DNA from: Seleniivibrio woodruffii
GTDB lineage: Bacteria > Chrysiogenota > Deferribacteres > Deferribacterales > Geovibrionaceae
DNA: 64,000 bases
Assembly: GCF_004339245.1 (NCBI RefSeq)
Contig: NZ_SMGG01000003.1
Location: forward strand, 1,178,770 to 1,242,769
Direction: 5' to 3'
Position numbers and translations under genes: made by a program. Each line of letters begins with the position of its first letter. Position 1 is the stretch's first letter. This document shows positions 1 through 64,000 of the stretch, piece by piece. The notes below the pieces were generated by a model. That model worked only from the letters and a program-made list of their open reading frames with translations, ran no database searches and was not told the origin of the DNA.

Positions 1-2
1 GT

Positions 3-200
3 GAGACCAGCGGACTGCCCGACAGCGTGCAGAAGAAATACGCAGAACATCTTTACCGCATCCCCACAACGGGGAGGGTGCGCAGTCTGAACCTTTCCAA
101 TGCAGTTGCGCTTGTGGGGTTCGATATTCTGCGCAGGCGTGAATTTGCCGGCCTGGATGCCAACTGGATGGGACCCGAAACCGGAGAGACCTATGCTTAG
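3..200 (+). CDS. trmL: tRNA (cytidine(34)-2'-O)-methyltransferase, C-terminal part
   Basis: The frame open from base 3 ends in a TAG at 198-200 and encodes the last 65 residues of a SPOUT-class tRNA ribose methyltransferase. The segment IPTTGRVRSLNLSNAVALV matches the family's conserved C-terminal knot, where the R-SLNLSNAVA stretch builds the SAM pocket. TrmL methylates the wobble ribose of certain tRNA-Leu species. The 5' part lies outside the window. The gene overlaps the start of mqnA by 8 bases, so the two are probably co-transcribed. Assignment rests on this short but very characteristic motif; TrmH-type relatives are the alternative. Confidence 0.8.
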   Translation, partial: ETSGLPDSVQKKYAEHLYRIPTTGRVRSLNLSNAVALVGFDILRRREFAGLDANWMGPETGETYA

Positions 201-978
201 AATCGGTCAGATCGACTACGCAAACGTATATCCTATATTCCATCACCTTGAAAAAGAGAAGGGTTTCAAGCTCATCAAGGGCGTGCCCTCATATCTGAAC
301 ACTGCCATCCGTGAAGGGGTCATAGACCTTTCGCCGTGCAGCTGTATCGAATATGCCAGAAATCCTGAGAGCTACTATATAATTCCCGATATCTCCATCA
401 GCAGTATAAATGAGGTGAAGAGCGTCATGCTCTTCTCGGATATGCCAATTGAGGAACTCGGCGGCAAAGAGGTTTATCTCACCACCGAATCCGGCACTTC
501 CGTCATTCTGTTCGAGATACTCATGCGTGAACGTTACGGTATTGTGCCTGAGTTCACCAAAGAAAATCCCGAAGCACCAGCAAAGGTGCACATCGGGGAT
601 ACGGCACTTTTCGGCTACTACAACGACAAGTCAAAATACATCTACGACCTCGGAAAACTCTGGAAAGAGTTCACGGGACTGCCGTTCGTCTTTGCCCTGT
701 GGATAATCCGCAAGGATACGGCGGATGCTCACCGTGAGGAGACGAAGGCGTTCGTTGAGCTTCTGGGCAGGATAAAAAAGGACAGCAAGGGCAATCTGGC
801 GTCACTTATCGACCATTATCAGATGAAGGGGCTTACCAGCTACCAGATCATCGACTACTGGGAGATAATCAACTATGACCTCTCGGAGAACCATATAAAG
901 GGTCTGCTGAACTACTACAGTTTTGCTGTGAAGATCGGAAGACTGAAGAAGATGCCGTCGCTTGATTTTTTTGTGTAG
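193..978 (+). CDS. mqnA: chorismate dehydratase MqnA (futalosine menaquinone pathway)
   Basis: The 261-residue protein starts MLRIGQIDYANVYPIF and continues with the SPCSCIEYARN region, both typical of MqnA. MqnA removes water from chorismate to give 3-[(1-carboxyvinyl)oxy]benzoate, the first step of menaquinone synthesis through futalosine. I chose the ATG at 193 over the in-frame upstream ATG at 100 because it follows a GGAGAG ribosome site at 183-188 and the extra residues match only the trmL overlap. No other mqn gene is in the window. Menaquinone is consistent with the respiratory genes elsewhere in the window. Confidence 0.9.
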   Translation: MLRIGQIDYANVYPIFHHLEKEKGFKLIKGVPSYLNTAIREGVIDLSPCSCIEYARNPESYYIIPDISISSINEVKSVMLFSDMPIEELGGKEVYLTTESGTSVILFEILMRERYGIVPEFTKENPEAPAKVHIGDTALFGYYNDKSKYIYDLGKLWKEFTGLPFVFALWIIRKDTADAHREETKAFVELLGRIKKDSKGNLASLIDHYQMKGLTSYQIIDYWEIINYDLSENHIKGLLNYYSFAVKIGRLKKMPSLDFFV

Positions 979-1055
979 GGACAATTGGCCACTCTGAGCG
1001 CAGCGAAGAATGACGGAGAATCAGCGTCGTCATCGGCAGTGATGTAATAAAATTT

Positions 1056-1092
1056 ACCCTTTCAAAAAAAATTGAAGGGTAGTATATTTTTT
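1056..1092 (+). terminator. possible hairpin terminator after mqnA
   Basis: ACCCTT and AAGGGT arms enclose an A-rich loop and are followed by a T-run (1085-1092). It sits between mqnA and the sigma factor gene. The stem is short and has one bulge, so termination is only plausible. The preceding 985-1015 carries one copy of the CTGAGCGCAGCGAAGAATGA dispersed repeat. Confidence 0.35.
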
Positions 1093-1096
1093 CTTT

Positions 1097-1123
1097 GAAC
1101 TTATAGATTGATGGTCAGTCATA
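1097..1123 (+). promoter_or_regulatory. candidate ECF/sigmaE-type promoter of the sigma operon
   Basis: GAACTT at 1097-1102 followed after 16 bases by TCATA at 1119-1123 resembles the RpoE-type consensus (GGAACTT, N16, TCtgA). Its place just upstream of an rpoE-like gene would allow autoregulation, as in the proteobacterial rpoE operons. Only two short boxes support it. Confidence 0.3.
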
Positions 1124-1145
1124 GAACCATAGATTCGGAGGAAAT

Positions 1146-1721
1146 GTGAAAGATACGGCAATTATCGAAAAGGTACTGGCAGGTGATTCACAGGCGTTTG
1201 AAATGCTGATACTCAAGTATCAGTCGAAGCTGTTCGCTACTTCGATGAACGTGGTGAAAAACAGAGAGCTGGCAGAAGATATCGTTCAGGAAGCCTTTAT
1301 GAAGGCCTTCATGAAGCTGGACTCTCTGAAAAACAGAGAACAGTTCTATCCCTGGCTGAAACGCATTGCCCTCAACATCGCCCTTAACCACTTCGAAAAA
1401 GAGAAGAGGGTTATGGATGTTGAAAATGACGACGAAGAGACCAGCTTCTTCGACAATATAGGCAGCGGCGAAAGCCCCGAAGAACTCACTCTCAAAGAAG
1501 AGCTCCACAGGTATGTGAGGAACTATGTGGATTCTCTGCCCGACAAGCTCCGTGTGGTAATCGTTCTCAGAGAAGTTGAGGACATGAGCTACGAGGAGAT
1601 TGCGGATATGATGAACATACCGCTGGGAACTGTCCGCAGCAGGCTGTTCAACGCCAGGCAGATCATAAAAGACAGACTCATCAATCAGGGGTTGGCAGAT
1701 GGAATGTACCAGATTTCATAG
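1146..1721 (+). CDS. RpoE-like ECF RNA polymerase sigma factor
   Basis: This 191-residue protein has sigma region 2 (about residues 10-85, with ELAEDIVQEAFMKAF) and region 4 (about 130-180, with SYEEIADMMNIPLGTVRSR), and no region 1 or 3, the plan of ECF sigma factors. It would direct RNA polymerase to an envelope-stress regulon. Translation must begin at the GTG at 1146, because the ATG at 1144 is followed at once by TGA; a GGAGG at 1137-1141 supports this. It overlaps the anti-sigma gene by 23 bases. The order sigma, anti-sigma, RseB-like, DegP-like mirrors the rpoE/algT-mucABD operons of Proteobacteria. Confidence 0.93.
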   Translation: MKDTAIIEKVLAGDSQAFEMLILKYQSKLFATSMNVVKNRELAEDIVQEAFMKAFMKLDSLKNREQFYPWLKRIALNIALNHFEKEKRVMDVENDDEETSFFDNIGSGESPEELTLKEELHRYVRNYVDSLPDKLRVVIVLREVEDMSYEEIADMMNIPLGTVRSRLFNARQIIKDRLINQGLADGMYQIS

Positions 1722-2145
1722 ATTAATATCCTCATACGTAGACGAAGAGGCCTCGTCTCTGGAAAGACAGGCTGTTGAAAAACACATGGCAGGCTGTCAG
1801 TCCTGTCGTGACGAGCTTACAAATCAGCTGAGACTGAAAGACATGGTGAAACTCTCCTATGAAAAGACAATGGACATAGACATGTCCAGATCGATCATGG
1901 CGATGATCGCCCCTCAGGCCGCAAAGCCTGCTGTTAAGAAGGTCTCGTTCTATAAAAAATTCTCTGTTTTTGCGGCGGCGGCTGCGGCTCTGTTTGTTCT
2001 GGTTTTTGCGGCGGTTATGACAATGGGTACGGAAGAGACTCAGGTCGCCGGAAACGAAAAACTGGAAGAATACGTTATCGAGCATGTTGGTGCCGGTGTA
2101 ACAGATTTCAACGGGACCCTTGCCACTGTAAACTATAAAAAATGA
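1699..2145 (+). CDS. zinc-finger anti-sigma factor (RseA/MucA role)
   Basis: The 148-residue protein carries the zinc-binding anti-sigma motif H29-x3-C33-x2-C36, with C3 as a possible extra ligand, then one membrane segment at about 92-112. Such proteins hold an ECF sigma factor at the inner membrane until regulated proteolysis frees it. The start overlaps the sigma gene, and the stop overlaps the next start (ATGA at 2142), which implies translational coupling. The periplasmic tail is only about 35 residues, shorter than in E. coli RseA, so the contact with an RseB-like partner may differ. Function is inferred from motif and position. Confidence 0.88.
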   Translation: MECTRFHRLISSYVDEEASSLERQAVEKHMAGCQSCRDELTNQLRLKDMVKLSYEKTMDIDMSRSIMAMIAPQAAKPAVKKVSFYKKFSVFAAAAAALFVLVFAAVMTMGTEETQVAGNEKLEEYVIEHVGAGVTDFNGTLATVNYKK

Positions 2146-2849
2146 TCAAGATATTCCTGTTTCTCGGTATTTTGATACTTTCCTCAGAATCTTACGCCGC
2201 CGAGCAGGTATATTTTAAGGTCGCAGTGGACAACAGCACCTACACCGCCTTTATGGGCGGACAGACAGGGATAGACAACTCTACCCTGAACTATCTTGCA
2301 TCGAAGATGCGCAACCAGAAGTTTAAAATATCCGATGTCGACAAGGCATATTACGATGTGCCCCATCCGGTATCGATGCGTTTTGCGGGCAGGGACATAC
2401 TTCAGTATGACCTGAAACCCAGAGGCGCAGACAGGTTCAGGCAGATGCTTATGGTGGATTCGTCCGACAACGTGGTTCATAAAGACGTCTATGACCCGTC
2501 GGGCAAGCTGGTATATTCGTTCACCATACTGGAGTCGGAAGACTCATCCGCAAAACCGGTTAATGCGGATGAAGCAGAAAAAACAGACCGCTGTTTCCTG
2601 GGTTTCTGTGTTACAGGGGTCAGAATGCTGAAAGACGGCACAAAACACATAATGCTGTCCGACGGCATAAATAAATTTTCCATATTCAGAAAAAGGATTG
2701 CAGGCGAAGTTTCGGTCAGTAAAAGGATTGTCTACGGAAACTATGTGATGCGTAAAAAATCCGGCGACGACCTTTTTACGGTTGTGGGAACGATTCCCTA
2801 CAGCGCAATGCTGACCATGATCGAAAACTACACTAAACTGGAGGAATAG
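2142..2849 (+). CDS. RseB/MucB-like periplasmic sigmaE regulator
   Basis: A signal peptide (about residues 1-19, cut after SYAA) precedes a 215-residue secreted protein. The last third, with MLSDGINKFSIF, then GNYVM and FTVVGTIPYSAM, resembles the C-terminal domain of MucB/RseB. RseB binds the anti-sigma factor and delays its cleavage until lipopolysaccharide or misfolded protein signals arrive. Position between an anti-sigma gene and a DegP-like protease supports this strongly. The N-terminal lipid-binding-like domain is diverged and I could not match it motif by motif. It contains an odd CFLGFC pair near residue 150. Confidence 0.72.
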   Translation: MIKIFLFLGILILSSESYAAEQVYFKVAVDNSTYTAFMGGQTGIDNSTLNYLASKMRNQKFKISDVDKAYYDVPHPVSMRFAGRDILQYDLKPRGADRFRQMLMVDSSDNVVHKDVYDPSGKLVYSFTILESEDSSAKPVNADEAEKTDRCFLGFCVTGVRMLKDGTKHIMLSDGINKFSIFRKRIAGEVSVSKRIVYGNYVMRKKSGDDLFTVVGTIPYSAMLTMIENYTKLEE

Positions 2850-2851
2850 TA

Positions 2852-4213
2852 ATGAAAAAATTCCTGTTAATGACCTTCATAGTTTGCATCACTGCGGTTT
2901 CGGCAATTGCCGCTCCCGCTCCGGAATCTTTTTCCGGAATTTATAAGTCCACCAAAGATTCGGTGGTGAACATCTCTACTACTAAAGTAATGAAAAGATC
3001 GGCGCACCCGCCTATAAACGATGAAATGTTCAGAAGATTTTTCGGCGATGATTTCGGCGGAATGATTCCGAACATGCCCAGAGAATTTAAAACAAGCTCG
3101 CTGGGTTCAGGCTTCATAATCGACGCAACGGGTCTTATCGTCACCAACAACCACGTTATTGACGGTGCCAGCGAAATTATAGTTAAACTGAACGATGAGC
3201 ACAAGTTCCCCGCAAAGGTCGTGGGCAGGGATCCCCTGACCGACCTTGCACTCATCAAGATAGAGCCCGGAAATCTGAAACTCTCCCCTCTGCCCCTCGG
3301 TGATTCCGACAAGGCAGACATAGGCGACTGGGTGATAGCCATCGGTAACCCGCTGGGGCTTGAGTGGACCATTACCGCAGGCATCATAAGCGCAAAGGGA
3401 AGAGAGCTTAACAACAGCCCCTATGATAACTTTATGCAGACAGACGCATCGATCAACCCCGGAAACTCCGGCGGCCCCCTGATAAACATGCAGGGACAGG
3501 TTGTGGCCATCAACACGGCCATCATCCCCTCCGGTCAGGGACTTGGTTTTGCTGTGCCTGTGAATATGCTTAAAGATCTGCTTCCCAAGCTTAAGACCGG
3601 AACAGTTAAAAGAGGCTGGCTCGGCGTTTCCGTCCAGTCCATAGATGAAAAGCTTGCCAAAGGCTTCGGCATGAAAGAGCCTAAAGGCGCACTGATAGCC
3701 GACGTTACCAAAGACGACCCCGCCGACAAGGCAGGTGTTAAAGCAGGCGACGTTGTTCTGAAAGTGAACGGACAGGCAATTGCCGATTCCAAAGAGCTGG
3801 TGAACACCATCGGTGCGGTCAGCCCCGGACAGACGGTTGTTCTGGATATCCTCCGTGATAAAAAGGAGATGAAGATATCCGTTAAGCTTGGTGTCAGAAA
3901 AGGGCAGGGCGGTGAAGATGAATCTCCTGCGGCTGTGCCCGGATCAGCAATCACTGTGGTTCCCCTTAACAAGAACGAACTTACCAGACTGAACCTTTCC
4001 TATGGAGTGAAGGTGGTGAACGTGGACGAGAAGAAGAAGGCATATGATGCCGGACTCAGACCCGGAACCATCATTCTGACGATCAACAGAGAACAGGTCA
4101 GAACTGCGGCGGAGTTCAACGAAAAGTTCAACAAGATAGCCAAAGGCAGTGTTGTTCTGCTGCAGACCTATGCAGGCGGGCGGAGTAACTTCATAGCCTT
4201 CGATAAGGATTAA
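2852..4213 (+). CDS. degP: DegP/HtrA-family periplasmic serine protease
   Basis: The 453-residue protein has a signal peptide (1-20), a trypsin-like domain with the triad H101 (TNNHVIDG), D131 (PLTDLALI) and S206 (NPGNSGGPL), and two PDZ domains at about 240-335 and 365-450. It degrades or refolds damaged envelope proteins. A GAGGAA ribosome site precedes the ATG. It is the last gene of the sigma operon and is probably a target of that sigma factor. A DegQ or MucD name would serve as well; the long Q-loop insert (48-78) is compatible with a DegP-type cage. Confidence 0.93.
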   Translation: MKKFLLMTFIVCITAVSAIAAPAPESFSGIYKSTKDSVVNISTTKVMKRSAHPPINDEMFRRFFGDDFGGMIPNMPREFKTSSLGSGFIIDATGLIVTNNHVIDGASEIIVKLNDEHKFPAKVVGRDPLTDLALIKIEPGNLKLSPLPLGDSDKADIGDWVIAIGNPLGLEWTITAGIISAKGRELNNSPYDNFMQTDASINPGNSGGPLINMQGQVVAINTAIIPSGQGLGFAVPVNMLKDLLPKLKTGTVKRGWLGVSVQSIDEKLAKGFGMKEPKGALIADVTKDDPADKAGVKAGDVVLKVNGQAIADSKELVNTIGAVSPGQTVVLDILRDKKEMKISVKLGVRKGQGGEDESPAAVPGSAITVVPLNKNELTRLNLSYGVKVVNVDEKKKAYDAGLRPGTIILTINREQVRTAAEFNEKFNKIAKGSVVLLQTYAGGRSNFIAFDKD

Positions 4214-4219
4214 TCAGAC

Positions 4220-4250
4220 GGGAGCCGTAAAACCGGCTCCCTTTTTTTTT
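4220..4250 (+). terminator. rho-independent terminator of the sigma-degP operon
   Basis: An 8-bp perfect stem, GGGAGCCG with CGGCTCCC, is followed by nine T residues, seven bases after the degP stop. Confidence 0.92.
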
Positions 4251-4251
4251 G

Positions 4252-4412
4252 CCGTCGGCGCATTACTGCGTCAATCTATTCGGAGATTATTTCATATGGA
4301 TCCATACAGCCTTCGGCTTGAGACTCTTCGGCTTATGCCTCAGAGTGACGATTTATAGGTAAAACTTTCCACGTCACTGCGAACGAAGTGAAGCAGTCCC
4401 AACTCAGCATGA
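4252..4412. repeat. intergenic dispersed-repeat fragments
   Basis: This gene-free stretch holds pieces of families seen elsewhere in the window: a half-copy of the nested palindrome (GGCGCATTACTGCGTCA at about 4258-4274), a CAGCCTTCGGCTTGAGACTC piece like the one near 15610, and a CACTGCGAACGAAGTGAAGC copy at about 4376-4395. Confidence 0.7.
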
Positions 4413-4415
4413 CCG

Positions 4416-4446
4416 AAAAAAAAGCGTACCCCGAAGGATACGCTTT
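4416..4446 (-). terminator. terminator of the minus-strand chemoreceptor gene
   Basis: Read on the minus strand, AAAGCGTA pairs with TACGCTTT around a short loop and is followed by a run of T. Confidence 0.85.
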
Positions 4447-4469
4447 CAGAAATTATCTTAACATGAAAC

Positions 4470-6149
4470 CTATATCTTAAACTGTCTTGTAAGCACCATA
4501 AGGTTCTCCGACTGACGTTCAAGGTCGGAAACGGTACGGCTTATCTCGCCCAGAGCGTTTGTGCTCTGTTCTATTCCGGCGGAGATGGTCTGCGCATTGT
4601 CGTTGATGTTGTCAATGGCCTGAACCTGCTCCCTGATGGAGGATTCGATCACTCCGTTCATACTGCTCATTTCGCTGACGGAGTTTACTATCTTGTCGAA
4701 GAAGGTTGAGGTGGCCATCATGGTTTTAACGCCTGAATCAACCTTTACAAGGGCGTTGCCCATGTCGTCGGATGCACGGCCTGATTCCTTCTGTAAATTG
4801 CCTATAATGCCGCTTATTTCGCCCGTGGCAGACTGTGTTCTCTCTGCCAGCTTGCGAACCTCATCCGCAACAACAGCAAATCCCCGTCCGTGTTCTCCGG
4901 CTCTTGCGGCTTCGATAGCGGCGTTAAGAGCCAGAAGGTTGGTCTGGTCGGCGATATCGCTGATAACGTTAAGGATTGCGTTTATCTCCTGAGAGGATTC
5001 CGCAAGGCTTCTGATGGTTGAGCCTAGTTCGTCCACTTTTGTTTTGATCTGCTGTATCTCGTCCACGGCACGCTTAAGCATCTTGCTGCCTTCAACCGTG
5101 TTGTCTGTGGTCTCTTCAGCAACCCGCAGGTTTGCTTCGAGGTTGGAGTTTATAATGGCGGACGATGCGCTCATCTCTTCTGTTGCGGATGCTACACCTG
5201 AAACCTGTGCTGCCTGATCGCCCATGGTCATTGAGAGTTCCTCAGTTGCGGCGGCCAGCTCTGTGCTGCCGGATGCAACGGATTGTGCGTTCTCCTGAAC
5301 GGAGGCGACAATGTCTCTCAGCTTGTTTATGAACTGGTTGAAATACTTTGCCAGATCACCCACCTCATCGTTTGAAGTCACGGGGAGCTGTTTGGTAAGA
5401 TCCCCCTCTCCCGATGCGATATCTTTGAGGGTGTTTGCGGCGGTGATTATCCCGATTGTCATTTTTCTGGTGATGCTGAGGGTTATAACGCAGGCCACAG
5501 CGAGAGCCACAGCCGAGAATGCCAATATTTCAAAAAGCATTGCCCGCATTTTAGCATTCTGGTCAACTTCCAGTTTCGCTATGGCCTCGTCAATATCATC
5601 AATATAGATTCCTGTGCCTATCATCCAGTTCCAGCGGTCTATTCTGGTGACATAGCTCAGTTTCGGCGCATCTTTGTTGATGGAGGGTTTCGGCCAGATA
5701 TATTCAACGTATCCGTCTCCGGCCTTGGCTTTTTCTATCATCTCTCTAACAAAATAGACTCCGTTGGCATCGGATTTGTCGTAAAGATTCTTGCCGACAA
5801 CGTCTTTGTAAGGACCAACTGTCATTGCTGTTCCGTTGTAGTCATATGTGAAAACATAGCCGTCTTTTTGAAAACGTATACTTTCCAGAATTGCTTTGAC
5901 CTTAGTTTCAATCTGTTGAGGGTTTAGTTCAGGATCGTTCATTATGGGGGCAATTGCAGTGACGGCACTGTTCACTTCTGATTTGAGTTGTTCCTTTTTT
6001 TCTTCCAGCATAGCTGCTCTGGCGTAGTCGATCTGCTCTTTTGTTGCTTTTTTCATGTCTAAATAGACAGTCATAAGAACAATGCAGGTGACTGCGATAA
6101 GAGGGATCATTACTAAAAGAAGAATTTTTGACTTGATTGACTTAAGCAT
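4470..6149 (-). CDS. methyl-accepting chemotaxis protein, single-Cache sensor
   Basis: The 559-residue receptor has a membrane segment at about 8-28, a periplasmic sCache_2-type domain at about 42-195 ([28 protein letters not shown]), a second membrane segment at about 205-228, a HAMP domain and a signalling domain whose hairpin tip holds [19 protein letters not shown] and [18 protein letters not shown]. sCache_2 domains usually bind small organic acids; the ligand here is unknown. AGGAG lies just upstream of the ATG. No CheB/CheR docking pentapeptide is seen at the C terminus (it ends RQFKI). It stands alone, divergent from the amidotransferase gene. Confidence 0.95.
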
Positions 6150-6406
6150 GCAATTCTCCTGATTTGGATATAGTATTGAATTATACTATGTATTATGGTC
6201 GATTGTGAATTAAATTAAACAAAACACACCATTATTTTTCACATATGTCCCATATTTTTTCCCACAAAAATACGATTTTATGTCATTTTGAATATTTTTA
6301 TCTCTGAAATGTGAATAAAATGATTTCTCTGAATTCTTATTTTTGGTTTTATTTTAAGAAAAAGAGATTATACTAACCGCTAAATCTTATCTTACAGGAT
6401 GTGCTC

Positions 6407-7099
6407 ATGTTTCTTGTAGTCAAAACCGGAAATACCATGAAAGACTTAGCGCTTCACTACGGCGATTTTGAAGACTGGATGATCAGATTTATGGGCGTTA
6501 TGAGACAAAATGTGATGGTTGTTGACGTTCAGAAAGAAAATCTTCCTGATTCATTTGATTTCTATGGTATCCTTATCACAGGTGCCCATGAGATGGTCAC
6601 TGACAGACATGACTGGAGCGAAAGAACTGCGGAATGGCTGAGAAGGGCTGTGGAAAAATCGGTTCCTGTAATGGGAGTATGCTATGGGCATCAGCTGCTT
6701 GCTCATGCGCTCGGAGGTACGGTTGACAATCACCCTAAGGGACCTGAGATCGGAACTGTGGATGTGAACCTTACCGCTGAGGCGAAGAAGGATCCCGTTT
6801 TCAAATCCCTTCCCCAGACATTCAGGGTGCATGTAAGCCACACTCAGTCGGCTCTGACCCTGCCCGAAGGCGCTGTGGTTCTGGTTAACAACCCCTACGA
6901 ACCTCACCATGCTTTCCGCTATGGTAAGAATGCATGGGGTGTCCAGTTTCATCCGGAATATGATGCCCTGATATCAAGAGAGTATGTTCTTAATCAGAAG
7001 GAGAAGCTTAAAAGCCCCGAACTCACTCTGGGCGGCGTTGAGGAGACTCCAGAAGCGAACAGTCTGCTTGGAAAGTTCTGCGAATACTGTGTAAAATAA
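6407..7099 (+). CDS. GMP-synthase-like class I glutamine amidotransferase
   Basis: The 230-residue protein is a stand-alone class I glutaminase domain: nucleophile C92 in MGVCYGHQ, and the HPE of VQFHPEYD supplying His and Glu. Such proteins transfer ammonia from glutamine or act as gamma-glutamyl peptidases; no synthetase partner is adjacent, so the substrate is unknown. I prefer ATG 6407 to the GTG at 6401, since the AGGA at 6396-6399 lies 7 bases before ATG but only 1 base before GTG. The 257-base AT-rich gap upstream (6150-6406) must hold divergent promoters but I cannot point to clear boxes. Confidence 0.88.
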   Translation: MFLVVKTGNTMKDLALHYGDFEDWMIRFMGVMRQNVMVVDVQKENLPDSFDFYGILITGAHEMVTDRHDWSERTAEWLRRAVEKSVPVMGVCYGHQLLAHALGGTVDNHPKGPEIGTVDVNLTAEAKKDPVFKSLPQTFRVHVSHTQSALTLPEGAVVLVNNPYEPHHAFRYGKNAWGVQFHPEYDALISREYVLNQKEKLKSPELTLGGVEETPEANSLLGKFCEYCVK

Positions 7100-7198
7100 T
7101 TTTAATGTTGTTTTACTTACATTCCACTTGACAGGCGGTTAAAACTGGTCAATGATTAAAGCATACAAGTTCAGTCCTTTTTATGATTGAGGTGTGTT

Positions 7199-9016
7199 AT
7201 GCTTAAAAACATGAAACTTTCTAAAAAACTTTATCTCGGATTCGGAATCGTTCTGTTCCTTCTCGTTGTTGTAGGATTCATAAGCTATTCAAAAATAATG
7301 GTGGTGGCGAGCGAAGCCAGAAAAATGGACGCTATTTCAAACGTCCAGAACGCAATATATGAAGCCAGACTGGCAAGATATATGTACAGTTCCACAGGTG
7401 ATGAGGCATTTGCTCAGAAGACAGAAGAGCAGCTTCAACTGGCGTTTAAACTGGTTGACGGAGCCGTTCAGACCTATCCTGACATGAAGAATAATCAGAA
7501 CATAAGCGAGATGATGACTCTCGTTTCAAGCTATCAGAATGAATTCAATAAATTCAAGGCCGCTCAGGAGCTGAAAAAGTCAAACTATACTGAAATGACA
7601 AACTCAGCCAGAAATGCCCTTGCTGAGGCAGCAAATTCCGGAGAGGAGGGGGTTGCGAAGCTCCTTACCCTCATGCGTATCGATGCTCTCAGATTTATGA
7701 ACGACTCAGACCCTGCAAACCTTAAAGAGTTTGAAAAGCACTACAGCTCAGCTGTTGCGGCAGGTGCCGGAAATCAGAGAATCCTTGCTGACCTTAACAG
7801 TTATAAAGAAGATTTTGACAAATGGGTCAACGCTTTCAATACCCAGGTAGACATTCAGGCAGAGCTGGTTAAAGCCGCACAGAAAGCTCAGGCGCTCAGT
7901 ATCGTTGTTGTTGAAGAATACAAAAACGAAATGGACTCCAGCATCTCAACGGCTGTTGTGGTTATAATAGTATTCTCGATTGCGGCTGTTGCCCTTGGCA
8001 TCTTTATTTCGGTGCTTATAACCCGTTCGGTCACAGTGCCCATGGGTCAGGCGATAGATTTCGCAGCCCACCTTTCAAAAGGCGATTTCTCCAAACCTCT
8101 TGATATTAAACAGCAGGACGAAATAGGCCATCTTGCTTCGGCTATGGAGGAGATGAGGCTGAAACTGAAAGAGATAATAGAGGGTATAATAATGTCCGCA
8201 GGCTCCCTTGCCTCCGGCAGTACAGAACTTGCCAGCACCACAGAGGAACTGGCCACGACCTTCTCCGATCAGGCTCAGCAGGTTTCATCAGTGGCATCGG
8301 CTGTTGAGGAGATAAGCACATCTTCAAGACTGGTCATGGATTCGATACATGAGGTATCCGATAAGTCACAGTCGGCAAAACAGCTGACAACGGAAGGCCA
8401 AAACAACATAGTGTCTGCCAACGAAGTTATGGCGGAAATTAACAAGAGCGTCGGCGAACTCAGCACAACTGTCGCCGGACTGGCAAAATCATCAGAAGAC
8501 ATAGGAAGCATTCTGCTGGTTATAAACGATATAGCCGACCAGACAAACCTTCTGGCTCTTAACGCCGCAATTGAGGCCGCAAGAGCAGGCGACCACGGAC
8601 GGGGTTTTGCAGTTGTTGCAGACGAGGTTCGTAAACTGGCGGAGCGCACTCAGCAGTCAACAGAGGAGATCAAGACCATAATCTCCCAGTTCATAAAAGA
8701 GACAGCCAGAACCAACAAAGAGATGGCCGAGGCCGGCAGAAAGGTTCAGGACGGTGCAAACAAGCTGGATGCAGTTGACAGGATCTTTGAAAAGATCGTG
8801 GATTCTGTGAACGAAATATCCACCGCCAGCGGAATGATAACCAGTGCCGTGGGCGAACAGTCGCAGGCCATAGCTAACATAAACGACAATGCTCAGGTCA
8901 TATCAAGCGGTCTGGAGCAGAGCACAGCGGCCATTACGCAGGTTTCCCATACTGTTGCCGATCTGCAGAAGCAGGCGGATGATCAGATGGAGGGCACAAG
9001 AATATTCAAAATCTAA
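7199..9016 (+). CDS. methyl-accepting chemotaxis protein, helical sensor domain
   Basis: The 605-residue receptor starts [16 protein letters not shown], followed by membrane segment 1 (about 11-31), a 225-residue all-helical periplasmic domain of the size expected for a helical bimodular (HBM) sensor, membrane segment 2 (about 255-278), HAMP and a full signalling domain ([31 protein letters not shown]). HBM receptors such as McpS detect TCA-cycle acids; ligand is not predictable here. The ATG at 7199 follows GAGGTG at 7189-7194 and matches the start of the paralogue at 34766. The two share the N-terminal motif and overall plan, so they are in-genome paralogues. Confidence 0.94.
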
Positions 9017-9139
9017 GGCAGCGGTTATAACGCTTCGCATTTCGGTGTTGTCATTGAAAAAATCTTAATCATGTACATTCGTGTACACTCATGCGATTTT
9101 TTCAACTCCGCCTTGAACTGCTCGGTTCTAACCACTGCC
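9017..9139. repeat. nested palindromic intergenic element, copy A
   Basis: Directly after the chemoreceptor stop lie three nested inverted repeats: outer arms GGCAGCGGTTATAAC (9017-9031) and GTTCTAACCACTGCC (9125-9139); middle arms TTGAAAAAATC (9054-9064) and GATTTTTTCAA (9095-9105); central hairpin TGTACA-TTCG-TGTACA (9072-9087). The spacer after the middle arm holds CCGCCTTGAACTGCTCGG. Copies B (15201-15319) and C (46833-46948) have the same plan with different arm sequences. A further half-copy, CGCATTTCGGCGTTGTCAT, follows at about 9159-9177. Confidence 0.85.
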
Positions 9140-9186
9140 GATATGCTGAGAAGATCCTCGCATTTCGGCGTTGTCATAAAAACAGC

Positions 9187-9216
9187 AAAGGCGACCTTTC
9201 GGGGTCGCCTTTTTTT
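9187..9216 (+). terminator. terminator downstream of chemoreceptor gene
   Basis: AGGCGACC and GGTCGCCT form an 8-bp stem followed by a T-run. Confidence 0.88.
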
Positions 9217-9255
9217 GTCATTCTGAACGAAGTGAAGAATCTCATAGTATGAGAC

Positions 9256-9288
9256 AATAAAAAAGGCGGCCTTTTCGGGGCCGCCTTT
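9256..9288 (-). terminator. terminator of the amino acid ABC operon
   Basis: On the minus strand, AAAGGCGGCC pairs with GGCCGCCTTT (10 bp) and is followed by a T-run. It lies just past the ATPase gene stop. A copy of the TCTGAACGAAGTGAAGAATC repeat separates it from the opposing terminator. Confidence 0.9.
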
Positions 9289-9295
9289 GCTGTTT

Positions 9296-10021
9296 CTAAA
9301 GTACCTGACTCAAAAAGAGTTTCAGTCTGTCGCTCTTGGGACCGTTGAATAGCTCCGCAGGGGTGCCCTCTTCAACTTTCAGACCTTCATCCATAAAGAT
9401 TATTCTGTCTGCCATCTCTCTGGCGAATCCCATTTCGTGGGTAACGACAACCATTGTCATTCCCTCTTTTGCCAGAGTTTTCATAACATCCAGAACCTCG
9501 CCGATCATTTCGGGGTCAAGGGCGGATGTGGGTTCGTCGAACAGCATAACCTTGGGACGCATTGCAAGTGCTCTTGCTATTGCAACCCTCTGCTGCTGAC
9601 CGCCTGAAAGCTGGCTGGGGTAGCAGTCACGCTTTTCGGAGAGACCGACCTTTTTAAGAAGCTCGGTGGCAATCTCCTCCGCCTGCGCTTTTTTCATCTT
9701 TTTAACCTTGATGGGCGCAAGGGTGATGTTTTGCAGAACTGTCTTGTGGGGGAACAGGTTGAACGACTGGAAAACCATGCCCACGTTCTCACGCAGATGG
9801 TTTATGTTCGTTTTGGGGTGTGTGAGCGACTGACCGTCGATCTCTATTTCACCCCCCTGTACCTCTTCCAGAAGGTTCAGGGTGCGAAGCATGGTGGATT
9901 TTCCGGAACCGGAAGGTCCGATGATGACCAGAACCTCGCTTTTTGCTACGTCGAGAGAAACACCTTTCAGTGCTTTCACGCCGTTGGGATATATTTTAAC
10001 TACGTTTTCCGCTTTAATCAT
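9296..10021 (-). CDS. polar amino acid ABC transporter ATPase (GlnQ/HisP type)
   Basis: The 241-residue ATPase has Walker [10 protein letters not shown], signature [16 protein letters not shown], Walker [15 protein letters not shown] and switch histidine [10 protein letters not shown], the canonical polar amino acid uptake ATPase. It powers import with the permease and binding protein genes just upstream on the same strand. Gene order on the minus strand is zinc-ribbon, binding protein, permease, ATPase, all separated by 10-40 bases, so one operon. Specificity cannot be read from the ATPase. Confidence 0.95.
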
Positions 10022-10034
10022 GTGTCAGCCCTCC

Positions 10035-10985
10035 TTATCTGTCCTGCGCCGCCATTCTCTTCTCCAGAAGCTGGACAAGGAATGAGAGACCGGATGTGAG
10101 AATAAGATACAGCGCCGCCACAGTAAACCATACCTCAAAGGGGCTGAATGTTGAGGCCACAACCTCTCTGCCCGCCTTTGTGAGGTCGGTGATGGATATT
10201 ACGGAAACCAGCGAAGAGTCTTTTATGAGTGATATGAACTGGCCAGCCATGGGGGGCAGAGTTCTTTTGAACGCCTGCGGAAGAATGACCAGAGCCATTG
10301 CCTGCGGATAGCTCATACCCAGGCTTCGTGCCGCTTCCATCTGTCCTTTTGAGATGGACTGGATGCCCGCACGGACTATCTCGGCGATATATGCGCCTGT
10401 GAACACCGACAGAGCGGCAACACCAGCCGTAACCCTGTCGAGGTTAAATATTGTACCGATGAAGAAATAGAATATAAAAATCTGAACCAGAAGCGGGGTG
10501 CCTCTGATAAGTTCGATATAAAGTACTGCCAGTTTCTTAAAGAACGGGTTGCCGGAAACTCTGGCCAGACCCGTCACAACGCCAAGAATAATGGCGAAGA
10601 TAATGGAAAAGAACGAGATGTAAAGTGTAGTAAACAGGCCCACGAGGAGTGGGCCTGCCTTTGTTGTTGATGTTTCAGCGATTGTGCTTCCTTTTGTGAC
10701 AGTGTCGCCGTTTTTAACAGTGACGCCGTCGAGGCTGTCAAAGCTGACGGTGTCGCCGTCTCTGTCTGCGGAAACGATACTGAGCTTACTACCCTCAATC
10801 CTCACTTCTCCGCTGACGGGGGCTGTTGTGGTCTGCTTCTCAGAATAAAAAACATACTGAGGCAGTCGCTCCCAACGCCAGATATAGTCGATCTTAACGG
10901 ACGCTCCGTAGATTCCGAAGGCCATAAGCCCCAGAAAGACAACCAGCAGTCCGTTCCAAAAGAGGTTTTTCGTTTTCTCTGTCAC
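10035..10985 (-). CDS. polar amino acid ABC permease with inserted periplasmic domain
   Basis: The last 215 residues are a normal HisM/GlnP-type permease (EAARSLGMSYPQAMALVILP is the ATPase-coupling EAA loop). Unusually, residues 1-105 add an N-terminal membrane segment (about 10-27) and a roughly 75-residue extracytoplasmic segment of beta-rich, Gly/Asp/Val-rich sequence (VSFDSLDGVTVKNGDTV) that resembles a lipoyl/biotinyl-like barrel-sandwich domain. At 316 residues it is about 100 longer than typical family members. The extra domain could contact the binding protein; that is inference. It lies between the binding protein and ATPase genes. Confidence 0.9.
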   Translation of the reverse strand: MTEKTKNLFWNGLLVVFLGLMAFGIYGASVKIDYIWRWERLPQYVFYSEKQTTTAPVSGEVRIEGSKLSIVSADRDGDTVSFDSLDGVTVKNGDTVTKGSTIAETSTTKAGPLLVGLFTTLYISFFSIIFAIILGVVTGLARVSGNPFFKKLAVLYIELIRGTPLLVQIFIFYFFIGTIFNLDRVTAGVAALSVFTGAYIAEIVRAGIQSISKGQMEAARSLGMSYPQAMALVILPQAFKRTLPPMAGQFISLIKDSSLVSVISITDLTKAGREVVASTFSPFEVWFTVAALYLILTSGLSFLVQLLEKRMAAQDR

Positions 10986-11007
10986 TTCAAAGCACTCCCG
11001 AAGTTAA

Positions 11008-11871
11008 TTACTGAATATCTTTCAGCCAGTCAGTGGAGCCGAACCACTTGTCATAAGTTGCCTGATATCTGCCGTCGCCTTTGATCTGAGCGAGGTAGTT
11101 GTTCAGGAAGTTAACGAAGTCGGGGTCGCCTTTGCGAACGGCCCATGCAAGAGGCTCATATGTGAAAGGTTCGTCGATGAAACCGAGCTTCTCTTTGTTC
11201 TGAGCGTAGAAAATTGCGTTGTAGGGCAGGTCATAAACGAAAGCGTCGGCTTTGCCGTTAAGAACTTCCATTGCACCTTCCTGCTCTGTTTCATAGAGTT
11301 TGATGTTTGCTTTGCCCATGTACTTTTTAGAAGCATAGTCAGCAGTTACGCCGAGTTTTGTTGCGATGGTGTACTTGGGGTCGTCAAGGTCTTTGTAAGA
11401 AGTGATCTTGCCTTCAAGATCCTTTTTAACAAAGATTGTCTGGCCCACAACTATGTAGGGGTCGCAGAAGTTAACCTGAAGGTTTCTCTGGGGAGTGATG
11501 GTCATACCGGACATAATGATGTCGAACTTGTCTGTAAGCAGAGCGGGGATGATACCGTCCCATGCTGTGTTTACGAGTTCAAGCTTAACGCCCATGTCTT
11601 CAGCCATCATTTTAGCGATGTCAACATCGAAACCAACGATGTTGCCGCTTTTGTCTTTCAGTTCGAAAGGCATGTAGCCTGCTTCAAGACCGACTCTGAG
11701 AACTTTGTTCTTCAGAATTTTGTTCAGAGTGGACTGTTCCCAGATGTCCACTTTAGCAGCTGCGGGAGCTGCGGATTCGCCCGCTTCCTTCTTTTCGGAA
11801 CCGCATCCGGCAAGAAGAAGCGCCAGTGCCATAACGGCAGTGTAAAACACTGATACGATGAATTTCTTCAT
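11008..11871 (-). CDS. polar amino acid ABC transporter substrate-binding lipoprotein
   Basis: The 287-residue protein has a lipoprotein signal peptide with lipobox LLAGC, then a type II periplasmic binding fold (LRVGLEAGYMPFELKDKSG, FDVDIAKMMAEDMG), the family 3 solute-binding pattern of polar amino acids. I start it at 11871 because an AGGAGG site lies 7 bases upstream; the longer frame starting at 11904 would overlap the preceding small gene. The conserved R-x-D ligand region (GMTITPQRN) supports an alpha-amino acid ligand, not a specific one. Confidence 0.93.
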   Translation of the reverse strand: MKKFIVSVFYTAVMALALLLAGCGSEKKEAGESAAPAAAKVDIWEQSTLNKILKNKVLRVGLEAGYMPFELKDKSGNIVGFDVDIAKMMAEDMGVKLELVNTAWDGIIPALLTDKFDIIMSGMTITPQRNLQVNFCDPYIVVGQTIFVKKDLEGKITSYKDLDDPKYTIATKLGVTADYASKKYMGKANIKLYETEQEGAMEVLNGKADAFVYDLPYNAIFYAQNKEKLGFIDEPFTYEPLAWAVRKGDPDFVNFLNNYLAQIKGDGRYQATYDKWFGSTDWLKDIQ

Positions 11872-11881
11872 ATATGCCTCC

Positions 11882-12040
11882 TTAACAAGATTTCCCTTCT
11901 TCAAGTATCTCTTTTATCATCATTTTCTTTTTATGGATGGGGCAGAGGGGGATTTCCTCTTTAGGGATATAGACTATCTGGGTGTGGTCGCAGAGAGGAC
12001 ACTTAACCTCGACAGTGGTGATTTTTTCTTTTTCCGCCAT
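11882..12040 (-). CDS. small zinc-ribbon protein leading the amino acid ABC operon
   Basis: A 52-residue reading frame starts at ATG 12040 (minus), 7 bases after a strong GGAGG (12046-12050 on the plus strand). It reads MAEKEKITTVEVKCPLCDHT onwards, with CPLC near residue 14 and CPIH near residue 33: a C-x2-C ... C-x2-H zinc-ribbon layout, followed by a lysine-rich helix. Its TAA stop is next to the ribosome site of the binding protein gene, so it is the first gene of that operon. It is too short for most gene callers. Function is unknown; a nucleic-acid-binding or regulatory role is only a guess. Confidence 0.75.
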   Translation of the reverse strand: MAEKEKITTVEVKCPLCDHTQIVYIPKEEIPLCPIHKKKMMIKEILEEGKSC

Positions 12041-12130
12041 GTCTGCCTCCGTTTATTAGCTCTAACCTTCGATTATACAAAGAAAACCGACAAAAAATAA
12101 AGCAGAAATATGGTTTTTTGGCGGCGAACA

Positions 12131-13132
12131 TTAAATGAGTGTCAGAAGCCCGTCCACATCGGCCTTTGAAGCCGTGTAGGGACAGACGAATCTGCACAGA
12201 TTTTCCGATTCATCCCACACATAAAACGCAAATTCCTCAGAAAGTCTTTTAATCTGCTCATCCGAAAGGTGTGCGAATACCGCATTTCCCTTAACCGGAT
12301 ATTTTATTGCGATGCCCTTCGAACTGAACCCGTCCGCCAGCATGCGGGCGGTGCTGTTTGCACTGTCTGCGTTCTCAAGCCAGATGCCGTCCCGCAGATA
12401 GGGGATGAACTGGGCTGATACATAACGCATTTTTGATAATAGCTGGCCGTATTGCTTGCGGACGTATTTCACACTTTCAGCAAGCTCGGGATTCAGGAAA
12501 AGCACCGCTTCTCCCATGAGCATTCCGTTCTTCGTTCCGCCGAAGCTGACTATATCCGCACCTTTGGCGGCCTGTTTCAGGCTCATTGATGACCCTGCTG
12601 CGCAGTTGGCTATTCTTGAGCCGTCTATATGTAATATAATCTTGTTGCTGCGGGCAAAATCTGACATCTCCGCCAGTTCATCCGCTGTGTATGCTGTTCC
12701 TGTTTCTGTTGTCTGGCTGATTGAAACGACTTTGGGCTGGCTGTGGTGTTCGAATCCGGGGTTTCTGAGGAAGGGGGCGAGCATTTCGGGGGTCAGCTTT
12801 CCGTCAGGGGTGCTGATGGTGACCAGCCTGCTTCCCGTAAACCGCTCCACCGCTCCGCATTCATCGCAGGCGATGTGGGCTGTTTCTGCGCATAGTACTG
12901 AATGGAAAGGGGAAAGAACACTGCCGACCGAGATGACGTTTGCGCCTGTGCCTGTCAGCACGGGAAAATAGAGCGTATCGCTTCCGAACTCCTGTTTAAA
13001 GAGTCTGTCTGCTTCCGCCGTCCATATATCGTTTCCGTATGATTTTGCATATCCAATGTTAGCATCCTCAACAGCTTTCAGAACTCTGGGGTCAGCCGGA
13101 GAGGTGTTGTCGCTCAGGAATAAAATATTCAT
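12131..13132 (-). CDS. ltaE: low-specificity L-threonine aldolase
   Basis: The 333-residue protein is a fold-type I PLP enzyme. It has the aldolase hallmarks: FLSDNTSPADPRVL at the N terminus, the HIDGSRIAN aspartate region and the PLP lysine in SFGGTKNGM. It cleaves L-threonine or L-allo-threonine to glycine and acetaldehyde. The start at 13132 begins the family's normal N terminus; the longer frame from 13174 adds 14 atypical residues. Its ribosome site is weak (AGAGA). It is a single-gene unit on the minus strand. Confidence 0.9.
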   Translation of the reverse strand: MNILFLSDNTSPADPRVLKAVEDANIGYAKSYGNDIWTAEADRLFKQEFGSDTLYFPVLTGTGANVISVGSVLSPFHSVLCAETAHIACDECGAVERFTGSRLVTISTPDGKLTPEMLAPFLRNPGFEHHSQPKVVSISQTTETGTAYTADELAEMSDFARSNKIILHIDGSRIANCAAGSSMSLKQAAKGADIVSFGGTKNGMLMGEAVLFLNPELAESVKYVRKQYGQLLSKMRYVSAQFIPYLRDGIWLENADSANSTARMLADGFSSKGIAIKYPVKGNAVFAHLSDEQIKRLSEEFAFYVWDESENLCRFVCPYTASKADVDGLLTLI

Positions 13133-13328
13133 CTGTTTCTCTGTGCCGTGATGTAAAAAAAAGAAGTATATCATTTAGTTTATGCATAATCAATCTATTA
13201 GTTTGGTGGTAAAAAGACTAAATATGTCAATAAATTATAGTCCGCTTATTTGGCTTTACATCTTCAGGAAAAACTTATAAAATTGACTGTTTGTACTTGG
13301 ATATTGAAATTTAATCGGAGGGTTTTTT

Positions 13329-14561
13329 ATGGAAGAAAGCAAGCTGAAGACCATGCTAATCGGTGTGCAGATGCTGTTCGTTGCTTTCGGAGCACTGGTT
13401 CTTGTTCCCCTGCTTACGGGGCTTGATCCTTCAATCGCACTTTTCACTGCCGGTGCGGGTACGCTCCTTTTTCAGCTTATCACAAAACGGATGGTTCCCG
13501 TTTTTCTGGCAAGCTCATTTGCATTCATTGCGCCGATTCAGTTCGGTGTTAAAGAGTTCGGTGTCGGCGCCACTCTCGGGGGTCTTGCATGTGCAGGACT
13601 TGCATATCTTGTATTCAGCGTTATGGTTAAAATCGGCGGAGTTGAAGCTATTGAAAAATATCTTCCCGCAATAGTCACAGGCCCCGTTATAATGGTTATC
13701 GGTCTCAACCTTGCCCCCGTTGCGGTCAAAATGGCAAAAAGTTTTGACGGATCAGGAAACTATGACGGCAAAGCAATGACCATTGCAATGATATCGCTTT
13801 TAACGGCAATACTCACAGTTGTTTACGGTAAAAAAATCCTCAGCCTGATCCCTATTCTTATAGGCATAATTGTTGGTTATGTTGTTTCACTTTTTATGGG
13901 CGTTGTCAGCTTTCAGCCCATTTCAGATGCCGGATGGCTGGTTAACCCCTGGTCGGTCGCCATTGCAAACGGATCATATGCATTGCCCGTTTTTGATATA
14001 GCAGCAATACTTTACATCGTTCCCGTAGCAATCGCTCCCGCTATTGAGCACGTCGGGGATGTTCTTGCGATCTCAAATGTTTCCGGCAAAAACTATCTGA
14101 AAAATCCCGGCCTCCACAGAACTCTTCTTGGTGACGGCCTTGCCACATCTCTTGCAAGCCTTCTGGGCGGTCCTCCCAACACTACATATTCTGAAGTTAC
14201 AGGAGCCGTAGCTCTTACAAAATCATATAAAGTTGTGTATATGACAATCGCCGCATGTACGGCTATTGTTCTTGCCTTCGTGGGCAAACTCGGCGCAGTG
14301 CTTAAGACTATCCCTGTTCCCGTTATGGGCGGTATCATGATCCTGCTTTTCGGTATGATCGCCGCAATCGGCATAGGTACTGTTGTTCGTGAGCGTGTGG
14401 ATATGTCCAAAGCCCGCAACCTCATTATTGCGTCGGTTATCCTTGTTGTCGGCATCGGCAACCTCAGCTTCACTCTGGGGGGAGTTACCATCGGCGGGAT
14501 CGGTCTTGCAGGCATAGTTGGCGTTATCCTGAACTTAATACTCCCTAAGGACAAAGAATGA
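13329..14561 (+). CDS. uraA: uracil/xanthine permease (NCS2 family)
   Basis: The 410-residue protein is an NCS2 nucleobase symporter with about 12-14 membrane segments. The motif around residue 240 ([17 protein letters not shown]) contains the conserved substrate-site glutamate, and [10 protein letters not shown] is the family signature of the second repeat. Coupling with the uracil phosphoribosyltransferase gene by a 4-base ATGA overlap strongly suggests uracil as the substrate. GGAGG lies at about 13317-13321. Confidence 0.93.
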
Positions 14562-15193
14562 ACTACCCCAATTTTACAGTAATCAGTCACCCGCTTATTG
14601 AGCACAAGCTGACCTTTATCAGAGATCTCACCACACCTAAAAAAGGCTTTAAGGAGCTTGTGGACGAGGTTGCAATGCTTATGGCGTATGAGATAACAAA
14701 AGACTTCCCTCTGGAAGAGGTTGAGATCGAAACACCCATCTGCAAAACGAAAACAAGAATAGTTTCAGGTAAAAAAGTTGTTCTGGTTCCCATTCTGCGT
14801 GCGGGTCTGGGTATGGTGGACGGCATTCTGAAGCTTATTCCCTCTGCCCGTGTTGGACATATAGGTCTTTACAGAGACCACGAAACGCTCCAGCCCGTTT
14901 CCTATTACTTCAAGATCCCCCCTCAGAGCGAGGACAGGGATTTTATACTCATCGACCCCATGCTTGCCACAGGCGGTTCCGCTATTGCGGCCGTTGACAA
15001 GCTGAAAGAGGTCGGTGTTAAAAATATCAAGTTCATGTGTCTGATAGCCGCTCCGGAAGGGGTTAAGGCTTTCTGCGAGGCACACCCCGATGTTAAGGTG
15101 TTTGCCGCAGGGCTTGATGAGAAGCTGAACGAGAACGGGTATATAGTGCCCGGGCTGGGAGATGCCGGCGACAGGTTGTTCGGAACAAAATAA
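14558..15193 (+). CDS. upp: uracil phosphoribosyltransferase
   Basis: The 211-residue protein matches Upp throughout: [12 protein letters not shown], the PRPP-binding loop [11 protein letters not shown] and the uracil-binding C-terminal [12 protein letters not shown]. It makes UMP from uracil and PRPP, trapping the base imported by the adjacent permease. The genes overlap by 4 bases. Transcription probably ends in element B just downstream (15201-15319), since no separate poly-T terminator is seen. Confidence 0.97.
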
Positions 15194-15200
15194 TTTTATT

Positions 15201-15319
15201 GGCGGTTATATGCGTCGCATTACGGCGTCAGACCATTTTTCGGAACTGCTCACATACATTTTTCGTATGCTCGCAGCCCGCTCAAAAGGTCTTTCTTGTA
15301 CTGCTCGCATATAACCGCC
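15201..15319. repeat. nested palindromic intergenic element, copy B
   Basis: Outer arms GGCGGTTATATGCG (15201-15214) and CGCATATAACCGCC (15306-15319) are perfectly complementary. Middle arms AGACC (15230-15234) and GGTCT (15288-15292) and a central hairpin CATAC/GTATG (15253-15269) lie within. It begins 8 bases after the upp stop. The conserved ACTGCTCG follows the right middle arm, as in copies A and C. Confidence 0.85.
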
Positions 15320-15346
15320 AAGTTTAAGACATCGTTTTTCAGTATT

Positions 15347-15436
15347 GTCTCCCCCTTTTACAAAACATTTGCTTTATTTTTGCAAATGTTTCTGCACCGA
15401 GCTTGCTGAAAATGGGGACTAAGGGGGATTTACATT
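15347..15436. repeat. 90-bp dispersed repeat, copy 1 (hairpin with GCAAATGT arms)
   Basis: ACATTTGC and GCAAATGT form a hairpin inside a 90-base unit that starts GTCTCCCCCTTTTAC and ends AGGGGGATTTACATT. Read in reverse complement it matches 38176-38265 at all but one base. A diverged copy lies at 18226-18313. Confidence 0.9.
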
Positions 15437-15690
15437 CCTCCCGTTTTATAGCTGTCACTGCGAACGCAGTGAAGCAGTCTTCCAACTTCAGTCAGCCCGC
15501 CGCTTTAGCATGTTCGCAATGATGCAGAGAAATCGTCATTCTGAGGCTTGCCGAAGAATCTCAATTCAATGAGACTCTTCACTTTATTCGACAATTAGAT
15601 CATATAGGCTCATACAGCCTTCGGCTAGTGTTCAGAGTGACAGACTATTAGTCACTGCGTTCTCAATGATGCTCATTTCAGAGTGACTTG
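15437..15690. repeat. intergenic cluster of dispersed repeats
   Basis: Contains CACTGCGAACGCAGTGAAGC with the following CAGCCCGCCGCTTTAGCA (about 15465-15515), a TCTGAGGCTTGCCGAAGAAT copy (about 15540) and short CAGAGTGAC pieces. No coding frame or RNA gene is recognisable. Confidence 0.7.
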
Positions 15691-15699
15691 AAATATCTC

Positions 15700-16797
15700 C
15701 TACAGCCCCAGAAAGCGTCCTTCGCTGTATATAAGCTTTCCGTCGGCGTATGCTTTTCCGTCCTGCATGGATTTTATCATATCCCAGTGGATGCCGGATT
15801 TGTTCTTTCCGCCCGCCTCAGGATAGCTGGCGCCCACAGCCATATGGATGGTGCGGCCTATCTTTTCATCGAACAGGATATTCTTTGTGGGCTTGTCTAT
15901 GTTGTCGTTAAGGCCGAAAGCCACCTCGCCGATGAGTCTTGAGCCTTCGTCGGTCTCCAGAACGCTCTGGAGGAAGTCGTTGCCCTTCTCGGCGGATGCC
16001 TCGACTATGCGTCCCTTCTCTATTTTAAGCAGGATTCCGCCCGCTTCAACACCCATGTATGATGTTGGCAGGTCAAAGTATATCTGGCCTTCGGTTGCAT
16101 CCTCAACGGGGCTTGTGAATACTTCGCCGTCGGGCATGTTGTGGTGACCGTTGCAGTTTATCCATTTTCTGCCTTCAACATTGAACGTGATGTCCGTTTT
16201 GTTGCCCACAATGCGCAGTTCCTTTGTTCCGGTGAGGATATCCACAACCTTCTTCTGAAACTCGTCAACCTTGCGCCATGCGGCGACGGGATCGGCTTCG
16301 TTCAGCTTGCATGCGTTGTAGACAAACTCTGTGTATTCATCCAGCGACATCTCCGCATCCTGAGCCATTGCCTGAGAAGGATATGGGCAGAGCGACCAGC
16401 GGAATTCGCCCTTCTGCTCGCGATCCATCAGAATGTCCCGAACATGGCGCATTGTCTTGCTGGAAAGGGCTATTTTCGATTTATCAGCCTTGGTGAGCTG
16501 TTTTGTGTTGCTTGTGCTGTCGATGTATACCTGAGCCGTGATGTTCTGCGCATCCGCCATTACACTGGGTGCGATGAACTCAAGCTGCTTATTGTTTGCG
16601 TTGGCATAGAATGCCGCCTGCTGTTCGGCAATGGCAAGACGGAGCACAGGGTGTGCGCCGAGCTGAAGAGCCTTTACCATAAGGGCTTTAATAAGGGGTT
16701 CGGATACGGTTTCGGCACGAATTAAAAATATGTCATCCTCTTTCAGATTGAGGGAATATTCGCATATAAGATCCGCCATTTTTTTTTCCAGACTCAT
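15700..16797 (-). CDS. M29-family aminopeptidase
   Basis: The 365-residue protein resembles the thermophilic M29 metallo-aminopeptidases (AmpS/AmpT/PepS): N-terminal LICEYSLNLKEDDIFLI, then the metal-site regions GEVFTSPVEDATEG, GSRLIGEVAFGLND and a C-terminal HMAVGASYPEAGG with SGIHWDMI. It releases N-terminal amino acids from peptides using two divalent metals. I use ATG 16797, which lies about 6 bases after the GGAG, rather than 16803, which abuts it. It is divergent from nhaA with an 95-base gap. Confidence 0.9.
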   Translation of the reverse strand: MSLEKKMADLICEYSLNLKEDDIFLIRAETVSEPLIKALMVKALQLGAHPVLRLAIAEQQAAFYANANNKQLEFIAPSVMADAQNITAQVYIDSTSNTKQLTKADKSKIALSSKTMRHVRDILMDREQKGEFRWSLCPYPSQAMAQDAEMSLDEYTEFVYNACKLNEADPVAAWRKVDEFQKKVVDILTGTKELRIVGNKTDITFNVEGRKWINCNGHHNMPDGEVFTSPVEDATEGQIYFDLPTSYMGVEAGGILLKIEKGRIVEASAEKGNDFLQSVLETDEGSRLIGEVAFGLNDNIDKPTKNILFDEKIGRTIHMAVGASYPEAGGKNKSGIHWDMIKSMQDGKAYADGKLIYSEGRFLGL

Positions 16798-16892
16798 AAT
16801 CATCTCCTGTTTCGTCAGATAATGCTATAATAGTATGAACTCTTTAATTATCAAGAAGTCTTTATTGTACCATAAAAACAACAGGTGATTAG

Positions 16893-18200
16893 ATGCAGAA
16901 AACAGTGAACCGTTTGATCTTTCATACTTTAGACCTGTTCGGGAGGTTTCTGAAGCTGGAATCGTCCAGCAGTATTCTGATGATAGGCGCAATGGTGCTT
17001 GCGCTGATATTGGCAAATACTGCCGCATCCGAAATGTATCTGACCTTTTTCAGTCAGATGTTCGGAGTGACCTTCGGTGCGTTCTCGCTTTACAAACCCC
17101 TCATCCTCTGGATAAACGACGGCCTTATGGCGCTTTTCTTCCTCATGGTCGGTCTTGAGGTTAAGCGTGAGTTTGTCCACGGGGAGCTTTCCACCCCGTC
17201 GCAGGCCATGCTGCCGATTGTTGCCGCCGTGGGCGGTGCGGTTGTGCCTGCGCTTATCTATGCCGGACTTAACGTTAAGGGCGTAATGAGCGGATGGGGC
17301 GTCCCCATGGCAACGGATATAGCCTTTGCCATAGGTCTTCTGACACTTCTGGGAAGCGGTGTTCCTACCGGACTGAAGGTGTTTCTGGCCTCTCTGGCTG
17401 TTGTGGATGATCTTCTGGCAGTGCTGGTCATTGCACTGTTTTATACCGATACGCTGGTCGTATCATACCTGATCTGGGCGGTGGCATCTGTTCTGGTGCT
17501 GTTTGCCATGAACAGGTTCAGGGTTGCTCTTCTCGGACCGTATCTGCTGGTGGGTGCCGTTCTGTGGTACTGCCTTCTTAAGTCAGGAATACACGCAACG
17601 GTTGCGGGTGTTGTTACTGCTATGTTCATCCCGTCCGAACCCAGAATCCCCATGAACGTTTTCAGCCGTATGGTGAGAAATGCGGTGTCCAGAATCGATA
17701 ACGACGAGGATAAATCACTGACAAAAGAGAACGAACAGGATATGGGAAGGGTGGTGTTCACCGCCACATATTCACAAAGCCCCATGTCCAGACTGGAGCA
17801 TAGTCTGCACAGCCTCACTGCATATTTCATAATGCCTGTTTTCGCATTTTCGAATATGGGGCTGACGTTTAATGTGGGTACACTCAGCACGGAATCATGG
17901 CTGATGACGGCAGGTATCGCCGCAGGGCTTATCGTGGGTAAACCTCTGGGTATCGTCGGTAGTGTTGCTCTGCTCATGAAAACCGGAAAGGTCTCTCTGC
18001 CTGATGGTGTCACCATGCCCCAGATAATCGGAGCGGGCATGCTGGCGGGCGTAGGTCTCACCATGTCTATATTCATTTCAACAATGGCATTTCCAGAGGA
18101 GATGCAGAATATTTCAAAACTGGCCATCCTTGGTGCTTCCTTGGTTTCGGCACTTCTGGGATTGTTTTATCTTAAAAGACACATAAAAAAAGCAGACTGA
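16893..18200 (+). CDS. nhaA: Na+/H+ antiporter NhaA
   Basis: The 435-residue protein has 11-12 membrane segments and the NhaA signatures: FFLMVGLEVKREFVHGELS, the adjacent aspartates in LAVVDDLLAVLVIA that bind sodium, and TDIAFAIGLL. It expels Na+ in exchange for protons at the inner membrane. An insert of about 40 residues (228-270) holds a charged cytoplasmic loop, longer than in E. coli. With the Na+-pumping NQR operon at 53936-59775, it indicates an active sodium cycle. Confidence 0.96.
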   Translation: MQKTVNRLIFHTLDLFGRFLKLESSSSILMIGAMVLALILANTAASEMYLTFFSQMFGVTFGAFSLYKPLILWINDGLMALFFLMVGLEVKREFVHGELSTPSQAMLPIVAAVGGAVVPALIYAGLNVKGVMSGWGVPMATDIAFAIGLLTLLGSGVPTGLKVFLASLAVVDDLLAVLVIALFYTDTLVVSYLIWAVASVLVLFAMNRFRVALLGPYLLVGAVLWYCLLKSGIHATVAGVVTAMFIPSEPRIPMNVFSRMVRNAVSRIDNDEDKSLTKENEQDMGRVVFTATYSQSPMSRLEHSLHSLTAYFIMPVFAFSNMGLTFNVGTLSTESWLMTAGIAAGLIVGKPLGIVGSVALLMKTGKVSLPDGVTMPQIIGAGMLAGVGLTMSIFISTMAFPEEMQNISKLAILGASLVSALLGLFYLKRHIKKAD

Positions 18201-18217
18201 AAACCAGTCTGCTTTTT
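18191..18217 (+). terminator. nhaA terminator overlapping its stop codon
   Basis: AGCAGACTG and CAGTCTGCT form a 9-bp stem with a 4-base loop followed by TTTTT. The left arm contains the last codons and TGA of nhaA. Confidence 0.9.
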
Positions 18218-18225
18218 CAAATTTT

Positions 18226-18350
18226 AATGTAAATCCCTCCAAACCTCCCTTTCCGGCTAGCCCGGTGCAGAAACATTCGCAAAAATGAGGCAAATGTTTT
18301 TTTAAAGGGAGGCTTAAAATCCCCCTTTAACAAAGGGGGGCTAAGGGGGA
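18226..18350. repeat. dispersed 90-bp repeat, diverged copy 2, plus short variant
   Basis: Positions 18226-18313 match the 90-base family with roughly one change in five (CCCGGTGCAGAAACATTCGC retained). Positions 18318-18352 carry the short form, in which AAATCCCCCTTT faces CTAAGGGGGATTT. Confidence 0.8.
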
Positions 18351-18356
18351 TTTGTA

Positions 18357-19667
<1,311 letters not shown>

Positions 19668-19865
19668 TTATGTATAAGTTTTTTTCTTAAAAATGACCAA
19701 TTATAAAATTGTCACCCGTATTTCACTGAAAAGTATAGGCATAAAGCATAGGAAAATTCAATAATATTGTGCAGTGCAGGTTTTGGAAAAAAAAGAAAAA
19801 TAACAATTTATATTATTACTTTTCAAGTGTATACTTTTATAAAACATTATTGAGGGTCTCTTTTC

Positions 19866-21728
19866 ATGGAAAAATCTAAGTCCCTTAAGTATTATTTCCT
19901 TTTCTCCTTCTACTTTATAATTTTCGGAATGGTGGTAGCGGCACTTACATCTTACGTGAACTACTCGATGACTGTTGTGAATATTAAGAAACAAATAACC
20001 CGCAATGTTAATAGTATATTTGACGAAAAAGCATTTTATACGAATCAGATAATGAAACGTTACGTTCTGCTTCTCAATACATTTTCAAAAAACAGCCTGC
20101 TGATAGATTACATCGAAAATCCGGCTTTCCATAACAAAGAACATCTGGATGCTTTCTTTCTGGCTTCGGTGGAATCGACCTTTAACCTGATGCAGCTCAG
20201 ATATATTGACGAAAAGGGCGTTGAGCGTTCCCGTGTGGACAGAAAGAGCGGACGGGTCTTTATAGTTCCCGAAAATAAGCTACAGGATAAGTCCGACAGC
20301 TACTATTTCAAAGAATCCGCAAAACTTCCTGAAAACAGTATATGGAAATCCAAGGTCGATTTGAACAGAGAACACGGCAAAATTGAAATACCCCTTAACC
20401 CAACTTTCCGCATGGCGACTCCGGTCTATATTAACGGTAATTTCAAAGGCATTGTGATAGTGAATCTTATGATGTCCAATGTTCTGAACAATCTGGTTAA
20501 GGCGGATAACTTTGATGTGTTTATATGTGACGGCAAAGGCCGGATGCTGCTGACCACAGGTGAGAACCAGATTTGGTCAGGCTACCTTAATAAGCATGTG
20601 ACTCTGAAAAACTACCTGCCCGAATACGCCGACAAGATACTTGCCAATGATGTTTTCTCCACCGAAAATTTGTATTCATTCAATCTTGAACCGCAGATTC
20701 AGAATGGCGAAAATATCAGACTTGTTTTTAAAACTAAGCAGGAATACATATTAGAGACCAGGGCGGACAATACATATGCTGCGTTTATCATTGCGCTGAC
20801 CACTCTGGCTGTTTCCATCCCTCTGGCGTGGATTGCAGCGTTCATCCCTTCAAGACTCCAGACAAAGCTGACAGAAACAAACAGAAGCCTCAGAGAATTC
20901 ATGAATATCCTTGATAGATACGTCATAACGACATCTACTGATGTTAATCAGATCATAACGAGAGTGAGCCTTGCTTTTTCCAGAATCAGCGGATACAGCC
21001 GTGAAGAGCTTATCGGTAATACCAATAAGCTGATACGGCATCCGGAGAACGATCCTGCCATATATAAAGAGCTGTGGGAAACCATCCAGTGTGGAGATGT
21101 GTGGCAGGGTGAGCTGCGTTGTCAGGACAAACACGGGAACACATTCTGGCTCAGAAAAATCATCAGCCCCGATCTTAACGAAAAGGGCGAGATTATCGGA
21201 TACACTTCTATTGATTATGACTTCACCGCTATTAAGCAGATCGAAGAGATGTCCGTTACCGATCAGCTGACGAAGATAAGCAACAGACGATGGCTGGATG
21301 CGTCATTGAAGAAAGAGATGGTTCGTTTCGAAAGATACGGTCATGATTTTTCGGTTATTCTGCTGGATATCGACCATTTTAAAAATGTGAACGATAACTT
21401 CGGGCATGCCGAGGGCGACAGCGTTCTCATTCAGCTGGCGGCCATTCTGAAATCCAGCACCAGAGCTTCTGACACTGTGGGCAGGTGGGGCGGTGAGGAG
21501 TTTCTCATCATTGCACCGGAAACACTGAAAGACGACTGTTTTGTGCTTGCGGAAAAAATACGGCATGCTGTCGAAGATCACGACTTCGGGGCTGTAGGCC
21601 ATGTTACGGTGAGTCTTGGGGTTGCCCAATATGAGTCCGGAAGCACTGCGGCACATTTCATAATCAATGCCGACAATGCACTCTACAGAGCCAAGCAGGG
21701 CGGGCGGAACAGAACCGAGAAAGCCTGA
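19866..21728 (+). CDS. membrane diguanylate cyclase with Cache-like sensor and PAS
   Basis: The 620-residue protein has a membrane segment at about 9-31, a periplasmic double-Cache-like domain at about 35-300 (LQDKSDSYYFKESAKLPEN, LNREHGKIEIPLNP), a second membrane segment (about 307-328), a PAS domain (about 345-460) and a GGDEF domain (about 465-620). The active-site loop is GGEEF, and RASD five residues before it is an intact c-di-GMP inhibitory site. It should make c-di-GMP in response to an external small molecule. It stands alone, 213 bases from eno and divergent. Confidence 0.92.
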   Translation: MEKSKSLKYYFLFSFYFIIFGMVVAALTSYVNYSMTVVNIKKQITRNVNSIFDEKAFYTNQIMKRYVLLLNTFSKNSLLIDYIENPAFHNKEHLDAFFLASVESTFNLMQLRYIDEKGVERSRVDRKSGRVFIVPENKLQDKSDSYYFKESAKLPENSIWKSKVDLNREHGKIEIPLNPTFRMATPVYINGNFKGIVIVNLMMSNVLNNLVKADNFDVFICDGKGRMLLTTGENQIWSGYLNKHVTLKNYLPEYADKILANDVFSTENLYSFNLEPQIQNGENIRLVFKTKQEYILETRADNTYAAFIIALTTLAVSIPLAWIAAFIPSRLQTKLTETNRSLREFMNILDRYVITTSTDVNQIITRVSLAFSRISGYSREELIGNTNKLIRHPENDPAIYKELWETIQCGDVWQGELRCQDKHGNTFWLRKIISPDLNEKGEIIGYTSIDYDFTAIKQIEEMSVTDQLTKISNRRWLDASLKKEMVRFERYGHDFSVILLDIDHFKNVNDNFGHAEGDSVLIQLAAILKSSTRASDTVGRWGGEEFLIIAPETLKDDCFVLAEKIRHAVEDHDFGAVGHVTVSLGVAQYESGSTAAHFIINADNALYRAKQGGRNRTEKA

Positions 21729-21822
21729 TGCGATAATGTGCTTTTTTTGAACTCCGCTAATCACCTTGACTTTGCACACTGCTAAATCTATTATTTTTCA
21801 AAAATACGGAGCATTTTTGCCA

Positions 21823-23118
21823 ATGTACGCAATACCGAATCTTCTCTTTGCCGACAGGCAGGGCAACATATACGATCACCCTCATCTGAAAATGACAGTG
21901 AGGAGCGAGAACTATAATTTTGTGCCATACGAAATAGAGCTTATCGAGCTGCCCCCCTGCTCAAGGCTTTACTTTGTGCCGGGGACACATCCGGTAGCTT
22001 ATAATCCCCACACAGCAGGGATGGAAACTTTCACAGGAGGCTATGCGGTCAGCGCATTCCTCGACCCCGGATTTCTCAGGCTTTTCCTTCCAGCCTATGT
22101 GAAAAACGTTGAAGAGGTTCTGCCGCTGTATGCCTACACAGCCGTGGGCTGGCTGAACGACAAGTTTGTCGTGCCCGCTCTAAAGGTTGATGACGACAGC
22201 AAATGGAACCCCGCAAACTTCGACTACACCGACGGATTCAAACCAACCGTGGACAGGATGATAGAAAAATATCCGGACAACAGGCTTTACGGTCAGCTGG
22301 CCACCTGCGCTCTGGAATATCACTGCACGGCGGCGAAGAACGCATTCATCGGCCGCTGGGAATGTCCCCTGCCCACTGCGCCCACCTGCAACAGCAGATG
22401 CATGGGCTGCATATCCAAGCAGGATGACAAGCGGATAACCGCTCCGCAGGACAGGATAAAATTCGTGCCCACCCCCGAAGAGATAGCTCAGGTGGCTCTT
22501 AATCACTATGAGGTGGCGGAAGAACCCATAGTCAGCTTCGGACAGGGCTGCGAGGGCGACCCCATCACCGTTGCGGACACCATTGCAAAGGCAATAAAGA
22601 TAATCAAGGCGCAGGCTCCGGAGCTTACGGTTAACTTCAACTCCAACTGCTCCAACCCCGAAAAAATGAAGATGATTTTCGACGCTGGTGTGGATAGTAT
22701 TAGAGTAAGCCTTAATTCGGTGGTACAATCTACATATGACGCATATTACAATCCCGTGGGCTACACACTGGATGATGTGCTGAAAAGCATCGAACTGGCA
22801 AACAGATATAACGTTTATACCTCTCTGAACTTTCTGACCATGCCGGGCGTGAACGACAGAGAGAGCGAGGCGAACACTCTGGTGGATTTTCTGGATGCGT
22901 ACAAGATAGACCTTATCCAACTGCGCAACCTGAACATAGATCCGGATTTTCTTTTTGCCAGAATGAAATTTAAGAAAGAGGAGATTCTGGGACTTAAGAA
23001 TCTTCTGAAGCTGATAAGAAAGAAACACAAAAGTATGAAGTTCGGTTATTTCAACAGAACCCGTGAGAATTTTCACAAGGACTTCGGGTTGCCGGACCTC
23101 AAGAGGAGACCAAAATGA
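21823..23118 (+). CDS. radical SAM protein of unknown substrate
   Basis: The 431-residue protein has the radical SAM cluster motif C-x3-C-x2-C (CNSRCMGC, about residues 190-197) followed by SFGQGCEGDPI and a barrel to about residue 400. The roughly 170-residue N-terminal part is not one I recognise. I start at ATG 21823, preceded by GGAG at 21808-21811, because the longer frame begins with a TTG. It overlaps the following outer-membrane gene by 4 bases (ATGA). The reaction cannot be named from sequence; position next to nadB does not by itself define it. Confidence 0.88.
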   Translation: MYAIPNLLFADRQGNIYDHPHLKMTVRSENYNFVPYEIELIELPPCSRLYFVPGTHPVAYNPHTAGMETFTGGYAVSAFLDPGFLRLFLPAYVKNVEEVLPLYAYTAVGWLNDKFVVPALKVDDDSKWNPANFDYTDGFKPTVDRMIEKYPDNRLYGQLATCALEYHCTAAKNAFIGRWECPLPTAPTCNSRCMGCISKQDDKRITAPQDRIKFVPTPEEIAQVALNHYEVAEEPIVSFGQGCEGDPITVADTIAKAIKIIKAQAPELTVNFNSNCSNPEKMKMIFDAGVDSIRVSLNSVVQSTYDAYYNPVGYTLDDVLKSIELANRYNVYTSLNFLTMPGVNDRESEANTLVDFLDAYKIDLIQLRNLNIDPDFLFARMKFKKEEILGLKNLLKLIRKKHKSMKFGYFNRTRENFHKDFGLPDLKRRPK

Positions 23119-23834
23119 AAAAGGTTCTTGTTCTTGTTTCCATGCTCTTCTGCGCAACAGCATTCGCAGGCGATTTCCAACTGATGCCTACGCTGACCCA
23201 GAGCCAGTTCAGCAGTCTGATCAAAGACATAGGACTTGCTGTGACACCCACGCCCAACGGACCCGCAGAGCCCCTCGGCGTTCTCGGATTTGATGTTGCG
23301 GTTGAAACCCAGCTCACAACCATCGACAACAAGTCGGACAAATGGGAGAACTCATGGGACAATGCAGACCCCAACAACACCATCTGGGCAAACAGAGTGC
23401 ACGTTCAGAAAGGCCTTCCTTTCGGGTTTGACATTGGCGCAAGCATCACAAAAGGCGCAAATATGGACTTCACAGCCTATACCATCGAAGGTAAATATGC
23501 CATTCTCGAAGGATCTGTGCTGACACCCGCCATAAGCGCAAAACTTGCCTACACAAAAGTGACAGGTCTTGAGGACGTAAACCTTCAGACAGGTCTGGCA
23601 GGTCTTTACATCAGCAAGGGATTCCTTATCCTGACTCCCTATGCAGGTATTGAAGACGTATACACCATCGCAAGTGAAGACGGCGACCTCAGCCTCGACG
23701 ACGAGAGTGCAAATGCTATCAGAGGTATGGTCGGTCTTCAGGTCTGCCCCTTCCCCTTCGTTGTTTTAAACATTGAGGCGGCAAGAGGCGGCGCAGTAAA
23801 TCAATTCGGTCTGAAAGCAGCCATCAGGTTTTAA
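23115..23834 (+). CDS. probable outer-membrane beta-barrel protein
   Basis: A signal peptide (1-18, ATAFA) leads a 220-residue protein of alternating-hydrophobicity strands that ends LKAAIRF, a terminal phenylalanine typical of the barrel assembly signal. AGGAG precedes the ATG. It overlaps the radical SAM gene by 4 bases, and nadB starts in the base after its stop. I do not recognise the family; the conserved-looking N-terminal segment (QLMPTLTQSQFSSLIKDIG) may be a lipid or plug element. Function unknown. Confidence 0.75.
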   Translation: MKKVLVLVSMLFCATAFAGDFQLMPTLTQSQFSSLIKDIGLAVTPTPNGPAEPLGVLGFDVAVETQLTTIDNKSDKWENSWDNADPNNTIWANRVHVQKGLPFGFDIGASITKGANMDFTAYTIEGKYAILEGSVLTPAISAKLAYTKVTGLEDVNLQTGLAGLYISKGFLILTPYAGIEDVYTIASEDGDLSLDDESANAIRGMVGLQVCPFPFVVLNIEAARGGAVNQFGLKAAIRF

Positions 23835-25397
23835 ATGAAGACTTTTTTTTATGATTATATTGTATTGGGCAGCGGCGTTGCGGGGCTGAGAGCCGCCATT
23901 GAACTGGCAGGCTTCGGCAGTGTTGCCGTGGTAACTAAATGTTTTCTGGGCGAAAGCTCATCCGAGTATGCACAGGGCGGCGTTGCAGTCGCCCTTTCCG
24001 ATGACGATGACATATCGCTGCACATAGAGGACACTTTGCGTGCAGGAGACGGGCTGTGCGACATGAAGGCGGTCTCAACACTGGTTGAGCAGGGGCCGAA
24101 GTACATTAAACAGCTTATCTCCTGGGGTGCGAAGTTCGATATGCACGGCGGAGTTCTGGAATTTTCCCGTGAGGCAGCCCACAGCGTCAACCGCATCATT
24201 CATGCCAAAGGTGACGCAACAGGGCACGAAATTGTCCGCACACTGAAGGAATATTCCAAAAACTTCGGCAATATCGAAAAAATAGAATACACCTATGCAA
24301 TCGATTTTATAAAGGATGCGCCGGACAGCGTCTGCGGCGTTTTCGCATTGGACGAGAAGACAGGGGAGTTTAAACTCTACTACGCCAAGGCGGTGATAGT
24401 CGCCACAGGCGGAGCGGGCAGACTCTACAGAAGAACCACCAACCCCGCAGTTGTCACAGGGGACGGAATGGCTATGGCCTTTCGTGCCGGAGCGGATATG
24501 CGGGATATGGAGTTCTATCAGTTCCACCCCACAGGGCTTTCTGTGCCCGGTGCGCCTGCATTCCTCCTCAGCGAGGCGATGAGAGGCGAGGGCGGTATCC
24601 TGCGCAATGTAAACATGGAACGCTTTGCGGCCAAATATCACCCCGACGGCGAGCTTGCCCCCCGTGATGTTGTTAGCCGTGCCATATTCTTCGAAATGAA
24701 ACAGACGGGATCCGATCACGTTTTCCTCGACCTGACACATCTGGAAAAGGATTTCGTGCGCAACAGATTCCCCAAGATATACACTACCTGTCTGGAATAT
24801 AACATCGACATCACTGTCAATCCTATTCCTGTCAGCCCCGCCGCCCACTACTACATGGGCGGAATATTCACCGATGAGTTCGGGCGCAGCAGCCTGAAAG
24901 GGCTTTATGCGTGTGGAGAGGCGGCCTGCAACGGTGTTCACGGCGCAAACAGACTGGCCAGCAACTCACTCCTCGAAGGCGTGGTATACGGCGGCAGAAG
25001 CGCAGAAACTGCGGCGGCGGACACAATGGACAAAAAGGTGCATGCGGTTGAGCTTCCGGCATTCGAAACCGTCAGCGAAGAGCGGGCGGACGGAATGGTG
25101 GAAGAGATTCAGGAATGCATGTGGGACTGCGTAGGTGTTTCACGCAACAGCGCAGGGCTTGCCCGTGCCAAGGAATATCTTGGCGGCCACCTTACGAAAT
25201 ATAAAAACTATGTTCCCGTTGACAGAAACACTGCCGAGATACGCAATATGCTCACAGTGGGACTGCTGATGGCGAATGCGGCGGACGAACGCAAGGGAAG
25301 CCGTGGCGGACATTATCGTGACGACTATCCGGACAGGATAGCGGACAACTGGCACATCTATTTTCATAATGCCGAATTTAATCCCGTTAAAAACTAA
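23835..25397 (+). CDS. nadB: L-aspartate oxidase
   Basis: The 520-residue flavoprotein has an N-terminal FAD-binding VLGSGVAGLRAAIELA, the succinate dehydrogenase-like capping domain and the catalytic region SHR-type stretch EFYQFHPTGL with SEAMRGEGGILRN, plus GLYACGEAACNGVHGANRLASNSL near the C terminus. It oxidises aspartate to iminoaspartate for quinolinate and NAD synthesis, in the anaerobe presumably with fumarate as acceptor. nadA and nadC are not in the window. It begins directly after the barrel gene's stop and overlaps the next gene by 29 bases. Confidence 0.93.
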   Translation: MKTFFYDYIVLGSGVAGLRAAIELAGFGSVAVVTKCFLGESSSEYAQGGVAVALSDDDDISLHIEDTLRAGDGLCDMKAVSTLVEQGPKYIKQLISWGAKFDMHGGVLEFSREAAHSVNRIIHAKGDATGHEIVRTLKEYSKNFGNIEKIEYTYAIDFIKDAPDSVCGVFALDEKTGEFKLYYAKAVIVATGGAGRLYRRTTNPAVVTGDGMAMAFRAGADMRDMEFYQFHPTGLSVPGAPAFLLSEAMRGEGGILRNVNMERFAAKYHPDGELAPRDVVSRAIFFEMKQTGSDHVFLDLTHLEKDFVRNRFPKIYTTCLEYNIDITVNPIPVSPAAHYYMGGIFTDEFGRSSLKGLYACGEAACNGVHGANRLASNSLLEGVVYGGRSAETAAADTMDKKVHAVELPAFETVSEERADGMVEEIQECMWDCVGVSRNSAGLARAKEYLGGHLTKYKNYVPVDRNTAEIRNMLTVGLLMANAADERKGSRGGHYRDDYPDRIADNWHIYFHNAEFNPVKN

Positions 25398-26052
25398 GAA
25401 CAAACCATTAATAACAGCGGACGGCTCTATATCCCTCTACAGCATGGACTATAACGAGGGGTATAGAGCCAAAAGCGTGGGCGCATTCACCGAAAGCCTG
25501 CACAAGTTCTATTCCGCCAGCGGAATTGAGGAGCTTTTGCAGAAGCAGGACGTGCGCCTTCTGGACATATGCCTCGGCGGCGGGAGCAACCTGTCCGTTA
25601 CGCTGGATCGTGTGCTCTCCATGAAACACCGCCATAAACTGCATATTGTCACTGTGGAGCGTCAGTCGTCACTTTTCGATACCATCCGCCAGAATAAGTT
25701 CATGTGGCCTTACGGGGGCTATGAGATGCTCAGGAAGCTCATTGATGAAGGGCAGGCGGAGGATATCCGGCTGGATATCGCAATAGGGGACGCAAGGAAC
25801 ATTCTGCGGGATATGCGGATGGAGTTTGATGTGGTCTATTTCGACCCGTTCGGCAAGCGGAAGAATCCGGAGATGTGGACGGTGGACGTTTTCAGGGATG
25901 TCCATAGGCTCTGCTCGGATATCGGGCGGGCGGCAACCTATTCATCCGGAAGGGAGATAAGGGAGGATTTTGTCCGTGCGGGATTCCGCTACACCGTGAC
26001 ACCCAAGCCCGACGGGGCTTTTCAGGAAGGTACGGTATTTTATAAGATATGA
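25369..26052 (+). CDS. MnmC-like tRNA wobble-uridine methyltransferase
   Basis: The 227-residue protein resembles the methyltransferase half of MnmC: a SAM-binding LLDICLGGGSN motif near residue 65 and the catalytic-region YFDPFGKRKNPEMW near 155. Such enzymes methylate 5-aminomethyl-2-thiouridine at tRNA position 34. The FAD oxidase half of enterobacterial MnmC is absent, as in many bacteria. The reading frame overlaps nadB by 29 bases. The final tRNA-modification role is inferred from family motifs. Confidence 0.82.
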   Translation: MPNLIPLKTKNKPLITADGSISLYSMDYNEGYRAKSVGAFTESLHKFYSASGIEELLQKQDVRLLDICLGGGSNLSVTLDRVLSMKHRHKLHIVTVERQSSLFDTIRQNKFMWPYGGYEMLRKLIDEGQAEDIRLDIAIGDARNILRDMRMEFDVVYFDPFGKRKNPEMWTVDVFRDVHRLCSDIGRAATYSSGREIREDFVRAGFRYTVTPKPDGAFQEGTVFYKI

Positions 26053-26099
26053 CCGTAATTTATCCGCTGACAAAAATACAAAAAAATTGAAATAAGATG

Positions 26100-26128
26100 T
26101 TGACAACAACACCGCGATAAGATATAAA
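26100..26128 (+). promoter_or_regulatory. sigma70-type promoter of tRNA-Gly 1
   Basis: TTGACA (26100-26105), a 17-base spacer and TATAAA (26123-26128) lie 12 bases before the tRNA. The second tRNA-Gly gene has the same boxes and spacing. Confidence 0.8.
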
Positions 26129-26139
26129 AACTACCTCAC

Positions 26140-26212
26140 GCGGGTATAGCTCAGTTGGTAGAGCGCGACCTTGCCAAGGTTGAGGTCACCGGTTCGAGTC
26201 CGGCTACCCGCT
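26140..26212 (+). tRNA. tRNA-Gly (anticodon GCC), copy 1
   Basis: A 73-base cloverleaf: acceptor GCGGGTA with TACCCGC, D-arm with AGCTCAGTTGGTAGAGC, anticodon loop TTGCCAA (GCC), T-arm GGTTCGAGTCC. CCA is not encoded. It is identical over its full length to the copy at 33841-33913. Confidence 0.97.
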
Positions 26213-26222
26213 TTTTCAGACA

Positions 26223-26253
26223 GACCGGTTCGTTTTTCGCCGGTCTTTTTTTT
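26223..26253 (+). terminator. terminator between tRNA-Gly and tRNA-Cys
   Basis: GACCGG and CCGGTC form the stem around a T-rich loop, followed by eight T residues. The tRNA-Cys 6 bases later must therefore rely on readthrough or its own promoter; none is obvious in the short gap. Confidence 0.85.
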
Positions 26254-26258
26254 CTAAT

Positions 26259-26332
26259 GGCGACGTGGCCGAGTGGTTAGGCATCGGACTGCAAATCCGC
26301 GTACCCCAGTTCGATTCTGGGCGTCGCCTCCA
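26259..26332 (+). tRNA. tRNA-Cys (anticodon GCA)
   Basis: Acceptor GGCGACG with CGTCGCC, D-arm GGCCGAGTGGTTAGGC, anticodon stem-loop with CTGCAAA (GCA), T-arm with CCCAGTTCGATTCTGGG, and an encoded CCA at 26330-26332. Confidence 0.96.
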
Positions 26333-26361
26333 AACAAAACGCTAAATATAGCAGATAAATG

Positions 26362-26389
26362 AAAAGCCTCTGGATTCCAGAGGCTTTTG
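26362..26389 (+). terminator. terminator after tRNA-Cys
   Basis: AAAGCCTCTGG and CCAGAGGCTTT (11-bp stem) are followed by a short T-rich stretch. Confidence 0.85.
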
Positions 26390-26527
26390 TCGTTTATGAG
26401 CAGTGATGTAGAAATGATGTAGCTAATTACCTTTTAAGGCAGTGCTTGCAAGCTGAAATAATTGATCGCCAATTGACCGAATTGACCGCTGATTTGAAAG
26501 AACCATAGAATAGATAGATATATCAAA

Positions 26528-26546
26528 GTGGTCGCTAATTGCGACC
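26528..26546. other. perfect hairpin downstream of mrr
   Basis: TGGTCGC and GCGACCA enclose TAATT, 30 bases past the mrr end. No T-run follows on either strand, so it is not a clear terminator. The rest of 26390-26575 holds a direct repeat AATTGACCG x2 (about 26472-26490) and no gene. Confidence 0.5.
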
Positions 26547-26575
26547 ATCTCTTCAAATCACTCATAATTTAAACT

Positions 26576-27496
26576 CTATATTTCATTAAAGTAGTCGCTG
26601 TCTATGCCTTTAAGCTCGTAAGTTTCCTGAATATAAACGCCAACATTATATTTAATCATGTATTCAGCCAATTGAAGGCCGTTGATAAGAATAATACGCT
26701 TATTATTTATTCTAGAAGCGTATTATTTTGCTTCGGCGGTATATTCTGAAGTGGTTATAAAAACGCCCTTAGTTGCTCCTTTGTCGTCAAGAGCACCAGA
26801 GAATTGTTGAATCTGCGGTCTTCCAACAGTTCCCTTGTCCCACCTTTTCGCTTGAATATAAATATTATCAAGTCCGAGAGCATCTTCTTTGATAATTCCA
26901 TCAATACCACCGTCTCCAGATTTACCGATAGCAAGCCCAGCAGCATTATCTGATCCGCCGTAACCCATTTTTATAAGTACATCTATTACTATTTTTTCAA
27001 AATACGCAGGGGAGCATTCCTTGAGTGTATCTAATAAATCTGAAGCCAGTGTATTTTGGATTGTTTTGAACGCATTTTGAAGTGTTTCTTCTGGTGCTTG
27101 CCCTGACTGTTCATTTGATATCTGTTCTGTTTGCTCATCTCTCTCATGGTTTGCAAATTCGGCAAATTCAGGGTATCGCAAGAGATAAGCTCTATCAAGA
27201 CTCGTAACAGTAGTATCTGCCAAAACAGACAATCCTTTATCAGTAATCACAAACCTGCTACGCCCAGTTTTCTTTATTAAGCCAGCCTTCGTAAGGTATG
27301 TTTTTGCCCAAGCCGCTCTATAAGCAAACTTAGTACGGTTTTTGTTGTTATTTGGCATCCTTTCACTACGGTCTTCTTCTGATAACCGGAGAATATCTGC
27401 AAGGGGTTCTATTAAATCATTTATATTCTTTTCCTGCCTGTCTTTCGCAAGCTCAAGCATCGGATACATAATTACATCATAAGAAGGAACTGGCAT
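26576..27496 (-). pseudogene. mrr: Mrr-type restriction endonuclease, broken by an in-frame TAA
   Basis: The frame encodes an N-terminal winged-helix Mrr_N domain (PVPSYDVIMYPMLELA) and a C-terminal Mrr catalytic domain with GGDGGIDGII (catalytic Asp) and YIQAKRW (the Q-x-K of the PD-(D/E)xK fold). Mrr cuts methylated DNA. At 26723-26725 a TAA interrupts the sequence after YTAEAK, yet the same frame continues 48 codons as YASRINNKRIILINGLQLAE, the normal Mrr C terminus, to a TAG at 26576. A glutamate codon (GAA) to TAA change explains this. The start at 27496 has a GGAG site. The truncated 257-residue product keeps the catalytic residues. Confidence 0.85.
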
Positions 27497-27787
27497 AACA
27501 AACTCCATTTGCTTATACATTTCTCATTATTATATAAGTTCTTACACAAAACATCAACTTTATCATTGCTAATTACATGAAGTTCCCATTTCAGTGCGAA
27601 GAGACTTCGAAGAACTTGTGGGAAAAGTTTTTTGCTCGAACAGGAGATAAAAAGACCTCTGTATGTAATCTCAAATAGCGACTCCTGACGGATAAATGGC
27701 GGATATGGCGGATAAATGGCGGATATTAAAATATCAATTTGCTCTGAGTTTGTGTATACTTACCTAAACAGCCTAAAGGAGGAAATG

Positions 27788-28027
27788 ATGCTTAGTCGTG
27801 TCTGGAAAATTAAGATCACATCTTTCCTTTTGACGTTATACATCGGCTTTTTTCAGTTGGAACTTCCGGATATGCCATCAGATACCATTGAGGATAAAAT
27901 TGCGAATGTGCTTTTCGGGTTGATACTCGGTCTTATGACATACGGGTTTTCCAACATTGTTGTGCGGATATCTTTTGCAGTTTTCGAATTTTTCAGAGAT
28001 GCGGTCTCTGGTCAGAAATCTGCCTGA
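27788..28027 (+). CDS. small two-helix membrane protein
   Basis: A 79-residue protein with two hydrophobic stretches, about residues 9-27 (FLLTLYIGFFQL) and 40-65 (VLFGLILGLMTYGF). I start at ATG 27788, which follows AAGGAGG (27776-27782) by 5 bases; the frame is open further up to 27716 but that region has an 18-base tandem repeat and no ribosome site. No family recognised. It is 51 bases before another small membrane protein gene, so they may be co-transcribed. Size and topology are holin-like, but no lysis genes are near. Confidence 0.6.
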   Translation: MLSRVWKIKITSFLLTLYIGFFQLELPDMPSDTIEDKIANVLFGLILGLMTYGFSNIVVRISFAVFEFFRDAVSGQKSA

Positions 28028-28078
28028 ACATTAAAATTTCCCGCTTGCATTTCCTGTTCAGTAGGATAGAGTTGGAGG

Positions 28079-28318
28079 ATGGAAAGAGACGAAGCGTACA
28101 TAAAACCGGTGACTGTGGCGGTAACGGCCGCAATCGGGATATTCAAGATATTTCCGCTGGTTAAGGGGTTTATGCCCAATGGTGGGTCGGGAATGTGGCT
28201 GATGGCTTCCGTGCTGTGCTTTGTCGCCTATTTCTTCCTTTATCCATTGGTAAAATTCCTTTCAGCAGTCCTCATAGGCTTTATCGGCCTTTTCAGGAAA
28301 CAACCGCCACGTCTGTAA
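28079..28318 (+). CDS. small membrane protein
   Basis: A 79-residue protein with hydrophobic segments near 10-27, 38-54 and 58-71. The GGAGG at 28074-28078 touches the ATG, an unusual spacing, so the true initiation site or ribosome contact (AGGA at 28063-28066) is uncertain. It follows the 27788 gene on the same strand. No function can be assigned. Confidence 0.5.
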   Translation: MERDEAYIKPVTVAVTAAIGIFKIFPLVKGFMPNGGSGMWLMASVLCFVAYFFLYPLVKFLSAVLIGFIGLFRKQPPRL

Positions 28319-28391
28319 AAATTCACCTCATTGTTTCCGTATCCAATTTGACATTTGTCGAAAATATGGGGATAATTGGAAGAGGTGCAGG

Positions 28392-28982
28392 ATGCGAAAA
28401 TTTTTACTTATCTTATCAGTTCTTTCTCTTCTGTTCGCATACGGGTGCGGCGCAGAGGATGTTCTGACAGTCAACGACAACAGCGGCAGTTCCGAACAGG
28501 ATTCGAACATGACCGCCGTGAATTTCGACAACGACTCAACCCTGAGAGGCACATACAAAATAGTGTATGCCAGAGTTTCGTGCAGTAACTCGGTTGAAGT
28601 TGAATCCACTGATATTCTGACCAGTTCGTTCAAGTCCTACTATGCATATGACGGTGTTTACAGCTATTTTGACCTGTATCTGAAATATGCGGGCAACGTT
28701 GTTCTGGACGAAGCGGAGAAATCTCTCGGTTCCTTATCCGTTGCGGACTATCTGACAACCATTGAGCAGACAGGCCCTTATAATTTCAGGGTATATTACA
28801 CCAACCTGCCTGTGGGCGGCGGCGTTACCTGCTCAGAAAGATTCGATTTCATGAAGCTGAGCGACAGCATCAGAAGTCAGTATTTCAGAGTGATGACCCA
28901 GACAGTGATCACCGATCCGGCGAAAGATGCCGAAAAGGCTCCCTTTGTTCCGATGCCTAAAAATATTCTGCCTCAGCAGTGA
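28392..28982 (+). CDS. putative lipoprotein
   Basis: A 196-residue protein with a signal peptide ending in a lipobox-like FAYGC (Cys19), so probably lipid-anchored. The mature part is rich in Ser, Asp and Tyr with predicted beta strands and no motif I recognise. It has a C-terminal EKAPFVPMPKNILPQ tail. It follows the two small membrane genes on the plus strand and converges on the heme-c chemoreceptor gene. Confidence 0.65.
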   Translation: MRKFLLILSVLSLLFAYGCGAEDVLTVNDNSGSSEQDSNMTAVNFDNDSTLRGTYKIVYARVSCSNSVEVESTDILTSSFKSYYAYDGVYSYFDLYLKYAGNVVLDEAEKSLGSLSVADYLTTIEQTGPYNFRVYYTNLPVGGGVTCSERFDFMKLSDSIRSQYFRVMTQTVITDPAKDAEKAPFVPMPKNILPQQ

Positions 28983-28991
28983 CATATCAAT

Positions 28992-29030
28992 AAAAAACCC
29001 CTTCTTTCCGGAAGGGGTTTCTTACTTTTT
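28992..29030. terminator. bidirectional terminator between lipoprotein and chemoreceptor genes
   Basis: AAACCCCTTC and GAAGGGGTTT form a 10-bp stem; T-rich sequence follows on the plus strand and a T-run follows on the minus strand, so it can serve both convergent units. Confidence 0.88.
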
Positions 29031-29057
29031 TCAGGTGTATCAGCAAATGAGGGATAG

Positions 29058-30977
29058 TTATATGTATCTCTCTATCAGCCCGTTCATAAGGCTGATGAGT
29101 TTTTCCGTCTCCTGTTGAAGACTGTTCAGGTCGTCCGTAACGTTCTCCCCTCTGGCTATTCTGGATTTCATCCTTTCCGCCTGATCGTGGAGATTACGGT
29201 GCACCGAGTCTATTTCGGAATAGTAGGGGTCGCTGCCGAAAGTTTCCCTGCCCGTGCCTCTGTAGAATGCTGTGAACTCACATGAGTCATAGCCGGGGAT
29301 GTTTATGGGCTGTTTATACATTGCGCCGTGATAGATGTTTTTCATCATCAGAACATGGCTGACCTTAGCATGGATTATGGGCAGAACGGCCGACTGGAGG
29401 GTGAACTTTTTCAGTTCCTTCTCAGATTCGTCCAGAAGCCCGACCACTGTCTCAACGCCGCCCACCATGGTATCTATGCCGCCGGAGTTGGCATCGCTCA
29501 TTCTGGCCACTTCGTCAATATTCGCCGCAATCTGGGTCATAGCCGCCGACTGCTGCTGAACGGATGAGGATATATGGGTCATGATGGAGCTGAGATCCTC
29601 GACTGACGACTGGATGGTGGCGAATTTTTCGTTTGCCTCGTTCACCTTGCTCAGCTGAACGTTAACCTTGCTCATCATGTCTTCGGCTTTGTCCACAGCA
29701 TTCTGAACCTTGCCCTGCATGGCCTTTACCACCGTGGATATGTTCGATGCGGATTCGTTGGTCTTCTCGGCCAGCTTGCGAACCTCGTCTGCGACAACAG
29801 AGAATCCTCTGCCCGCTTCGCCCGCTCTTGCGGCCTCTATTGCGGCGTTCAGAGCCAGCAGGTTTGTCTGCTCGGTTATGTCGGTGATAACCATAACGAT
29901 ATCGCCGACCTCTCTTGATGAGTTCAGAAGCTCTGTCATCTCCGTTGCAAGCACGTTAACAATTCCGCCCACCTCGGTTGATATGGCCGTTGTCTCCTGC
30001 ATTACCGCCAGACCTTCTTTAGACATCATAAGTGTGTGTTCGGCCTTAACGGACGAATCGCTTATGTTTTCTGCGGAATCCCGCACAGTGGTGCTTATCT
30101 CTTCGCTGGCGGCGGCGACTTCGCCCGCCAGTCTCATTGTTTCGTTGTTCATCTGCTTGATCTGCATTGTGGTCAGTGTCAGCGGGAGCACCTGTTCCAT
30201 TATGTTCGAAATGGACTTGAAAGTATGCAGAATGTCCGTGCCGATGATATGCATGAACTTGTTGTAGCGGTCGGATATCTCGCCCATTTCGTCGTTTGAC
30301 TTAATGTCCGATTCCAGACTCAGGTCAAGGTTCTCCGATGCTTGCACTATTGTGTCCTGAAGCTTGCCCACGTTCCGGATGACCAGACGGGTCACAAGGA
30401 AGTAGATGCAGAATATCAGCAGTGCGCCGCTCAGCATAACGAAAATATCCGATATCAGCGACATACTCTGAACGTTGTTCAGGGATTTGCGGCTCAGCTT
30501 GACATAGTAGTAGGAGTTGATGGAGCCTTCCTCCCAGTCGGTGTGACAGCGGAGGCAGTAGCCGATTGTTTTAACGGGGAACAGGTATACGTTGTTGTCG
30601 TCCTCGGGGTGCATGTCCTCTTTGTCGGTGAGGATTGACGGATCTTTTTTGGTTTTCACCAGTTCCTGCTGAGATGAATAGGAGATGGTTCCGTCGGGCT
30701 GCACCAGAGAGAACTCGGTGACATCCTCATACTTGCCTATCTCCTCGATAAGGTTGTTGAAGGTCATCATGTTCCCTTTTTTCAGGGCGTCGAAGGTGGA
30801 CATGTATATCATGTCCTTGAGGTAGTTCATATATCTGTTGAGTGATTTTTCCACCATGTGCAGTTTGATGCTTTCGAAGACTATTGTTCCGAAGATGGTG
30901 AAAGCGATGATTATCACCGTTGCGATGGCCATTTTATGCTTGAGTGACAAGCGGTATCCCTTCTGTGCGTTCATCAT
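29058..30977 (-). CDS. chemoreceptor with periplasmic heme-c site and C-terminal CZB domain
   Basis: The 639-residue receptor has membrane segments at about 17-37 and 176-197. The periplasmic part between them contains C141-L-R-C144-H145, a c-type heme attachment motif, as in the heme-c PAS-like sensors of Geobacter chemoreceptors. A HAMP-like region and signalling domain follow ([19 protein letters not shown]). The last 110 residues match a chemoreceptor zinc-binding (CZB) domain: [21 protein letters not shown] and SVHRNLHD provide His, Cys, His, His. Its ATG overlaps the stop of the hydrogenase small subunit (ATGA), with GGAGGGG 8 bases upstream. A redox or H2-linked chemotaxis role is inferred from this operon. 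Confidence 0.93.
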
Positions 30978-31933
30978 TTGCCGCCCCTCCCGAGTACATT
31001 CTTCTTAAAGTCGTTCCACGGAAGGTCTTCGATGTTCCGTGACTCATAATAGATGTTCTCTTTGAACGGCCATTTCTCGTTGACACAGCCCACGCAGGGG
31101 GTGTTGCTCTCAACGCAGACGTTCACGCCGCCGTTCCATCTTCTGGTGGGGCAGTCGGATTTTGTTATAGTTCCCCTGCATCCTTTTTTCAGCAGACAGG
31201 AGTGCTTGTCGGTGTTGAAGTCTTTAAGGTATATATCCTGCGAGAAATACTGGAATCTGTGGCAGTTGTTGTGGATAAGGTCGCCGAAGTATTTCACGGG
31301 GATATTGTTTTTCATTTCCGGCAGTCTGCCTGTGGCAACAATATATGCCACTGTGCCCATGAGCCTGTCGGGCTGTATGGGGCAGCCGGGTATTTTTATC
31401 AGGGGTTTGTTGATGCCCACCTGACGCATATACTGGGCGATGTCTATCGAACCTGTTTCGTTTCTGCCTGAGGCGGGTATGCCGCCGGAGCAGGCGCAGG
31501 TTCCGCAGGCAACGACGGCGGATGCCTTCTCAAGATGTTTTTTCAATGCGTTGTAGAGGGGCTCTTCGCCCAGCAGACAGGCTTTTTTCATTCTGGCGGG
31601 GATACTTCCCTCCAGTACCAGAACGTGGCCTCCTGCGGATGTCACGCTGTCCAGCAGCTGCATGTATCCGTGCCCCTGACTGAAAGACAGGTTGGGGTGC
31701 ACCTGAACACGCACCAGACGTGTGACAAAATCTATGAAGTCGGTTTCGTTGCCGTATGTCATTGAGACTGTGCAGCCGGTGCAGCTCTGCCCCTGAACGA
31801 AAGCTATCTGGGGACGCTTTGAGGCCGCTATCTTCATGAAACCTTCCGCTATGTCCGCCGCAAAAATCTCCGCACCGAACACAGCAACTGATATATCTCT
31901 GCATCTTTTTATGAAATCTCTTCTGCTCAGCAT
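30974..31933 (-). CDS. [NiFe] hydrogenase small subunit, Tat-type, no membrane anchor
   Basis: The 319-residue electron-transfer subunit begins [10 protein letters not shown], a twin-arginine signal with a rather weak hydrophobic part. Proximal cluster ligands are C51, C54, C146 and C184; distal ligands H221, C224, C246 and C252; medial ligands C261, C280, C283, with C273 where standard enzymes have proline, suggesting a medial [4Fe-4S] rather than [3Fe-4S]. It ends [13 protein letters not shown] with no membrane helix. I start at 31933 because this gives the Tat motif, 10 bases after the large subunit stop, with GGTGA upstream. No cytochrome b or maturation genes are adjacent. Confidence 0.93.
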
Positions 31934-31943
31934 GTTCTTCACC

Positions 31944-33383
31944 TCAATGTACCGAGCAGGCGGTGCAGGGGTCATAGCTTCTGATAACTCTGCCCACCTC
32001 AATTGAGCCGCTCTCGCCGCCGAAACGCACCGGAGTGCCCAGAATGGATTTTTCCGCCACGCCGTGCTTCCCGCCCGCTGTGGGGCCGAAGTTCCATGTG
32101 GAGGGGACTATCATCCTGTAGTCTGTTACTTTTCCGTTGTATGCCTTTATGTGGTGCACCAGAGCACCTCTGGCCGCCAGCGAAAAGCCTATGCCTTCGC
32201 CTGTGACGTTTGCCTGAAGGTCAACGTGGTTGATTGTGGATTTGCCTATGACAAACTCCTCGGAACGCTCGAACAGATAGTTGCAGAGCAGACGTGATTC
32301 GTATGCCCTTGCCAGAAGTCTGCCCATCACCGATGAGCGGATGGACGACTGACCGAAACGTGCCAGAAACTGCCTGAATCCCTGATCGTTGTTCACAGCC
32401 ATTCGGGCGAGGGGGCCTGTTTCAAGGGGGAATCCGTTGTATCTGGGAGCTTTTATCCAGCTGTATGCGCCCTTTGCGGACTCGTTTGGGCTTCCGTCGG
32501 GGTTATAGAACGATGAGTTCAGAAGTTCCTTTACCTTTTTATAGTCAAAGGGCTGTTTCTGCCCGTCAACGATAACGCCGGAGTTGAACAGCCAGCCTTT
32601 TTTCGATTTGAGCGATGTGTGGGCATAGAAGGTGTTGTATGCCTCGCCTATCCTGAAATATTCCGGATAGCGTTCCGCCAGCACCATAACGTCGGGGATG
32701 AAAGAGTTGTTCACGAAATCCGCCGTTTTTGTGAGGACGTGGTAGTACTTCATCAGAGTGTCGGTGGTTATCTCCGTTGTAATCCCTCCGGGGAGCAGAG
32801 CATGGATGAACGGAACCTTGCCGCCTATGAGAGCCAGACCGGATGCCGCTTCGGCACGGATCTTCAGTGCCTCGAAATAGTGGAGGGCAAAGCGTCGTGC
32901 CACCTCTTTGTCTCTGATATAGTCGCCGGGAGTTTTGTTTATGACGAACATTGTACCCGACGAGCTTATCCAGTCGGATATGTTTTTAAGGTTGGCGTCT
33001 CTGCCGGAATAGCCTGCCGCCGCCGCATAGTCAATGTAGTCCGGTGAGCAGAGATTATAAAAATGAAGAAGGTGATCTGTTACGATATGAAGACCAAGAA
33101 TCATGTCCCTGAGCACCTGACCGTTTGCAGGCGGGGTGACCTTGAATATCTGCTCAAGAGCCATTACGGAGGAGATTCCGTGTACCTCGTGGCATACACC
33201 GCATATCCTCTGGGCAATTCGGGCTGAATCCACAGGGTGACGGTTGAAAAGAAGTCTTTCCATACCGCGGTACATATTTCCGGCGATCCTGACCTTGGAG
33301 ACTCTCCCGCCCTCCACAGCCGTTTCGACGCTCATGTGACCCTCAATGCGGCTGACGGGGTCAACAGACAATAAAGTAGACAT
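31944..33383 (-). CDS. [NiFe] hydrogenase large subunit lacking a C-terminal extension
   Basis: The 479-residue subunit holds the active site: RIEGH near residue 15, R59-ICGVCHEVH with C61 and C64, and DPCTACSVH with C473 and C476. The stop codon comes directly after the final H479. Most large subunits carry 15-30 more residues that a maturation protease removes; their absence is known for regulatory (sensory) hydrogenases. Start at 33383 follows GAGGAC and begins the family motif; the frame from 33410 adds nine residues. First gene of a three-gene operon with the small subunit and a heme-c chemoreceptor. Confidence 0.94.
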   Translation of the reverse strand: MSTLLSVDPVSRIEGHMSVETAVEGGRVSKVRIAGNMYRGMERLLFNRHPVDSARIAQRICGVCHEVHGISSVMALEQIFKVTPPANGQVLRDMILGLHIVTDHLLHFYNLCSPDYIDYAAAAGYSGRDANLKNISDWISSSGTMFVINKTPGDYIRDKEVARRFALHYFEALKIRAEAASGLALIGGKVPFIHALLPGGITTEITTDTLMKYYHVLTKTADFVNNSFIPDVMVLAERYPEYFRIGEAYNTFYAHTSLKSKKGWLFNSGVIVDGQKQPFDYKKVKELLNSSFYNPDGSPNESAKGAYSWIKAPRYNGFPLETGPLARMAVNNDQGFRQFLARFGQSSIRSSVMGRLLARAYESRLLCNYLFERSEEFVIGKSTINHVDLQANVTGEGIGFSLAARGALVHHIKAYNGKVTDYRMIVPSTWNFGPTAGGKHGVAEKSILGTPVRFGGESGSIEVGRVIRSYDPCTACSVH

Positions 33384-33491
33384 AGTTGTCCTCTGAATTT
33401 GGATTACCAATAAAAAAACAAATAAGTATAAGTCTGTATTTATTATGAACTTAGGTCAATAATGGTTAATCAATGTCTATATAGAAATTTA

Positions 33492-33518
33492 GTTATAATT
33501 ATTTCAACCATTTGTCAA
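33492..33518 (-). promoter_or_regulatory. candidate promoter of the hydrogenase-chemoreceptor operon
   Basis: On the minus strand TTGACA (33518-33513) and TATAAC (33497-33492) are separated by 15 bases, a short spacing. It lies about 110 bases before the large subunit start. The whole 33384-33840 gap is AT-rich and otherwise gene-free. Confidence 0.35.
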
Positions 33519-33579
33519 GAACATATATAGCTAAATTCAATAAGAGGATGTGTGGTTTGTTTAATAACTTACCTGAAAT

Positions 33580-33596
33580 GGTAGTGCCGCACTACC
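33580..33596. promoter_or_regulatory. perfect 17-bp palindrome, candidate operator
   Basis: GGTAGTGC-C-GCACTACC has two perfect 8-base arms and is the most GC-rich spot in an AT-rich 457-base gap, about 60 bases upstream of the candidate hydrogenase promoter. Its place fits an activator or repressor site. No T-run follows, which argues against a terminator. Confidence 0.5.
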
Positions 33597-33800
33597 TGAT
33601 TTAGTATTGAACATCAATCACTAATAATAACTATATCTGAACATATGAGTGAAATTTATTAATATCTTATGTTTTCAGAATTTTCAATTTCATATGCTTC
33701 GACAGGATTAGTTTAAATTAGAAATTTGAATAGATAAAATCTATGTAATTAATAAATTTGGTCGTCATAAATATAAATGAATATTTTTTAAGTTTTTGTC

Positions 33801-33829
33801 TTGACATAGGGGGCAGATTTTAATATAAA
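33801..33829 (+). promoter_or_regulatory. sigma70-type promoter of tRNA-Gly 2
   Basis: TTGACA (33801-33806), 17-base spacer, TATAAA (33824-33829), with the same distance to the tRNA as in copy 1. Confidence 0.8.
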
Positions 33830-33840
33830 AATACCTCGCC

Positions 33841-33913
33841 GCGGGTATAGCTCAGTTGGTAGAGCGCGACCTTGCCAAGGTTGAGGTCACCGGTTCGAGT
33901 CCGGCTACCCGCT
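33841..33913 (+). tRNA. tRNA-Gly (anticodon GCC), copy 2
   Basis: Identical over all 73 bases to 26140-26212. The promoter boxes are also shared, but flanks beyond them differ, so it looks like an old gene duplication under selection rather than a fresh repeat. Confidence 0.97.
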
Positions 33914-33919
33914 TCTTTT

Positions 33920-33949
33920 AAGCTCTGCATTTTTGCAGAGCTTTTTTTT
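33920..33949 (+). terminator. terminator of tRNA-Gly 2
   Basis: AGCTCTGCA and TGCAGAGCT form a 9-bp stem, then eight T residues. Confidence 0.92.
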
Positions 33950-33991
33950 CGTCCTTTTTCAGTTGCCGCCTCCCTGCGGCACATACCGGTT

Positions 33992-34360
33992 TCACTCCTT
34001 CGGTTCAAAGGCATCAGCTATAGCCTTCACCACATTGTTGTGGACAGGCTTCTCTTTCGGCTTCATCTGGTGGTGGTTTGCGATCAGTCTTTTGATCTGT
34101 TCGTGGAACGCATTGTCATCACTGTTGTGCCCGCCCGGGAAAAAAGAAATAATGGAACAGTTAAGCGCACCTGCTATTCTTTCCAAACTGAGAATAGTCA
34201 GATTGCTTTTCCCGCATTCAATTTCGGAGATGGTTGTTGTGTGCAGATCTGCCATTTCTGCAAGTTTCTCCTGAGAAAGCTTTTTCTGCTTTCTAATCAG
34301 TTTTACCGTTTCCCCGATATGCAGTAAAAGTGTTGAGTTTTGTATGTTTTGCTTGCTCAT
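33992..34360 (-). CDS. XRE-family DNA-binding regulator
   Basis: The 122-residue protein has an N-terminal helix-turn-helix of the Xre/Cro type (IGETVKLIRKQKKLSQEKLA then TTTISEIECGKSNLTILSLE, about residues 15-70) and a short Lys/His-rich tail with no ligand domain. No clear ribosome site precedes the ATG. A 16-base palindrome 36 bases upstream (34396-34411) is a likely operator, and the divergent promoter to the chemoreceptor at 34766 overlaps that region, so it may control itself and that gene. Confidence 0.85.
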   Translation of the reverse strand: MSKQNIQNSTLLLHIGETVKLIRKQKKLSQEKLAEMADLHTTTISEIECGKSNLTILSLERIAGALNCSIISFFPGGHNSDDNAFHEQIKRLIANHHQMKPKEKPVHNNVVKAIADAFEPKE

Positions 34361-34395
34361 AGACTAATGTATAAGCGTTATCAGAGATATATCCA

Positions 34396-34411
34396 ATAGG
34401 ATAAATCCTAT
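34396..34411. promoter_or_regulatory. palindrome between XRE regulator and divergent promoter
   Basis: ATAGGAT-AA-ATCCTAT has perfect 7-base arms; ATATC before and GATAT after extend the symmetry with a 2-base offset. It lies 11 bases upstream of the plus-strand -35 box at 34422, a typical place for XRE control. Confidence 0.55.
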
Positions 34412-34421
34412 GATATTTGCT

Positions 34422-34451
34422 TTGACAACGCCTTTATGCTGTGCCTATACT
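34422..34451 (+). promoter_or_regulatory. sigma70-type promoter reading toward the chemoreceptor
   Basis: TTGACA (34422-34427), 18-base spacer, TATACT (34446-34451). If used, it gives an unusually long AT-rich leader of about 300 bases before the chemoreceptor start. No structured RNA or convincing gene is seen in that leader. Confidence 0.6.
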
Positions 34452-34765
34452 GTTCAAGTGCAAATTAGTTGTTATTTTGTTAACCGTTGAATTGTGCTTA
34501 CGTTAATAGACTGAAATGTCTTGTTTAACTTTAAATTAATATTATTAGGGCTTAAATATGTCTGGATATTTTAACAGTTTCATATTTCATCCATTATCGC
34601 ATTGTCATTCAATGGCAAATGCAATCAATTATGCGCAAATGTTATTAATTCCTGTTTTCGACATTTTTGTTATAAATGAAATTATTATATGTTATTACTT
34701 GTGTCATTATCTAAATATCAAATATGGCTTGTTGCCTAACGTGAAGAAAATTGAGGGGGTGATAA

Positions 34766-36604
34766 ATGTTGAAAAACATGAAATTGTCGAAAAAACTTCT
34801 TCTTGGTTTTGGCGTGGTGCTCGGTCTGCTGGTGGTTATCAGCCTTCTGAGCTTCAGCAAAATGCTGTCCATTTCAAAGCAGGTTGAAAAGCGTGATATG
34901 TATTCAAAGGTTGAAGAACTGCTGTATGAAGCGAGGCTGAACCAGACAAAGTTCATTATGAACAATGACGACAGCTTCATTGATGCTGTTTTGAAAAATC
35001 TGGACGATGCGGTCAGGATTTCCGATGTGGATCTGGTTAAATATGCCGGTGTGCAGGATGCAGAAAGGCTGAAGGAGATAACCGGAAAAATAAGCGGTTA
35101 CAGAGACAACTTCAACAGCTACGTAGGCGAGGTCAGGAAACAGCGGGAACTGCGCATTCATCTTAACGAGTCTGCTGAGAACGTTTTTACCATAGCCGAC
35201 AGCGTCGGTTCGGACAGTATAATCAAAAATCTTCTCCAGATGCGGCTCTATGCTTTCAGATATATCATGACTCAGACGGACGATCTTTTCAGCGGTCAGC
35301 AGGCGAGTTATAAAAAAGCTCACGACATCGCTCTTGCCGGAGGGGATTCGGCGGAGATGAAAAAGCTGACGGCTTCTCTTGAGGAGTACGATGCAGATTT
35401 CCACAATCTTGCGGACAGCCTGAAAAAACAGCATGAATATCAGAAAGTGCTTATTGAAAGTGCGGTAACGGCGCAGAAGATATGCGCCGAGGCTTCGGGA
35501 GTCGAAAGGGCGGCAATGGACGCATCCATAAAAACCGCAATGGTCTTTGTGGGCATCTTTTCGCTCATAGCGGTTATAAGCGGAATAGTTATCGGACTTA
35601 TAATAACAAGGTCGGTCACAGTACCTATGAACAAGGCTGTGGTGTTTGCCAACTCTCTGGCCGACGGAGATTTCACGGTGGAGCTTGACATAAGGCAGAA
35701 GGACGAGATAGGCCAGTTTGCGCTTGCACTGGAAAACATGAAACACAGGCTGAAAGGGGTCATAGAGGGGATCGTGCATTCGTCAAACTCGCTCGCATCA
35801 GGCAGTACGGAGCTGGCGGGCACAACGGAAGAACTCTCCGCAACCTTCACCGACCAGACAGGACAGGTCAGCGGGGTGGCTTCGGCGGTTGAGCAGATAA
35901 GCGCATCATCCTCGCAGGTGCTGGTATCCATAAACGATGTCACAACAAAGTCGAAAGCGGCGAAGGAACTGACCGACGAAGGAAAAACATGCATCCTGAC
36001 TGCAAACAGGGTGATGAACCATATTCAGGAGAGCGTGGGCAGCCTCACCAGAACTGTTGACGGACTTGAGAAGTCGTCTCAGGAGATAGGCAGCATTCTG
36101 CTTGTGATAAACGATATAGCCGATCAGACGAACCTGCTGGCTCTTAATGCGGCCATAGAGGCGGCGAGGGCAGGGGAACACGGCAGAGGTTTCGCCGTTG
36201 TTGCGGACGAGGTTCGCAAGCTGGCGGAGCGCACCCAGAAGTCAATTCAGGAGATAGAGCAGATTATTTCAACCTTCATAGTGGAAACCTCAAAGACAAA
36301 CGAAGATATGCAGAGCGCAGGACACAGCGTTTCGGAAGGGGTAGAAAAGCTGGCCACCACTGATGATATTTTCAAAAAGATAGTCAGGGCGGTTGAAGAG
36401 ATAAACAGCGCAAGCCTGATGATCACCTCCGCCGTGGAGGAGCAGGTTTCTGCGATAAACAATATTAATGATAACACTCAGGTGATCTCATCGGGGCTGG
36501 AGCAAAGCTCGGCTGCTCTGGTTCAGGTCAGTGCGACCATCTCCGACCTGCAAAGGCAGGCCGACGAGCAGATGAGCGTCACCGGAATGTTCAGGATAAA
36601 CTGA
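34766..36604 (+). CDS. methyl-accepting chemotaxis protein, paralogue of 7199-9016
   Basis: The 612-residue receptor starts [16 protein letters not shown] like the gene at 7199 and has the same plan: membrane segment about 11-31, 230-residue helical periplasmic domain (HBM-like), membrane segment about 262-283, HAMP and signalling domain ([35 protein letters not shown]). The periplasmic parts differ widely, so ligands should differ. A GAGGGGG ribosome site precedes the ATG. Transcription may come from the promoter at 34422 under the XRE regulator. Confidence 0.94.
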
Positions 36605-36658
36605 GGCCGCACCGTACATTAAACACCGATGGATAGACTCAAAATGGTCTCGGTTTTC

Positions 36659-36690
36659 AGGGGCTTGCCTGCAGCAGGCCCCTATTTCTT
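36659..36690 (+). terminator. terminator after chemoreceptor
   Basis: AGGGGC and GCCCCT pair around a 13-base loop, followed by ATTTCTT. The T-rich tail overlaps the 3' end of the convergent tautomerase gene. Confidence 0.6.
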
Positions 36691-36885
36691 CATTTTGCGC
36701 CGCTCGGTGACCGCTATTCCGCCTATCCCCCAGTTGTCGGTATCCACTTCGTCGATAACAACAACCGTTGTTTCGGGGTTCTTGTTCAGAACATCCACAA
36801 GCATCTGGGTTGCCCTTCTGATAAGCTCGTCCTTCTGCTCCTTGGTAACGCCCTCTTTTGTTATCTTGATGTTTACATACGGCAT
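36682..36885 (-). CDS. 4-oxalocrotonate tautomerase-family protein
   Basis: A 67-residue protein, the usual length for the family. After Met removal it starts with the catalytic Pro1 (PYVNIKITKEG), and the EVDTDNWGIGG segment forms the family's C-terminal hairpin. These small enzymes tautomerise 2-hydroxymuconate-like acids; the real substrate is unknown. AGGAG precedes the ATG, which lies inside the last codons of the MFS gene (13-base overlap), so they are co-transcribed. Confidence 0.9.
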   Translation of the reverse strand: MPYVNIKITKEGVTKEQKDELIRRATQMLVDVLNKNPETTVVVIDEVDTDNWGIGGIAVTERRKMKK

Positions 36886-38021
36886 ATACTGCTCCTTTTA
36901 TATATGATGCATCCCGCTAAAAGGATTATTATTGAAACTGCGCACAAAGCGGAAGCCGCCAGAAGCGAAATTGAGAAATTCCCCGTCTTTTCCGCCGACC
37001 AGCCCGCCGCCGCAGGGCCGATCATCTGCCCCACGCTGAAAGCCACCGTCACCAGACCTATTGCGAAAGCAGACCTTGAGCCTGCCAGTTTTTTTGCGAA
37101 CCCCACCGTCAGAGCCACTATGCCCAGAAAGGTCGCTCCGTACATTCCCGCCGCCAGAAACAGCACGGGAGCCGAAGAGGACACCGCAGGCAGTGCACAG
37201 CTTATCCCCAGAAAGACATATGCAGGGATGAGATTCTTCAGAAATCCTGTGCGTCCTGCGTTCAGCGTGAAATAGACAATTCCCGGCACTGCGCACAGTC
37301 CGGTTATCATCCACGCCCAGTAGCCGCTGAACCCCGCCTGACCTATGATCAGCACCAGAAAAGTGCCTGAGACGATGTAGGCCATTCCCATGAGGAAATA
37401 GGCCGCAGAAAGAAAATATATGTAGGGGTGCATGGGTTCACTGCCGGATGACACCGCCTGTGTGCTGTCGTGTCTTCTGCCGGGGCGGATGTAGCAGACC
37501 GGAGCTGTCAGTATCATCCCGATGAAGAATATCAGCCAAAGCCCTTTCCAGTCGGCAAACTGCCCGAAAACAAGCACTGTGAAGCCGGACAGAAGTATCC
37601 CTGCGCCTATGCCCGTGAAGATAAGCCCGTTAAACCTGAGCTTGCCCCGTTCGGCCAGAGCTTCGGACACTATCACTGATGTCAGAAGGAACATTCCCGC
37701 ACTGGCAAAGCCCGAAACCGTCCGCAGAACAGACCATATGAAGATGTCCTGTGTGAGAGCGAAAAGCCCCAGAGAAACGGCATTTATCAGATACATTGCG
37801 GCAAACCATGTGCCTTTGCGGTTGATCGGTTTGAACATGAAAAAGACGGAACCGACCAGATATCCCAGATAGTTAAGTGACGCTATTCCGCCGGCCTGCG
37901 CAACGGTGAGCACTCCGGCCTCGGTCATAACTTTGATCATCGGTGTGTAGGCGAAACGGGCTATGCCCATGGCCATAGCCATTGATGCTATACCCGCCGT
38001 TATTATGCGAATAAGTTCCAT
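36873..38021 (-). CDS. MFS transporter, YbfB/YjiJ type
   Basis: The 382-residue protein has 12 membrane segments. MAMGIARFAYTPMIKVM at the N terminus is characteristic of the YbfB/YjiJ (UPF0226) branch of the major facilitator superfamily, thought to export small molecules. No ribosome site precedes the ATG; instead TATAAT sits 5 bases upstream (38032-38027 on the minus strand), so the mRNA may be nearly leaderless. Overlap with the tautomerase gene suggests linked function but does not name the substrate. Confidence 0.87.
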   Translation of the reverse strand: MELIRIITAGIASMAMAMGIARFAYTPMIKVMTEAGVLTVAQAGGIASLNYLGYLVGSVFFMFKPINRKGTWFAAMYLINAVSLGLFALTQDIFIWSVLRTVSGFASAGMFLLTSVIVSEALAERGKLRFNGLIFTGIGAGILLSGFTVLVFGQFADWKGLWLIFFIGMILTAPVCYIRPGRRHDSTQAVSSGSEPMHPYIYFLSAAYFLMGMAYIVSGTFLVLIIGQAGFSGYWAWMITGLCAVPGIVYFTLNAGRTGFLKNLIPAYVFLGISCALPAVSSSAPVLFLAAGMYGATFLGIVALTVGFAKKLAGSRSAFAIGLVTVAFSVGQMIGPAAAGWSAEKTGNFSISLLAASALCAVSIIILLAGCIIYKRSSICRM

Positions 38022-38129
38022 ATTTGATTATACGGGAAACAATACGGAATGGAAGGGTTAAAATTATAAAGAATAACGGGTTTTCAGTGATTGTGCGACA
38101 GATGTTCAGTGTGGGTTATTTTCTATTGC

Positions 38130-38410
38130 TCCCTCCTTTATTAAAGGAGGGTTGGGGTGGATTTTGCTGTTAATGAATGTAAATCCCCCTTAATCCCCAT
38201 TTTCAGCAAGCTCGGTGCAGAAACATTTGCAAAAATAAAGCAAATGTTTTGTAAAAGGGGGAGACAAATCCGAAGAACCACCGTAATGCTCGTTCGTCTT
38301 CGCGAACCCTTCAGGGTGAAGCGATCTTCCATATACAGCAGTGCTGAAGCCCCCATTTGCTATACTTTGAAGACTGCCACACCTGCTGGCGCAGGTTCGC
38401 AGTGACGGCT
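38130..38410. repeat. intergenic repeats, including the 90-bp repeat copy 3
   Basis: Positions 38176-38265 are the inverted, one-mismatch twin of 15347-15436. A short variant (CTCCCTCCTTTATTAAAGGA) lies just before at about 38130-38150, and tails like AGCGATCTTCC and CTGGCGCAGGTTCGCAGTGA follow. No coding frame with a start signal exists in 38022-38415. Confidence 0.85.
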
Positions 38411-38415
38411 TTGCT

Positions 38416-39159
38416 TCAATACCACAGACACCCGTAACAGCCGTTATACTGAGGATTTTTGATTACCTGAATATCGCTCTCCGCCATTTCAGACAGGAAG
38501 CGTATCAGTCCTGAGTTCTCCGCAACGCCGCCCGCCGCATAAATCTTTTTATGGCGGTATTTGCGGATAAGCGGGAAGAGTCTGCGGGCTATGCTCTCGT
38601 TGACCCCTGCGCCGATATGCTCCGTGGGCACACCCTCGGCTATCTTGCCCACCAGTTCGCTCTCGGAAAAGACCGCACAGGTGGAGTTCAGCTTAACGGG
38701 GTTTTCGGTCATTGCCGCAAGCTCATCAAGGCTGATGTCCAGAATGCGGCATGCGTTCTCAAGGAATCTGCCCGTACTGGCGGCGCATTTGTCGTTCATT
38801 ACGAAATCCTCGATATAGCCCTCACGCACATAGATTACCTTGCTGTCCTGCCCGCCGACGTCCACAAGGATGAACTCATCCTCGCCCGTGGAGTGCAGTG
38901 CGCCCTGATAGTGCGCCTTTATCTCGGAAATTACGTTGGCGTTGGCAAAGCTGAGCATGTTCCGTCCGTAGCCTGTGGCGGTGATTATAGTGTTTTCATC
39001 AGCACCGTATGCCGAAAGGTCGATTTCTATAGTACTTTCCGTGCGTTTCACACGGTTTTTATAGAAGAATACCGTGTCTTCACGGTGAAAATCGATGTTT
39101 TCCCCGTTCTGAACGGCAATTTTTACGAATCTGCTGCCCAAATCTATTCCGAGCTTCAT
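38416..39159 (-). CDS. 2-hydroxyacyl-CoA dehydratase-type ATPase activator
   Basis: The 247-residue protein belongs to the BadF/BadG/HgdC ASKHA ATPases: GIDLGSRFVKIAV phosphate loop, VDVGGQDSKVI, and the two cysteines (NDKCAASTGRF and NSTCAVFSESE) that hold one [4Fe-4S] cluster between two monomers. Hydrolysis of ATP drives a low-potential electron into the partner iron-sulfur protein. It overlaps the partner gene by 4 bases. Length and motifs match HgdC. Confidence 0.92.
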   Translation of the reverse strand: MKLGIDLGSRFVKIAVQNGENIDFHREDTVFFYKNRVKRTESTIEIDLSAYGADENTIITATGYGRNMLSFANANVISEIKAHYQGALHSTGEDEFILVDVGGQDSKVIYVREGYIEDFVMNDKCAASTGRFLENACRILDISLDELAAMTENPVKLNSTCAVFSESELVGKIAEGVPTEHIGAGVNESIARRLFPLIRKYRHKKIYAAGGVAENSGLIRFLSEMAESDIQVIKNPQYNGCYGCLWY

Positions 39160-40145
39160 TTTTTCCTCGCAGAGAGCATTTCCAGAAAGGATTCAATGCG
39201 TATCTTTGTTCGTGCGTCTATGCCCGCCGGAGCGTCCCCCTCAATGGTGAGTATGGGGCATTTTATGTTTTTTCGGATGATGATGTCCTGCATCTGCCGG
39301 TAGCAGAATGACTGGACATAGTGGATGATCCCGTCCAGTTTCCGCTCGTCAACCGCCTGCTGAATGTCTTCCAGTCTGCCGAAGACGTCGTATGGATAGG
39401 TGTAGTCGGCGTAACGCTGAACGTAGTCCTCGTGGTCGGAGGGGATAGCGAACTGACGCTGTATCTCATTGTAGACCACCTTTGCCCCTTTCTCTTCAAG
39501 GAACTGGTAGATATCGGAGAAAATGGTGGGAACGCCTATGAAGCCTATCCGCAGGCCTTCCGCTTCGGCAAACCTGCTTTCGGTCATGGCGAGGAAATCG
39601 TCCAGATCCTTGTCATAGGTTATCAGGTTTGTGTTGAAGTCGGTGGATGTCACCAGCCAGAGATGGTTCTCGAAGCCTGAGACCTGCCCCTCAACGGTCA
39701 TTCTGTCCAGTCTGCGCAGTTTCTCACGCACGGGGTCTGTATATTTGCTGTATTCAACGGCACTTTTAAGAGTGGTTCCCATGGATGCGGCAAAACGCTC
39801 CATCTCGGTTTTAAGCTGTGTGTAGCGTGTCTCTTTTTCAAAGGGATAGCTGAACGAGTGCACCTTTATTCCCGCTTCAATGAAAAGCTCTGCCAGAGCG
39901 TGGGAGTTGCTGCAGTCGCCCTGCGTAACAGCCACAACCTCGTCGATGTCCGCAGTTTTAACGGCAGTGTAGATGCCCTTTATCCATGCGCAGAGGTTGC
40001 GGGGCAGACCTTCGTCCTCCGCCATCTCTGCCATTTTAACGGGGTCTTTGTCGGTTATGAATATATTGTTGAGGTCGACGGGTGTTTTGCCTGCCGCCAG
40101 AATTATCTCAACAGGGATTGTTGTGGTAAAGCCTACTCTTGACAT
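39156..40145 (-). CDS. 2-hydroxyacyl-CoA dehydratase-like (double-cubane-type) iron-sulfur protein
   Basis: The 329-residue protein resembles a single HgdB/YjiM-type D-component, with cysteines C52 (RNLCAWIKG), C78 (QGDCSNSH) and one late in the chain (VQSFCYRQMQD). True dehydratases need two different such subunits plus CoA substrates; here only one is present with its activator, as in the double-cubane cluster protein/reductase pairs (DCCP/DCCR) of Carboxydothermus. Whether the cluster is [4Fe-4S] or double-cubane cannot be told. It is shorter than HgdB (about 380). Substrate unknown. Confidence 0.82.
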   Translation of the reverse strand: MSRVGFTTTIPVEIILAAGKTPVDLNNIFITDKDPVKMAEMAEDEGLPRNLCAWIKGIYTAVKTADIDEVVAVTQGDCSNSHALAELFIEAGIKVHSFSYPFEKETRYTQLKTEMERFAASMGTTLKSAVEYSKYTDPVREKLRRLDRMTVEGQVSGFENHLWLVTSTDFNTNLITYDKDLDDFLAMTESRFAEAEGLRIGFIGVPTIFSDIYQFLEEKGAKVVYNEIQRQFAIPSDHEDYVQRYADYTYPYDVFGRLEDIQQAVDERKLDGIIHYVQSFCYRQMQDIIIRKNIKCPILTIEGDAPAGIDARTKIRIESFLEMLSARKK

Positions 40146-40447
40146 TATTTAAGACTGAAATCGATGTATCTGCGCACTTCTTTGTGCAGACCCTGTCTGT
40201 TTTTGAAAATCACCATATTCTGCTCGAAAAACCTGTCCATTTCGTTGAAATCCACAAGGTCGATGGTGTCGCCGCTCATTCTGTCCTGCAGACGAACAAC
40301 CTTTGTGAATTCGTTCTCTTTAATTTTTTTGGTCTTTATCTTCTGTTTTTTATTATAGATGTAAAGTTCGCAGACCTCACCCTCGCAGGTCAGCTCTGCA
40401 TCGTACCATGTCATATCTTCGAAAACGGCCATCCAGCGTGCTTCCAT
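40145..40447 (-). CDS. conserved hypothetical protein in dehydratase operon
   Basis: A 100-residue, highly charged soluble protein (MEARWMAVFEDMTWYDAELT start, KKQKIKTKKIKENEF core). Start at 40447 forms a TGATG overlap with the preceding sdhE-like gene, with AGGGG upstream; its stop overlaps the next start (TAATG). The beta-rich first half with WYDAELTCEGEVCELYIYN looks like a small barrel. No family recognised. Coupling on both sides makes it a real gene. Confidence 0.7.
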   Translation of the reverse strand: MEARWMAVFEDMTWYDAELTCEGEVCELYIYNKKQKIKTKKIKENEFTKVVRLQDRMSGDTIDLVDFNEMDRFFEQNMVIFKNRQGLHKEVRRYIDFSLK

Positions 40448-40755
40448 CAAAGCACCCCTTTGGCTCTTTTGATCTCGTCTCTGCGCTGTTCGGAAAAGCT
40501 CTGTATGTCCTTCATAAACCTGTAGTCATAAAGCTCCTGCAGGTCTTCAGCGGTCTTAACGCCCATAACGAGGTCGAAGAGGTCGTTGTCGAACATCCGC
40601 ACCAGCATGGCGATGAACGCTTCCAGATCATCCTCTGTGTAGCTTTCGGGCAGGTGGTTCGTGACATAGTCCCTCAGGAACATTTCGTTCTCCAGAATCG
40701 CACGTCTGGCCGCCTGAAATATCGCCTTTTTTCTTAGTGCTTCCATTCTTTCCAT
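40447..40755 (-). CDS. SdhE-like FAD assembly factor
   Basis: The 102-residue protein resembles SdhE/CptB (DUF339): RRAILENEMFLRDYV aligns with the family's RRGMLELD-type helix, and YTEDDLEAFIAMLVRMFDND with LFDLVMG matches the PDPDLFDWL region. SdhE helps attach FAD to succinate dehydrogenase and fumarate reductase. The key RGxxE motif reads RAILE here, Gly to Ala, which is seen outside Proteobacteria but may matter. Start 40755 follows GGAG by 6 bases. No sdh or frd genes are in the window. Confidence 0.65.
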   Translation of the reverse strand: MERMEALRKKAIFQAARRAILENEMFLRDYVTNHLPESYTEDDLEAFIAMLVRMFDNDLFDLVMGVKTAEDLQELYDYRFMKDIQSFSEQRRDEIKRAKGVL

Positions 40756-40781
40756 GTGTGTCTCCGTTTCTCCAATATATA

Positions 40782-42335
40782 TCAATCAGTTTTTTCGTCA
40801 ATATGAACGGGTGCAACGTCCACCGAGCGGAACCTGTGATATATCACAAAGCCGGGCGGGGTGTTCTTGGGCTTTTTTACGTTTTTTTTCTGGGTGTAGT
40901 CAACGGTTACTTTCAGATTGTTCTTTGCCTTGCTCATTCCTGCGACAATGGCCGCACACTGCTCAATCTCGTCCGGAGTTGCGTTCCCGCTCTTGCGGAA
41001 GATAAGATGTGCCGAGGGCAGTTTCTGTGCGTGGAACCACATGTCCTCGGGGTTTGCAAACTGGAATACCAGCCTGTGGTTGCTGACGGAGTTTCGGCCA
41101 ATGTATGCCGTGCCGCCGCCTATATCCATCTTTATGAACTGTTTCTCTTTTATCTGTTTTTTCTGTTTCGGCTCGGATTTTTTCATCTCCAGAGCCAGCT
41201 CACGCAGGTCATCCTCTTTTGCGGATATCTCTATGAAATAGAGCTGTTCCAGAGCGGAATCTATTATGTTGTCAACCTCGCCCATGCGGGATTTCACCAG
41301 TGCCACCGAACGTTCCAGCTTATCCGCACGACCGTAAAGCCTGTTCACTTCCTTGTTGGCATCAAAGAACTCCGGCACATCGTAGACCACTGTCTCTATG
41401 CCGCTTTCCGTATAGTTTGTAAGCTCGGTCTTCCCTTTGGCATTTTTGAGTATGTGCAGATTTGCTTTCAGCAGGTCGGCCTTCGCCCGCACCTTCGGAT
41501 AAGTCTCCGCTTCTGCGTATTCCTCTTTCAGCTTGTCTTTCAGCACCAGATATTTTTCCGCCTGCTTTTCAAACAGACGGGTGAGTCTCAGGCGGATACT
41601 GTCGTCACGCTTTGCCGCAGGTTTGTGCACTCGGCCTTTCAGGTCGTCCAGAGTAATGGTCTCCCCGTCCTCATAAGGCTTGAAAGGGATAACCCGCCCC
41701 TGTGAGTCCACATGGAAAACATCGTCTGTCAGGCTCTCGTTTATGAGTGTCGCCGTCTCCGCAAAGCTGTAACCCTTCGCCAGATAGATTTCGGCGTGCT
41801 TCACCGTCACAGGGTAGAAACCCAGCAGGTCGCTGAAACTGTTCGAAGCATACTTTTCCAGCGTGTCCCGCTTGTTCAGGCGTGGGGATGCGTATCTGTC
41901 GCCCACGGAGAAACTGCGGTCGGGGTCGGCATTGTTCTTTGCGAACATCCAGATTATGTTTCCGCCTTCATTCAGAAGCACAGCGTTCGACATCTTGCCG
42001 ATAAGCTCGAAAACCAGCTTGTGGGTTTCCAGTTTGCCGCTTGGTCTGCGCTTAACGATATCCAGCCAGAACAGACGGTCATATCTGCGACCGCCAACGT
42101 CGGTTATCTTGCCGCCGGAGAGCCTGTCCAGAAACTGATCCGGTACCCCCTCCTGCGTGTCCGATGTGAAAAGGGCAGGGCTGCCTCCGGTCACACGGAT
42201 GTGCAAGGACTTCCTGTCTTTGGCAAAAAGCCCAATGGTAACGCTGTCTTCGGTGACGTTTATCTTAGTCACCTGAACGCCCGTATATCTCTCTTTTATG
42301 ATGTTCACCGCTTTGGTGAGAGTCAGTCCGTCCAA
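40782..42335 (-). CDS. rqcH: NFACT-family ribosome quality control protein (RqcH-like)
   Basis: The 517-residue protein has the NFACT-N domain (about 1-200), a coiled-coil middle (about 240-370) and the NFACT-R RNA-binding domain (IGRNSVSNHRLVFQFANPED and WFHAQKLPSAHLIFRKSG). Bacterial RqcH binds obstructed 50S subunits and adds C-terminal alanine tails. Older databases call these fibronectin-binding proteins. First gene of the five-gene minus-strand operon with the sdhE-like and dehydratase-like genes; the functional link is not obvious. Length is somewhat shorter than B. subtilis RqcH (about 570). Confidence 0.88.
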   Translation of the reverse strand: MDGLTLTKAVNIIKERYTGVQVTKINVTEDSVTIGLFAKDRKSLHIRVTGGSPALFTSDTQEGVPDQFLDRLSGGKITDVGGRRYDRLFWLDIVKRRPSGKLETHKLVFELIGKMSNAVLLNEGGNIIWMFAKNNADPDRSFSVGDRYASPRLNKRDTLEKYASNSFSDLLGFYPVTVKHAEIYLAKGYSFAETATLINESLTDDVFHVDSQGRVIPFKPYEDGETITLDDLKGRVHKPAAKRDDSIRLRLTRLFEKQAEKYLVLKDKLKEEYAEAETYPKVRAKADLLKANLHILKNAKGKTELTNYTESGIETVVYDVPEFFDANKEVNRLYGRADKLERSVALVKSRMGEVDNIIDSALEQLYFIEISAKEDDLRELALEMKKSEPKQKKQIKEKQFIKMDIGGGTAYIGRNSVSNHRLVFQFANPEDMWFHAQKLPSAHLIFRKSGNATPDEIEQCAAIVAGMSKAKNNLKVTVDYTQKKNVKKPKNTPPGFVIYHRFRSVDVAPVHIDEKTD

Positions 42336-42521
42336 GTCTTCTCCTGCATGTTAAGCACACATATTATACAGATTTTTTACATGAAACAAAGCATTGACAC
42401 AACGACTTTACGTCATATATTGACACTTAGCAATAACCGGCAGTAAAACATAACCCTCCTCCCTCCTGACAATATGGAGGAACTCGGGCTTGGCTAACCA
42501 CCAGGCCCGTTTGTTTTTATA

Positions 42522-42960
42522 GGTTGTTATATGCTTCGCATTGCTGCGTCACCTAAACACCGATGGCTTTTTCCCGTCTCTGCGAGGAGCAGGGCGACGC
42601 GGCAGTCTCATCTGTTGAGATTGCCACAGCCCTTCGGGCTTCTCAATGACGCAAAATTCCCCGTCTCTGCGAACGGAGTGAAGCAGTCTTCCACCTTCAG
42701 ACAGCCCGCCGCTTCAGCAAATTGCGCAAAATCTGCCGTCACCTAAACACCGATGGCTTTTTCCCGTCTCTGCGAGGAGCAGGGCGACGCGGCAGTCTCA
42801 TCTGTTGAGATTGCCACAGCCCTTCGGGCTTCTCAATGACGCAAAATTCCCCGTCTCTGCGAACGGAGTGAAGCAGTCTTCCAACTCCAGCTAGCCCGCC
42901 GCTTTGGCAAATGCCCCGGAATCTACCGTCACCCTGAGGCGGCAGACGAAGGGTCTCAGC
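42522..42960. repeat. 190-bp tandem duplication within an intergenic repeat cluster
   Basis: Copy 1 (42548-42737) and copy 2 (42738-42927) are adjacent direct repeats of 190 bases starting GTCACCTAAACACCGATGGC. The first 146 bases are identical and the last 44 diverge. Each unit contains CTGCGAACGGAGTGAAGCAG and AGCCCGCCGCTT pieces of the dispersed family. A half-copy of the nested palindrome (GTTATATGCTTCGCATTGCT) precedes it at about 42526. No gene is visible in 42336-43052. Confidence 0.9.
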
Positions 42961-42987
42961 TCAATTCTCCGCCATTAAACTGAATTC

Positions 42988-43015
42988 TTGATTTTTTCTT
43001 AAAAAACAATAATAT
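42988..43015 (+). promoter_or_regulatory. candidate htpG promoter
   Basis: TTGATT (42988-42993), 16-base spacer and TAATAT (43010-43015) lie 38 bases before the htpG start. No CIRCE element or heat-shock sigma boxes are seen. Confidence 0.45.
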
Positions 43016-43052
43016 TCTTACACGTAAAATAATACAAATACGGAGGTTTTAG

Positions 43053-44921
43053 ATGTCACAGGAAAGAATGCAGTTCAAAACCGAGGTGAACAAACTTCTT
43101 GAGCTGATGATTCATTCTCTGTACTCACACAAGGAAATTTTCCTTAGAGAGCTTATTTCAAACGCATCGGATGCCATCGACAAGCTCCGTTTCGAAGCTC
43201 TCACAAACGATGCTCTGCTGGAGGGTGATGCCGACTACAAAATAAAAATATCGGCAGACAAAGACAAAAACACCCTGACAGTCACAGACAACGGAATCGG
43301 TATGACAAAGGACGAGGCTGTAAAAGCTCTCGGAACCATAGCCCATTCCGGAACAAAAGAGTTCATGCAGCTCATCGAGAACAAAGAGAACAACCCCGAG
43401 CTGATAGGTCAGTTCGGCGTAGGTTTCTATTCTGCGTTCATGGTTGCCGACAGAGTCACCGTTTACACACGCAAAGCGGGCGAGGATGCCAGCGTCGGCG
43501 TTATGTGGGAATCCACAGCGGACGGCACATTCACAGTTGAAGCCCATGAAAAGAGCGAAAGGGGAACCACCATCGTTCTTCATCTTAAAGAGGATGCAAA
43601 GGAATATACCGACGAATGGGAGATCAAAGACATCGTCAAAAAATATTCCGATTACATAAGCTATCCCGTGGTGATGGACACCACAAAGAAACAGGAAGAC
43701 AAGGATATTGTTGAAGAGGAGACGCTCAACTCCATGAAGGCCATCTGGCTGAAGGACAAAAGCGAGGTTCAGCAGGACGAATACAGCCAGTTCTACCGCC
43801 ACATCTCCCACGACTTCAAAGATCCGTCCGCAACGATACATTTCCGTGCAGAGGGTACTTCAGAGTTCTCCGCCCTGCTGTTCATCCCCTCAAAAGCACC
43901 CATGAACATACTCTATGCCGATTTCAAATCCGGCCCTGCGCTGTATGTCCGCCGTGTGCAGATAATGGAGCATTGCGGCGACCTTGTTCCCAACTGGCTC
44001 CGCTTCGTTGTGGGCGTTGTGGATTCTTCCGACCTGCCGCTGAACGTATCCCGTGAGATACTCCAGAACAACAGACAGGTGGAGACCATCAGAAACAACA
44101 TCACCAAAAAAGTTCTGGAAACCCTGACCAAAATGAAAACCGCCGAACCTGAGAAGTATAACGCTTTCTTTGCGGAGTTCGGACGTGTTCTGAAAGAGGG
44201 GATCCACTTCGATTTCAAACGCAAAGAGGAGATAGCCTCCCTTATGGTGATGCAGTCCACGGCAACCGAAGACGGCAAACTTACCGACCTCGATGCATAT
44301 CTCGGCCGCATGAAGACCGAGCAGAACGACATTTACTATATAACGGGCAAAAGCCGCAGTGAGCTTGAGAAATCACCCTATCTGGAAGCACTGAAAGAGA
44401 AAGACCTTGAGGTGCTGTTCATGACGGATGAGGTTGACGACATCATCATCACAGGGCTTATGGAATATAAGGGCAAGAAATTCAAGTCCATCCTGAAAGG
44501 CGACATCAGCCTCGACAGGGAAGAGGACAAAAAAGAGGCCAAGGAGCACTTCGGCAAGCTGACTGAAAAGGTCAAAGCTGTCCTGCAAGACAGCGTGAGC
44601 GAGGTCAGACTCTCCTCAAGGCTTAAAAACTCGCCCTGTGTGCTTGTCTCAGGCGATTCCGACATAGACCCGAACCTGGAGGCCATGCTCCGCCAGATGG
44701 GACAGCCCGTTCCCAAGCGCAGCAAGATACTTGAGCTTAACCCCGGGCACAAACTTATCGAGCTTCTTAACTCGGAGTTCGAGCAGAATCCTGAAAGCGA
44801 AAAAGTGGCCGATATAAGCGAACTGCTTTACAATCAGGCACTTATCCTTGAGGGCAACATGCCTGCGGATACGTCACGTTTCGCTTCTCTTATGACAAAA
44901 ATTCTGACGGAAAAATTTTAA
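43053..44921 (+). CDS. htpG: Hsp90-family chaperone HtpG
   Basis: The 622-residue protein has the full Hsp90 set: ELISNASDAIDKLR, TDNGIGMTKDEAV and GQFGVGFYSAFMVAD in the N-terminal ATPase; the middle-domain catalytic loop region LPLNVSREILQ; and a C-terminal dimer domain. It refolds or holds client proteins using ATP. GGAGG precedes the ATG by 7 bases. It is a single-gene unit ended by a strong terminator. Confidence 0.98.
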   Translation: MSQERMQFKTEVNKLLELMIHSLYSHKEIFLRELISNASDAIDKLRFEALTNDALLEGDADYKIKISADKDKNTLTVTDNGIGMTKDEAVKALGTIAHSGTKEFMQLIENKENNPELIGQFGVGFYSAFMVADRVTVYTRKAGEDASVGVMWESTADGTFTVEAHEKSERGTTIVLHLKEDAKEYTDEWEIKDIVKKYSDYISYPVVMDTTKKQEDKDIVEEETLNSMKAIWLKDKSEVQQDEYSQFYRHISHDFKDPSATIHFRAEGTSEFSALLFIPSKAPMNILYADFKSGPALYVRRVQIMEHCGDLVPNWLRFVVGVVDSSDLPLNVSREILQNNRQVETIRNNITKKVLETLTKMKTAEPEKYNAFFAEFGRVLKEGIHFDFKRKEEIASLMVMQSTATEDGKLTDLDAYLGRMKTEQNDIYYITGKSRSELEKSPYLEALKEKDLEVLFMTDEVDDIIITGLMEYKGKKFKSILKGDISLDREEDKKEAKEHFGKLTEKVKAVLQDSVSEVRLSSRLKNSPCVLVSGDSDIDPNLEAMLRQMGQPVPKRSKILELNPGHKLIELLNSEFEQNPESEKVADISELLYNQALILEGNMPADTSRFASLMTKILTEKF

Positions 44922-44927
44922 TTATTG

Positions 44928-44957
44928 CGGGAGCTCTTGCTCCCGCTTTTTTTTGAG
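44928..44957 (+). terminator. htpG terminator
   Basis: GCGGGAGC and GCTCCCGC form an 8-bp stem with a TCTT loop, then eight T residues. It begins 6 bases after the htpG stop and ends just before the DUF486 gene. Confidence 0.93.
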
Positions 44958-44963
44958 TATAAT

Positions 44964-45305
44964 ATGAAATCTACTGTACTCTTTATTTCCATGCTGACCA
45001 TGTCGAACGTGTTCATGACCTTCGCATGGTACGGGCATTTGAGAAATCAGGCGGACAAAAGCTGGATATGGGCTGTTTTTGTGAGTTGGGGCATTGCCTT
45101 TTTCGAATATCTGATTCAGGTCCCTGCAAACCGTTTCGGATATCAGACGCTCACCCTCGGACAGCTTAAGATCACTCAGGAGGTGATAACCCTGCTGGTG
45201 TTCGTTCCCTTCTCCTTCATCTTTATGAAGGAGCCGCTCAAGCTCAATTATCTTTGGGCAGGGCTCTGCATGATGGGTGCAGTTTATTTCGTTTTTAAGG
45301 GGTAG
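44964..45305 (+). CDS. DUF486 (DMT-superfamily-like) small membrane protein
   Basis: The 113-residue protein has four membrane segments and the DUF486 signatures TFAWYGHLR, SWGIAFFEYLIQVPANR and FSFIFMKEPL. It is half the size of an EamA transporter and probably dimerises; the substrate is unknown. Start at 44964 gives the normal family N terminus (the frame opens earlier but inside the htpG terminator). A 4-base gap separates it from the ArsR gene. Its ribosome site is poor. Confidence 0.85.
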   Translation: MKSTVLFISMLTMSNVFMTFAWYGHLRNQADKSWIWAVFVSWGIAFFEYLIQVPANRFGYQTLTLGQLKITQEVITLLVFVPFSFIFMKEPLKLNYLWAGLCMMGAVYFVFKG

Positions 45306-45309
45306 TTCT

Positions 45310-45654
45310 ATGACACAGTTGGATTCAGCAGTAGAAATTATCAAATCTATTGCCGACAGAAACAGAATGAGAATTCTGCTTATGCTCAACAAGCGCCCTA
45401 TGTGCGTTTGCGAGCTGGATGCCGTTCTGGGCATCGCTCTCTCAACCATTTCGGCACACCTGAAACAGATGCGCTCCGCAGGAGTCATAACATCTGAAAA
45501 GGATGGCCGCTGGGTTATCTATCGAATTTCAGACGATACGTCAATCCGTACAATCGTCAGCTCACTGTCTGGTCAACTCTATGATGATACTCAGGTTGTT
45601 GAAGATCTGAAGATGATCGACGGTATCAGTCGTGAGGAATGTGCTAAAAAATAG
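45310..45654 (+). CDS. ArsR/SmtB-family regulator with CVC metal motif
   Basis: The 114-residue winged-helix protein has the recognition helix ALSTISAHLKQMRSAG and YRISDD wing. RPMCVCELDAVL holds the C-x-C of the arsenite-sensing ELCVCDL motif of ArsR. It would release DNA on binding As(III), Sb(III) or a similar thiophilic ion. Start at 45310 has AGGGG upstream and follows the DUF486 gene by 4 bases; no ars resistance genes are present nearby, so that DUF486 gene may be its target. Confidence 0.87.
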   Translation: MTQLDSAVEIIKSIADRNRMRILLMLNKRPMCVCELDAVLGIALSTISAHLKQMRSAGVITSEKDGRWVIYRISDDTSIRTIVSSLSGQLYDDTQVVEDLKMIDGISREECAKK

Positions 45655-45675
45655 TAAAATGGTCTTAATTTCCGC

Positions 45676-45702
45676 TTGATATTGGGATGCCTTTGGTATA
45701 CT
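45676..45702 (+). promoter_or_regulatory. candidate promoter of the MarR gene
   Basis: TTGATA (45676-45681) and TATACT (45697-45702) with a 15-base spacer, 37 bases before the start. The spacing is short, so only moderate support. Confidence 0.4.
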
Positions 45703-45739
45703 TTAACGTTGAGTATTCTACCATTCAGGCGGTGTTAGT

Positions 45740-46174
45740 ATGAAAGACAAGACCATTGAGCAGGAGTTAAGCTCCCTCGACACATTCATTAAGCTGGTGC
45801 AGACTGCGGAAAACGTTTCGGCCTGCGTTTATGCGCATCTAAAAGATTTCGGCATTACTGTAAGCCAGTTCGGCGTTCTCGAAGCCCTGTATACCAAAGG
45901 CGCAATGTGCCAGAAGGACATAGCGGAGATAATCCGCAAAACCACAGGCAACATGACCACCGTTATCGACAACCTCGAAAAAAACGGACTGGCCGAAAGA
46001 AAAAAAGATCAGAGCGACAGAAGGTTCTTCACTGTTTCAATAACAGACAAGGGCATGGACGTTCTGAACATGGTTTTCGACAGGTATAAAAATAACGTTG
46101 AGCAGGTCATGAAAGATCTGGATGCTGAAGACAGGCAAAACCTCGTTTCTATACTGGGCAAACTGCGGTATTGA
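45740..46174 (+). CDS. MarR-family transcriptional regulator
   Basis: The 144-residue protein has the MarR winged helix: VSQFGVLEALYTKGAMCQKD, recognition helix TTGNMTTVIDNLEKNGL and wing ERKKDQSDRRFFTVSITDKG. Such proteins respond to phenolics, oxidants or peroxides. A single cysteine pair is absent: only C24 and C58-type residues are seen, so thiol sensing is uncertain. Neighbours are an ArsR gene upstream and bacterioferritin downstream; both are possible targets. Confidence 0.9.
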   Translation: MKDKTIEQELSSLDTFIKLVQTAENVSACVYAHLKDFGITVSQFGVLEALYTKGAMCQKDIAEIIRKTTGNMTTVIDNLEKNGLAERKKDQSDRRFFTVSITDKGMDVLNMVFDRYKNNVEQVMKDLDAEDRQNLVSILGKLRY

Positions 46175-46223
46175 TATTTTTTTGCCTTTAGCGGAAAAGA
46201 TTTATCATGAGCTAATATATGTC

Positions 46224-46252
46224 TTGAATCGCCGGAAATTGTGGTCTATCTT
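46224..46252 (+). promoter_or_regulatory. candidate bacterioferritin promoter
   Basis: TTGAAT (46224-46229), 17-base spacer, TATCTT (46247-46252), 32 bases upstream of the start, followed by an AGGAGG ribosome site. Confidence 0.55.
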
Positions 46253-46284
46253 TAGTGTGTAGTTAAATACTAAAGGAGGAGACC

Positions 46285-46797
46285 ATGCACGAGAAGAGTA
46301 TTGAGCTTCTTAACAAAGCGATAGCTGACGAGGTGGCAACACTCCACCAGTACATGTATTTTCATTTCCACTGCGATGATCAGGGATATGATCTGCTTGC
46401 GGCACTTTTCAAAAGAACCGCAATCGAAGAGATGATCCATGTGGAAAGACTTTCCGACAGGATCCTTTTCCTGAACGGCGAGATAGAGCTGAAAGCCTCT
46501 CACGACGTCGTTAAAGAGCGTAATGTCGGAAAAATGCTCGACATGGCAAAAGCTATGGAAGAGCAGAGCGCAAAGGACTACAACAGATGGGCAAACGAGT
46601 GTTCTGCTAATGCGGACTCTGTTTCGAAAAAACTTTTCGAAGCCCTTGTTGAGGACGAAGAGCGTCACTTTGACCAGTTCGACGACGAAAGGGAGAACAT
46701 GAACCGTTTCGGCGAAAACTATCTGGCTCTCCAGTCCATTGAAAGAAGTAAAACCCGTTCCACACTTCCTCCTGTAGGAAGCGGAGGAGCAGAGTAA
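46285..46797 (+). CDS. bfr: bacterioferritin-like iron storage protein
   Basis: The 170-residue four-helix protein has the di-iron ligands of ferritins: LNKAIADEVATLHQYMYF (Glu), AIEEMIHVERL (Glu and His of E-x2-H) and LVEDEERHFDQF (second E-x2-H). It oxidises and stores iron. The heme-binding methionine region of classical Bfr is not clear, and the C-terminal tail (SKTRSTLPPVGSGG) is low-complexity and atypical. AGGAGG lies 6 bases before the ATG. Confidence 0.87.
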   Translation: MHEKSIELLNKAIADEVATLHQYMYFHFHCDDQGYDLLAALFKRTAIEEMIHVERLSDRILFLNGEIELKASHDVVKERNVGKMLDMAKAMEEQSAKDYNRWANECSANADSVSKKLFEALVEDEERHFDQFDDERENMNRFGENYLALQSIERSKTRSTLPPVGSGGAE

Positions 46798-46803
46798 AAG
46801 ATT

Positions 46804-46832
46804 AAGGGCTCGCATTTGCGGGCCCTTTTTTT
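46804..46832 (+). terminator. bacterioferritin terminator
   Basis: AAGGGCTCGC and GCGGGCCCTT pair with one mismatch and a short loop, followed by TTTTT. Confidence 0.85.
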
Positions 46833-46948
46833 GTCTTTTATAACGCATAGTATTTCTTCGTTGTCCTCTGAAAAATTATCCTCACGTATTTCAATATACG
46901 CTCGTCAATTTTTCCTCGTCCGCCTTGAACTACTCGGTTCTAAAAGAC
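46833..46948. repeat. nested palindromic intergenic element, copy C
   Basis: Outer arms GTCTTTTA (46833-46840) and TAAAAGAC (46941-46948), middle arms GAAAAATT (46870-46877) and AATTTTTC (46907-46914), central CGTAT/ATACG (46885-46900). CCGCCTTGAACTACTCGGTT matches copy A between the right middle and outer arms. It directly follows the bfr terminator. Confidence 0.85.
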
Positions 46949-46964
46949 AAAAGGGATAATGACT

Positions 46965-47060
46965 CCCCGTCTCTGCGAACGCAGTGAAGCAGTCTTCCGG
47001 CTTCAGACAGCCCGCCGCTTTGGCAGGTTCACAATGAAGCAGATGTATCACAATCCCTGC
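46965..47060. repeat. dispersed CTGCGAACGCAGTGAAGC repeat copy
   Basis: CTGCGAACGCAGTGAAGCAG followed by CAGCCCGCCGCTTTGGCA, the same unit as near 15470 and in the 42548 tandem. Nothing else is recognisable in 46949-47169. Confidence 0.8.
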
Positions 47061-47169
47061 ACATTTCCTAACCCATTCTGTCGCCGCAACTTTTTGTGTT
47101 CACACCTTTTTTATTGTCTTTTCTGTTTAATTTAGCTATTGTACGACAGTTTTTCATTAAGGGATCAAT

Positions 47170-49167
47170 GTGAAATACAGACAAGACATAGACGGACTGC
47201 GCTCGGTTGCCATACTGCCGGTGATTCTTTACCATGCGGGTATCGGAGCATTTTCCGGCGGATTCACCGGTGTCGACGTTTTCTTCGTTATTTCAGGATA
47301 CCTTATCACCACCATAATTTTCAGAGAGATAGAATCCGGAACCTTCACCCTTTCAAATTTTTACATACGCAGGATAAAAAGAATCTTCCCCGCTCTGTTT
47401 GCAATGATAGCCGTTACGGGACTGATATCCTACTTTGTCCTTATGCCGAACCATTTTGCAAAATTCGGCAAAAGCGTTGCGGCGGCAGTGTTTTTCTGTG
47501 CGAATATAATCTTCTGGGGCGACAGCGGCTATTTTGAGGCGGAAGCGGAGAGCAAACCCCTGCTTCATACCTGGTCGCTGGGTGTTGAGGAGCAGTTTTA
47601 CATCTTTTTCCCGCTTATCCTAATGTTTCTCGCTCGCACAGGTTTCAGACGGCTGAAAACTATAATCGTGTCGATATTCGTAGTCTCTTTTCTGCTGAAC
47701 ATCGCTTTTGTGGGCAGATTTCCAGAGGCTGTTTTCTTCAACCTGCCTTTCAGGGCATGGGAGCTGATGCTCGGTTCAATGCTGGCTCTGGGTTTTTTTC
47801 CTCAGGCTGACGGTGCTAAAAAGGAATTTCTGAGTGTTCTGGGGCTGATGCTGATCGCATCCGGAATGCTGTTTATAGATGAATCCACCAGATTTCCCGG
47901 CTATGCTGCGCTTCTGCCCTGTGTCGGCACTGCGCTCATAATCCATGCCGAAGGCTCGGCGGTTAACAGATTCCTCTCCTACAGGCCTTTCGTCTGGGTG
48001 GGGCTTCTGTCATATTCGCTCTATATATGGCACTGGCCGGTCTTTGCCTTCCGCAACTACGTTTCCGCAGTTCAGATAGACTCATTTTTCCTTTCAAATA
48101 CGTTTCTGATTCCCTTCGTTTTTCTGCTGGCGGTGGTTTCTTACTATATAATTGAAAAACCTCTGCGGGTTATGAAGGTTCAGAACAGAAAACAGTTTTT
48201 TGCATATGCGGCGGCATCCATGCTGGTGATAACCTCCGCAGGGCTTTACGTTAAGTTTGAAAAAGGCATCAAGTCGAGATTCTCACCGGACGTGATAAGA
48301 TCGATCACGGCCAAAATGGGCGGCCTTGACCCTAAAAAATGTTTCGACCTGAAATATGCCGACATCAGAAAAGAGAGACTTTGCAGAATAGGGGATAAAA
48401 ACGCCGAACCGTCGTTTGCCATGATGGGCGATTCCCACGCACTGGCAATGAGCGGCGGAATGAACGAGCAGATGAAGCTTTACGGCATGTCCGGTCTGTT
48501 CTTCGCACGCCCCACCTGTCTGCCCACAGAGGAATCGGATGTTCTGAACGGAACAAAGATTCAGGAATGCTCCGATCATTTCAAAAAAGCCATAGATATT
48601 ATGGAATCATCACCTGAGATAAAAACCGTGTTCATCACAGCCCGCTGGGGAATGTATGCCAATAACGTCCGCTATCTGGGCGACAGCAAGCTGTATATTG
48701 TGAAGAAGGCGGAAGCGAAGGTCGATTCGGTGCGCAGTGACGAACTGCTTTATAACGGCCTTAAAGACACCATAACCGAGCTGACGCAGTCCGGAAAAAG
48801 GGTTGTGCTCATTATGGACGTGCCGGACATCGGTTTTGATGTCCCCGCCGAGGCCGGAAAATATGCCGTCATGAAAAAGATATTCGGGGAGAAGGTCGGC
48901 AGTCTGGACTATGACTTCAACTCCGCCGAGCACATAAAATGGTCTGAAGACTTTAAAAAAATGGTGGCAAAACTGTCAGAAGAGGCGGAATTTACCGTCC
49001 TCGACCCCTCGGATTACCTCTGTAAAGAGGGTGAATGCGATATCTATAACGGTCTCGATCCGCTCTATTTCGACTCTAACCATTTGTCAATTCAGGGTTC
49101 TGCATATCTGGCGGAAAAAATGTCACCCGCCGTTATTTCTTTAATAAAAAATCCCGCCGGATTTTGA
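47170..49167 (+). CDS. OafA/YrhL-type O-acyltransferase with SGNH domain
   Basis: The 665-residue protein has an N-terminal Acyltransferase_3 domain of about 10 membrane segments (YRQDIDGLRSVAILPVILYH, with the catalytic-type histidine) and a C-terminal SGNH domain from about 400: MMGDSHALAM (nucleophile Ser block I) and DSNHLSIQG (Asp-x-x-His block V). Such fusions acetylate O-antigen, capsule or peptidoglycan sugars. The start is GTG 47170 with AAGGGA upstream. It stands alone, so the target polymer is unknown. Confidence 0.93.
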   Translation: MKYRQDIDGLRSVAILPVILYHAGIGAFSGGFTGVDVFFVISGYLITTIIFREIESGTFTLSNFYIRRIKRIFPALFAMIAVTGLISYFVLMPNHFAKFGKSVAAAVFFCANIIFWGDSGYFEAEAESKPLLHTWSLGVEEQFYIFFPLILMFLARTGFRRLKTIIVSIFVVSFLLNIAFVGRFPEAVFFNLPFRAWELMLGSMLALGFFPQADGAKKEFLSVLGLMLIASGMLFIDESTRFPGYAALLPCVGTALIIHAEGSAVNRFLSYRPFVWVGLLSYSLYIWHWPVFAFRNYVSAVQIDSFFLSNTFLIPFVFLLAVVSYYIIEKPLRVMKVQNRKQFFAYAAASMLVITSAGLYVKFEKGIKSRFSPDVIRSITAKMGGLDPKKCFDLKYADIRKERLCRIGDKNAEPSFAMMGDSHALAMSGGMNEQMKLYGMSGLFFARPTCLPTEESDVLNGTKIQECSDHFKKAIDIMESSPEIKTVFITARWGMYANNVRYLGDSKLYIVKKAEAKVDSVRSDELLYNGLKDTITELTQSGKRVVLIMDVPDIGFDVPAEAGKYAVMKKIFGEKVGSLDYDFNSAEHIKWSEDFKKMVAKLSEEAEFTVLDPSDYLCKEGECDIYNGLDPLYFDSNHLSIQGSAYLAEKMSPAVISLIKNPAGF

Positions 49168-49238
49168 CATCAGTCAAGTTATTCCTGTACATTATAGTTA
49201 TATTGGTTTTCAGAAGCTGATACTAACAGGAGAAACAA

Positions 49239-50441
49239 ATGATCAACGCCAATATAACCGTTTATGAACTTTCAAAACAACACCCCGCCGCTTTCAGCCT
49301 TTTTCTGAGCAAAGGGTTCGACAACTTTAAAGATGACAAAACACTGGCATCCGCAGGCAAGTTCCTTAAACTGGAAACAGCCATCAAACAGAAAAACTAT
49401 GATGTTCAGACATTTCTGAACAGCCTTGCCGAAATAGAGAAGAACAACGACGCATCTGTGGACGTTACCCTCAAGGAGCAGACAAAGAAGGGCGACATCA
49501 CCCTGAAAGGTCTTCTGCCCTGTCCGGTGCGCCTGCCCCTGCTTGAAAAGATAGACGCCTTTGCAAACGAAGTGAAGGAGCAGACCGGACTTTCAGTGGC
49601 ATATGATTTCATCGCCGCCGCACAGGGTCAGGGATGGCTTGAGGAGAACGTTGTTGGCATCAAGGCCGAGAACGTGCCCGACCTGTTCGTTTCTGCCGGA
49701 TTCGACGTTTTCTTCGATGAGCGTTCATTCGGTCAGCATGTTAAGAACGGAATGTTCGAGGACATGACAGGCGAATGCCACGACTATCTGGCGCAGATGA
49801 AAGACCCCAGAGGCAACTACGGCATGGTGGGCGTTGTTCCCGCAGTGTTCATGGTTAACCTTGACGCACTTGGCGAAAGAGAAGTGCCCAAAAGCTGGGC
49901 GGACATCCTTTCCCCCGCATTCGAGAACAGCGTGTCTCTGCCCGTTGGCGACTTCGACCTTTTCAACTCTCTGCTGGTGCACATCCACCATATGTTCGGC
50001 GATGAAGGTGTGGAAAAACTGGCCAAGAGCATGATAATGTCCATGCACCCCGCACAGATGGTCAAAAACGCAGGCAAAAAGACAGAGGCGAAGCCCGCTG
50101 TCACCATTATGCCCTATTTCTTCACAAAAATGCTGTTCGGCAGCAAATCCGTTGCGATAGTCTGGCCTGAGGAGGGCAGCATAGTCAGCCCCGTGTTCAT
50201 GCTCACCCGCAAGGACAGAAAAGATATAATCAAACCCGCCGCCGATTTCCTCTACGGAAAAGAGACCGGCGAGATAATGGCTCACAAGGGACTTTTCCCC
50301 GTGCTGAATAAAGAAGTGGACAACAGACTCCCCGCCGATGCAAAATTCTGCTGGATGGGCTGGGATGCGATATACGCAACCGACATGGGCAGTCTGCTTG
50401 AAAGACTGAACAGCCTGTTCAACTCAAAACTGGAGGCATAA
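49239..50441 (+). CDS. cytoplasmic binding-protein-like protein with DUF1858 N terminus
   Basis: The 400-residue protein joins an N-terminal DUF1858-like helical domain (about 1-65; NITVYELSKQHPAAFSLFLS, GFDNFK) to a type II periplasmic-binding-protein fold (about 85-400; VPKSWADILSPAFE, VAIVWPEEGSIVSPV) of the iron/thiamine-binding class. There is no signal peptide, so it should act in the cytoplasm, which is odd for this fold. C95 in LLPCPVRLP is conserved-looking and may bind a ligand. First gene of a four-gene operon with a GTPase, an ABC ATPase and a YgbA-family gene. AGGAG precedes the ATG. Confidence 0.78.
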   Translation: MINANITVYELSKQHPAAFSLFLSKGFDNFKDDKTLASAGKFLKLETAIKQKNYDVQTFLNSLAEIEKNNDASVDVTLKEQTKKGDITLKGLLPCPVRLPLLEKIDAFANEVKEQTGLSVAYDFIAAAQGQGWLEENVVGIKAENVPDLFVSAGFDVFFDERSFGQHVKNGMFEDMTGECHDYLAQMKDPRGNYGMVGVVPAVFMVNLDALGEREVPKSWADILSPAFENSVSLPVGDFDLFNSLLVHIHHMFGDEGVEKLAKSMIMSMHPAQMVKNAGKKTEAKPAVTIMPYFFTKMLFGSKSVAIVWPEEGSIVSPVFMLTRKDRKDIIKPAADFLYGKETGEIMAHKGLFPVLNKEVDNRLPADAKFCWMGWDAIYATDMGSLLERLNSLFNSKLEA

Positions 50442-50443
50442 TA

Positions 50444-51139
50444 ATGAGATTCGTAACCGTAAGCGGCCCCCCCTCTTCGGGCAAGACCGCAGTCATTCTG
50501 AAAACGGTGGAGAGCCTCCGCCAGAGGGGACTGAAAGCGGGCGTGGTGAAGTTTGACTGTCTCTACACCGACGACGACAAGCTCTATGAGCAGAAGGGTA
50601 TACCCGTTAAAAAAGGTCTTTCCGGCGCACTCTGCCCCGACCACTATTTCGTGAGCAACGTCTCCGAGAGTTTCGAATGGGGCAAAAAGCAGGGAATAGA
50701 CATTCTGATAAGCGAGAGTGCAGGGCTTTGCAACAGATGCAGCCCCCACATAAAAGAGATTCTGGCTGTGTGCGTCATCGACAACCTGTCGGGCATCAAC
50801 ACACCCAAAAAGATAGGTCCCATGCTGAAATCAGCAGACATAGTTGTCATCACCAAAGGGGACATTGTTTCCCAGGCCGAGCGTGAGGTTTTCGCCTCAA
50901 GGGTCGCCACGGTGAACCCTACAGCGAGCATCATGCATGTTAACGGAATTACAGGACAGGGCGCATTCGAGCTTTCAACCCTGTTTGCGGACGAAAAGAC
51001 CGAAACCGAAACACTGGACGGCAAGAGCCTTCGTTTCTCAATGCCTTCGGCTCTCTGTTCCTACTGCCTCGGCGAAAAGAGGATAGGCGCAAAATATCAG
51101 ATGGGCAACGTCAGAAAAATGGATGTGGACAATGGATAG
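50444..51139 (+). CDS. SIMIBI-class GTPase related to HypB/UreG/CobW
   Basis: The 231-residue protein has P-loop GPPSSGKT (8-15), a HypB/UreG-like ESAGLCNRCSP with C96-x2-C99, and TKGD as guanine motif (NKxD variant). A second C-x2-C (LCSYCLG) lies near the C terminus (about 205), so a metal or iron-sulfur site is likely. Relatives insert metals into enzymes. It starts 2 bases after the upstream stop and overlaps the ATPase gene by 8 bases. Substrate metal or cofactor unknown. Confidence 0.8.
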   Translation: MRFVTVSGPPSSGKTAVILKTVESLRQRGLKAGVVKFDCLYTDDDKLYEQKGIPVKKGLSGALCPDHYFVSNVSESFEWGKKQGIDILISESAGLCNRCSPHIKEILAVCVIDNLSGINTPKKIGPMLKSADIVVITKGDIVSQAEREVFASRVATVNPTASIMHVNGITGQGAFELSTLFADEKTETETLDGKSLRFSMPSALCSYCLGEKRIGAKYQMGNVRKMDVDNG

Positions 51140-52124
51140 ACAGCAGATACTTAACAAACCCTTTGCGGAACTTCTGGCTGAAATGCCCTTTGCAGGCGAC
51201 TTTTTCGAATCTCAGGGTTTTGAGGCTCCGAGTGGTTCTGTGAAAGACTTTATAGATGATCTCACCGACACACAGCTTGAGGACATGGGAATCGAGCCTT
51301 CGGAGTTCGTGAACAACTTCATGACCTTCCTTGAGGCTGTGGGTTCAATGACCGAGAGAACGTCTGTGATAAGCAGCCTTACTATAACAGGCGGAATCAA
51401 CAAAAAGGGCGAGGACGAAAACTTTGAGCTTGAGATAAAGGCCGGAGAAATAATCTGTATCGTAGGACCCACAGGCTCAGGCAAAAGCCGTCTGCTGGCG
51501 GATATCGAATGGATGGCAATGGGTGACACGCCCACTAAGCGCCGCATAAAAATAAACGGAAACGACCCCGACAAGAGCTGGAGATTTTCTCCCGAGCACA
51601 AGCCTGTGGCACAGCTGTCCCAGAACATGAACTTTGTAATGGATCTGACAGCCAGAGAGTTCGTAAGGATACATGCGGAGAGCCGCTTCGTTCAGAATCC
51701 TGACGAGAAGGTGGAGCTTATCATCGAAAAGGCAAACGAGCTTGCAGGTGAAAAGTTTGACGGCGACACCCCTGTGACATCCCTTTCCGGCGGACAGTCA
51801 AGGGCGCTGATGATAGCCGATACGGCCTTCCTCAGCAAATCCCCCATAGTTCTCATCGACGAGATAGAGAACGCTGGTATCGACCGCAAAAAAGCGCTTG
51901 ATCTGCTTGTAGGCGAAGAGAAGATAGTTCTTATGTCCACCCACGACCCCATACTGGCTCTTATGGGTGACAAAAGGCTTGTTATAAAGAACGGCGGTGT
52001 GGCGAAGATAATCGCAACGTCCGCAAAAGAGCGTCAGAACCTTGAACAGCTTCAGGAACTTGACAAAAAACTCCTTGAGCTTCGCAACAGAGTGAGAACA
52101 GGCGACGTTCTGGAAGAGATATGA
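51132..52124 (+). CDS. ABC-type ATPase with DUF1858-like N terminus, no permease
   Basis: The 330-residue protein has an N-terminal helical part (about 1-60; ILNKPFAELLAEMPFAGDFF) like that of the upstream binding protein, then an ABC domain with GPTGSGKSR, SLSGGQSRALMIAD and PIVLIDEIENAG, and a switch histidine in MSTHDP. No transmembrane partner is encoded nearby. The last 40 residues form a helical tail. I start at ATG 51132; ATG 51123 is an alternative three codons up. It overlaps the next gene by 4 bases. It is more likely a soluble motor or repair ATPase than a transporter. Confidence 0.82.
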   Translation: MDRQQILNKPFAELLAEMPFAGDFFESQGFEAPSGSVKDFIDDLTDTQLEDMGIEPSEFVNNFMTFLEAVGSMTERTSVISSLTITGGINKKGEDENFELEIKAGEIICIVGPTGSGKSRLLADIEWMAMGDTPTKRRIKINGNDPDKSWRFSPEHKPVAQLSQNMNFVMDLTAREFVRIHAESRFVQNPDEKVELIIEKANELAGEKFDGDTPVTSLSGGQSRALMIADTAFLSKSPIVLIDEIENAGIDRKKALDLLVGEEKIVLMSTHDPILALMGDKRLVIKNGGVAKIIATSAKERQNLEQLQELDKKLLELRNRVRTGDVLEEI

Positions 52125-52417
52125 AAAAAGAGAAGAGGGTGGTCAAGGACGCCAAAGTCCTGACCGCCTTTATTAAAGTATATTGCAGGGAGAACCACGG
52201 CGGACAGGAATTGTGCGATGATTGCCGTGGGGTGCTGGAATATGCCCTGCGTCGCAACGAAAAATGCCCCCTCGACCCCAAACCCAAGTGCAAAGACTGC
52301 AAAATTCACTGCTATAAGCCCGAAATGCGTGAGAAGATTCGCCGGATAATGAAATTCAGCGGCATCTGGTATATTAAGCGTGGGAGGCTGGACTGGGTCT
52401 GGCATTACTTTTTTTAA
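52121..52417 (+). CDS. YgbA-family protein (nitrous oxide-stimulated promoter family)
   Basis: The 98-residue cysteine-rich protein matches the YgbA_NO family: LCDDCRGVLEYAL, then KCPLDPKPKCKDCKIHCYKP and RKIMKFSG-type C terminus (RRIMKFSGIWYI). In E. coli ygbA is controlled by the NO-sensing repressor NsrR. At least seven cysteines could hold an iron-sulfur or other metal site. Its ATG overlaps the ATPase stop, tying it to the three upstream genes and suggesting a nitric-oxide or metal-stress role for the whole operon (inference). Confidence 0.88.
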   Translation: MKKEKRVVKDAKVLTAFIKVYCRENHGGQELCDDCRGVLEYALRRNEKCPLDPKPKCKDCKIHCYKPEMREKIRRIMKFSGIWYIKRGRLDWVWHYFF

Positions 52418-52429
52418 TGTTGTAAGTCT

Positions 52430-52860
52430 CATAAAGGCAGAGATTCTTCGTTTCACTCAGAATGACGGGAAATTTGCGTCATTGCGAACCTGCGTAAGCA
52501 GGTGCGGCAATCTCATCAGTTGAATCTACGAAAATGTAAATCCCCCTTAATCCCCCTTTGTTAAAGGAGGAGACAAAACTGAAACCCTTGTTTACGGTAA
52601 TCACAAACATCGTCACTCTGAACGAAGTGAAGAGTCTCATAAAGGCAGAGATTCTTCGTTTCACTCAGAATGACAGTACGCAGTCTTCCATATCCAGTCT
52701 GCATGATGCTGATACTTCGATAACTTATGGTGGAAGTTTGCCACGCCTGCGGCTCGCAAAGACGATATAGCCTATCGTCACTCTGAACGAAGTGAAGAGT
52801 CTCATAAAGACAGAGATTCTTCGTTTAACTCAGAATGACGGCGAATTTTGTGTCACTGCA
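52430..52860. repeat. cluster of dispersed intergenic repeats
   Basis: Four copies or part-copies of TCTGAACGAAGTGAAGAGTC / GAGATTCTTCGTTTCACTCA (about 52438-52470, 52615-52680, 52780-52850) alternate in direction, with a short variant of the 90-base family (AAATCCCCCTTAATCCCCCT at 52538-52557). No coding frame has a ribosome site here. Confidence 0.85.
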
Positions 52861-52885
52861 AACCCTGCCAAAGCGGCAGAAAGAC

Positions 52886-52914
52886 TTGTAAACGCCTGTT
52901 TATAAGCGTATAAT
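52886..52914 (+). promoter_or_regulatory. promoter predicted to give a leaderless transporter mRNA
   Basis: TTGTAA (52886-52891), a 17-base spacer and a perfect TATAAT (52909-52914). The ATG of the next gene is at 52922, just where transcription should begin, and no ribosome site exists between. Confidence 0.7.
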
Positions 52915-52921
52915 CCGACCC

Positions 52922-53821
52922 ATGACAGATAACCCCACCCCCAGATATGACAACGAGACAAGGGGCATCGCAATGATGCTCGGTGCGTCCGTGTGTTTCG
53001 CTTCCATGGGGTATTTCATAAAAAAACTTACCGCCGATTTCTCCACCATGGAGATAATCTTCATGCGCAATCTGATAACCATGCTTATCATATTCGGCGC
53101 AATGGTCATCGTTCGTCCGGTGAGCCGTGGCGGAAAACCTTTTCTGCTTCTGATGAGAGGGGTTTACGGCATCGGAGCAATGATTGCCTATTTCTATGCC
53201 ATCAGCGTTATGCATCTCGCATCCGCCGCAACCTTTTCCAAAACTTCGCCTCTGTTCACGGCTCTGATAGCCATTCTGGTTATGAAGGAGAAGACCGACT
53301 GGCGGGTATGGGCGGCCATAGGCGTGGGTTTCGGGGGTGTACTTTTCATTTTGAAGCCGGGCGGGGAAGTTCCGCCGATGGGTTATGCCGCAGGGATACT
53401 CTGCGGGGTGCTGGCGGCGTTTGCCTATACCACTGTTCGGGGTCTGGCGGACTATTATGATGCCCGTATGGTGGTTTTCGTGTTCTCTCTGGTTGGGGTT
53501 GCCGCTTCGCTGGTATATTTCGGCTTTCTCTGGCTGACGGGCGACGCCCGTTATTCCGACTGGAATTTTCTGCCAACAGGTATCCATCTGACATATTTCA
53601 TTCTTTCCGGAATACTGGCCTCTGCGGCACAGTTTCTCATGTCAAAATCCTACTACTACGGCAGAGCCTCGCTGATGGGGTCTATAAGCTACACCGAGCT
53701 TGTTTTCAGCGTTTTCACAGGTTATCTGGCCGGCGACGGAATGCCCGATCTGCTCTCTTTCTTCGGTATGCTGCTGGTTTTTGTCAGCGGTGTTCTCATT
53801 GTCAGAGCAAGAAAAAAGTAA
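52922..53821 (+). CDS. DMT-superfamily (EamA) transporter
   Basis: The 299-residue protein has ten membrane segments in two EamA repeats (MLGASVCFASMGYFIKKL at the start of repeat 1; GILCGVLAAFAYTTVRGLAD in repeat 2). Members export amino acids, nucleosides or other metabolites; substrate is unknown. No Shine-Dalgarno lies upstream; the promoter at 52886 suggests a leaderless transcript. It precedes the nqr operon but has its own promoter. Confidence 0.9.
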   Translation: MTDNPTPRYDNETRGIAMMLGASVCFASMGYFIKKLTADFSTMEIIFMRNLITMLIIFGAMVIVRPVSRGGKPFLLLMRGVYGIGAMIAYFYAISVMHLASAATFSKTSPLFTALIAILVMKEKTDWRVWAAIGVGFGGVLFILKPGGEVPPMGYAAGILCGVLAAFAYTTVRGLADYYDARMVVFVFSLVGVAASLVYFGFLWLTGDARYSDWNFLPTGIHLTYFILSGILASAAQFLMSKSYYYGRASLMGSISYTELVFSVFTGYLAGDGMPDLLSFFGMLLVFVSGVLIVRARKK

Positions 53822-53868
53822 ATAAGATTAAATTTATATTCTTTACATAAAAATAGTCCAAGTCTTTC

Positions 53869-53896
53869 TTGACATTGAAATTAGGTGGTTTACACT
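53869..53896 (+). promoter_or_regulatory. promoter of the nqr operon
   Basis: TTGACA (53869-53874), 16-base spacer, TACACT (53891-53896), 40 bases before nqrA. Confidence 0.6.
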
Positions 53897-53935
53897 TATT
53901 GTATGAAACAATTCATTCTTTTCGGAGAAAGCTAA

Positions 53936-55255
53936 ATGATTTACCGAAAAATTAAAAAGGGGCTGGATCTGCCCATCAAAGGGCGTCCCTCCGATGTTGT
54001 GCTCGACCAGACGGATATTTCCAGAGTCGGGCTGCTGGGAGATGATTACCCGAATCTGAGGCCTTCGCTGAAGGTCAGAACGGGCGACAGGGTGAAAAAA
54101 GGACAACTGCTTTTCACCGACCGAAAGAACCCCTCTCTGATGTTCACCTCGCCTGTGGCGGGAGTTGTTGCGGAGATAAACAGGGGAGAGAAACGCAGAC
54201 TGCTGTCCGTTGTCATTGAAAAGGACGGAAACGAGGCCGTGCAGTTTGACACGGATGTTATCGGCAGGGCGGAGGTTCTCGAATTGCTGAAGGTTTCAGG
54301 GCTTCTGACCAGATTCCGCAGGCGTCCGTTCGCAACCTGCGTCAGTGCGGATGAGGAACCGGAGGCACTGTTTGTAAACTGCATGGACACACGTCCTAAT
54401 GCGCCGGATATGAACAGGATAATCTCCAGATACAAAGAATATTTTTACGAAGGGCTTAAGGCCGCCGCAAAACTTGCGCCCAAAACATATGCATGCACCG
54501 GAAACGGGGTTGCGATTGACAATGTCGAGGGGGTTGAGGCTGCGGTTTTCGACGGAGTTCATCCGGCGGGGCTCACGGGTACACACATCCACTTCCTGCG
54601 CCCTGTCTCACAGGGCAGGCTTGTCTGGACCGTTGATGCACAGACAATGATAGATTTCGGATATCTCATTAAACATAAAGAGCTTAACGAAGAACGCATC
54701 GTGGCTTTGGGCGGAGAGTTTGTAACCCCCTGTCATGTGAGAACACTCCACGGCGCATCCGTGAGCGAGCTTGTTAAAGGAAGGCTTAAGGACGGGGAGC
54801 TGAGGCTGATAAACGGTTCAGTTCTGTTCGGACTTCCCTTAACACCCGAAACGGCCTATCTGTCCACTGATTTCGCACAGATTTCAGCCGTTGCCGAGCA
54901 GACTGAAAGACCCTTTATGGGCTGGCTGCTGCCTGGTTTCCATGTGCATTCGGTGATAAATGTTTTTGCATCAAAGGTTTTCGGCGAGAAGAGTATAAAT
55001 TTTGACACATCCCTGAACGGCAGTCACAGGGCTATGGTTCCTGTGGGAACCTATGAAAAGGTGACGCCGATGGATATTCTGCCTACGCACCTTCTGCGTG
55101 CATTGCAGATGAAGGACTACGAAGGGGCGGAGAAACTGGGCGCACTGGAGCTTTCCGAAGAGGATCTGAGCCTCTGCACCTATGTCTGCCCGGGCAAAAC
55201 GGACTACGCACCTCTTCTGCGTGATGCCCTCACCACAATTGAGAAGGAGGGCTGA
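53936..55255 (+). CDS. nqrA: Na+-NQR subunit A
   Basis: The 439-residue soluble subunit starts YRKIKKGLDLPIKG, and LMFTSPVAGVVAEINRGEKR and ARTLHGA-type VRTLHGASVSELVKG segments are family marks. It contributes to quinone binding in the sodium-pumping NADH:quinone oxidoreductase. GGAGA lies 6 bases before the ATG. nqrA-F follow each other with 1-11 base overlaps or gaps up to 2 bases, one operon. Confidence 0.95.
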   Translation: MIYRKIKKGLDLPIKGRPSDVVLDQTDISRVGLLGDDYPNLRPSLKVRTGDRVKKGQLLFTDRKNPSLMFTSPVAGVVAEINRGEKRRLLSVVIEKDGNEAVQFDTDVIGRAEVLELLKVSGLLTRFRRRPFATCVSADEEPEALFVNCMDTRPNAPDMNRIISRYKEYFYEGLKAAAKLAPKTYACTGNGVAIDNVEGVEAAVFDGVHPAGLTGTHIHFLRPVSQGRLVWTVDAQTMIDFGYLIKHKELNEERIVALGGEFVTPCHVRTLHGASVSELVKGRLKDGELRLINGSVLFGLPLTPETAYLSTDFAQISAVAEQTERPFMGWLLPGFHVHSVINVFASKVFGEKSINFDTSLNGSHRAMVPVGTYEKVTPMDILPTHLLRALQMKDYEGAEKLGALELSEEDLSLCTYVCPGKTDYAPLLRDALTTIEKEG

Positions 55256-55256
55256 C

Positions 55257-56447
55257 ATGAAAAAATTCTTTGATAAATACAGGCATCTTTTCGAGAAGGG
55301 GGGCAGGCTGGAACGCTGGTATCCGGTGTTTGAGATGGCCGACACCTTCCTGTACAACCCTCTGCACCGAACCAAGGGAACGACCCATCTGCGTGACGGA
55401 ATAGACCTGAAACGCATAATGATAACCGTTGTGGTCGCCCTTATCCCCTGTACGCTCATGGCGTTTTACAACACCGGACTTCAGGCCAACCTTGCCATTG
55501 CGGCTACGGGTACTGAAAACCTTGAGGGCTGGCGGCACGGGCTGATTCAGGCTTTCGGTGTGGGGTATGATCCGCACAGCATCGGGGCGAATTTCTTCCA
55601 CGGCGCACTGTACTTTCTGCCGCTTTATATAGCCACACTGGCTGTGGGCGGCTTCTGGGAGCTTCTGTTCTCGGTGGTGCGCAAACATGAGATAGGCGAG
55701 GCGTTTCTGGTCACCAGCCTTCTTTATCCTCTGATACTCCCCCCGACAGTACCCATCTGGCAGGCCATGGTGGCACTGTCCATTGGTCTGGTGCTGGGTA
55801 AGGAGGTTTTCGGAGGCACAGGGCGCAACTTCGTGAACCCTGCGCTTTTCGCAAGGGCTATACTGTTTTTCTCCTATCCGGCAGGTATTTCCGGCGACAC
55901 CGCATGGGTGGCTCTGGACGGCTACAGCTATGCCACACCCCTTGCATCGCAGTCACTTTCCGGACATATCGACGTGTCATGGACCGACGCTTTTCTGGGG
56001 TTCATTCCCGGTTCAATGGGTGAAACCTCCACTCTGGCGTGTCTTTTCGGTGCGGCGGTGCTTATCTATACCGGAATAGGCTCGTGGCGGATAATCGTTT
56101 CGTCCGTAGCGGGGCTTTTTGCGCTGACATTTATGTTCAATATGATAGGTTCGGACACTAACTATATGTTCTCCCTCACGCCCGACTGGCATCTTGTGAT
56201 AGGCGGTTTTGCCTTCGCAACTGTGTTCATGGCAACAGACCCTGTTTCGGCGGCATACACCGATACGGGTAAGTATTTCTACGGATTCCTCATAGGAGCC
56301 ATGACCGCACTGGTGCGTGTGGTGAACCCAGCATATCCCGAAGGGGCTATGCTGGCGGTTCTGTTTGCAAACATTTTTGCGCCGCTCATCGACTATCTGG
56401 TGATGAAGGCGAATATCGCAAGGAGGGCAAAGAGATATGCGGCCTGA
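55257..56447 (+). CDS. nqrB: Na+-NQR subunit B
   Basis: The 396-residue membrane subunit begins MKKFFDKYRHLFEKGGRLER, and NPLHRTKGTTHLRDGIDLKR is typical of NqrB. The threonine in DGYSYATPLA is the expected covalent FMN site, and the protein also binds riboflavin. About ten membrane segments. The frame is open upstream within nqrA, but GGAGG at 55246-55250 and homology fix the start at 55257, 1 base after the nqrA stop. Confidence 0.95.
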   Translation: MKKFFDKYRHLFEKGGRLERWYPVFEMADTFLYNPLHRTKGTTHLRDGIDLKRIMITVVVALIPCTLMAFYNTGLQANLAIAATGTENLEGWRHGLIQAFGVGYDPHSIGANFFHGALYFLPLYIATLAVGGFWELLFSVVRKHEIGEAFLVTSLLYPLILPPTVPIWQAMVALSIGLVLGKEVFGGTGRNFVNPALFARAILFFSYPAGISGDTAWVALDGYSYATPLASQSLSGHIDVSWTDAFLGFIPGSMGETSTLACLFGAAVLIYTGIGSWRIIVSSVAGLFALTFMFNMIGSDTNYMFSLTPDWHLVIGGFAFATVFMATDPVSAAYTDTGKYFYGFLIGAMTALVRVVNPAYPEGAMLAVLFANIFAPLIDYLVMKANIARRAKRYAA

Positions 56448-57192
56448 AAGCGATCTTAGAACGTTTATAATTGCGCTGGTGCTTGCTGTTATATGCTCCT
56501 TTTTCGTGGCGGGGGCAAACGTGCTCCTCAAGCCCAGACAGGACATGAACAGGGAACTGGAACGCAAAAAGAATATACTTCTGGCGGCCGGAGTTCTGCA
56601 GGCCGACACGGATGTGAACAGCGCATTTGAAGCTGTTGAGACATATCTTGTTGATATGCGCACGGGAAAGGCCGAAAAGGGGGATGCGGGCAAATATTTT
56701 GAGAGCATCCGCAGACTTGCCTCGTCCGCCGATGCGGTTCAGCTGAACAAACAGCAGGATGTCGCCGTTATCAAAAGCATTCCGGCGAAAATTCCCGTTT
56801 TCATCCTGCGTGACGGCAGCGGACAGGTTTCGAAGGTGGTTCTGCCAATTTACGGTTCCGGTCTCTGGAGCACAATGTACGGGTTCATGGCTCTGAACGC
56901 AGATCTGAACACTGTAAGCGGCATAACCTTTTATGACCACGGAGAAACACCCGGTCTGGGCGGCGAGATAGACAATCCGCTGTGGAAGGCCGGCTGGGTT
57001 GACAAAAAGATATACGGCGACGACGGCTCGGTGGCTCTTTCCGTTGTGAAAGGGGCAAAGGGCGACAGCCAGATAGATTCTCTGAGCGGGGCGACAATGA
57101 CCAGCAGAGGCGTTGAGAACACCGTCCGTTTCTGGATGGGTGCGGACGGCTACGGCAAATTCCTTGCTTCGCTTAAACAGGGGGGTGCTTGA
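56437..57192 (+). CDS. nqrC: Na+-NQR subunit C
   Basis: The 251-residue subunit has one N-terminal membrane segment (about 10-30) and a periplasmic FMN-binding domain; [16 protein letters not shown] holds the SGAT motif whose threonine carries [15 protein letters not shown] and LWKAGW are family marks. It overlaps nqrB by 11 bases and shares one base with nqrD. Confidence 0.95.
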
Positions 57193-57803
57193 TGTCGGCA
57201 ATGAAGGTCTTTACAGACCCGATCATAAAGAACAACCCCATTGCGGTTCAGGTGCTGGGCATCTGCTCCACACTGGCGGTTACCACAAAGATGGAGGTGA
57301 CACTCGTTATGGCGGTATCCGTTATGACGGTTACGGCACTCTCCAACCTCTTCATATCCATGCTGAGAAAGCTTATGCCCTCCAGCATCAGGCTTATAAT
57401 CGAGATGACTGTGGTTGCCACTCTGGTCATCATCGCAGATCAGATCATCAAGGCCTACATGTTCGAGGTGAGCAAACAGCTGTCGGTGTTCATGGGGCTT
57501 ATCATCACCAACTGCATCATCATGGGACGTGCGGAGGCATATGCCATCAGCAACCCACCGTTCAGAAGCTTTCTGGATGGTCTGGGCAACGGTGCAGGAT
57601 ACGGCCTTGTGCTTATCATAATAGCCACCATCAGGGAGATCGTTGGTTCCGGCAAGTTCTTCGGAATGACGGTTCTGCCCACGGTGAACTCAGGCGGGTG
57701 GTATCAGCCAAACGGGCTTTTTCTGCTTGCGCCCAGTGCGTTCTTCCTCATAGGCATCCTGATATGGATAGCCAGACTGACAGTCGTTAAGGCGGAGGAG
57801 TAA
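57192..57803 (+). CDS. nqrD: Na+-NQR subunit D
   Basis: The 203-residue membrane subunit has six segments; [17 protein letters not shown] and [20 protein letters not shown]-type stretches match NqrD. With NqrE it holds a cysteine-ligated iron site between the two half-barrels (C in LGICSTLA and TNCIIMGR here). TGATG overlap with nqrC. Confidence 0.95.
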
Positions 57804-57804
57804 T

Positions 57805-58413
57805 ATGGAAGCATATCTTTCGCTGTTCATAAAATCAATTTTCATCGAGAACATGGCTCTGTCCTTCTTTCTGGGCATGTGTACGTTCATCGCTGTTTCA
57901 AAGAAGGTCGAGACCGCTTTCGGCCTCGGTGTTGCGGTGGTGTTTGTTCAGGCCATAACGGTTCCGGCTAACAACCTGCTCTACAGGTTCGTGCTGAAAG
58001 AGGGTGCTCTGGCTTGGGCGGGTCTGCCCGACCTTGACCTCGGGTTTATCGGTCTTGTTACCTATATCGGCCTTATAGCCGCCATAGTGCAGATTCTGGA
58101 GATGGCGCTGGATAAATACGTTCCGTCGCTCTACTCAGCACTTGGCATCTTCCTGCCGCTTATAACGGTTAACTGTGCAATTCTGGGCGGTTCGCTGTTC
58201 ATGGTGCAGAGGGATTATTCCTTCGGCGAGTCCGTGGTATACGGGTTCGGCTCCGGCATAGGCTGGGCGCTGGCGATCGTCACCATGGCGGGCATCAGAG
58301 ACAGGATAAAATATGCCGACACACCCAGAGGGCTTGGCGGCATGGGAATAACATTCATAACGGCAGGCATCATGGCCATAGCCTTTATGCTGTTTTCGGG
58401 GATAAAGTTATGA
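57805..58413 (+). CDS. nqrE: Na+-NQR subunit E
   Basis: The 202-residue membrane subunit starts [20 protein letters not shown], with [20 protein letters not shown] and [10 protein letters not shown] supplying the paired cysteines of the NqrD/E iron centre. It has six membrane segments and stop overlaps nqrF by 4 bases. Confidence 0.96.
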
Positions 58414-59621
58414 CACTGCTTATAATGGGCGTCATCGTATTTACAGCTGTGATACTGCTTCTGGTGGGGGTGATCATCAACGCCAGAAGGATGCTTGTCT
58501 CAGCGGGAACGGTGACCATAAACATAAACCATAAGAAGGATTTCAGTGTGTCTACGGGCGGCAAGCTCATCAGCGCACTGGCGGACAACGGCATATTTGT
58601 TTCCTCGGCTTGCGGCGGCGGCGGTTCATGCGGCCAGTGCAGGGTGAAGATAGTGGAGGGCATAGGCGATATCCTGCCCACAGAGAAGACCCACATCAAC
58701 CGCAGACAGGAGAAGGAGGGCTTCAGACTCTCATGCCAGACGGCTGTGAAAAACGATATTACCATCGAGCTTCCGCCGGAGGTTTTTGCGGCGAAAAGGC
58801 TTGAGTGCGAGGTTGTTTCAAACGACAACGTTGCAACCTTCATAAAGGAGTTCGTGCTGAAAGTCCCCGAAAAGGTGGATTTCAGGGCGGGCGGCTACAT
58901 TCAGGTGGTTGTGCCCCCCTATGAGGCGAATTTCTCGGATTTCGATGTTGAAGAGCAGTACAGAAGCGACTGGGAGAAGTTCGGCTTCTTCAAGCTGAAA
59001 GCGGGCACAAAAGAGGAGATTCAGAGAGCATACAGCATGGCAAGCTACCCTGCGGAAGAGGGGCTTATAAAGCTGAACGTGCGTATCGCAACGCCTCCGT
59101 TCGGAAAAGAAGTGCCCCCCGGCATAGGCTCATCTTATGTCTGGAGCAGAAAACCCGGCGATATGGTCACCATAGCGGGACCTTTCGGCGAGTTCTACGG
59201 CCGCAACACTGGCAAAGAGATGCTCTTTCTCGGAGGCGGTGCGGGGATGGCTCCCCTGCGGTCGATAATATTCGATCAGCTATGCACCCTGAACACAGAG
59301 AGAAAGATAAGCTTCTGGTACGGCGGCAGAAGCCTGAAAGAACTGTTCTATACGGAGGATTTCAGGGAACTGGAAAAGAAGTATCCCAATTTCACATACA
59401 ATATAGCTCTGTCCGATCCTCTGCCGGAGGACAACTGGACCGGATATAAAGGATTCATACACAACGTGGCTCTGGAGAACTATCTCAAAAACCATGAGGC
59501 TCCCGAAGAGATAGAATATTACCTCTGCGGCCCCCCTGTGATGATATCTTCCGTTCTCAGAATGCTGGACAGCCTTGGGGTTGAGCCGGACAACATATTC
59601 TTTGATGATTTCGGAAGCTGA
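58410..59621 (+). CDS. nqrF: Na+-NQR subunit F (NADH dehydrogenase subunit)
   Basis: The 403-residue subunit has an N-terminal membrane helix (about 3-24), a plant-type [2Fe-2S] domain ([17 protein letters not shown] with a later LSCQTAV Cys), an FAD domain (RAYSMASYP) and an NADH domain ([23 protein letters not shown]). It takes electrons from NADH into the pump. The C-terminal NIFFDDFGS is the family's usual end. Confidence 0.97.
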
Positions 59622-59622
59622 T

Positions 59623-59775
59623 ATGAAACAGTTTTTCGTTGTGTTTGGCGGAGTGTTCGTTGCTGTGGCGTTTTTTTCGCTGGTGCTTTTCATGCGGCGG
59701 AAAAAAAGCTCGTGCAGATGCGGGCAGGGACACTGCCAGACAGGCACCAAATGCGACTCGGATACGGATAAATAA
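59623..59775 (+). CDS. NqrM-like cysteine-rich membrane protein
   Basis: A 50-residue protein with one membrane helix (about 4-24, MKQFFVVFGGVFVAVAFFSL) and a C-terminal tail with four cysteines (SSCRCGQGHC and TKC). NqrM has this size and layout and helps to place iron in the NqrD/E centre. It starts 1 base after nqrF's stop, the normal place for nqrM. The FeoB-associated Cys-rich family looks alike, but feoB is absent here. Confidence 0.75.
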   Translation: MKQFFVVFGGVFVAVAFFSLVLFMRRKKSSCRCGQGHCQTGTKCDSDTDK

Positions 59776-59797
59776 AGGGAGCTTCGACTCCCTTTTA
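59774..59797 (+). terminator. nqr operon terminator
   Basis: AAAGGGAG and CTCCCTTT pair perfectly around CTTCGA, followed by TAT. The left arm overlaps the nqrM-like stop. The T-run is short. Confidence 0.65.
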
Positions 59798-59858
59798 TGT
59801 GTTAATATTTCACATATGCGTAAATATCTTATGTTGCGAAATACAGTAAATGTGAGAT

Positions 59859-61718
59859 ATGATTGTGAATATGACAAAACATCACCATGATTCGCTTCTT
59901 CTGCGGGTTTCTGGCAGAGCACCCTTCGATAAGGTTCTCTGGGCTTCGGACGGTGTCCGCAGAATGATGTATCACAATCCTGTTGGCAAGACCGTTTCCG
60001 AGGTTTTCGGCGGTTATGTTTATGCCGAATGCGGAGAATCACGCACGGGTCAGCTTGTCAAAATCGATAACAGTCATTACATTCTCACCTTTACAGATAT
60101 AGGTTTCGATTCATGCCTCCTTGCCGCTTTGTATCCTGTCTCAGGTTCCGTTGCGGTGAGACAGGAAGACTCGGTCTCGCAGCTGGACGAAGAGGTGCGC
60201 AAGAAAACTCTGGCGCTTAACCAGGCCGTCAGCGACCTTGAACTCCACAGAAAAAAACTCAGCCAGACAAACCAGATATCAGGAGCCGGAAACTTTGAGT
60301 ACTTAAGCGACCAGAAATGTCTGGTGCTGACTCCTGATGCATGTAGGGTGCTCGGCGTTGAGGACAAGAACTGCGTTATCAGCATTGACGACATCTGCGG
60401 CAAGATGAAGGAGAACAAATTCCGTCAGCTCTGCGAAACCATCGCCGGAGTCACAGAGAACACAAAACTTGAGACGGAGATAACCTTTACCGACGACCAC
60501 GGAACGGACAGGCATCTGCGGGTGGTTATGAAAAAACTGTCCCCCACAACCTGTGTTCTGGACGGCGTTTTTCACGACATTACATTCAGAAAGAATGCGG
60601 AAAAGGAACTGCGCAGGCAGGAATCATTCTACCGCACGCTATACAATAAAGCCAACATCGGCATTTTTACAATGGATGCGGAGGGGAATATCCTCGACTG
60701 CAACGAACACTGTCTGACGCTTTCCGGTTATACAGCAGAAGAGCTGAAAAACAGAAAAGCATCGGAAATACTCATCCTGCCGGAAGACAGGGAGCGTATT
60801 TCCGCTGTTTTCTATAACCTGCTGGACACTATTGAAAAATCAGGTTCGGTGGATTTCAGGATACGCACCAAACAGGGAAGCATCATCGATGTCCTCATGA
60901 GCTTCGAGGCCATAACAGGCGAAGGCGGAGAGGTGAGGATATTCTGCTTCATAAGCGACATCACTCACTATAAGCAGGTTCAGCAGAAGAACATAGAGCA
61001 GGAGCGCATGCTCCTTCAGCAGTCCAAAATGGCCACCATGGGCGAAATGGTGGGCATCATAGCCCATCAGTGGGTTCAGCCTCTCAACGCAATCTCCATG
61101 ATAGCCCAGATGCTTCAGGAGCTTCTGGAGGTTGACGCTGAATCGGAGAAACTGGTGCGCAAGACAGTGGCCAGCATAAACGAACAGATAGAATTTATGA
61201 CCGCTACCATAAACGATTTCAGGGATTTCCTGAAACCCTCCTGCAGGGCGGGCAATTTCAGTATTTTAAGAGCTGTTAACGATGTTCTCCAGCTTTTCAG
61301 GCCTCAGCTGAAATATCACAAGATAAAATGCGGACTCTATCCCGAAGACGAGACGCTGAAAGAAGTTCTGGTTTTCGGATATGAGAACGAGTTCAAAAAC
61401 GTTGTGCTCAACCTGCTGACGAATGCCAGAGACGCCATTGAGGCCAACAACTCCGACGACGGCGAGATTGATATTGTGATCGGCAGGCGCAACGATCGGG
61501 TTCTTCTGTCGGTGATAGACAACGGCGGCGGAATAAGCAGTGATATGGTCGGAAAGATATTTTCCGCCTATGCCTCGACAAAGGGCGAAAAGGGCACAGG
61601 GCTCGGACTGTATATGAGCAAGCTCATAATAACCGAGCGGATGAAAGGCACAATATTCGCCGAGAACACAGGTTTCGGCGCAAAGATAACCATCTCTCTG
61701 GGAATCGTTCAGGCGTAG
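59859..61718 (+). CDS. cytoplasmic PAS-domain sensor histidine kinase
   Basis: The 619-residue protein has no membrane segment. A short N-terminal sensor-like part (about 1-95) leads to a coiled coil (about 105-140), two PAS domains (about 145-245 and 250-370), then a dimerisation domain with the phospho-acceptor in IIAHQWVQPLNAI and a HATPase domain with NLLTNARDAIEANN, DNGGGIS and KGTGLGLYMSK. The HQW-x-QPL H-box is common in large anaerobe kinases. No response regulator is adjacent, so the partner is unknown. Start could be at the GTG/ATG four codons in. Confidence 0.9.
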   Translation: MIVNMTKHHHDSLLLRVSGRAPFDKVLWASDGVRRMMYHNPVGKTVSEVFGGYVYAECGESRTGQLVKIDNSHYILTFTDIGFDSCLLAALYPVSGSVAVRQEDSVSQLDEEVRKKTLALNQAVSDLELHRKKLSQTNQISGAGNFEYLSDQKCLVLTPDACRVLGVEDKNCVISIDDICGKMKENKFRQLCETIAGVTENTKLETEITFTDDHGTDRHLRVVMKKLSPTTCVLDGVFHDITFRKNAEKELRRQESFYRTLYNKANIGIFTMDAEGNILDCNEHCLTLSGYTAEELKNRKASEILILPEDRERISAVFYNLLDTIEKSGSVDFRIRTKQGSIIDVLMSFEAITGEGGEVRIFCFISDITHYKQVQQKNIEQERMLLQQSKMATMGEMVGIIAHQWVQPLNAISMIAQMLQELLEVDAESEKLVRKTVASINEQIEFMTATINDFRDFLKPSCRAGNFSILRAVNDVLQLFRPQLKYHKIKCGLYPEDETLKEVLVFGYENEFKNVVLNLLTNARDAIEANNSDDGEIDIVIGRRNDRVLLSVIDNGGGISSDMVGKIFSAYASTKGEKGTGLGLYMSKLIITERMKGTIFAENTGFGAKITISLGIVQA

Positions 61719-62308
61719 GATTTCTCCGGCTGCCTGTTCAGGTATTCAATATACCCGTCCATCTTCTCCATTGTTCTGTCATAGGTCTGGTGCGTTATGT
61801 CGGGCGTATTCTCGCCGAACAGTCCTTTCACTGATTCATAGCCTTTGGTTATGGCGTCCTTAGCCTCTTTCAGCTTTTCAATGTCGTTGCCCGAAAGCTT
61901 TCTGGCAAGTTCGAACAGCCTGTCCGATGTCTTTTCAACTCCGTAATATCCGTCCTCGCCGAGCATCTCTTCGGCTTTTTTAGCCACGTCCTGCGTGGGT
62001 TCGCCGCTTATCTCTATTGAAACCGAAAGAACCCTGATGCTTGCGGAATATTGAAATGACTGGTCTTTCAGGTTGTCTGCCGTACGTCTTGAAATAATAT
62101 CCATCAGGTTTGATGCAGACCTGTAGAGGTGCTCCTCCACAGGAGAGAGGGCACTTCTGCCGCTGTATGCCGACTGGTCGTTTCCGGTCTTAATCTCTAT
62201 GCTGTCGTAGTTAACACTTACGTTCGAAGCTGTTCTGCTTCCGTTTGAGCCGGACTGTTTTGCGCTGTATTGTAATTCAGCGGATTTTACATTAATGTTG
62301 ATATACAT
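61709..62308 (-). CDS. conserved hypothetical protein (DUF5610-like)
   Basis: The 199-residue protein has no signal or membrane segment. Its C-terminal half, DGYYGVEKTSDRLFELARKL followed by a helix and a late TYDRTMEKMDGYIEYL, matches a motif found in hypothetical proteins of many motile bacteria (DUF5610-like). The N-terminal 60 residues are Ser/Asn-rich and probably disordered. It overlaps the kinase gene end by 10 bases (convergent). No function known. Confidence 0.72.
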   Translation of the reverse strand: MYININVKSAELQYSAKQSGSNGSRTASNVSVNYDSIEIKTGNDQSAYSGRSALSPVEEHLYRSASNLMDIISRRTADNLKDQSFQYSASIRVLSVSIEISGEPTQDVAKKAEEMLGEDGYYGVEKTSDRLFELARKLSGNDIEKLKEAKDAITKGYESVKGLFGENTPDITHQTYDRTMEKMDGYIEYLNRQPEKSYA

Positions 62309-62400
62309 AGTCTCAACTCCGGATGTTTCGGTTATATGTGCAAATCGACCTGTTCCGGTTTTGCTTAAGATAATTGTGTTTTCATTGTGGAGAGGGTTTG

Positions 62401-62616
62401 ATGCTTAAAAAGCTGGATTATACCGTTCTTATTGTTCTGGCTCTGTTTCTGGGGCTTGCGCCCTTCACTCCGGAGCCTCATGTGGCTGAGAAGCTGAGGA
62501 TGCTGTCTGAAGGAACTCTGAAACGGCCGATAGATATATTCGACCTGTTCTTTCATCTCGCTCCTGTGCTGCTGATAGTTCTTAAGTTTGCGCTGGGCAG
62601 GCGCAGAGTATCATAG
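62401..62616 (+). CDS. small membrane protein of the RND-annotated family
   Basis: A 71-residue protein with two membrane segments around a conserved loop: LALFLGLAPFTPEPHVAEKL and RPIDIFDLFFHLAPVLLIVL. This small family is often labelled RND transporter in databases without evidence. GAGAGGG precedes ATG 62401. Its stop overlaps by 6 bases the end of the convergent EAL pseudogene. Confidence 0.75.
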   Translation: MLKKLDYTVLIVLALFLGLAPFTPEPHVAEKLRMLSEGTLKRPIDIFDLFFHLAPVLLIVLKFALGRRRVS

Positions 62617-64000
62617 CTTGTTGTCGGGTTTCGGTTTGGGGGTCGGTTCCGGTTTGCCGAAGAAATATCCCTGTGCAAAATCCACGCCCAGTTCCTTCGC
62701 CTTTTCCGCAGAGGCCTTGTCGGCTATGAACTCCCCGATGGTCTTCATATGCATTTTCTGCGCGTAGCTGGTTATTGAACGCACTATGTCCGATGCTCTT
62801 TCGTCCTTGGTGATGAGCTTTATGATGCTCGCATCAATTTTGATGTAGTCAGCCTACACCTTCAGCAGATAATCGAAGTTTGAATATCCTGAACCGAAGT
62901 CGTCAATGGCTATCTTTGTTCCGTTGCGTTTGAATCTTGAGATGATGCCCACGATGTTCTCGTCCGCAGTGAGCCTTTCGGTTTCGACTATCTCTATCAC
63001 CATGCGGTCGAGCACGTTTGCCTCTTTAGCATAGTTGAATATCTCGTCGATGGTTTCGGCATTCTGAAGGTCTTCGGCGGAGAGGTTTATTGAAAACTCG
63101 CTCTTCATCATGCGGAAGATGTCTATGGATTTTTTGACAACGGCCAGAGTCAGTCGGGGATACAGCCTTGTCTGCTTGCTTATTTCAAGGAAACTGGCGG
63201 GTGATATCACCGAACCGTCTTCACCGATGATGCGCATTAGGCATTCGTATTTTTTGATATAGTTGTCCGCATAGGAGTATATGGGCTGGAAGAAGGGGAC
63301 TATCCTGTCCTTTTCCACAGCCTCGTTCAGCATCTTCATTACCTTTATGTTCTGTTCGTAAATTTCAAAGTTGCTTGTTATGTTCGGGTCGAACACTTTG
63401 TATGACTTATTTTCGAACTTCGCCTGCTGCATAGCTATGTCGGCCTTGGCCATTATTTCGTCCGAGCCGCCGGCAAAGCCCATTCTGCATGTAACCATCA
63501 CCTCTTTGCCCTCTATCACGAAAGAATCCTTCACAATCTCTCCGGAGGCGGCCACAACCATGGGTATGAACTCTTCCATATCCATGTATGGAGCCAGAAG
63601 GGCGAAAACGTCGGAGTGGAGACGGTATATCTCAAAGTTTTTCATTGTGGAGTTGGCGATCATCCTTTTTGCGAAATAGGTGAGCAGTTCATCCCCCATC
63701 CGCATGCCGTAAAGCTCGTTTATCTCGTGGAACCTGTCTATGTCGATGACTGCCAGACAGGGCATTTTTGAATTGTCGATATCCTGTTCCAGCTTATATC
63801 TGTTGCCAAGTCCGGTGAGCCTGTCCACGCTGAAAACGTTCTGGAGCTTCTCCCTGTTCTCGATGACCTCGGTAACATCCTGGCTGCACGACGTATACTG
63901 CACTATGCGGCCCTTTTCGTCCTTAATGGGGATAATGGTCACATTGTGGTAGTAGTGGGTTCCGTCGGGTCTGAGGTTCTTTATGATGCCTTTGAATATC
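62611..64000 (-). pseudogene. PAS-GGDEF-EAL c-di-GMP protein interrupted by an in-frame TAG (5' end outside window)
   Basis: From the window edge the minus strand encodes the end of a PAS domain (NLRPDGTHYYHNVTIIPIKD), a GGDEF domain whose active site is degenerate (LHSDVF in place of GGDEF), and an EAL domain (KKYECLMRI, VIEIVETERL, IAIDDFGSGYSNFDYLL). After YLLKV a TAG at 62854-62856 interrupts; the same frame continues ADYIKIDASIIKLI to a TGA at 62611-62613, the rest of a normal EAL domain. A CAG to TAG change explains it. The truncated product would lack the EAL catalytic lysine region. Sequencing error is possible. Confidence 0.85.

Follow-up and report, generated by a model that had tools for sequence, protein, structure and literature searches.

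A dispersed nested palindrome of Seleniivibrio with covarying arms, possibly a REPIN-like mobile DNA

A nested palindrome of about 120 bases is dispersed in many copies in the genomes of Seleniivibrio (Deferribacterota), and its arms differ from copy to copy while staying complementary. The element stands mostly at the 3' ends of genes and follows the direction of replication. That it belongs to a family of short, non-coding and non-autonomous mobile DNA of the MITE/REPIN type, acting as a folded strand, has in our estimate about even chances. The window, i.e., the whole 64-kb stretch of DNA that was analysed, contains three full copies and three left-half copies (Table 1).

Copies, anatomy and distribution

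A sequence-only reading of the window had proposed three nested copies of one plan, at 9017-9139, 15201-15319 and 46833-46948. All three are present on the + strand with scores of 137, 134 and 92 bits, which are high by construction as the covariance model was built with those copies; the next distinct place in the window reaches 11 bits. The common plan stood, with two corrections: copy 2 belongs to a different subfamily, and copy 3 has longer outer arms than proposed. All three copies fold better than their dinucleotide shuffles, whichever strand is taken (z -2.6 to -8.9).

From outside in, the element consists of outer arms with hypervariable yet complementary positions, a box TTATAAC/GTTCTAA or TTATATG/CATCTAA containing a T.C mismatch, an unpaired spacer, a box GCATTTC/GAACTGC or GCATTAC/GTACTGC with a second T.C mismatch, conserved internal loops (CGTTG or CGTCAG on the left, CCTTG on the right), an inner stem and a small apical hairpin. 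There are two main subfamilies, A and B, plus mosaics. At its orthologous site, the congener G003 has an element with 89% identity to copy 2. The half-copies suspected near 4258, 9159 and 42526 exist as left cores. Their interpretation as decay applies only in part, as the one at 9157 closes, as an incomplete unit, a tandem structure that relatives have too.

Table 1 Elements, adjoining genes and other repeats in the window
Feature	Position	Strand	Remarks
Copy 1, complete element, subfamily A	9017..9139	+	Sequence, folding, covariance model
Copy 1, outer arms	9017-9031/9125-9139
Copy 1, inner box	9037-9043/9115-9121
Copy 1, inner arms	9054-9064/9095-9105
Copy 1, apical hairpin	9072-9076/9083-9087
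Copy 2, subfamily B	15199..15321	+	Perfect 16-bp outer arms 15199-15214/15306-15321
Copy 3, subfamily A	46829..46952	+	Directly 3' of terminator; compensatory change in inner box (GTATTTC/GAACTAC)
Left-core half copy, subfamily B type	4257..4272	+	3' of terminator
Left-core half copy, subfamily B type	42523..42550	+	3' of terminator
Trailing left-core half copy	9157..9175	+	Near-identical left core behind orthologous element in congener
Methyl-accepting chemotaxis protein (host gene of copy 1)	7199..9016	+	Stop codon adjoins element
Uracil phosphoribosyltransferase (host gene of copy 2)	14558..15193	+
Ferritin-like protein (host gene of copy 3)	46285..46797	+	Followed by intrinsic terminator, then element
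Second repeat, CGTCACTGCGA...GCAGTCT	4372, 38397, 42575, 42662, 42765, 42852, 46968, 52477, 52754
Third repeat, GTCATTCTGA...GAATCTCA	9217, 15535, 42928, 50492, 52612, 52777	+; others -
tRNA-Gly (two copies), tRNA-Cys and tRNA-Lys genes	26140-26332, 33841-33913, 59640-59733		Unlinked to elements

Copy 1 matched 18 places (blastn), and the covariance model R1 was built from 18 copies. The genome search recommended by the earlier reading gave 49 copies with R1, throughout the 2.9-Mb genome of the window; the element is therefore not a chance occurrence. Three congeners have 45, 44 and 37 copies and the fourth, G002, has one. Another genus of the same family carries 16 and 3 copies in two of three genomes (R1). 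Across the order, the occurrence is patchy: one genus has 1-3 copies per genome, most genomes have none, and G028, which belongs to another family than Seleniivibrio, has 44 versus 0-1 in the rest of its family. An 18-base exact pattern also matched assemblies of gut Clostridia, with the whole element at eight of these loci. Among relatives of one Clostridia carrier, the element is found in 33 of 61, with up to 35 copies. Seleniivibrio and gut Clostridia have identical core ends, up to about 26 nt on one side and 23 nt on the other, around different interiors. No match was found in IMG/VR patterns, phages or plasmids, and a phage or plasmid origin was rejected on these grounds.

Covariation and pairing of the arms

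Covariation was compared with 500 shuffles each in three host groups (Seleniivibrio, Clostridia, G028), and the proposal that the arms change while remaining complementary was borne out. Alignments A2 to A4 were fitted to the covariance model and thus lean towards structure: in Seleniivibrio (A2, 63 copies), 88.6% of the cells are standard pairs and 430 are double-changed versus 136 in shuffles (reached by 0 of 500); in Clostridia (A3, 41 distinct copies), the double-changed cells number 288 versus 102; and in G028 (A4, 26 copies), 113 versus 24, with 98.5% of cells paired and no one-sided changes. The same pattern appeared in a plain MAFFT alignment of 18 copies (A1; 92.4% standard pairs, 66 double-changed cells versus 19). 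Sliding the partner columns by 1-3 abolished the covariation. Even the supposedly conserved inner helix varies in step, from GCATTTC/GAACTGC to GTATTTC/GAACTAC in the copy at 46833 and to GCATTAC/GTACTGC in that at 15201. At orthologous sites, pairs mostly change together (66 double Watson-Crick changes), partly by replacement of whole segments and not by point mutation. Pairing survives double changes among the aligned copies, including orthologous ones, and this supports selection for the structure. The first reading had proposed such selection for either RNA or a cruciform; DNA is favoured here.

G.T pairs make up about 1-2% of cells in Seleniivibrio and 0 of 857 in the 26 copies of G028, where 844 of 857 cells are Watson-Crick. 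In a small control, 9 tRNA sequences of these genomes, folded at minimum energy, contained 16% G.U. The two T.C mismatches, G.A on the bottom strand, are conserved across phyla; the T.C mismatch is kept in 56/63 copies in Seleniivibrio, 37/40 in Clostridia and 23/26 in G028. The bottom strand is the better folder in 63/63, 40/41 and 26/26 copies, respectively, and composition explains about 1.3 of the 5.2 kcal/mol between the strands. This asymmetry is stronger evidence for the bottom strand than the excess of A.C over G.T on the top strand in Seleniivibrio (47 versus 19), a weak support that hinges on one column (22 versus 18 without it). Because G.T is almost lacking, copies lie beyond terminators and one host has both orientations, the data fit pairing as DNA and not as RNA.

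Genomic position, replication polarity and history

The surroundings of the copies were surveyed in 20-kb stretches with a simple coding-potential gene caller. A gene on the same strand precedes 54 of 61 copies: 29 are located at most 12 nt from the stop codon, another 20 stand behind a recognisable terminator, and 5 are others. Two further copies follow 5S rRNA, and 56 of the 63 Seleniivibrio copies adjoin the end of a transcription unit. In the window, the position just after a stop codon or terminator was confirmed, with copy 1 beginning directly 3' of the TAA at 9014-9016, copy 2 located 5 nt 3' of a TAA and copy 3 following a terminator. A terminator as obligatory target was rejected, since the 29 copies adjoin a stop codon with no terminator between. 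At L107 and L111 (contig ends), the element stands directly 3' of 5S in both sampled rRNA operon ends.

The element strand shows positive GC skew in 58/63 copies, versus 57% of gene ends with room as background (Fisher p = 1.8e-8). Of the seven copies without a same-strand gene ahead, six still follow this replication polarity. The 5S genes read in the skew direction, in agreement with positive skew marking the leading strand; therefore, the bottom strand, the more stable of the two, is on the template of the leading strand. For attC sites in large chromosomal integrons, the stable strand was likewise reported to lie mostly there (PMC5371416). Biased insertion or the loss of oppositely oriented copies could each produce the polarity. 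G028 has copies in either orientation, typically in the gap that separates a stop codon from the start of the next gene. At the G028 loci L203-L222, the outer arm reads TAAAA...TTTTA, and whichever way the element points, its end provides the TAA stop of the neighbouring gene or overlaps with it.

Twelve of 25 sampled G003 copies occupy sites that are also occupied in G000, and about five of these shared sites differ in subfamily. Further sites hold an element in G000 but none in G003. At three sites compared in five species (L101), G002 lacks the element throughout; one site retained the outer arms with a switched interior, and at the others A and B elements are found side by side. The units of the tandem arrays measure about 118 bp, and a left-core fragment often closes the array. 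Three to four elements follow each other head to tail at L181 (G004:C7), L182 (G004:C16) and L120 (G003:C13 90.8-91.2 kb); there, the left outer arm is missing from the later units. Between unlinked Seleniivibrio copies, similarity does not exceed 91% (median 57%), and therefore no recent jump is seen. No clean target-site duplication was definable, though empty sites were found, and no larger copy with both cores occurred in about 860 kb. The arms were rejected as target-site copies, as their most variable positions lie between conserved ones.

Possible origin and relation to known systems

A REP-associated transposase, which the sequence-only reading had suggested looking for, is absent from the four carrier species: Y1/RAYT (PF01797) was missing from G000, G001, G003 and G004 and was rejected as driver. 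The only match in the five Seleniivibrio genomes is in G002, where the element has its single copy. Integron integrase (TIGR02249) was rejected as well, with nothing above the cut-off in 5 genomes, as was a reverse transcriptase with group IIC-like terminator targeting (PF00078, present only in G000 among the four carriers).

The MITEs ERIC, BOX, Correia/NEMIS and bcr1 are, like the element, non-coding palindromic intergenic repeats of about 100-200 bp. Unlike them, the element has hypervariable yet strictly complementary arms and a polarity that follows replication. REPIN/REP sequences with RAYT (IS200/IS605-like; PMC3116915) resemble the element in several respects: they, too, are extragenic and numerous, their two conserved core ends stand inverted around a variable spacer so that a long hairpin forms, their changes are compensatory, and they occur in tandem clusters as well as in single halves left as remnants. 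The element differs in being a longer nested unit (about 120 bp), in its strong replication polarity, in the core common to Deferribacterota and Clostridia and in its four Seleniivibrio carriers without RAYT. No constant GTAG-type tag stands beside the arms in 63 copies, and the right flank is weakly purine-rich. CGTC-tagged REPs (PMC3733652) are likewise palindromic, located downstream of coding regions and without a known dedicated transposase, but are 20-40 bp long. A second repeat, CGTCACTGCGA...GCAGTCT, resembles them; it often lies directly downstream of the element genome-wide, yet is separate from it. A third repeat, GTCATTCTGA...GAATCTCA, is mixed with both in the same intergenic regions.

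Integron attC sites (PMC5371416) are similar in that a single strand folds up with boxes that pair and positions that do not, the bottom strand is the better folder, and the location is 3' of a stop codon, in addition to the strand placement described above. In contrast, the element has no integron integrase, is dispersed singly and includes the outer arms. It does not follow RYYYAAC...GTTRRRY, as the pairs at 20-21/126-127 vary (AAC/GTT, ATG/CAT, ATA/TAT). We do not assign the element to REP/REPIN or attC, since defining features were tested and are lacking. The inverted conserved ends and the spacer as hairpin, a REP/REPIN feature, are present. IS1272-like stem-loop replacement (PMC5678879) is similar in spirit and was rejected with no evidence for it here; intrastrand triplex repeats (PMC4666352) are another, shorter motif without strand bias. 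No curated Rfam family matched, and literature searches on covarying intergenic repeats, themselves incomplete, gave no description of the element family.

Arrays, half units, empty orthologous sites, patchiness and the core ends shared with Clostridia point to a REPIN-like mobile element. What matters would be a single DNA strand, probably the bottom strand, in the form of a long imperfect hairpin with two pyrimidine-pyrimidine mismatches (G.A on the bottom strand), which a putative structure-specific transposase or recombinase would recognise. The core and loops would be fixed in sequence; elsewhere pairing alone would count, and the arms would therefore drift in complementary pairs. The polarity would reflect the survival of copies with the more stable strand off the lagging-strand template. 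Nevertheless, no enzyme, clean target-site duplication or recent jump was found, and about half of the sampled G003 sites are shared with G000, which also fits host retention. The main rival is such a host-maintained DNA structure, comparable to BIME/REP: an old repeat kept where leading-strand transcription units end (3'), whose hairpin or cruciform serves topology, nucleoid protein binding or replication-transcription conflicts and whose copies exchange sequence. The 56/63 copies at transcription-unit ends, the 58/63 co-oriented with replication and the element at each of the two sampled rRNA operon ends agree with it, as do the outer arms, which hold site identity while interiors switch subfamily, and the pairing retained at orthologous sites even where the spacers have diverged beyond alignment. 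We consider it rather unlikely, given that G002 lives with one copy, that the occurrence across the order is patchy, that G028 has copies between genes in both orientations, and that tandem arrays and half copies exist.

A functional RNA, i.e., a 3'UTR structure acting on stability or termination of the upstream mRNA, would explain the covarying stems, the upstream gene on the same strand in 54/61 and the frequent location directly 3' of the stop codon. However, many copies lie past the terminator (20) and G028 has both orientations, and therefore an RNA role is not required; the scarcity of G.U in the sense strand (1.3% where helices align well, 0 in G028), the weaker folding of that strand in 61/63 with RNA parameters and the absence of an Rfam match make this role quite improbable. 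Mutational upkeep without function, in which quasi-palindrome correction by template switching at the fork copies one arm onto the other, is very doubtful: such correction should erase the in-stem pyrimidine-pyrimidine mismatches, which persist across phyla while the flanking pairs change, and the loop and core sequences are conserved. It would account for double changes without wobble or one-sided intermediates, for the hypervariable but complementary outer arms and for the replication polarity.

More speculatively, and with some scepticism on our side, the mobile element could represent an undescribed mobile-DNA system common to Deferribacterota and gut Clostridia. Its folded single strand, bearing two near-obligatory purine-purine mismatches, would be read by an enzyme with no relation to either Y1 transposases or integron integrases, and its arms would serve as exchangeable, sequence-free pairing tags.

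The element is an apparently clear case of base-pair covariation at the level of DNA rather than RNA. Covariation alone is often counted as proof of RNA; this family suggests that it need not be and carries a built-in discriminator in the near lack of G.T, the conserved mismatches and the strand asymmetry. The set of orthologous sites can be used to study insertion, conversion and survival of hairpin repeats relative to the replication fork, and the element points to a putative moving enzyme.

Follow-up and report, generated by a model that had tools for sequence, protein, structure and literature searches.

The locus studied here raises the question of whether a [NiFe] hydrogenase encoded directly ahead of a heme-c chemoreceptor is a metabolic enzyme or part of a sensor. 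It lies in a 64,000-nucleotide stretch of the genome of Seleniivibrio woodruffii (hereafter the window), for which the original prediction was an H2-sensing chemotaxis module. The operon has the following features:

33490–33521, minus strand: likely sigma-70-type promoter (predicted), a TTGACA block followed by an AT-rich -10-like block, conserved in four orthologous upstream regions
31944–33383, minus strand: [NiFe] hydrogenase large subunit, 479 residues, group-1-like (PF00374, 3.6e-98), without a C-terminal extension
31947–31973, minus strand: DPCTACSVH, the last motif of the large subunit, with ligands of the Ni-Fe site and no maturation extension beyond it
30974–31933, minus strand: [NiFe] hydrogenase small subunit, 319 residues (PF14720, PF01058), with a Tat signal and no anchor
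31907–31927, minus strand: Tat motif SRRDFIK of the small subunit
29058–30977, minus strand: transmembrane heme-c chemoreceptor (MCP), 639 residues (MCPsignal, 7.4e-44; weak HAMP and weak CZB), with two predicted membrane helices
30447–30875, minus strand: periplasmic sensor domain of the receptor, predicted Cache fold (AlphaFold2 model, Foldseek matches), conserved family A1
30543–30557, minus strand: CLRCH heme-c attachment motif, residues 141–145, between the two predicted membrane helices
29499–29984, minus strand: MCP signaling domain (profile match)
29172–29357, minus strand: weak C-terminal CZB (zinc-binding) domain, 24.9 bits against a cut-off of 29.4

The large- and small-subunit genes are 10 bases apart, and the small-subunit and receptor genes overlap in ATGA; both values had been given in the original prediction and are exact in the coordinates. 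Its other readings of the three genes are borne out as well. The stop codon directly follows DPCTACSVH, at which the large subunit was said to end. The small subunit, described as having a Tat motif without a membrane helix, begins with MLSRRDFIK, and its hydropathy profile shows no C-terminal helix. The CLRCH motif, placed on the periplasmic side of the receptor, lies between the predicted membrane helices, and the operon contains neither the cytochrome b gene, whose absence had been noted, nor a HybB gene. The receptor matches MCPsignal with 150 bits and HAMP with 18.2 bits, below the cut-off of 25. Searches with simple patterns found no sigma-54 or sigma-28 promoter, except for one distal sigma-28-like match in one ortholog.

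The hydrogenase has the residues expected of a working enzyme. The alignment shows every cysteine ligand of the Ni-Fe site in place, with RICGVC and DPCTACSVH intact, and the small subunit retains the ligands of the proximal and distal FeS clusters. Judged from the sequences, the intact metal ligands throughout rule out a degraded or inactive hydrogenase. At the medial cluster, a fourth cysteine replaces proline in all triads of large subunit, small subunit, and receptor that are described below; both respiratory paralogs keep the proline. This cysteine, shared with the regulatory hydrogenase (RH) and NiFeSe enzymes, predicts three [4Fe-4S] clusters, which are found in the H2-sensing RH (PMC5665086). 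The twin arginine is present in every triad small subunit aligned. The small subunit from the window has no hydrophobic C-terminal helix, and both respiratory-type small subunits of the genome have one.

The best relatives of the hydrogenase in NCBIfam and the PDB belong to group 1, and the closest solved sequences for both subunits are those of [NiFeSe] hydrogenase subunits. The NCBIfam HysA score of the large subunit is 337 bits against a cut-off of 780, and that of the small subunit is 213 against 470. The first C-terminal ligand is a cysteine (DPC) and there is no in-frame TGA, indicating that the enzyme is made without selenocysteine. The triad enzyme thus resembles the group 1 [NiFeSe] hydrogenase HysAB in its closest solved sequences, export, and three predicted [4Fe-4S] clusters. 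However, HysAB has selenocysteine, whereas the triad enzyme has cysteine, lacks a C-terminal extension, and has a receptor gene in its operon. Hya and Hyb uptake hydrogenases differ in having a small-subunit anchor and a cytochrome b or HybB partner, neither of which is present in the operon of the window.

The genome of S. woodruffii encodes four group-1-like large subunits and HypD. The second large subunit, 51% identical to that of the window, belongs to another full triad on contig C5 (positions 6888–10889), in which a large subunit ending in DPCTACSVH precedes a small subunit with a Tat signal and a chemoreceptor that has CLRCH but lacks CZB. A multiheme cytochrome gene is located near this second copy. 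The third large subunit is of the respiratory type and is encoded with HybA, HybB, and a maturation protease, and the fourth, also respiratory, is accompanied by an anchored small subunit. Both respiratory-type large subunits carry a C-terminal extension. Only three of the 30 chemoreceptors checked in this genome contain CxxCH ahead of the signaling domain, and two of these three are the hydrogenase neighbors. The rarity of the motif among the chemoreceptors of the genome, together with recurrence of the arrangement across genomes, rules out chance adjacency.

The sample of about 430 genomes contained 22 triads in 18 genomes, always in the order large subunit, small subunit, receptor. A survey of 51 genomes of the phylum placed 17 of the 22 in 13 Deferribacterales genomes. 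Three more occur in three genomes of the sister class, where the receptors are of a two-heme type with a second CxxCH. The remaining two, discovered by a search around a distant sensor match, belong to another phylum and share the gene order and features. The occurrence in the sister class and in a second phylum rules out restriction to Deferribacterales, and the spread is a lower bound because of the number of genomes sampled. The original prediction looked to a recurring, co-inherited pair of chemoreceptor and hydrogenase for support, and the 22 loci provide it. On the genomic side, it was to be refuted by a gene order unique to this genome or by close homologues with cytochrome b-type partners. 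The order is not unique, and homologues partnered by cytochrome b or HybAB are only 34–38% identical among the best matches.

The C-terminus is unextended in the same way in all 22 triad large subunits, and the phylum-wide survey found no unextended group-1-like large subunit outside a triad. Among large subunits that are not part of a triad, the best matches (34–38% identical) have an extension wherever the C-terminus is readable. In most of their readable loci, counted apart from L123, L125, and L127, the small subunit comes first and a cytochrome b, HybB, or protease gene is present. In a large-subunit tree that includes long branches and is built without group 2c sequences, the 22 triads fall on one side of a branch with support of 89/86. 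A single origin of the triads is likely, judging by these sequences. Outside the phylum, none of the unextended large subunits in the loci read from a 385-genome sample (all but six, with several pattern matches being proteins other than hydrogenases) has a heme receptor within the 1.5 kb flanks. These hydrogenases are distant, about 22–25% identical to the references. A single scan of GTDB contigs returned only one relative, because its patterns were tailored to the sequence studied here. The best matches on plasmids were Hyb-type or other hydrogenases, at most 31.5% identical.

The sensor domain of the receptor has no Pfam family above the cut-off, but weak matches to the Tll0287-like, Mcp40H-20, and dCache families. 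Six of the 13 members compared match PF11845 (Tll0287-like, sCache_heme) weakly, with a best E-value of 0.048. The sensor profile had no significant match among PDB sequences. An AlphaFold2 model, predicted from two sequences only and with a pLDDT of 65, has a Cache fold that Foldseek matches to domains of WalK, CitA, and DctB and, more weakly, to those of the heme-c chemoreceptors GSU0935 and GSU0582. The CxxCH motif is placed in a low-confidence loop between strands (pLDDT 65). GSU0935 and GSU0582 (Mcp40H-20) and the sCache_heme (Tll0287-like) proteins are similar to the triad receptors in having CxxCH on a periplasmic Cache- or PAS-like domain ahead of MCP or other outputs. However, the triad sensor is below the cut-off of both Pfam families. 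A 2026 description of the heme-Cache family reports NO-sensor properties and does not mention hydrogenase (PMC12889525).

Within the triads, the sensor is constant and the output varies. All triad receptors compared share the sequence CxxCHxxW without exception, and all those of the Deferribacterales set also share STxDxLKKGNM. Residues M50 and M70, candidate distal heme ligands, likewise show no variation among the Deferribacterales receptors, but they do vary in those of the sister class. Identities of the large subunits and of the sensor regions across triads are correlated with r = 0.97, to which shared organismal descent contributes. The output is a chemoreceptor (MCP) in 19 triads and PAS-PAS-GGDEF-EAL in three, one of which (L046) has the EAL part in a separate reading frame. 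The proposal of an H2-sensing chemotaxis module thus stands in that the pairing recurs, but not as a purely chemotactic one, because PAS-GGDEF-EAL takes the place of the MCP domain in three copies. Two of these three belong to Flexistipes-type genomes, both of which have only a weak match to the CheA family (E about 1e-8) and no canonical CheA. Where a genome of the phylum has an MCP-type triad, its CheA match is always near 1e-19 or better. Flexistipes sinusarabici is described as non-motile (PMC3236037). Since the Flexistipes genomes represent one clade, this agreement between output and CheA content is a single consistent case and not a statistical result.

Two observations on related receptors count against the H2-sensor interpretation given below. 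Many related heme-c receptors have no hydrogenase neighbor, so this type of sensor is not in itself specific for H2. One genome contains a sensor-GGDEF-EAL gene without adjoining hydrogenase genes (G020:C5), although the hydrogenase of another triad in the genome could act on its product.

We propose, with a probability of about two in three, that the three genes encode a periplasmic H2 sensor in which oxidation of H2 reduces the heme of the receptor. The general Hyp machinery would assemble the Ni-Fe site without the need for C-terminal cleavage, and both subunits would be exported through Tat on the signal of the small subunit. In the periplasm, the enzyme would oxidize H2, and the electrons would pass through three [4Fe-4S] clusters to the single c-type heme of the Cache-fold sensor instead of to a quinone-reducing cytochrome b. 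The redox state of the heme, set by H2 versus periplasmic oxidants, would alter the signal of the receptor. The output would be a chemotaxis signal to CheA in the window copy and a c-di-GMP enzyme in three relatives. The features that can be read from the genes are intact ligands, an export signal, the lack of an anchor and extension, a heme motif predicted to be periplasmic, a conserved operon, and the output swap. That the hydrogenase and receptor function together is strongly supported. We infer the H2-dependent reduction of the heme and the swimming response, and likewise physical contact between hydrogenase and receptor and the direction of the response.

The enzyme is probably a sensor rather than a metabolic one because the receptor is the only electron acceptor in the operon, because respiratory-type hydrogenases are encoded elsewhere in the genome, and because Denitrovibrio acetiphilus has a triad, yet does not use H2 as an electron donor for growth (PMC3035293). 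In D. acetiphilus (G018), an insertion sequence separates the small-subunit gene from the receptor gene, and this triad may therefore be impaired. The separate respiratory-type hydrogenases and the growth physiology of D. acetiphilus also weigh against the most probable alternative, in which an ordinary periplasmic hydrogenase feeds soluble cytochromes, the receptor reads the general redox state of the periplasm, and the operon is shared through common conditions. Some [NiFe(Se)] hydrogenases are soluble periplasmic enzymes that reduce cytochromes, heme-c receptors without hydrogenase neighbors exist, and the multiheme cytochrome encoded near the second triad would fit this explanation. However, no cytochrome gene travels with the triads, and the pairing has been kept across two phyla and through a paralog duplication with an output swap. 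We regard this explanation as unlikely.

It is less probable still that the heme is a sensor of a gas such as NO, and that the hydrogenase merely keeps it ferrous, so that H2 is a power source and not the signal. Typical NO-sensor properties have been reported for a signaling sCache_heme protein (PMC12889525), and nitrate-reduction genes are present in cultivated Deferribacteres (PMC6896113). However, the triads have no conserved nitrogen-oxide gene next to them, and the triad sensor is not a recognizable member of PF11845. Least probable is sensing by contact as in HoxBC-HoxJ, where the H2-dependent state of the docked hydrogenase would change the receptor with its heme unreduced: the RH, like the triad enzymes, has three [4Fe-4S] clusters and no extension and partners a kinase, but the invariance of the CxxCHxxW heme site in all triads compared is hard to explain if reduction of the heme is irrelevant.

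The proposed H2 sensor shares features with several known systems. HoxBC/HupUV (HydDB group 2b) also lack a C-terminal extension, have three [4Fe-4S] clusters, and act with a signaling protein. However, they are cytoplasmic, without a Tat signal, and their partner is a histidine kinase, whereas the group-1-like triad enzyme is exported by its SRRDFIK motif and is paired with a transmembrane heme-c MCP or GGDEF-EAL protein. The contrast drawn with HoxBC/HupUV in the original prediction, a shared unextended end but a difference in the presence of a Tat signal and in partner type, is retained. HydDB lists kinase-linked [NiFe] group 2b, putative diguanylate-cyclase-linked [NiFe] group 2c, and putative chemotactic [FeFe] group C2 (PMC5037454). 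Groups C2 and 2c resemble the triads in the proposed sensing of H2 through MCPs or c-di-GMP. However, they are putative and of other hydrogenase classes, and none is described in HydDB as exported with a heme-c receptor; the triad large subunit belongs to the NiFe family PF00374, in contrast to the [FeFe] H-cluster enzyme of group C2.

The evidence points to the triad as a previously undescribed way of sensing H2 outside the cell membrane, which would steer swimming or second-messenger output. The [NiFe] H2 sensors characterized so far act in the cytoplasm, where they control hydrogenase genes, and gradients of H2 structure syntrophic and subsurface communities. To our knowledge, no dedicated bacterial receptor for H2 taxis has been identified to date. 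The odds are slightly in favor of the receptor being wired to the enzyme. In this arrangement, the exported hydrogenase would pass H2-derived electrons straight to a covalent heme, and the receptor would detect a gas without binding it, through a redox state. One and the same unit would lead to chemotaxis or c-di-GMP signaling. If this is true, a receptor senses an unbound substrate through its connection to the enzyme consuming it, and we know of no described precedent for such signal reception. In the open literature, as distinct from subscription papers, no account of such a unit turned up in searches on hydrogenases with chemoreceptors, H2 sensing, and these genera. The question of H2 taxis is directly testable because the candidate is a compact, recurring set of three genes in cultured species, with paralogs and the output swap as natural controls.

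We know of no hydrogenase-receptor unit in Methanococcus maripaludis, an archaeon that is similar to the triad bacteria with respect to H2 taxis. It swims toward H2, according to Brileya et al. 2013 as cited in PMC4266047.

The CZB match, which is weak in the receptor of the window, reaches 31.3 bits in the ortholog L036, above the family cut-off of 29.4.

The region containing the operon is flanked on both sides by tRNA genes, which have equal scores and are possibly identical copies:
Window 26140-26212, tRNA gene
Window 33841-33913, tRNA gene

A second chemoreceptor of 612 amino acids (window 34766-36604), which has no CxxCH motif and is unrelated to the receptor of the operon, is encoded upstream in divergent orientation. 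It is separated from the operon by one gene for a tRNA and a small one for a helix-turn-helix protein.

The locus of the second S. woodruffii triad (L008) contains a gene for an 11-heme cytochrome (1408-2898), adjoining the genes for the a and c subunits of ATP synthase. This arrangement is also found in relatives (L039-L043). In the third group-1-like hydrogenase of S. woodruffii (L010; G000, contig C3), the small subunit (4437-5555) has CSGD at the proximal-cluster motif, whereas the usual motif in small subunits is CxGC. Aspartate thus replaces a proximal-cluster cysteine, and the subunit may contain an unusual cluster.

In the triad of Denitrovibrio (L035; G018), a DDE transposase gene (4033-5454) separates the receptor from the small subunit, the C-terminal-most residues of which are unlike those of its relatives. 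This operon is naturally disrupted.

The sensor-PAS-GGDEF-EAL gene at L076 6628-9306 (G020, contig C5) is an orphan. Hydrogenase genes precede its ortholog in G019 (L046), and both loci share a pyruvate kinase neighbour; the hydrogenase genes were therefore probably lost beside the orphan. In the L046 receptor (2600-5284), the GGDEF and EAL parts are encoded in different reading frames, which may reflect a frameshift, a genuine division of the gene or an error in sequencing.

Receptors with related heme-c sensor domains and no hydrogenase neighbours occur in the phylum of G330 (L173-L176), and some of them adjoin response-regulator-like genes.
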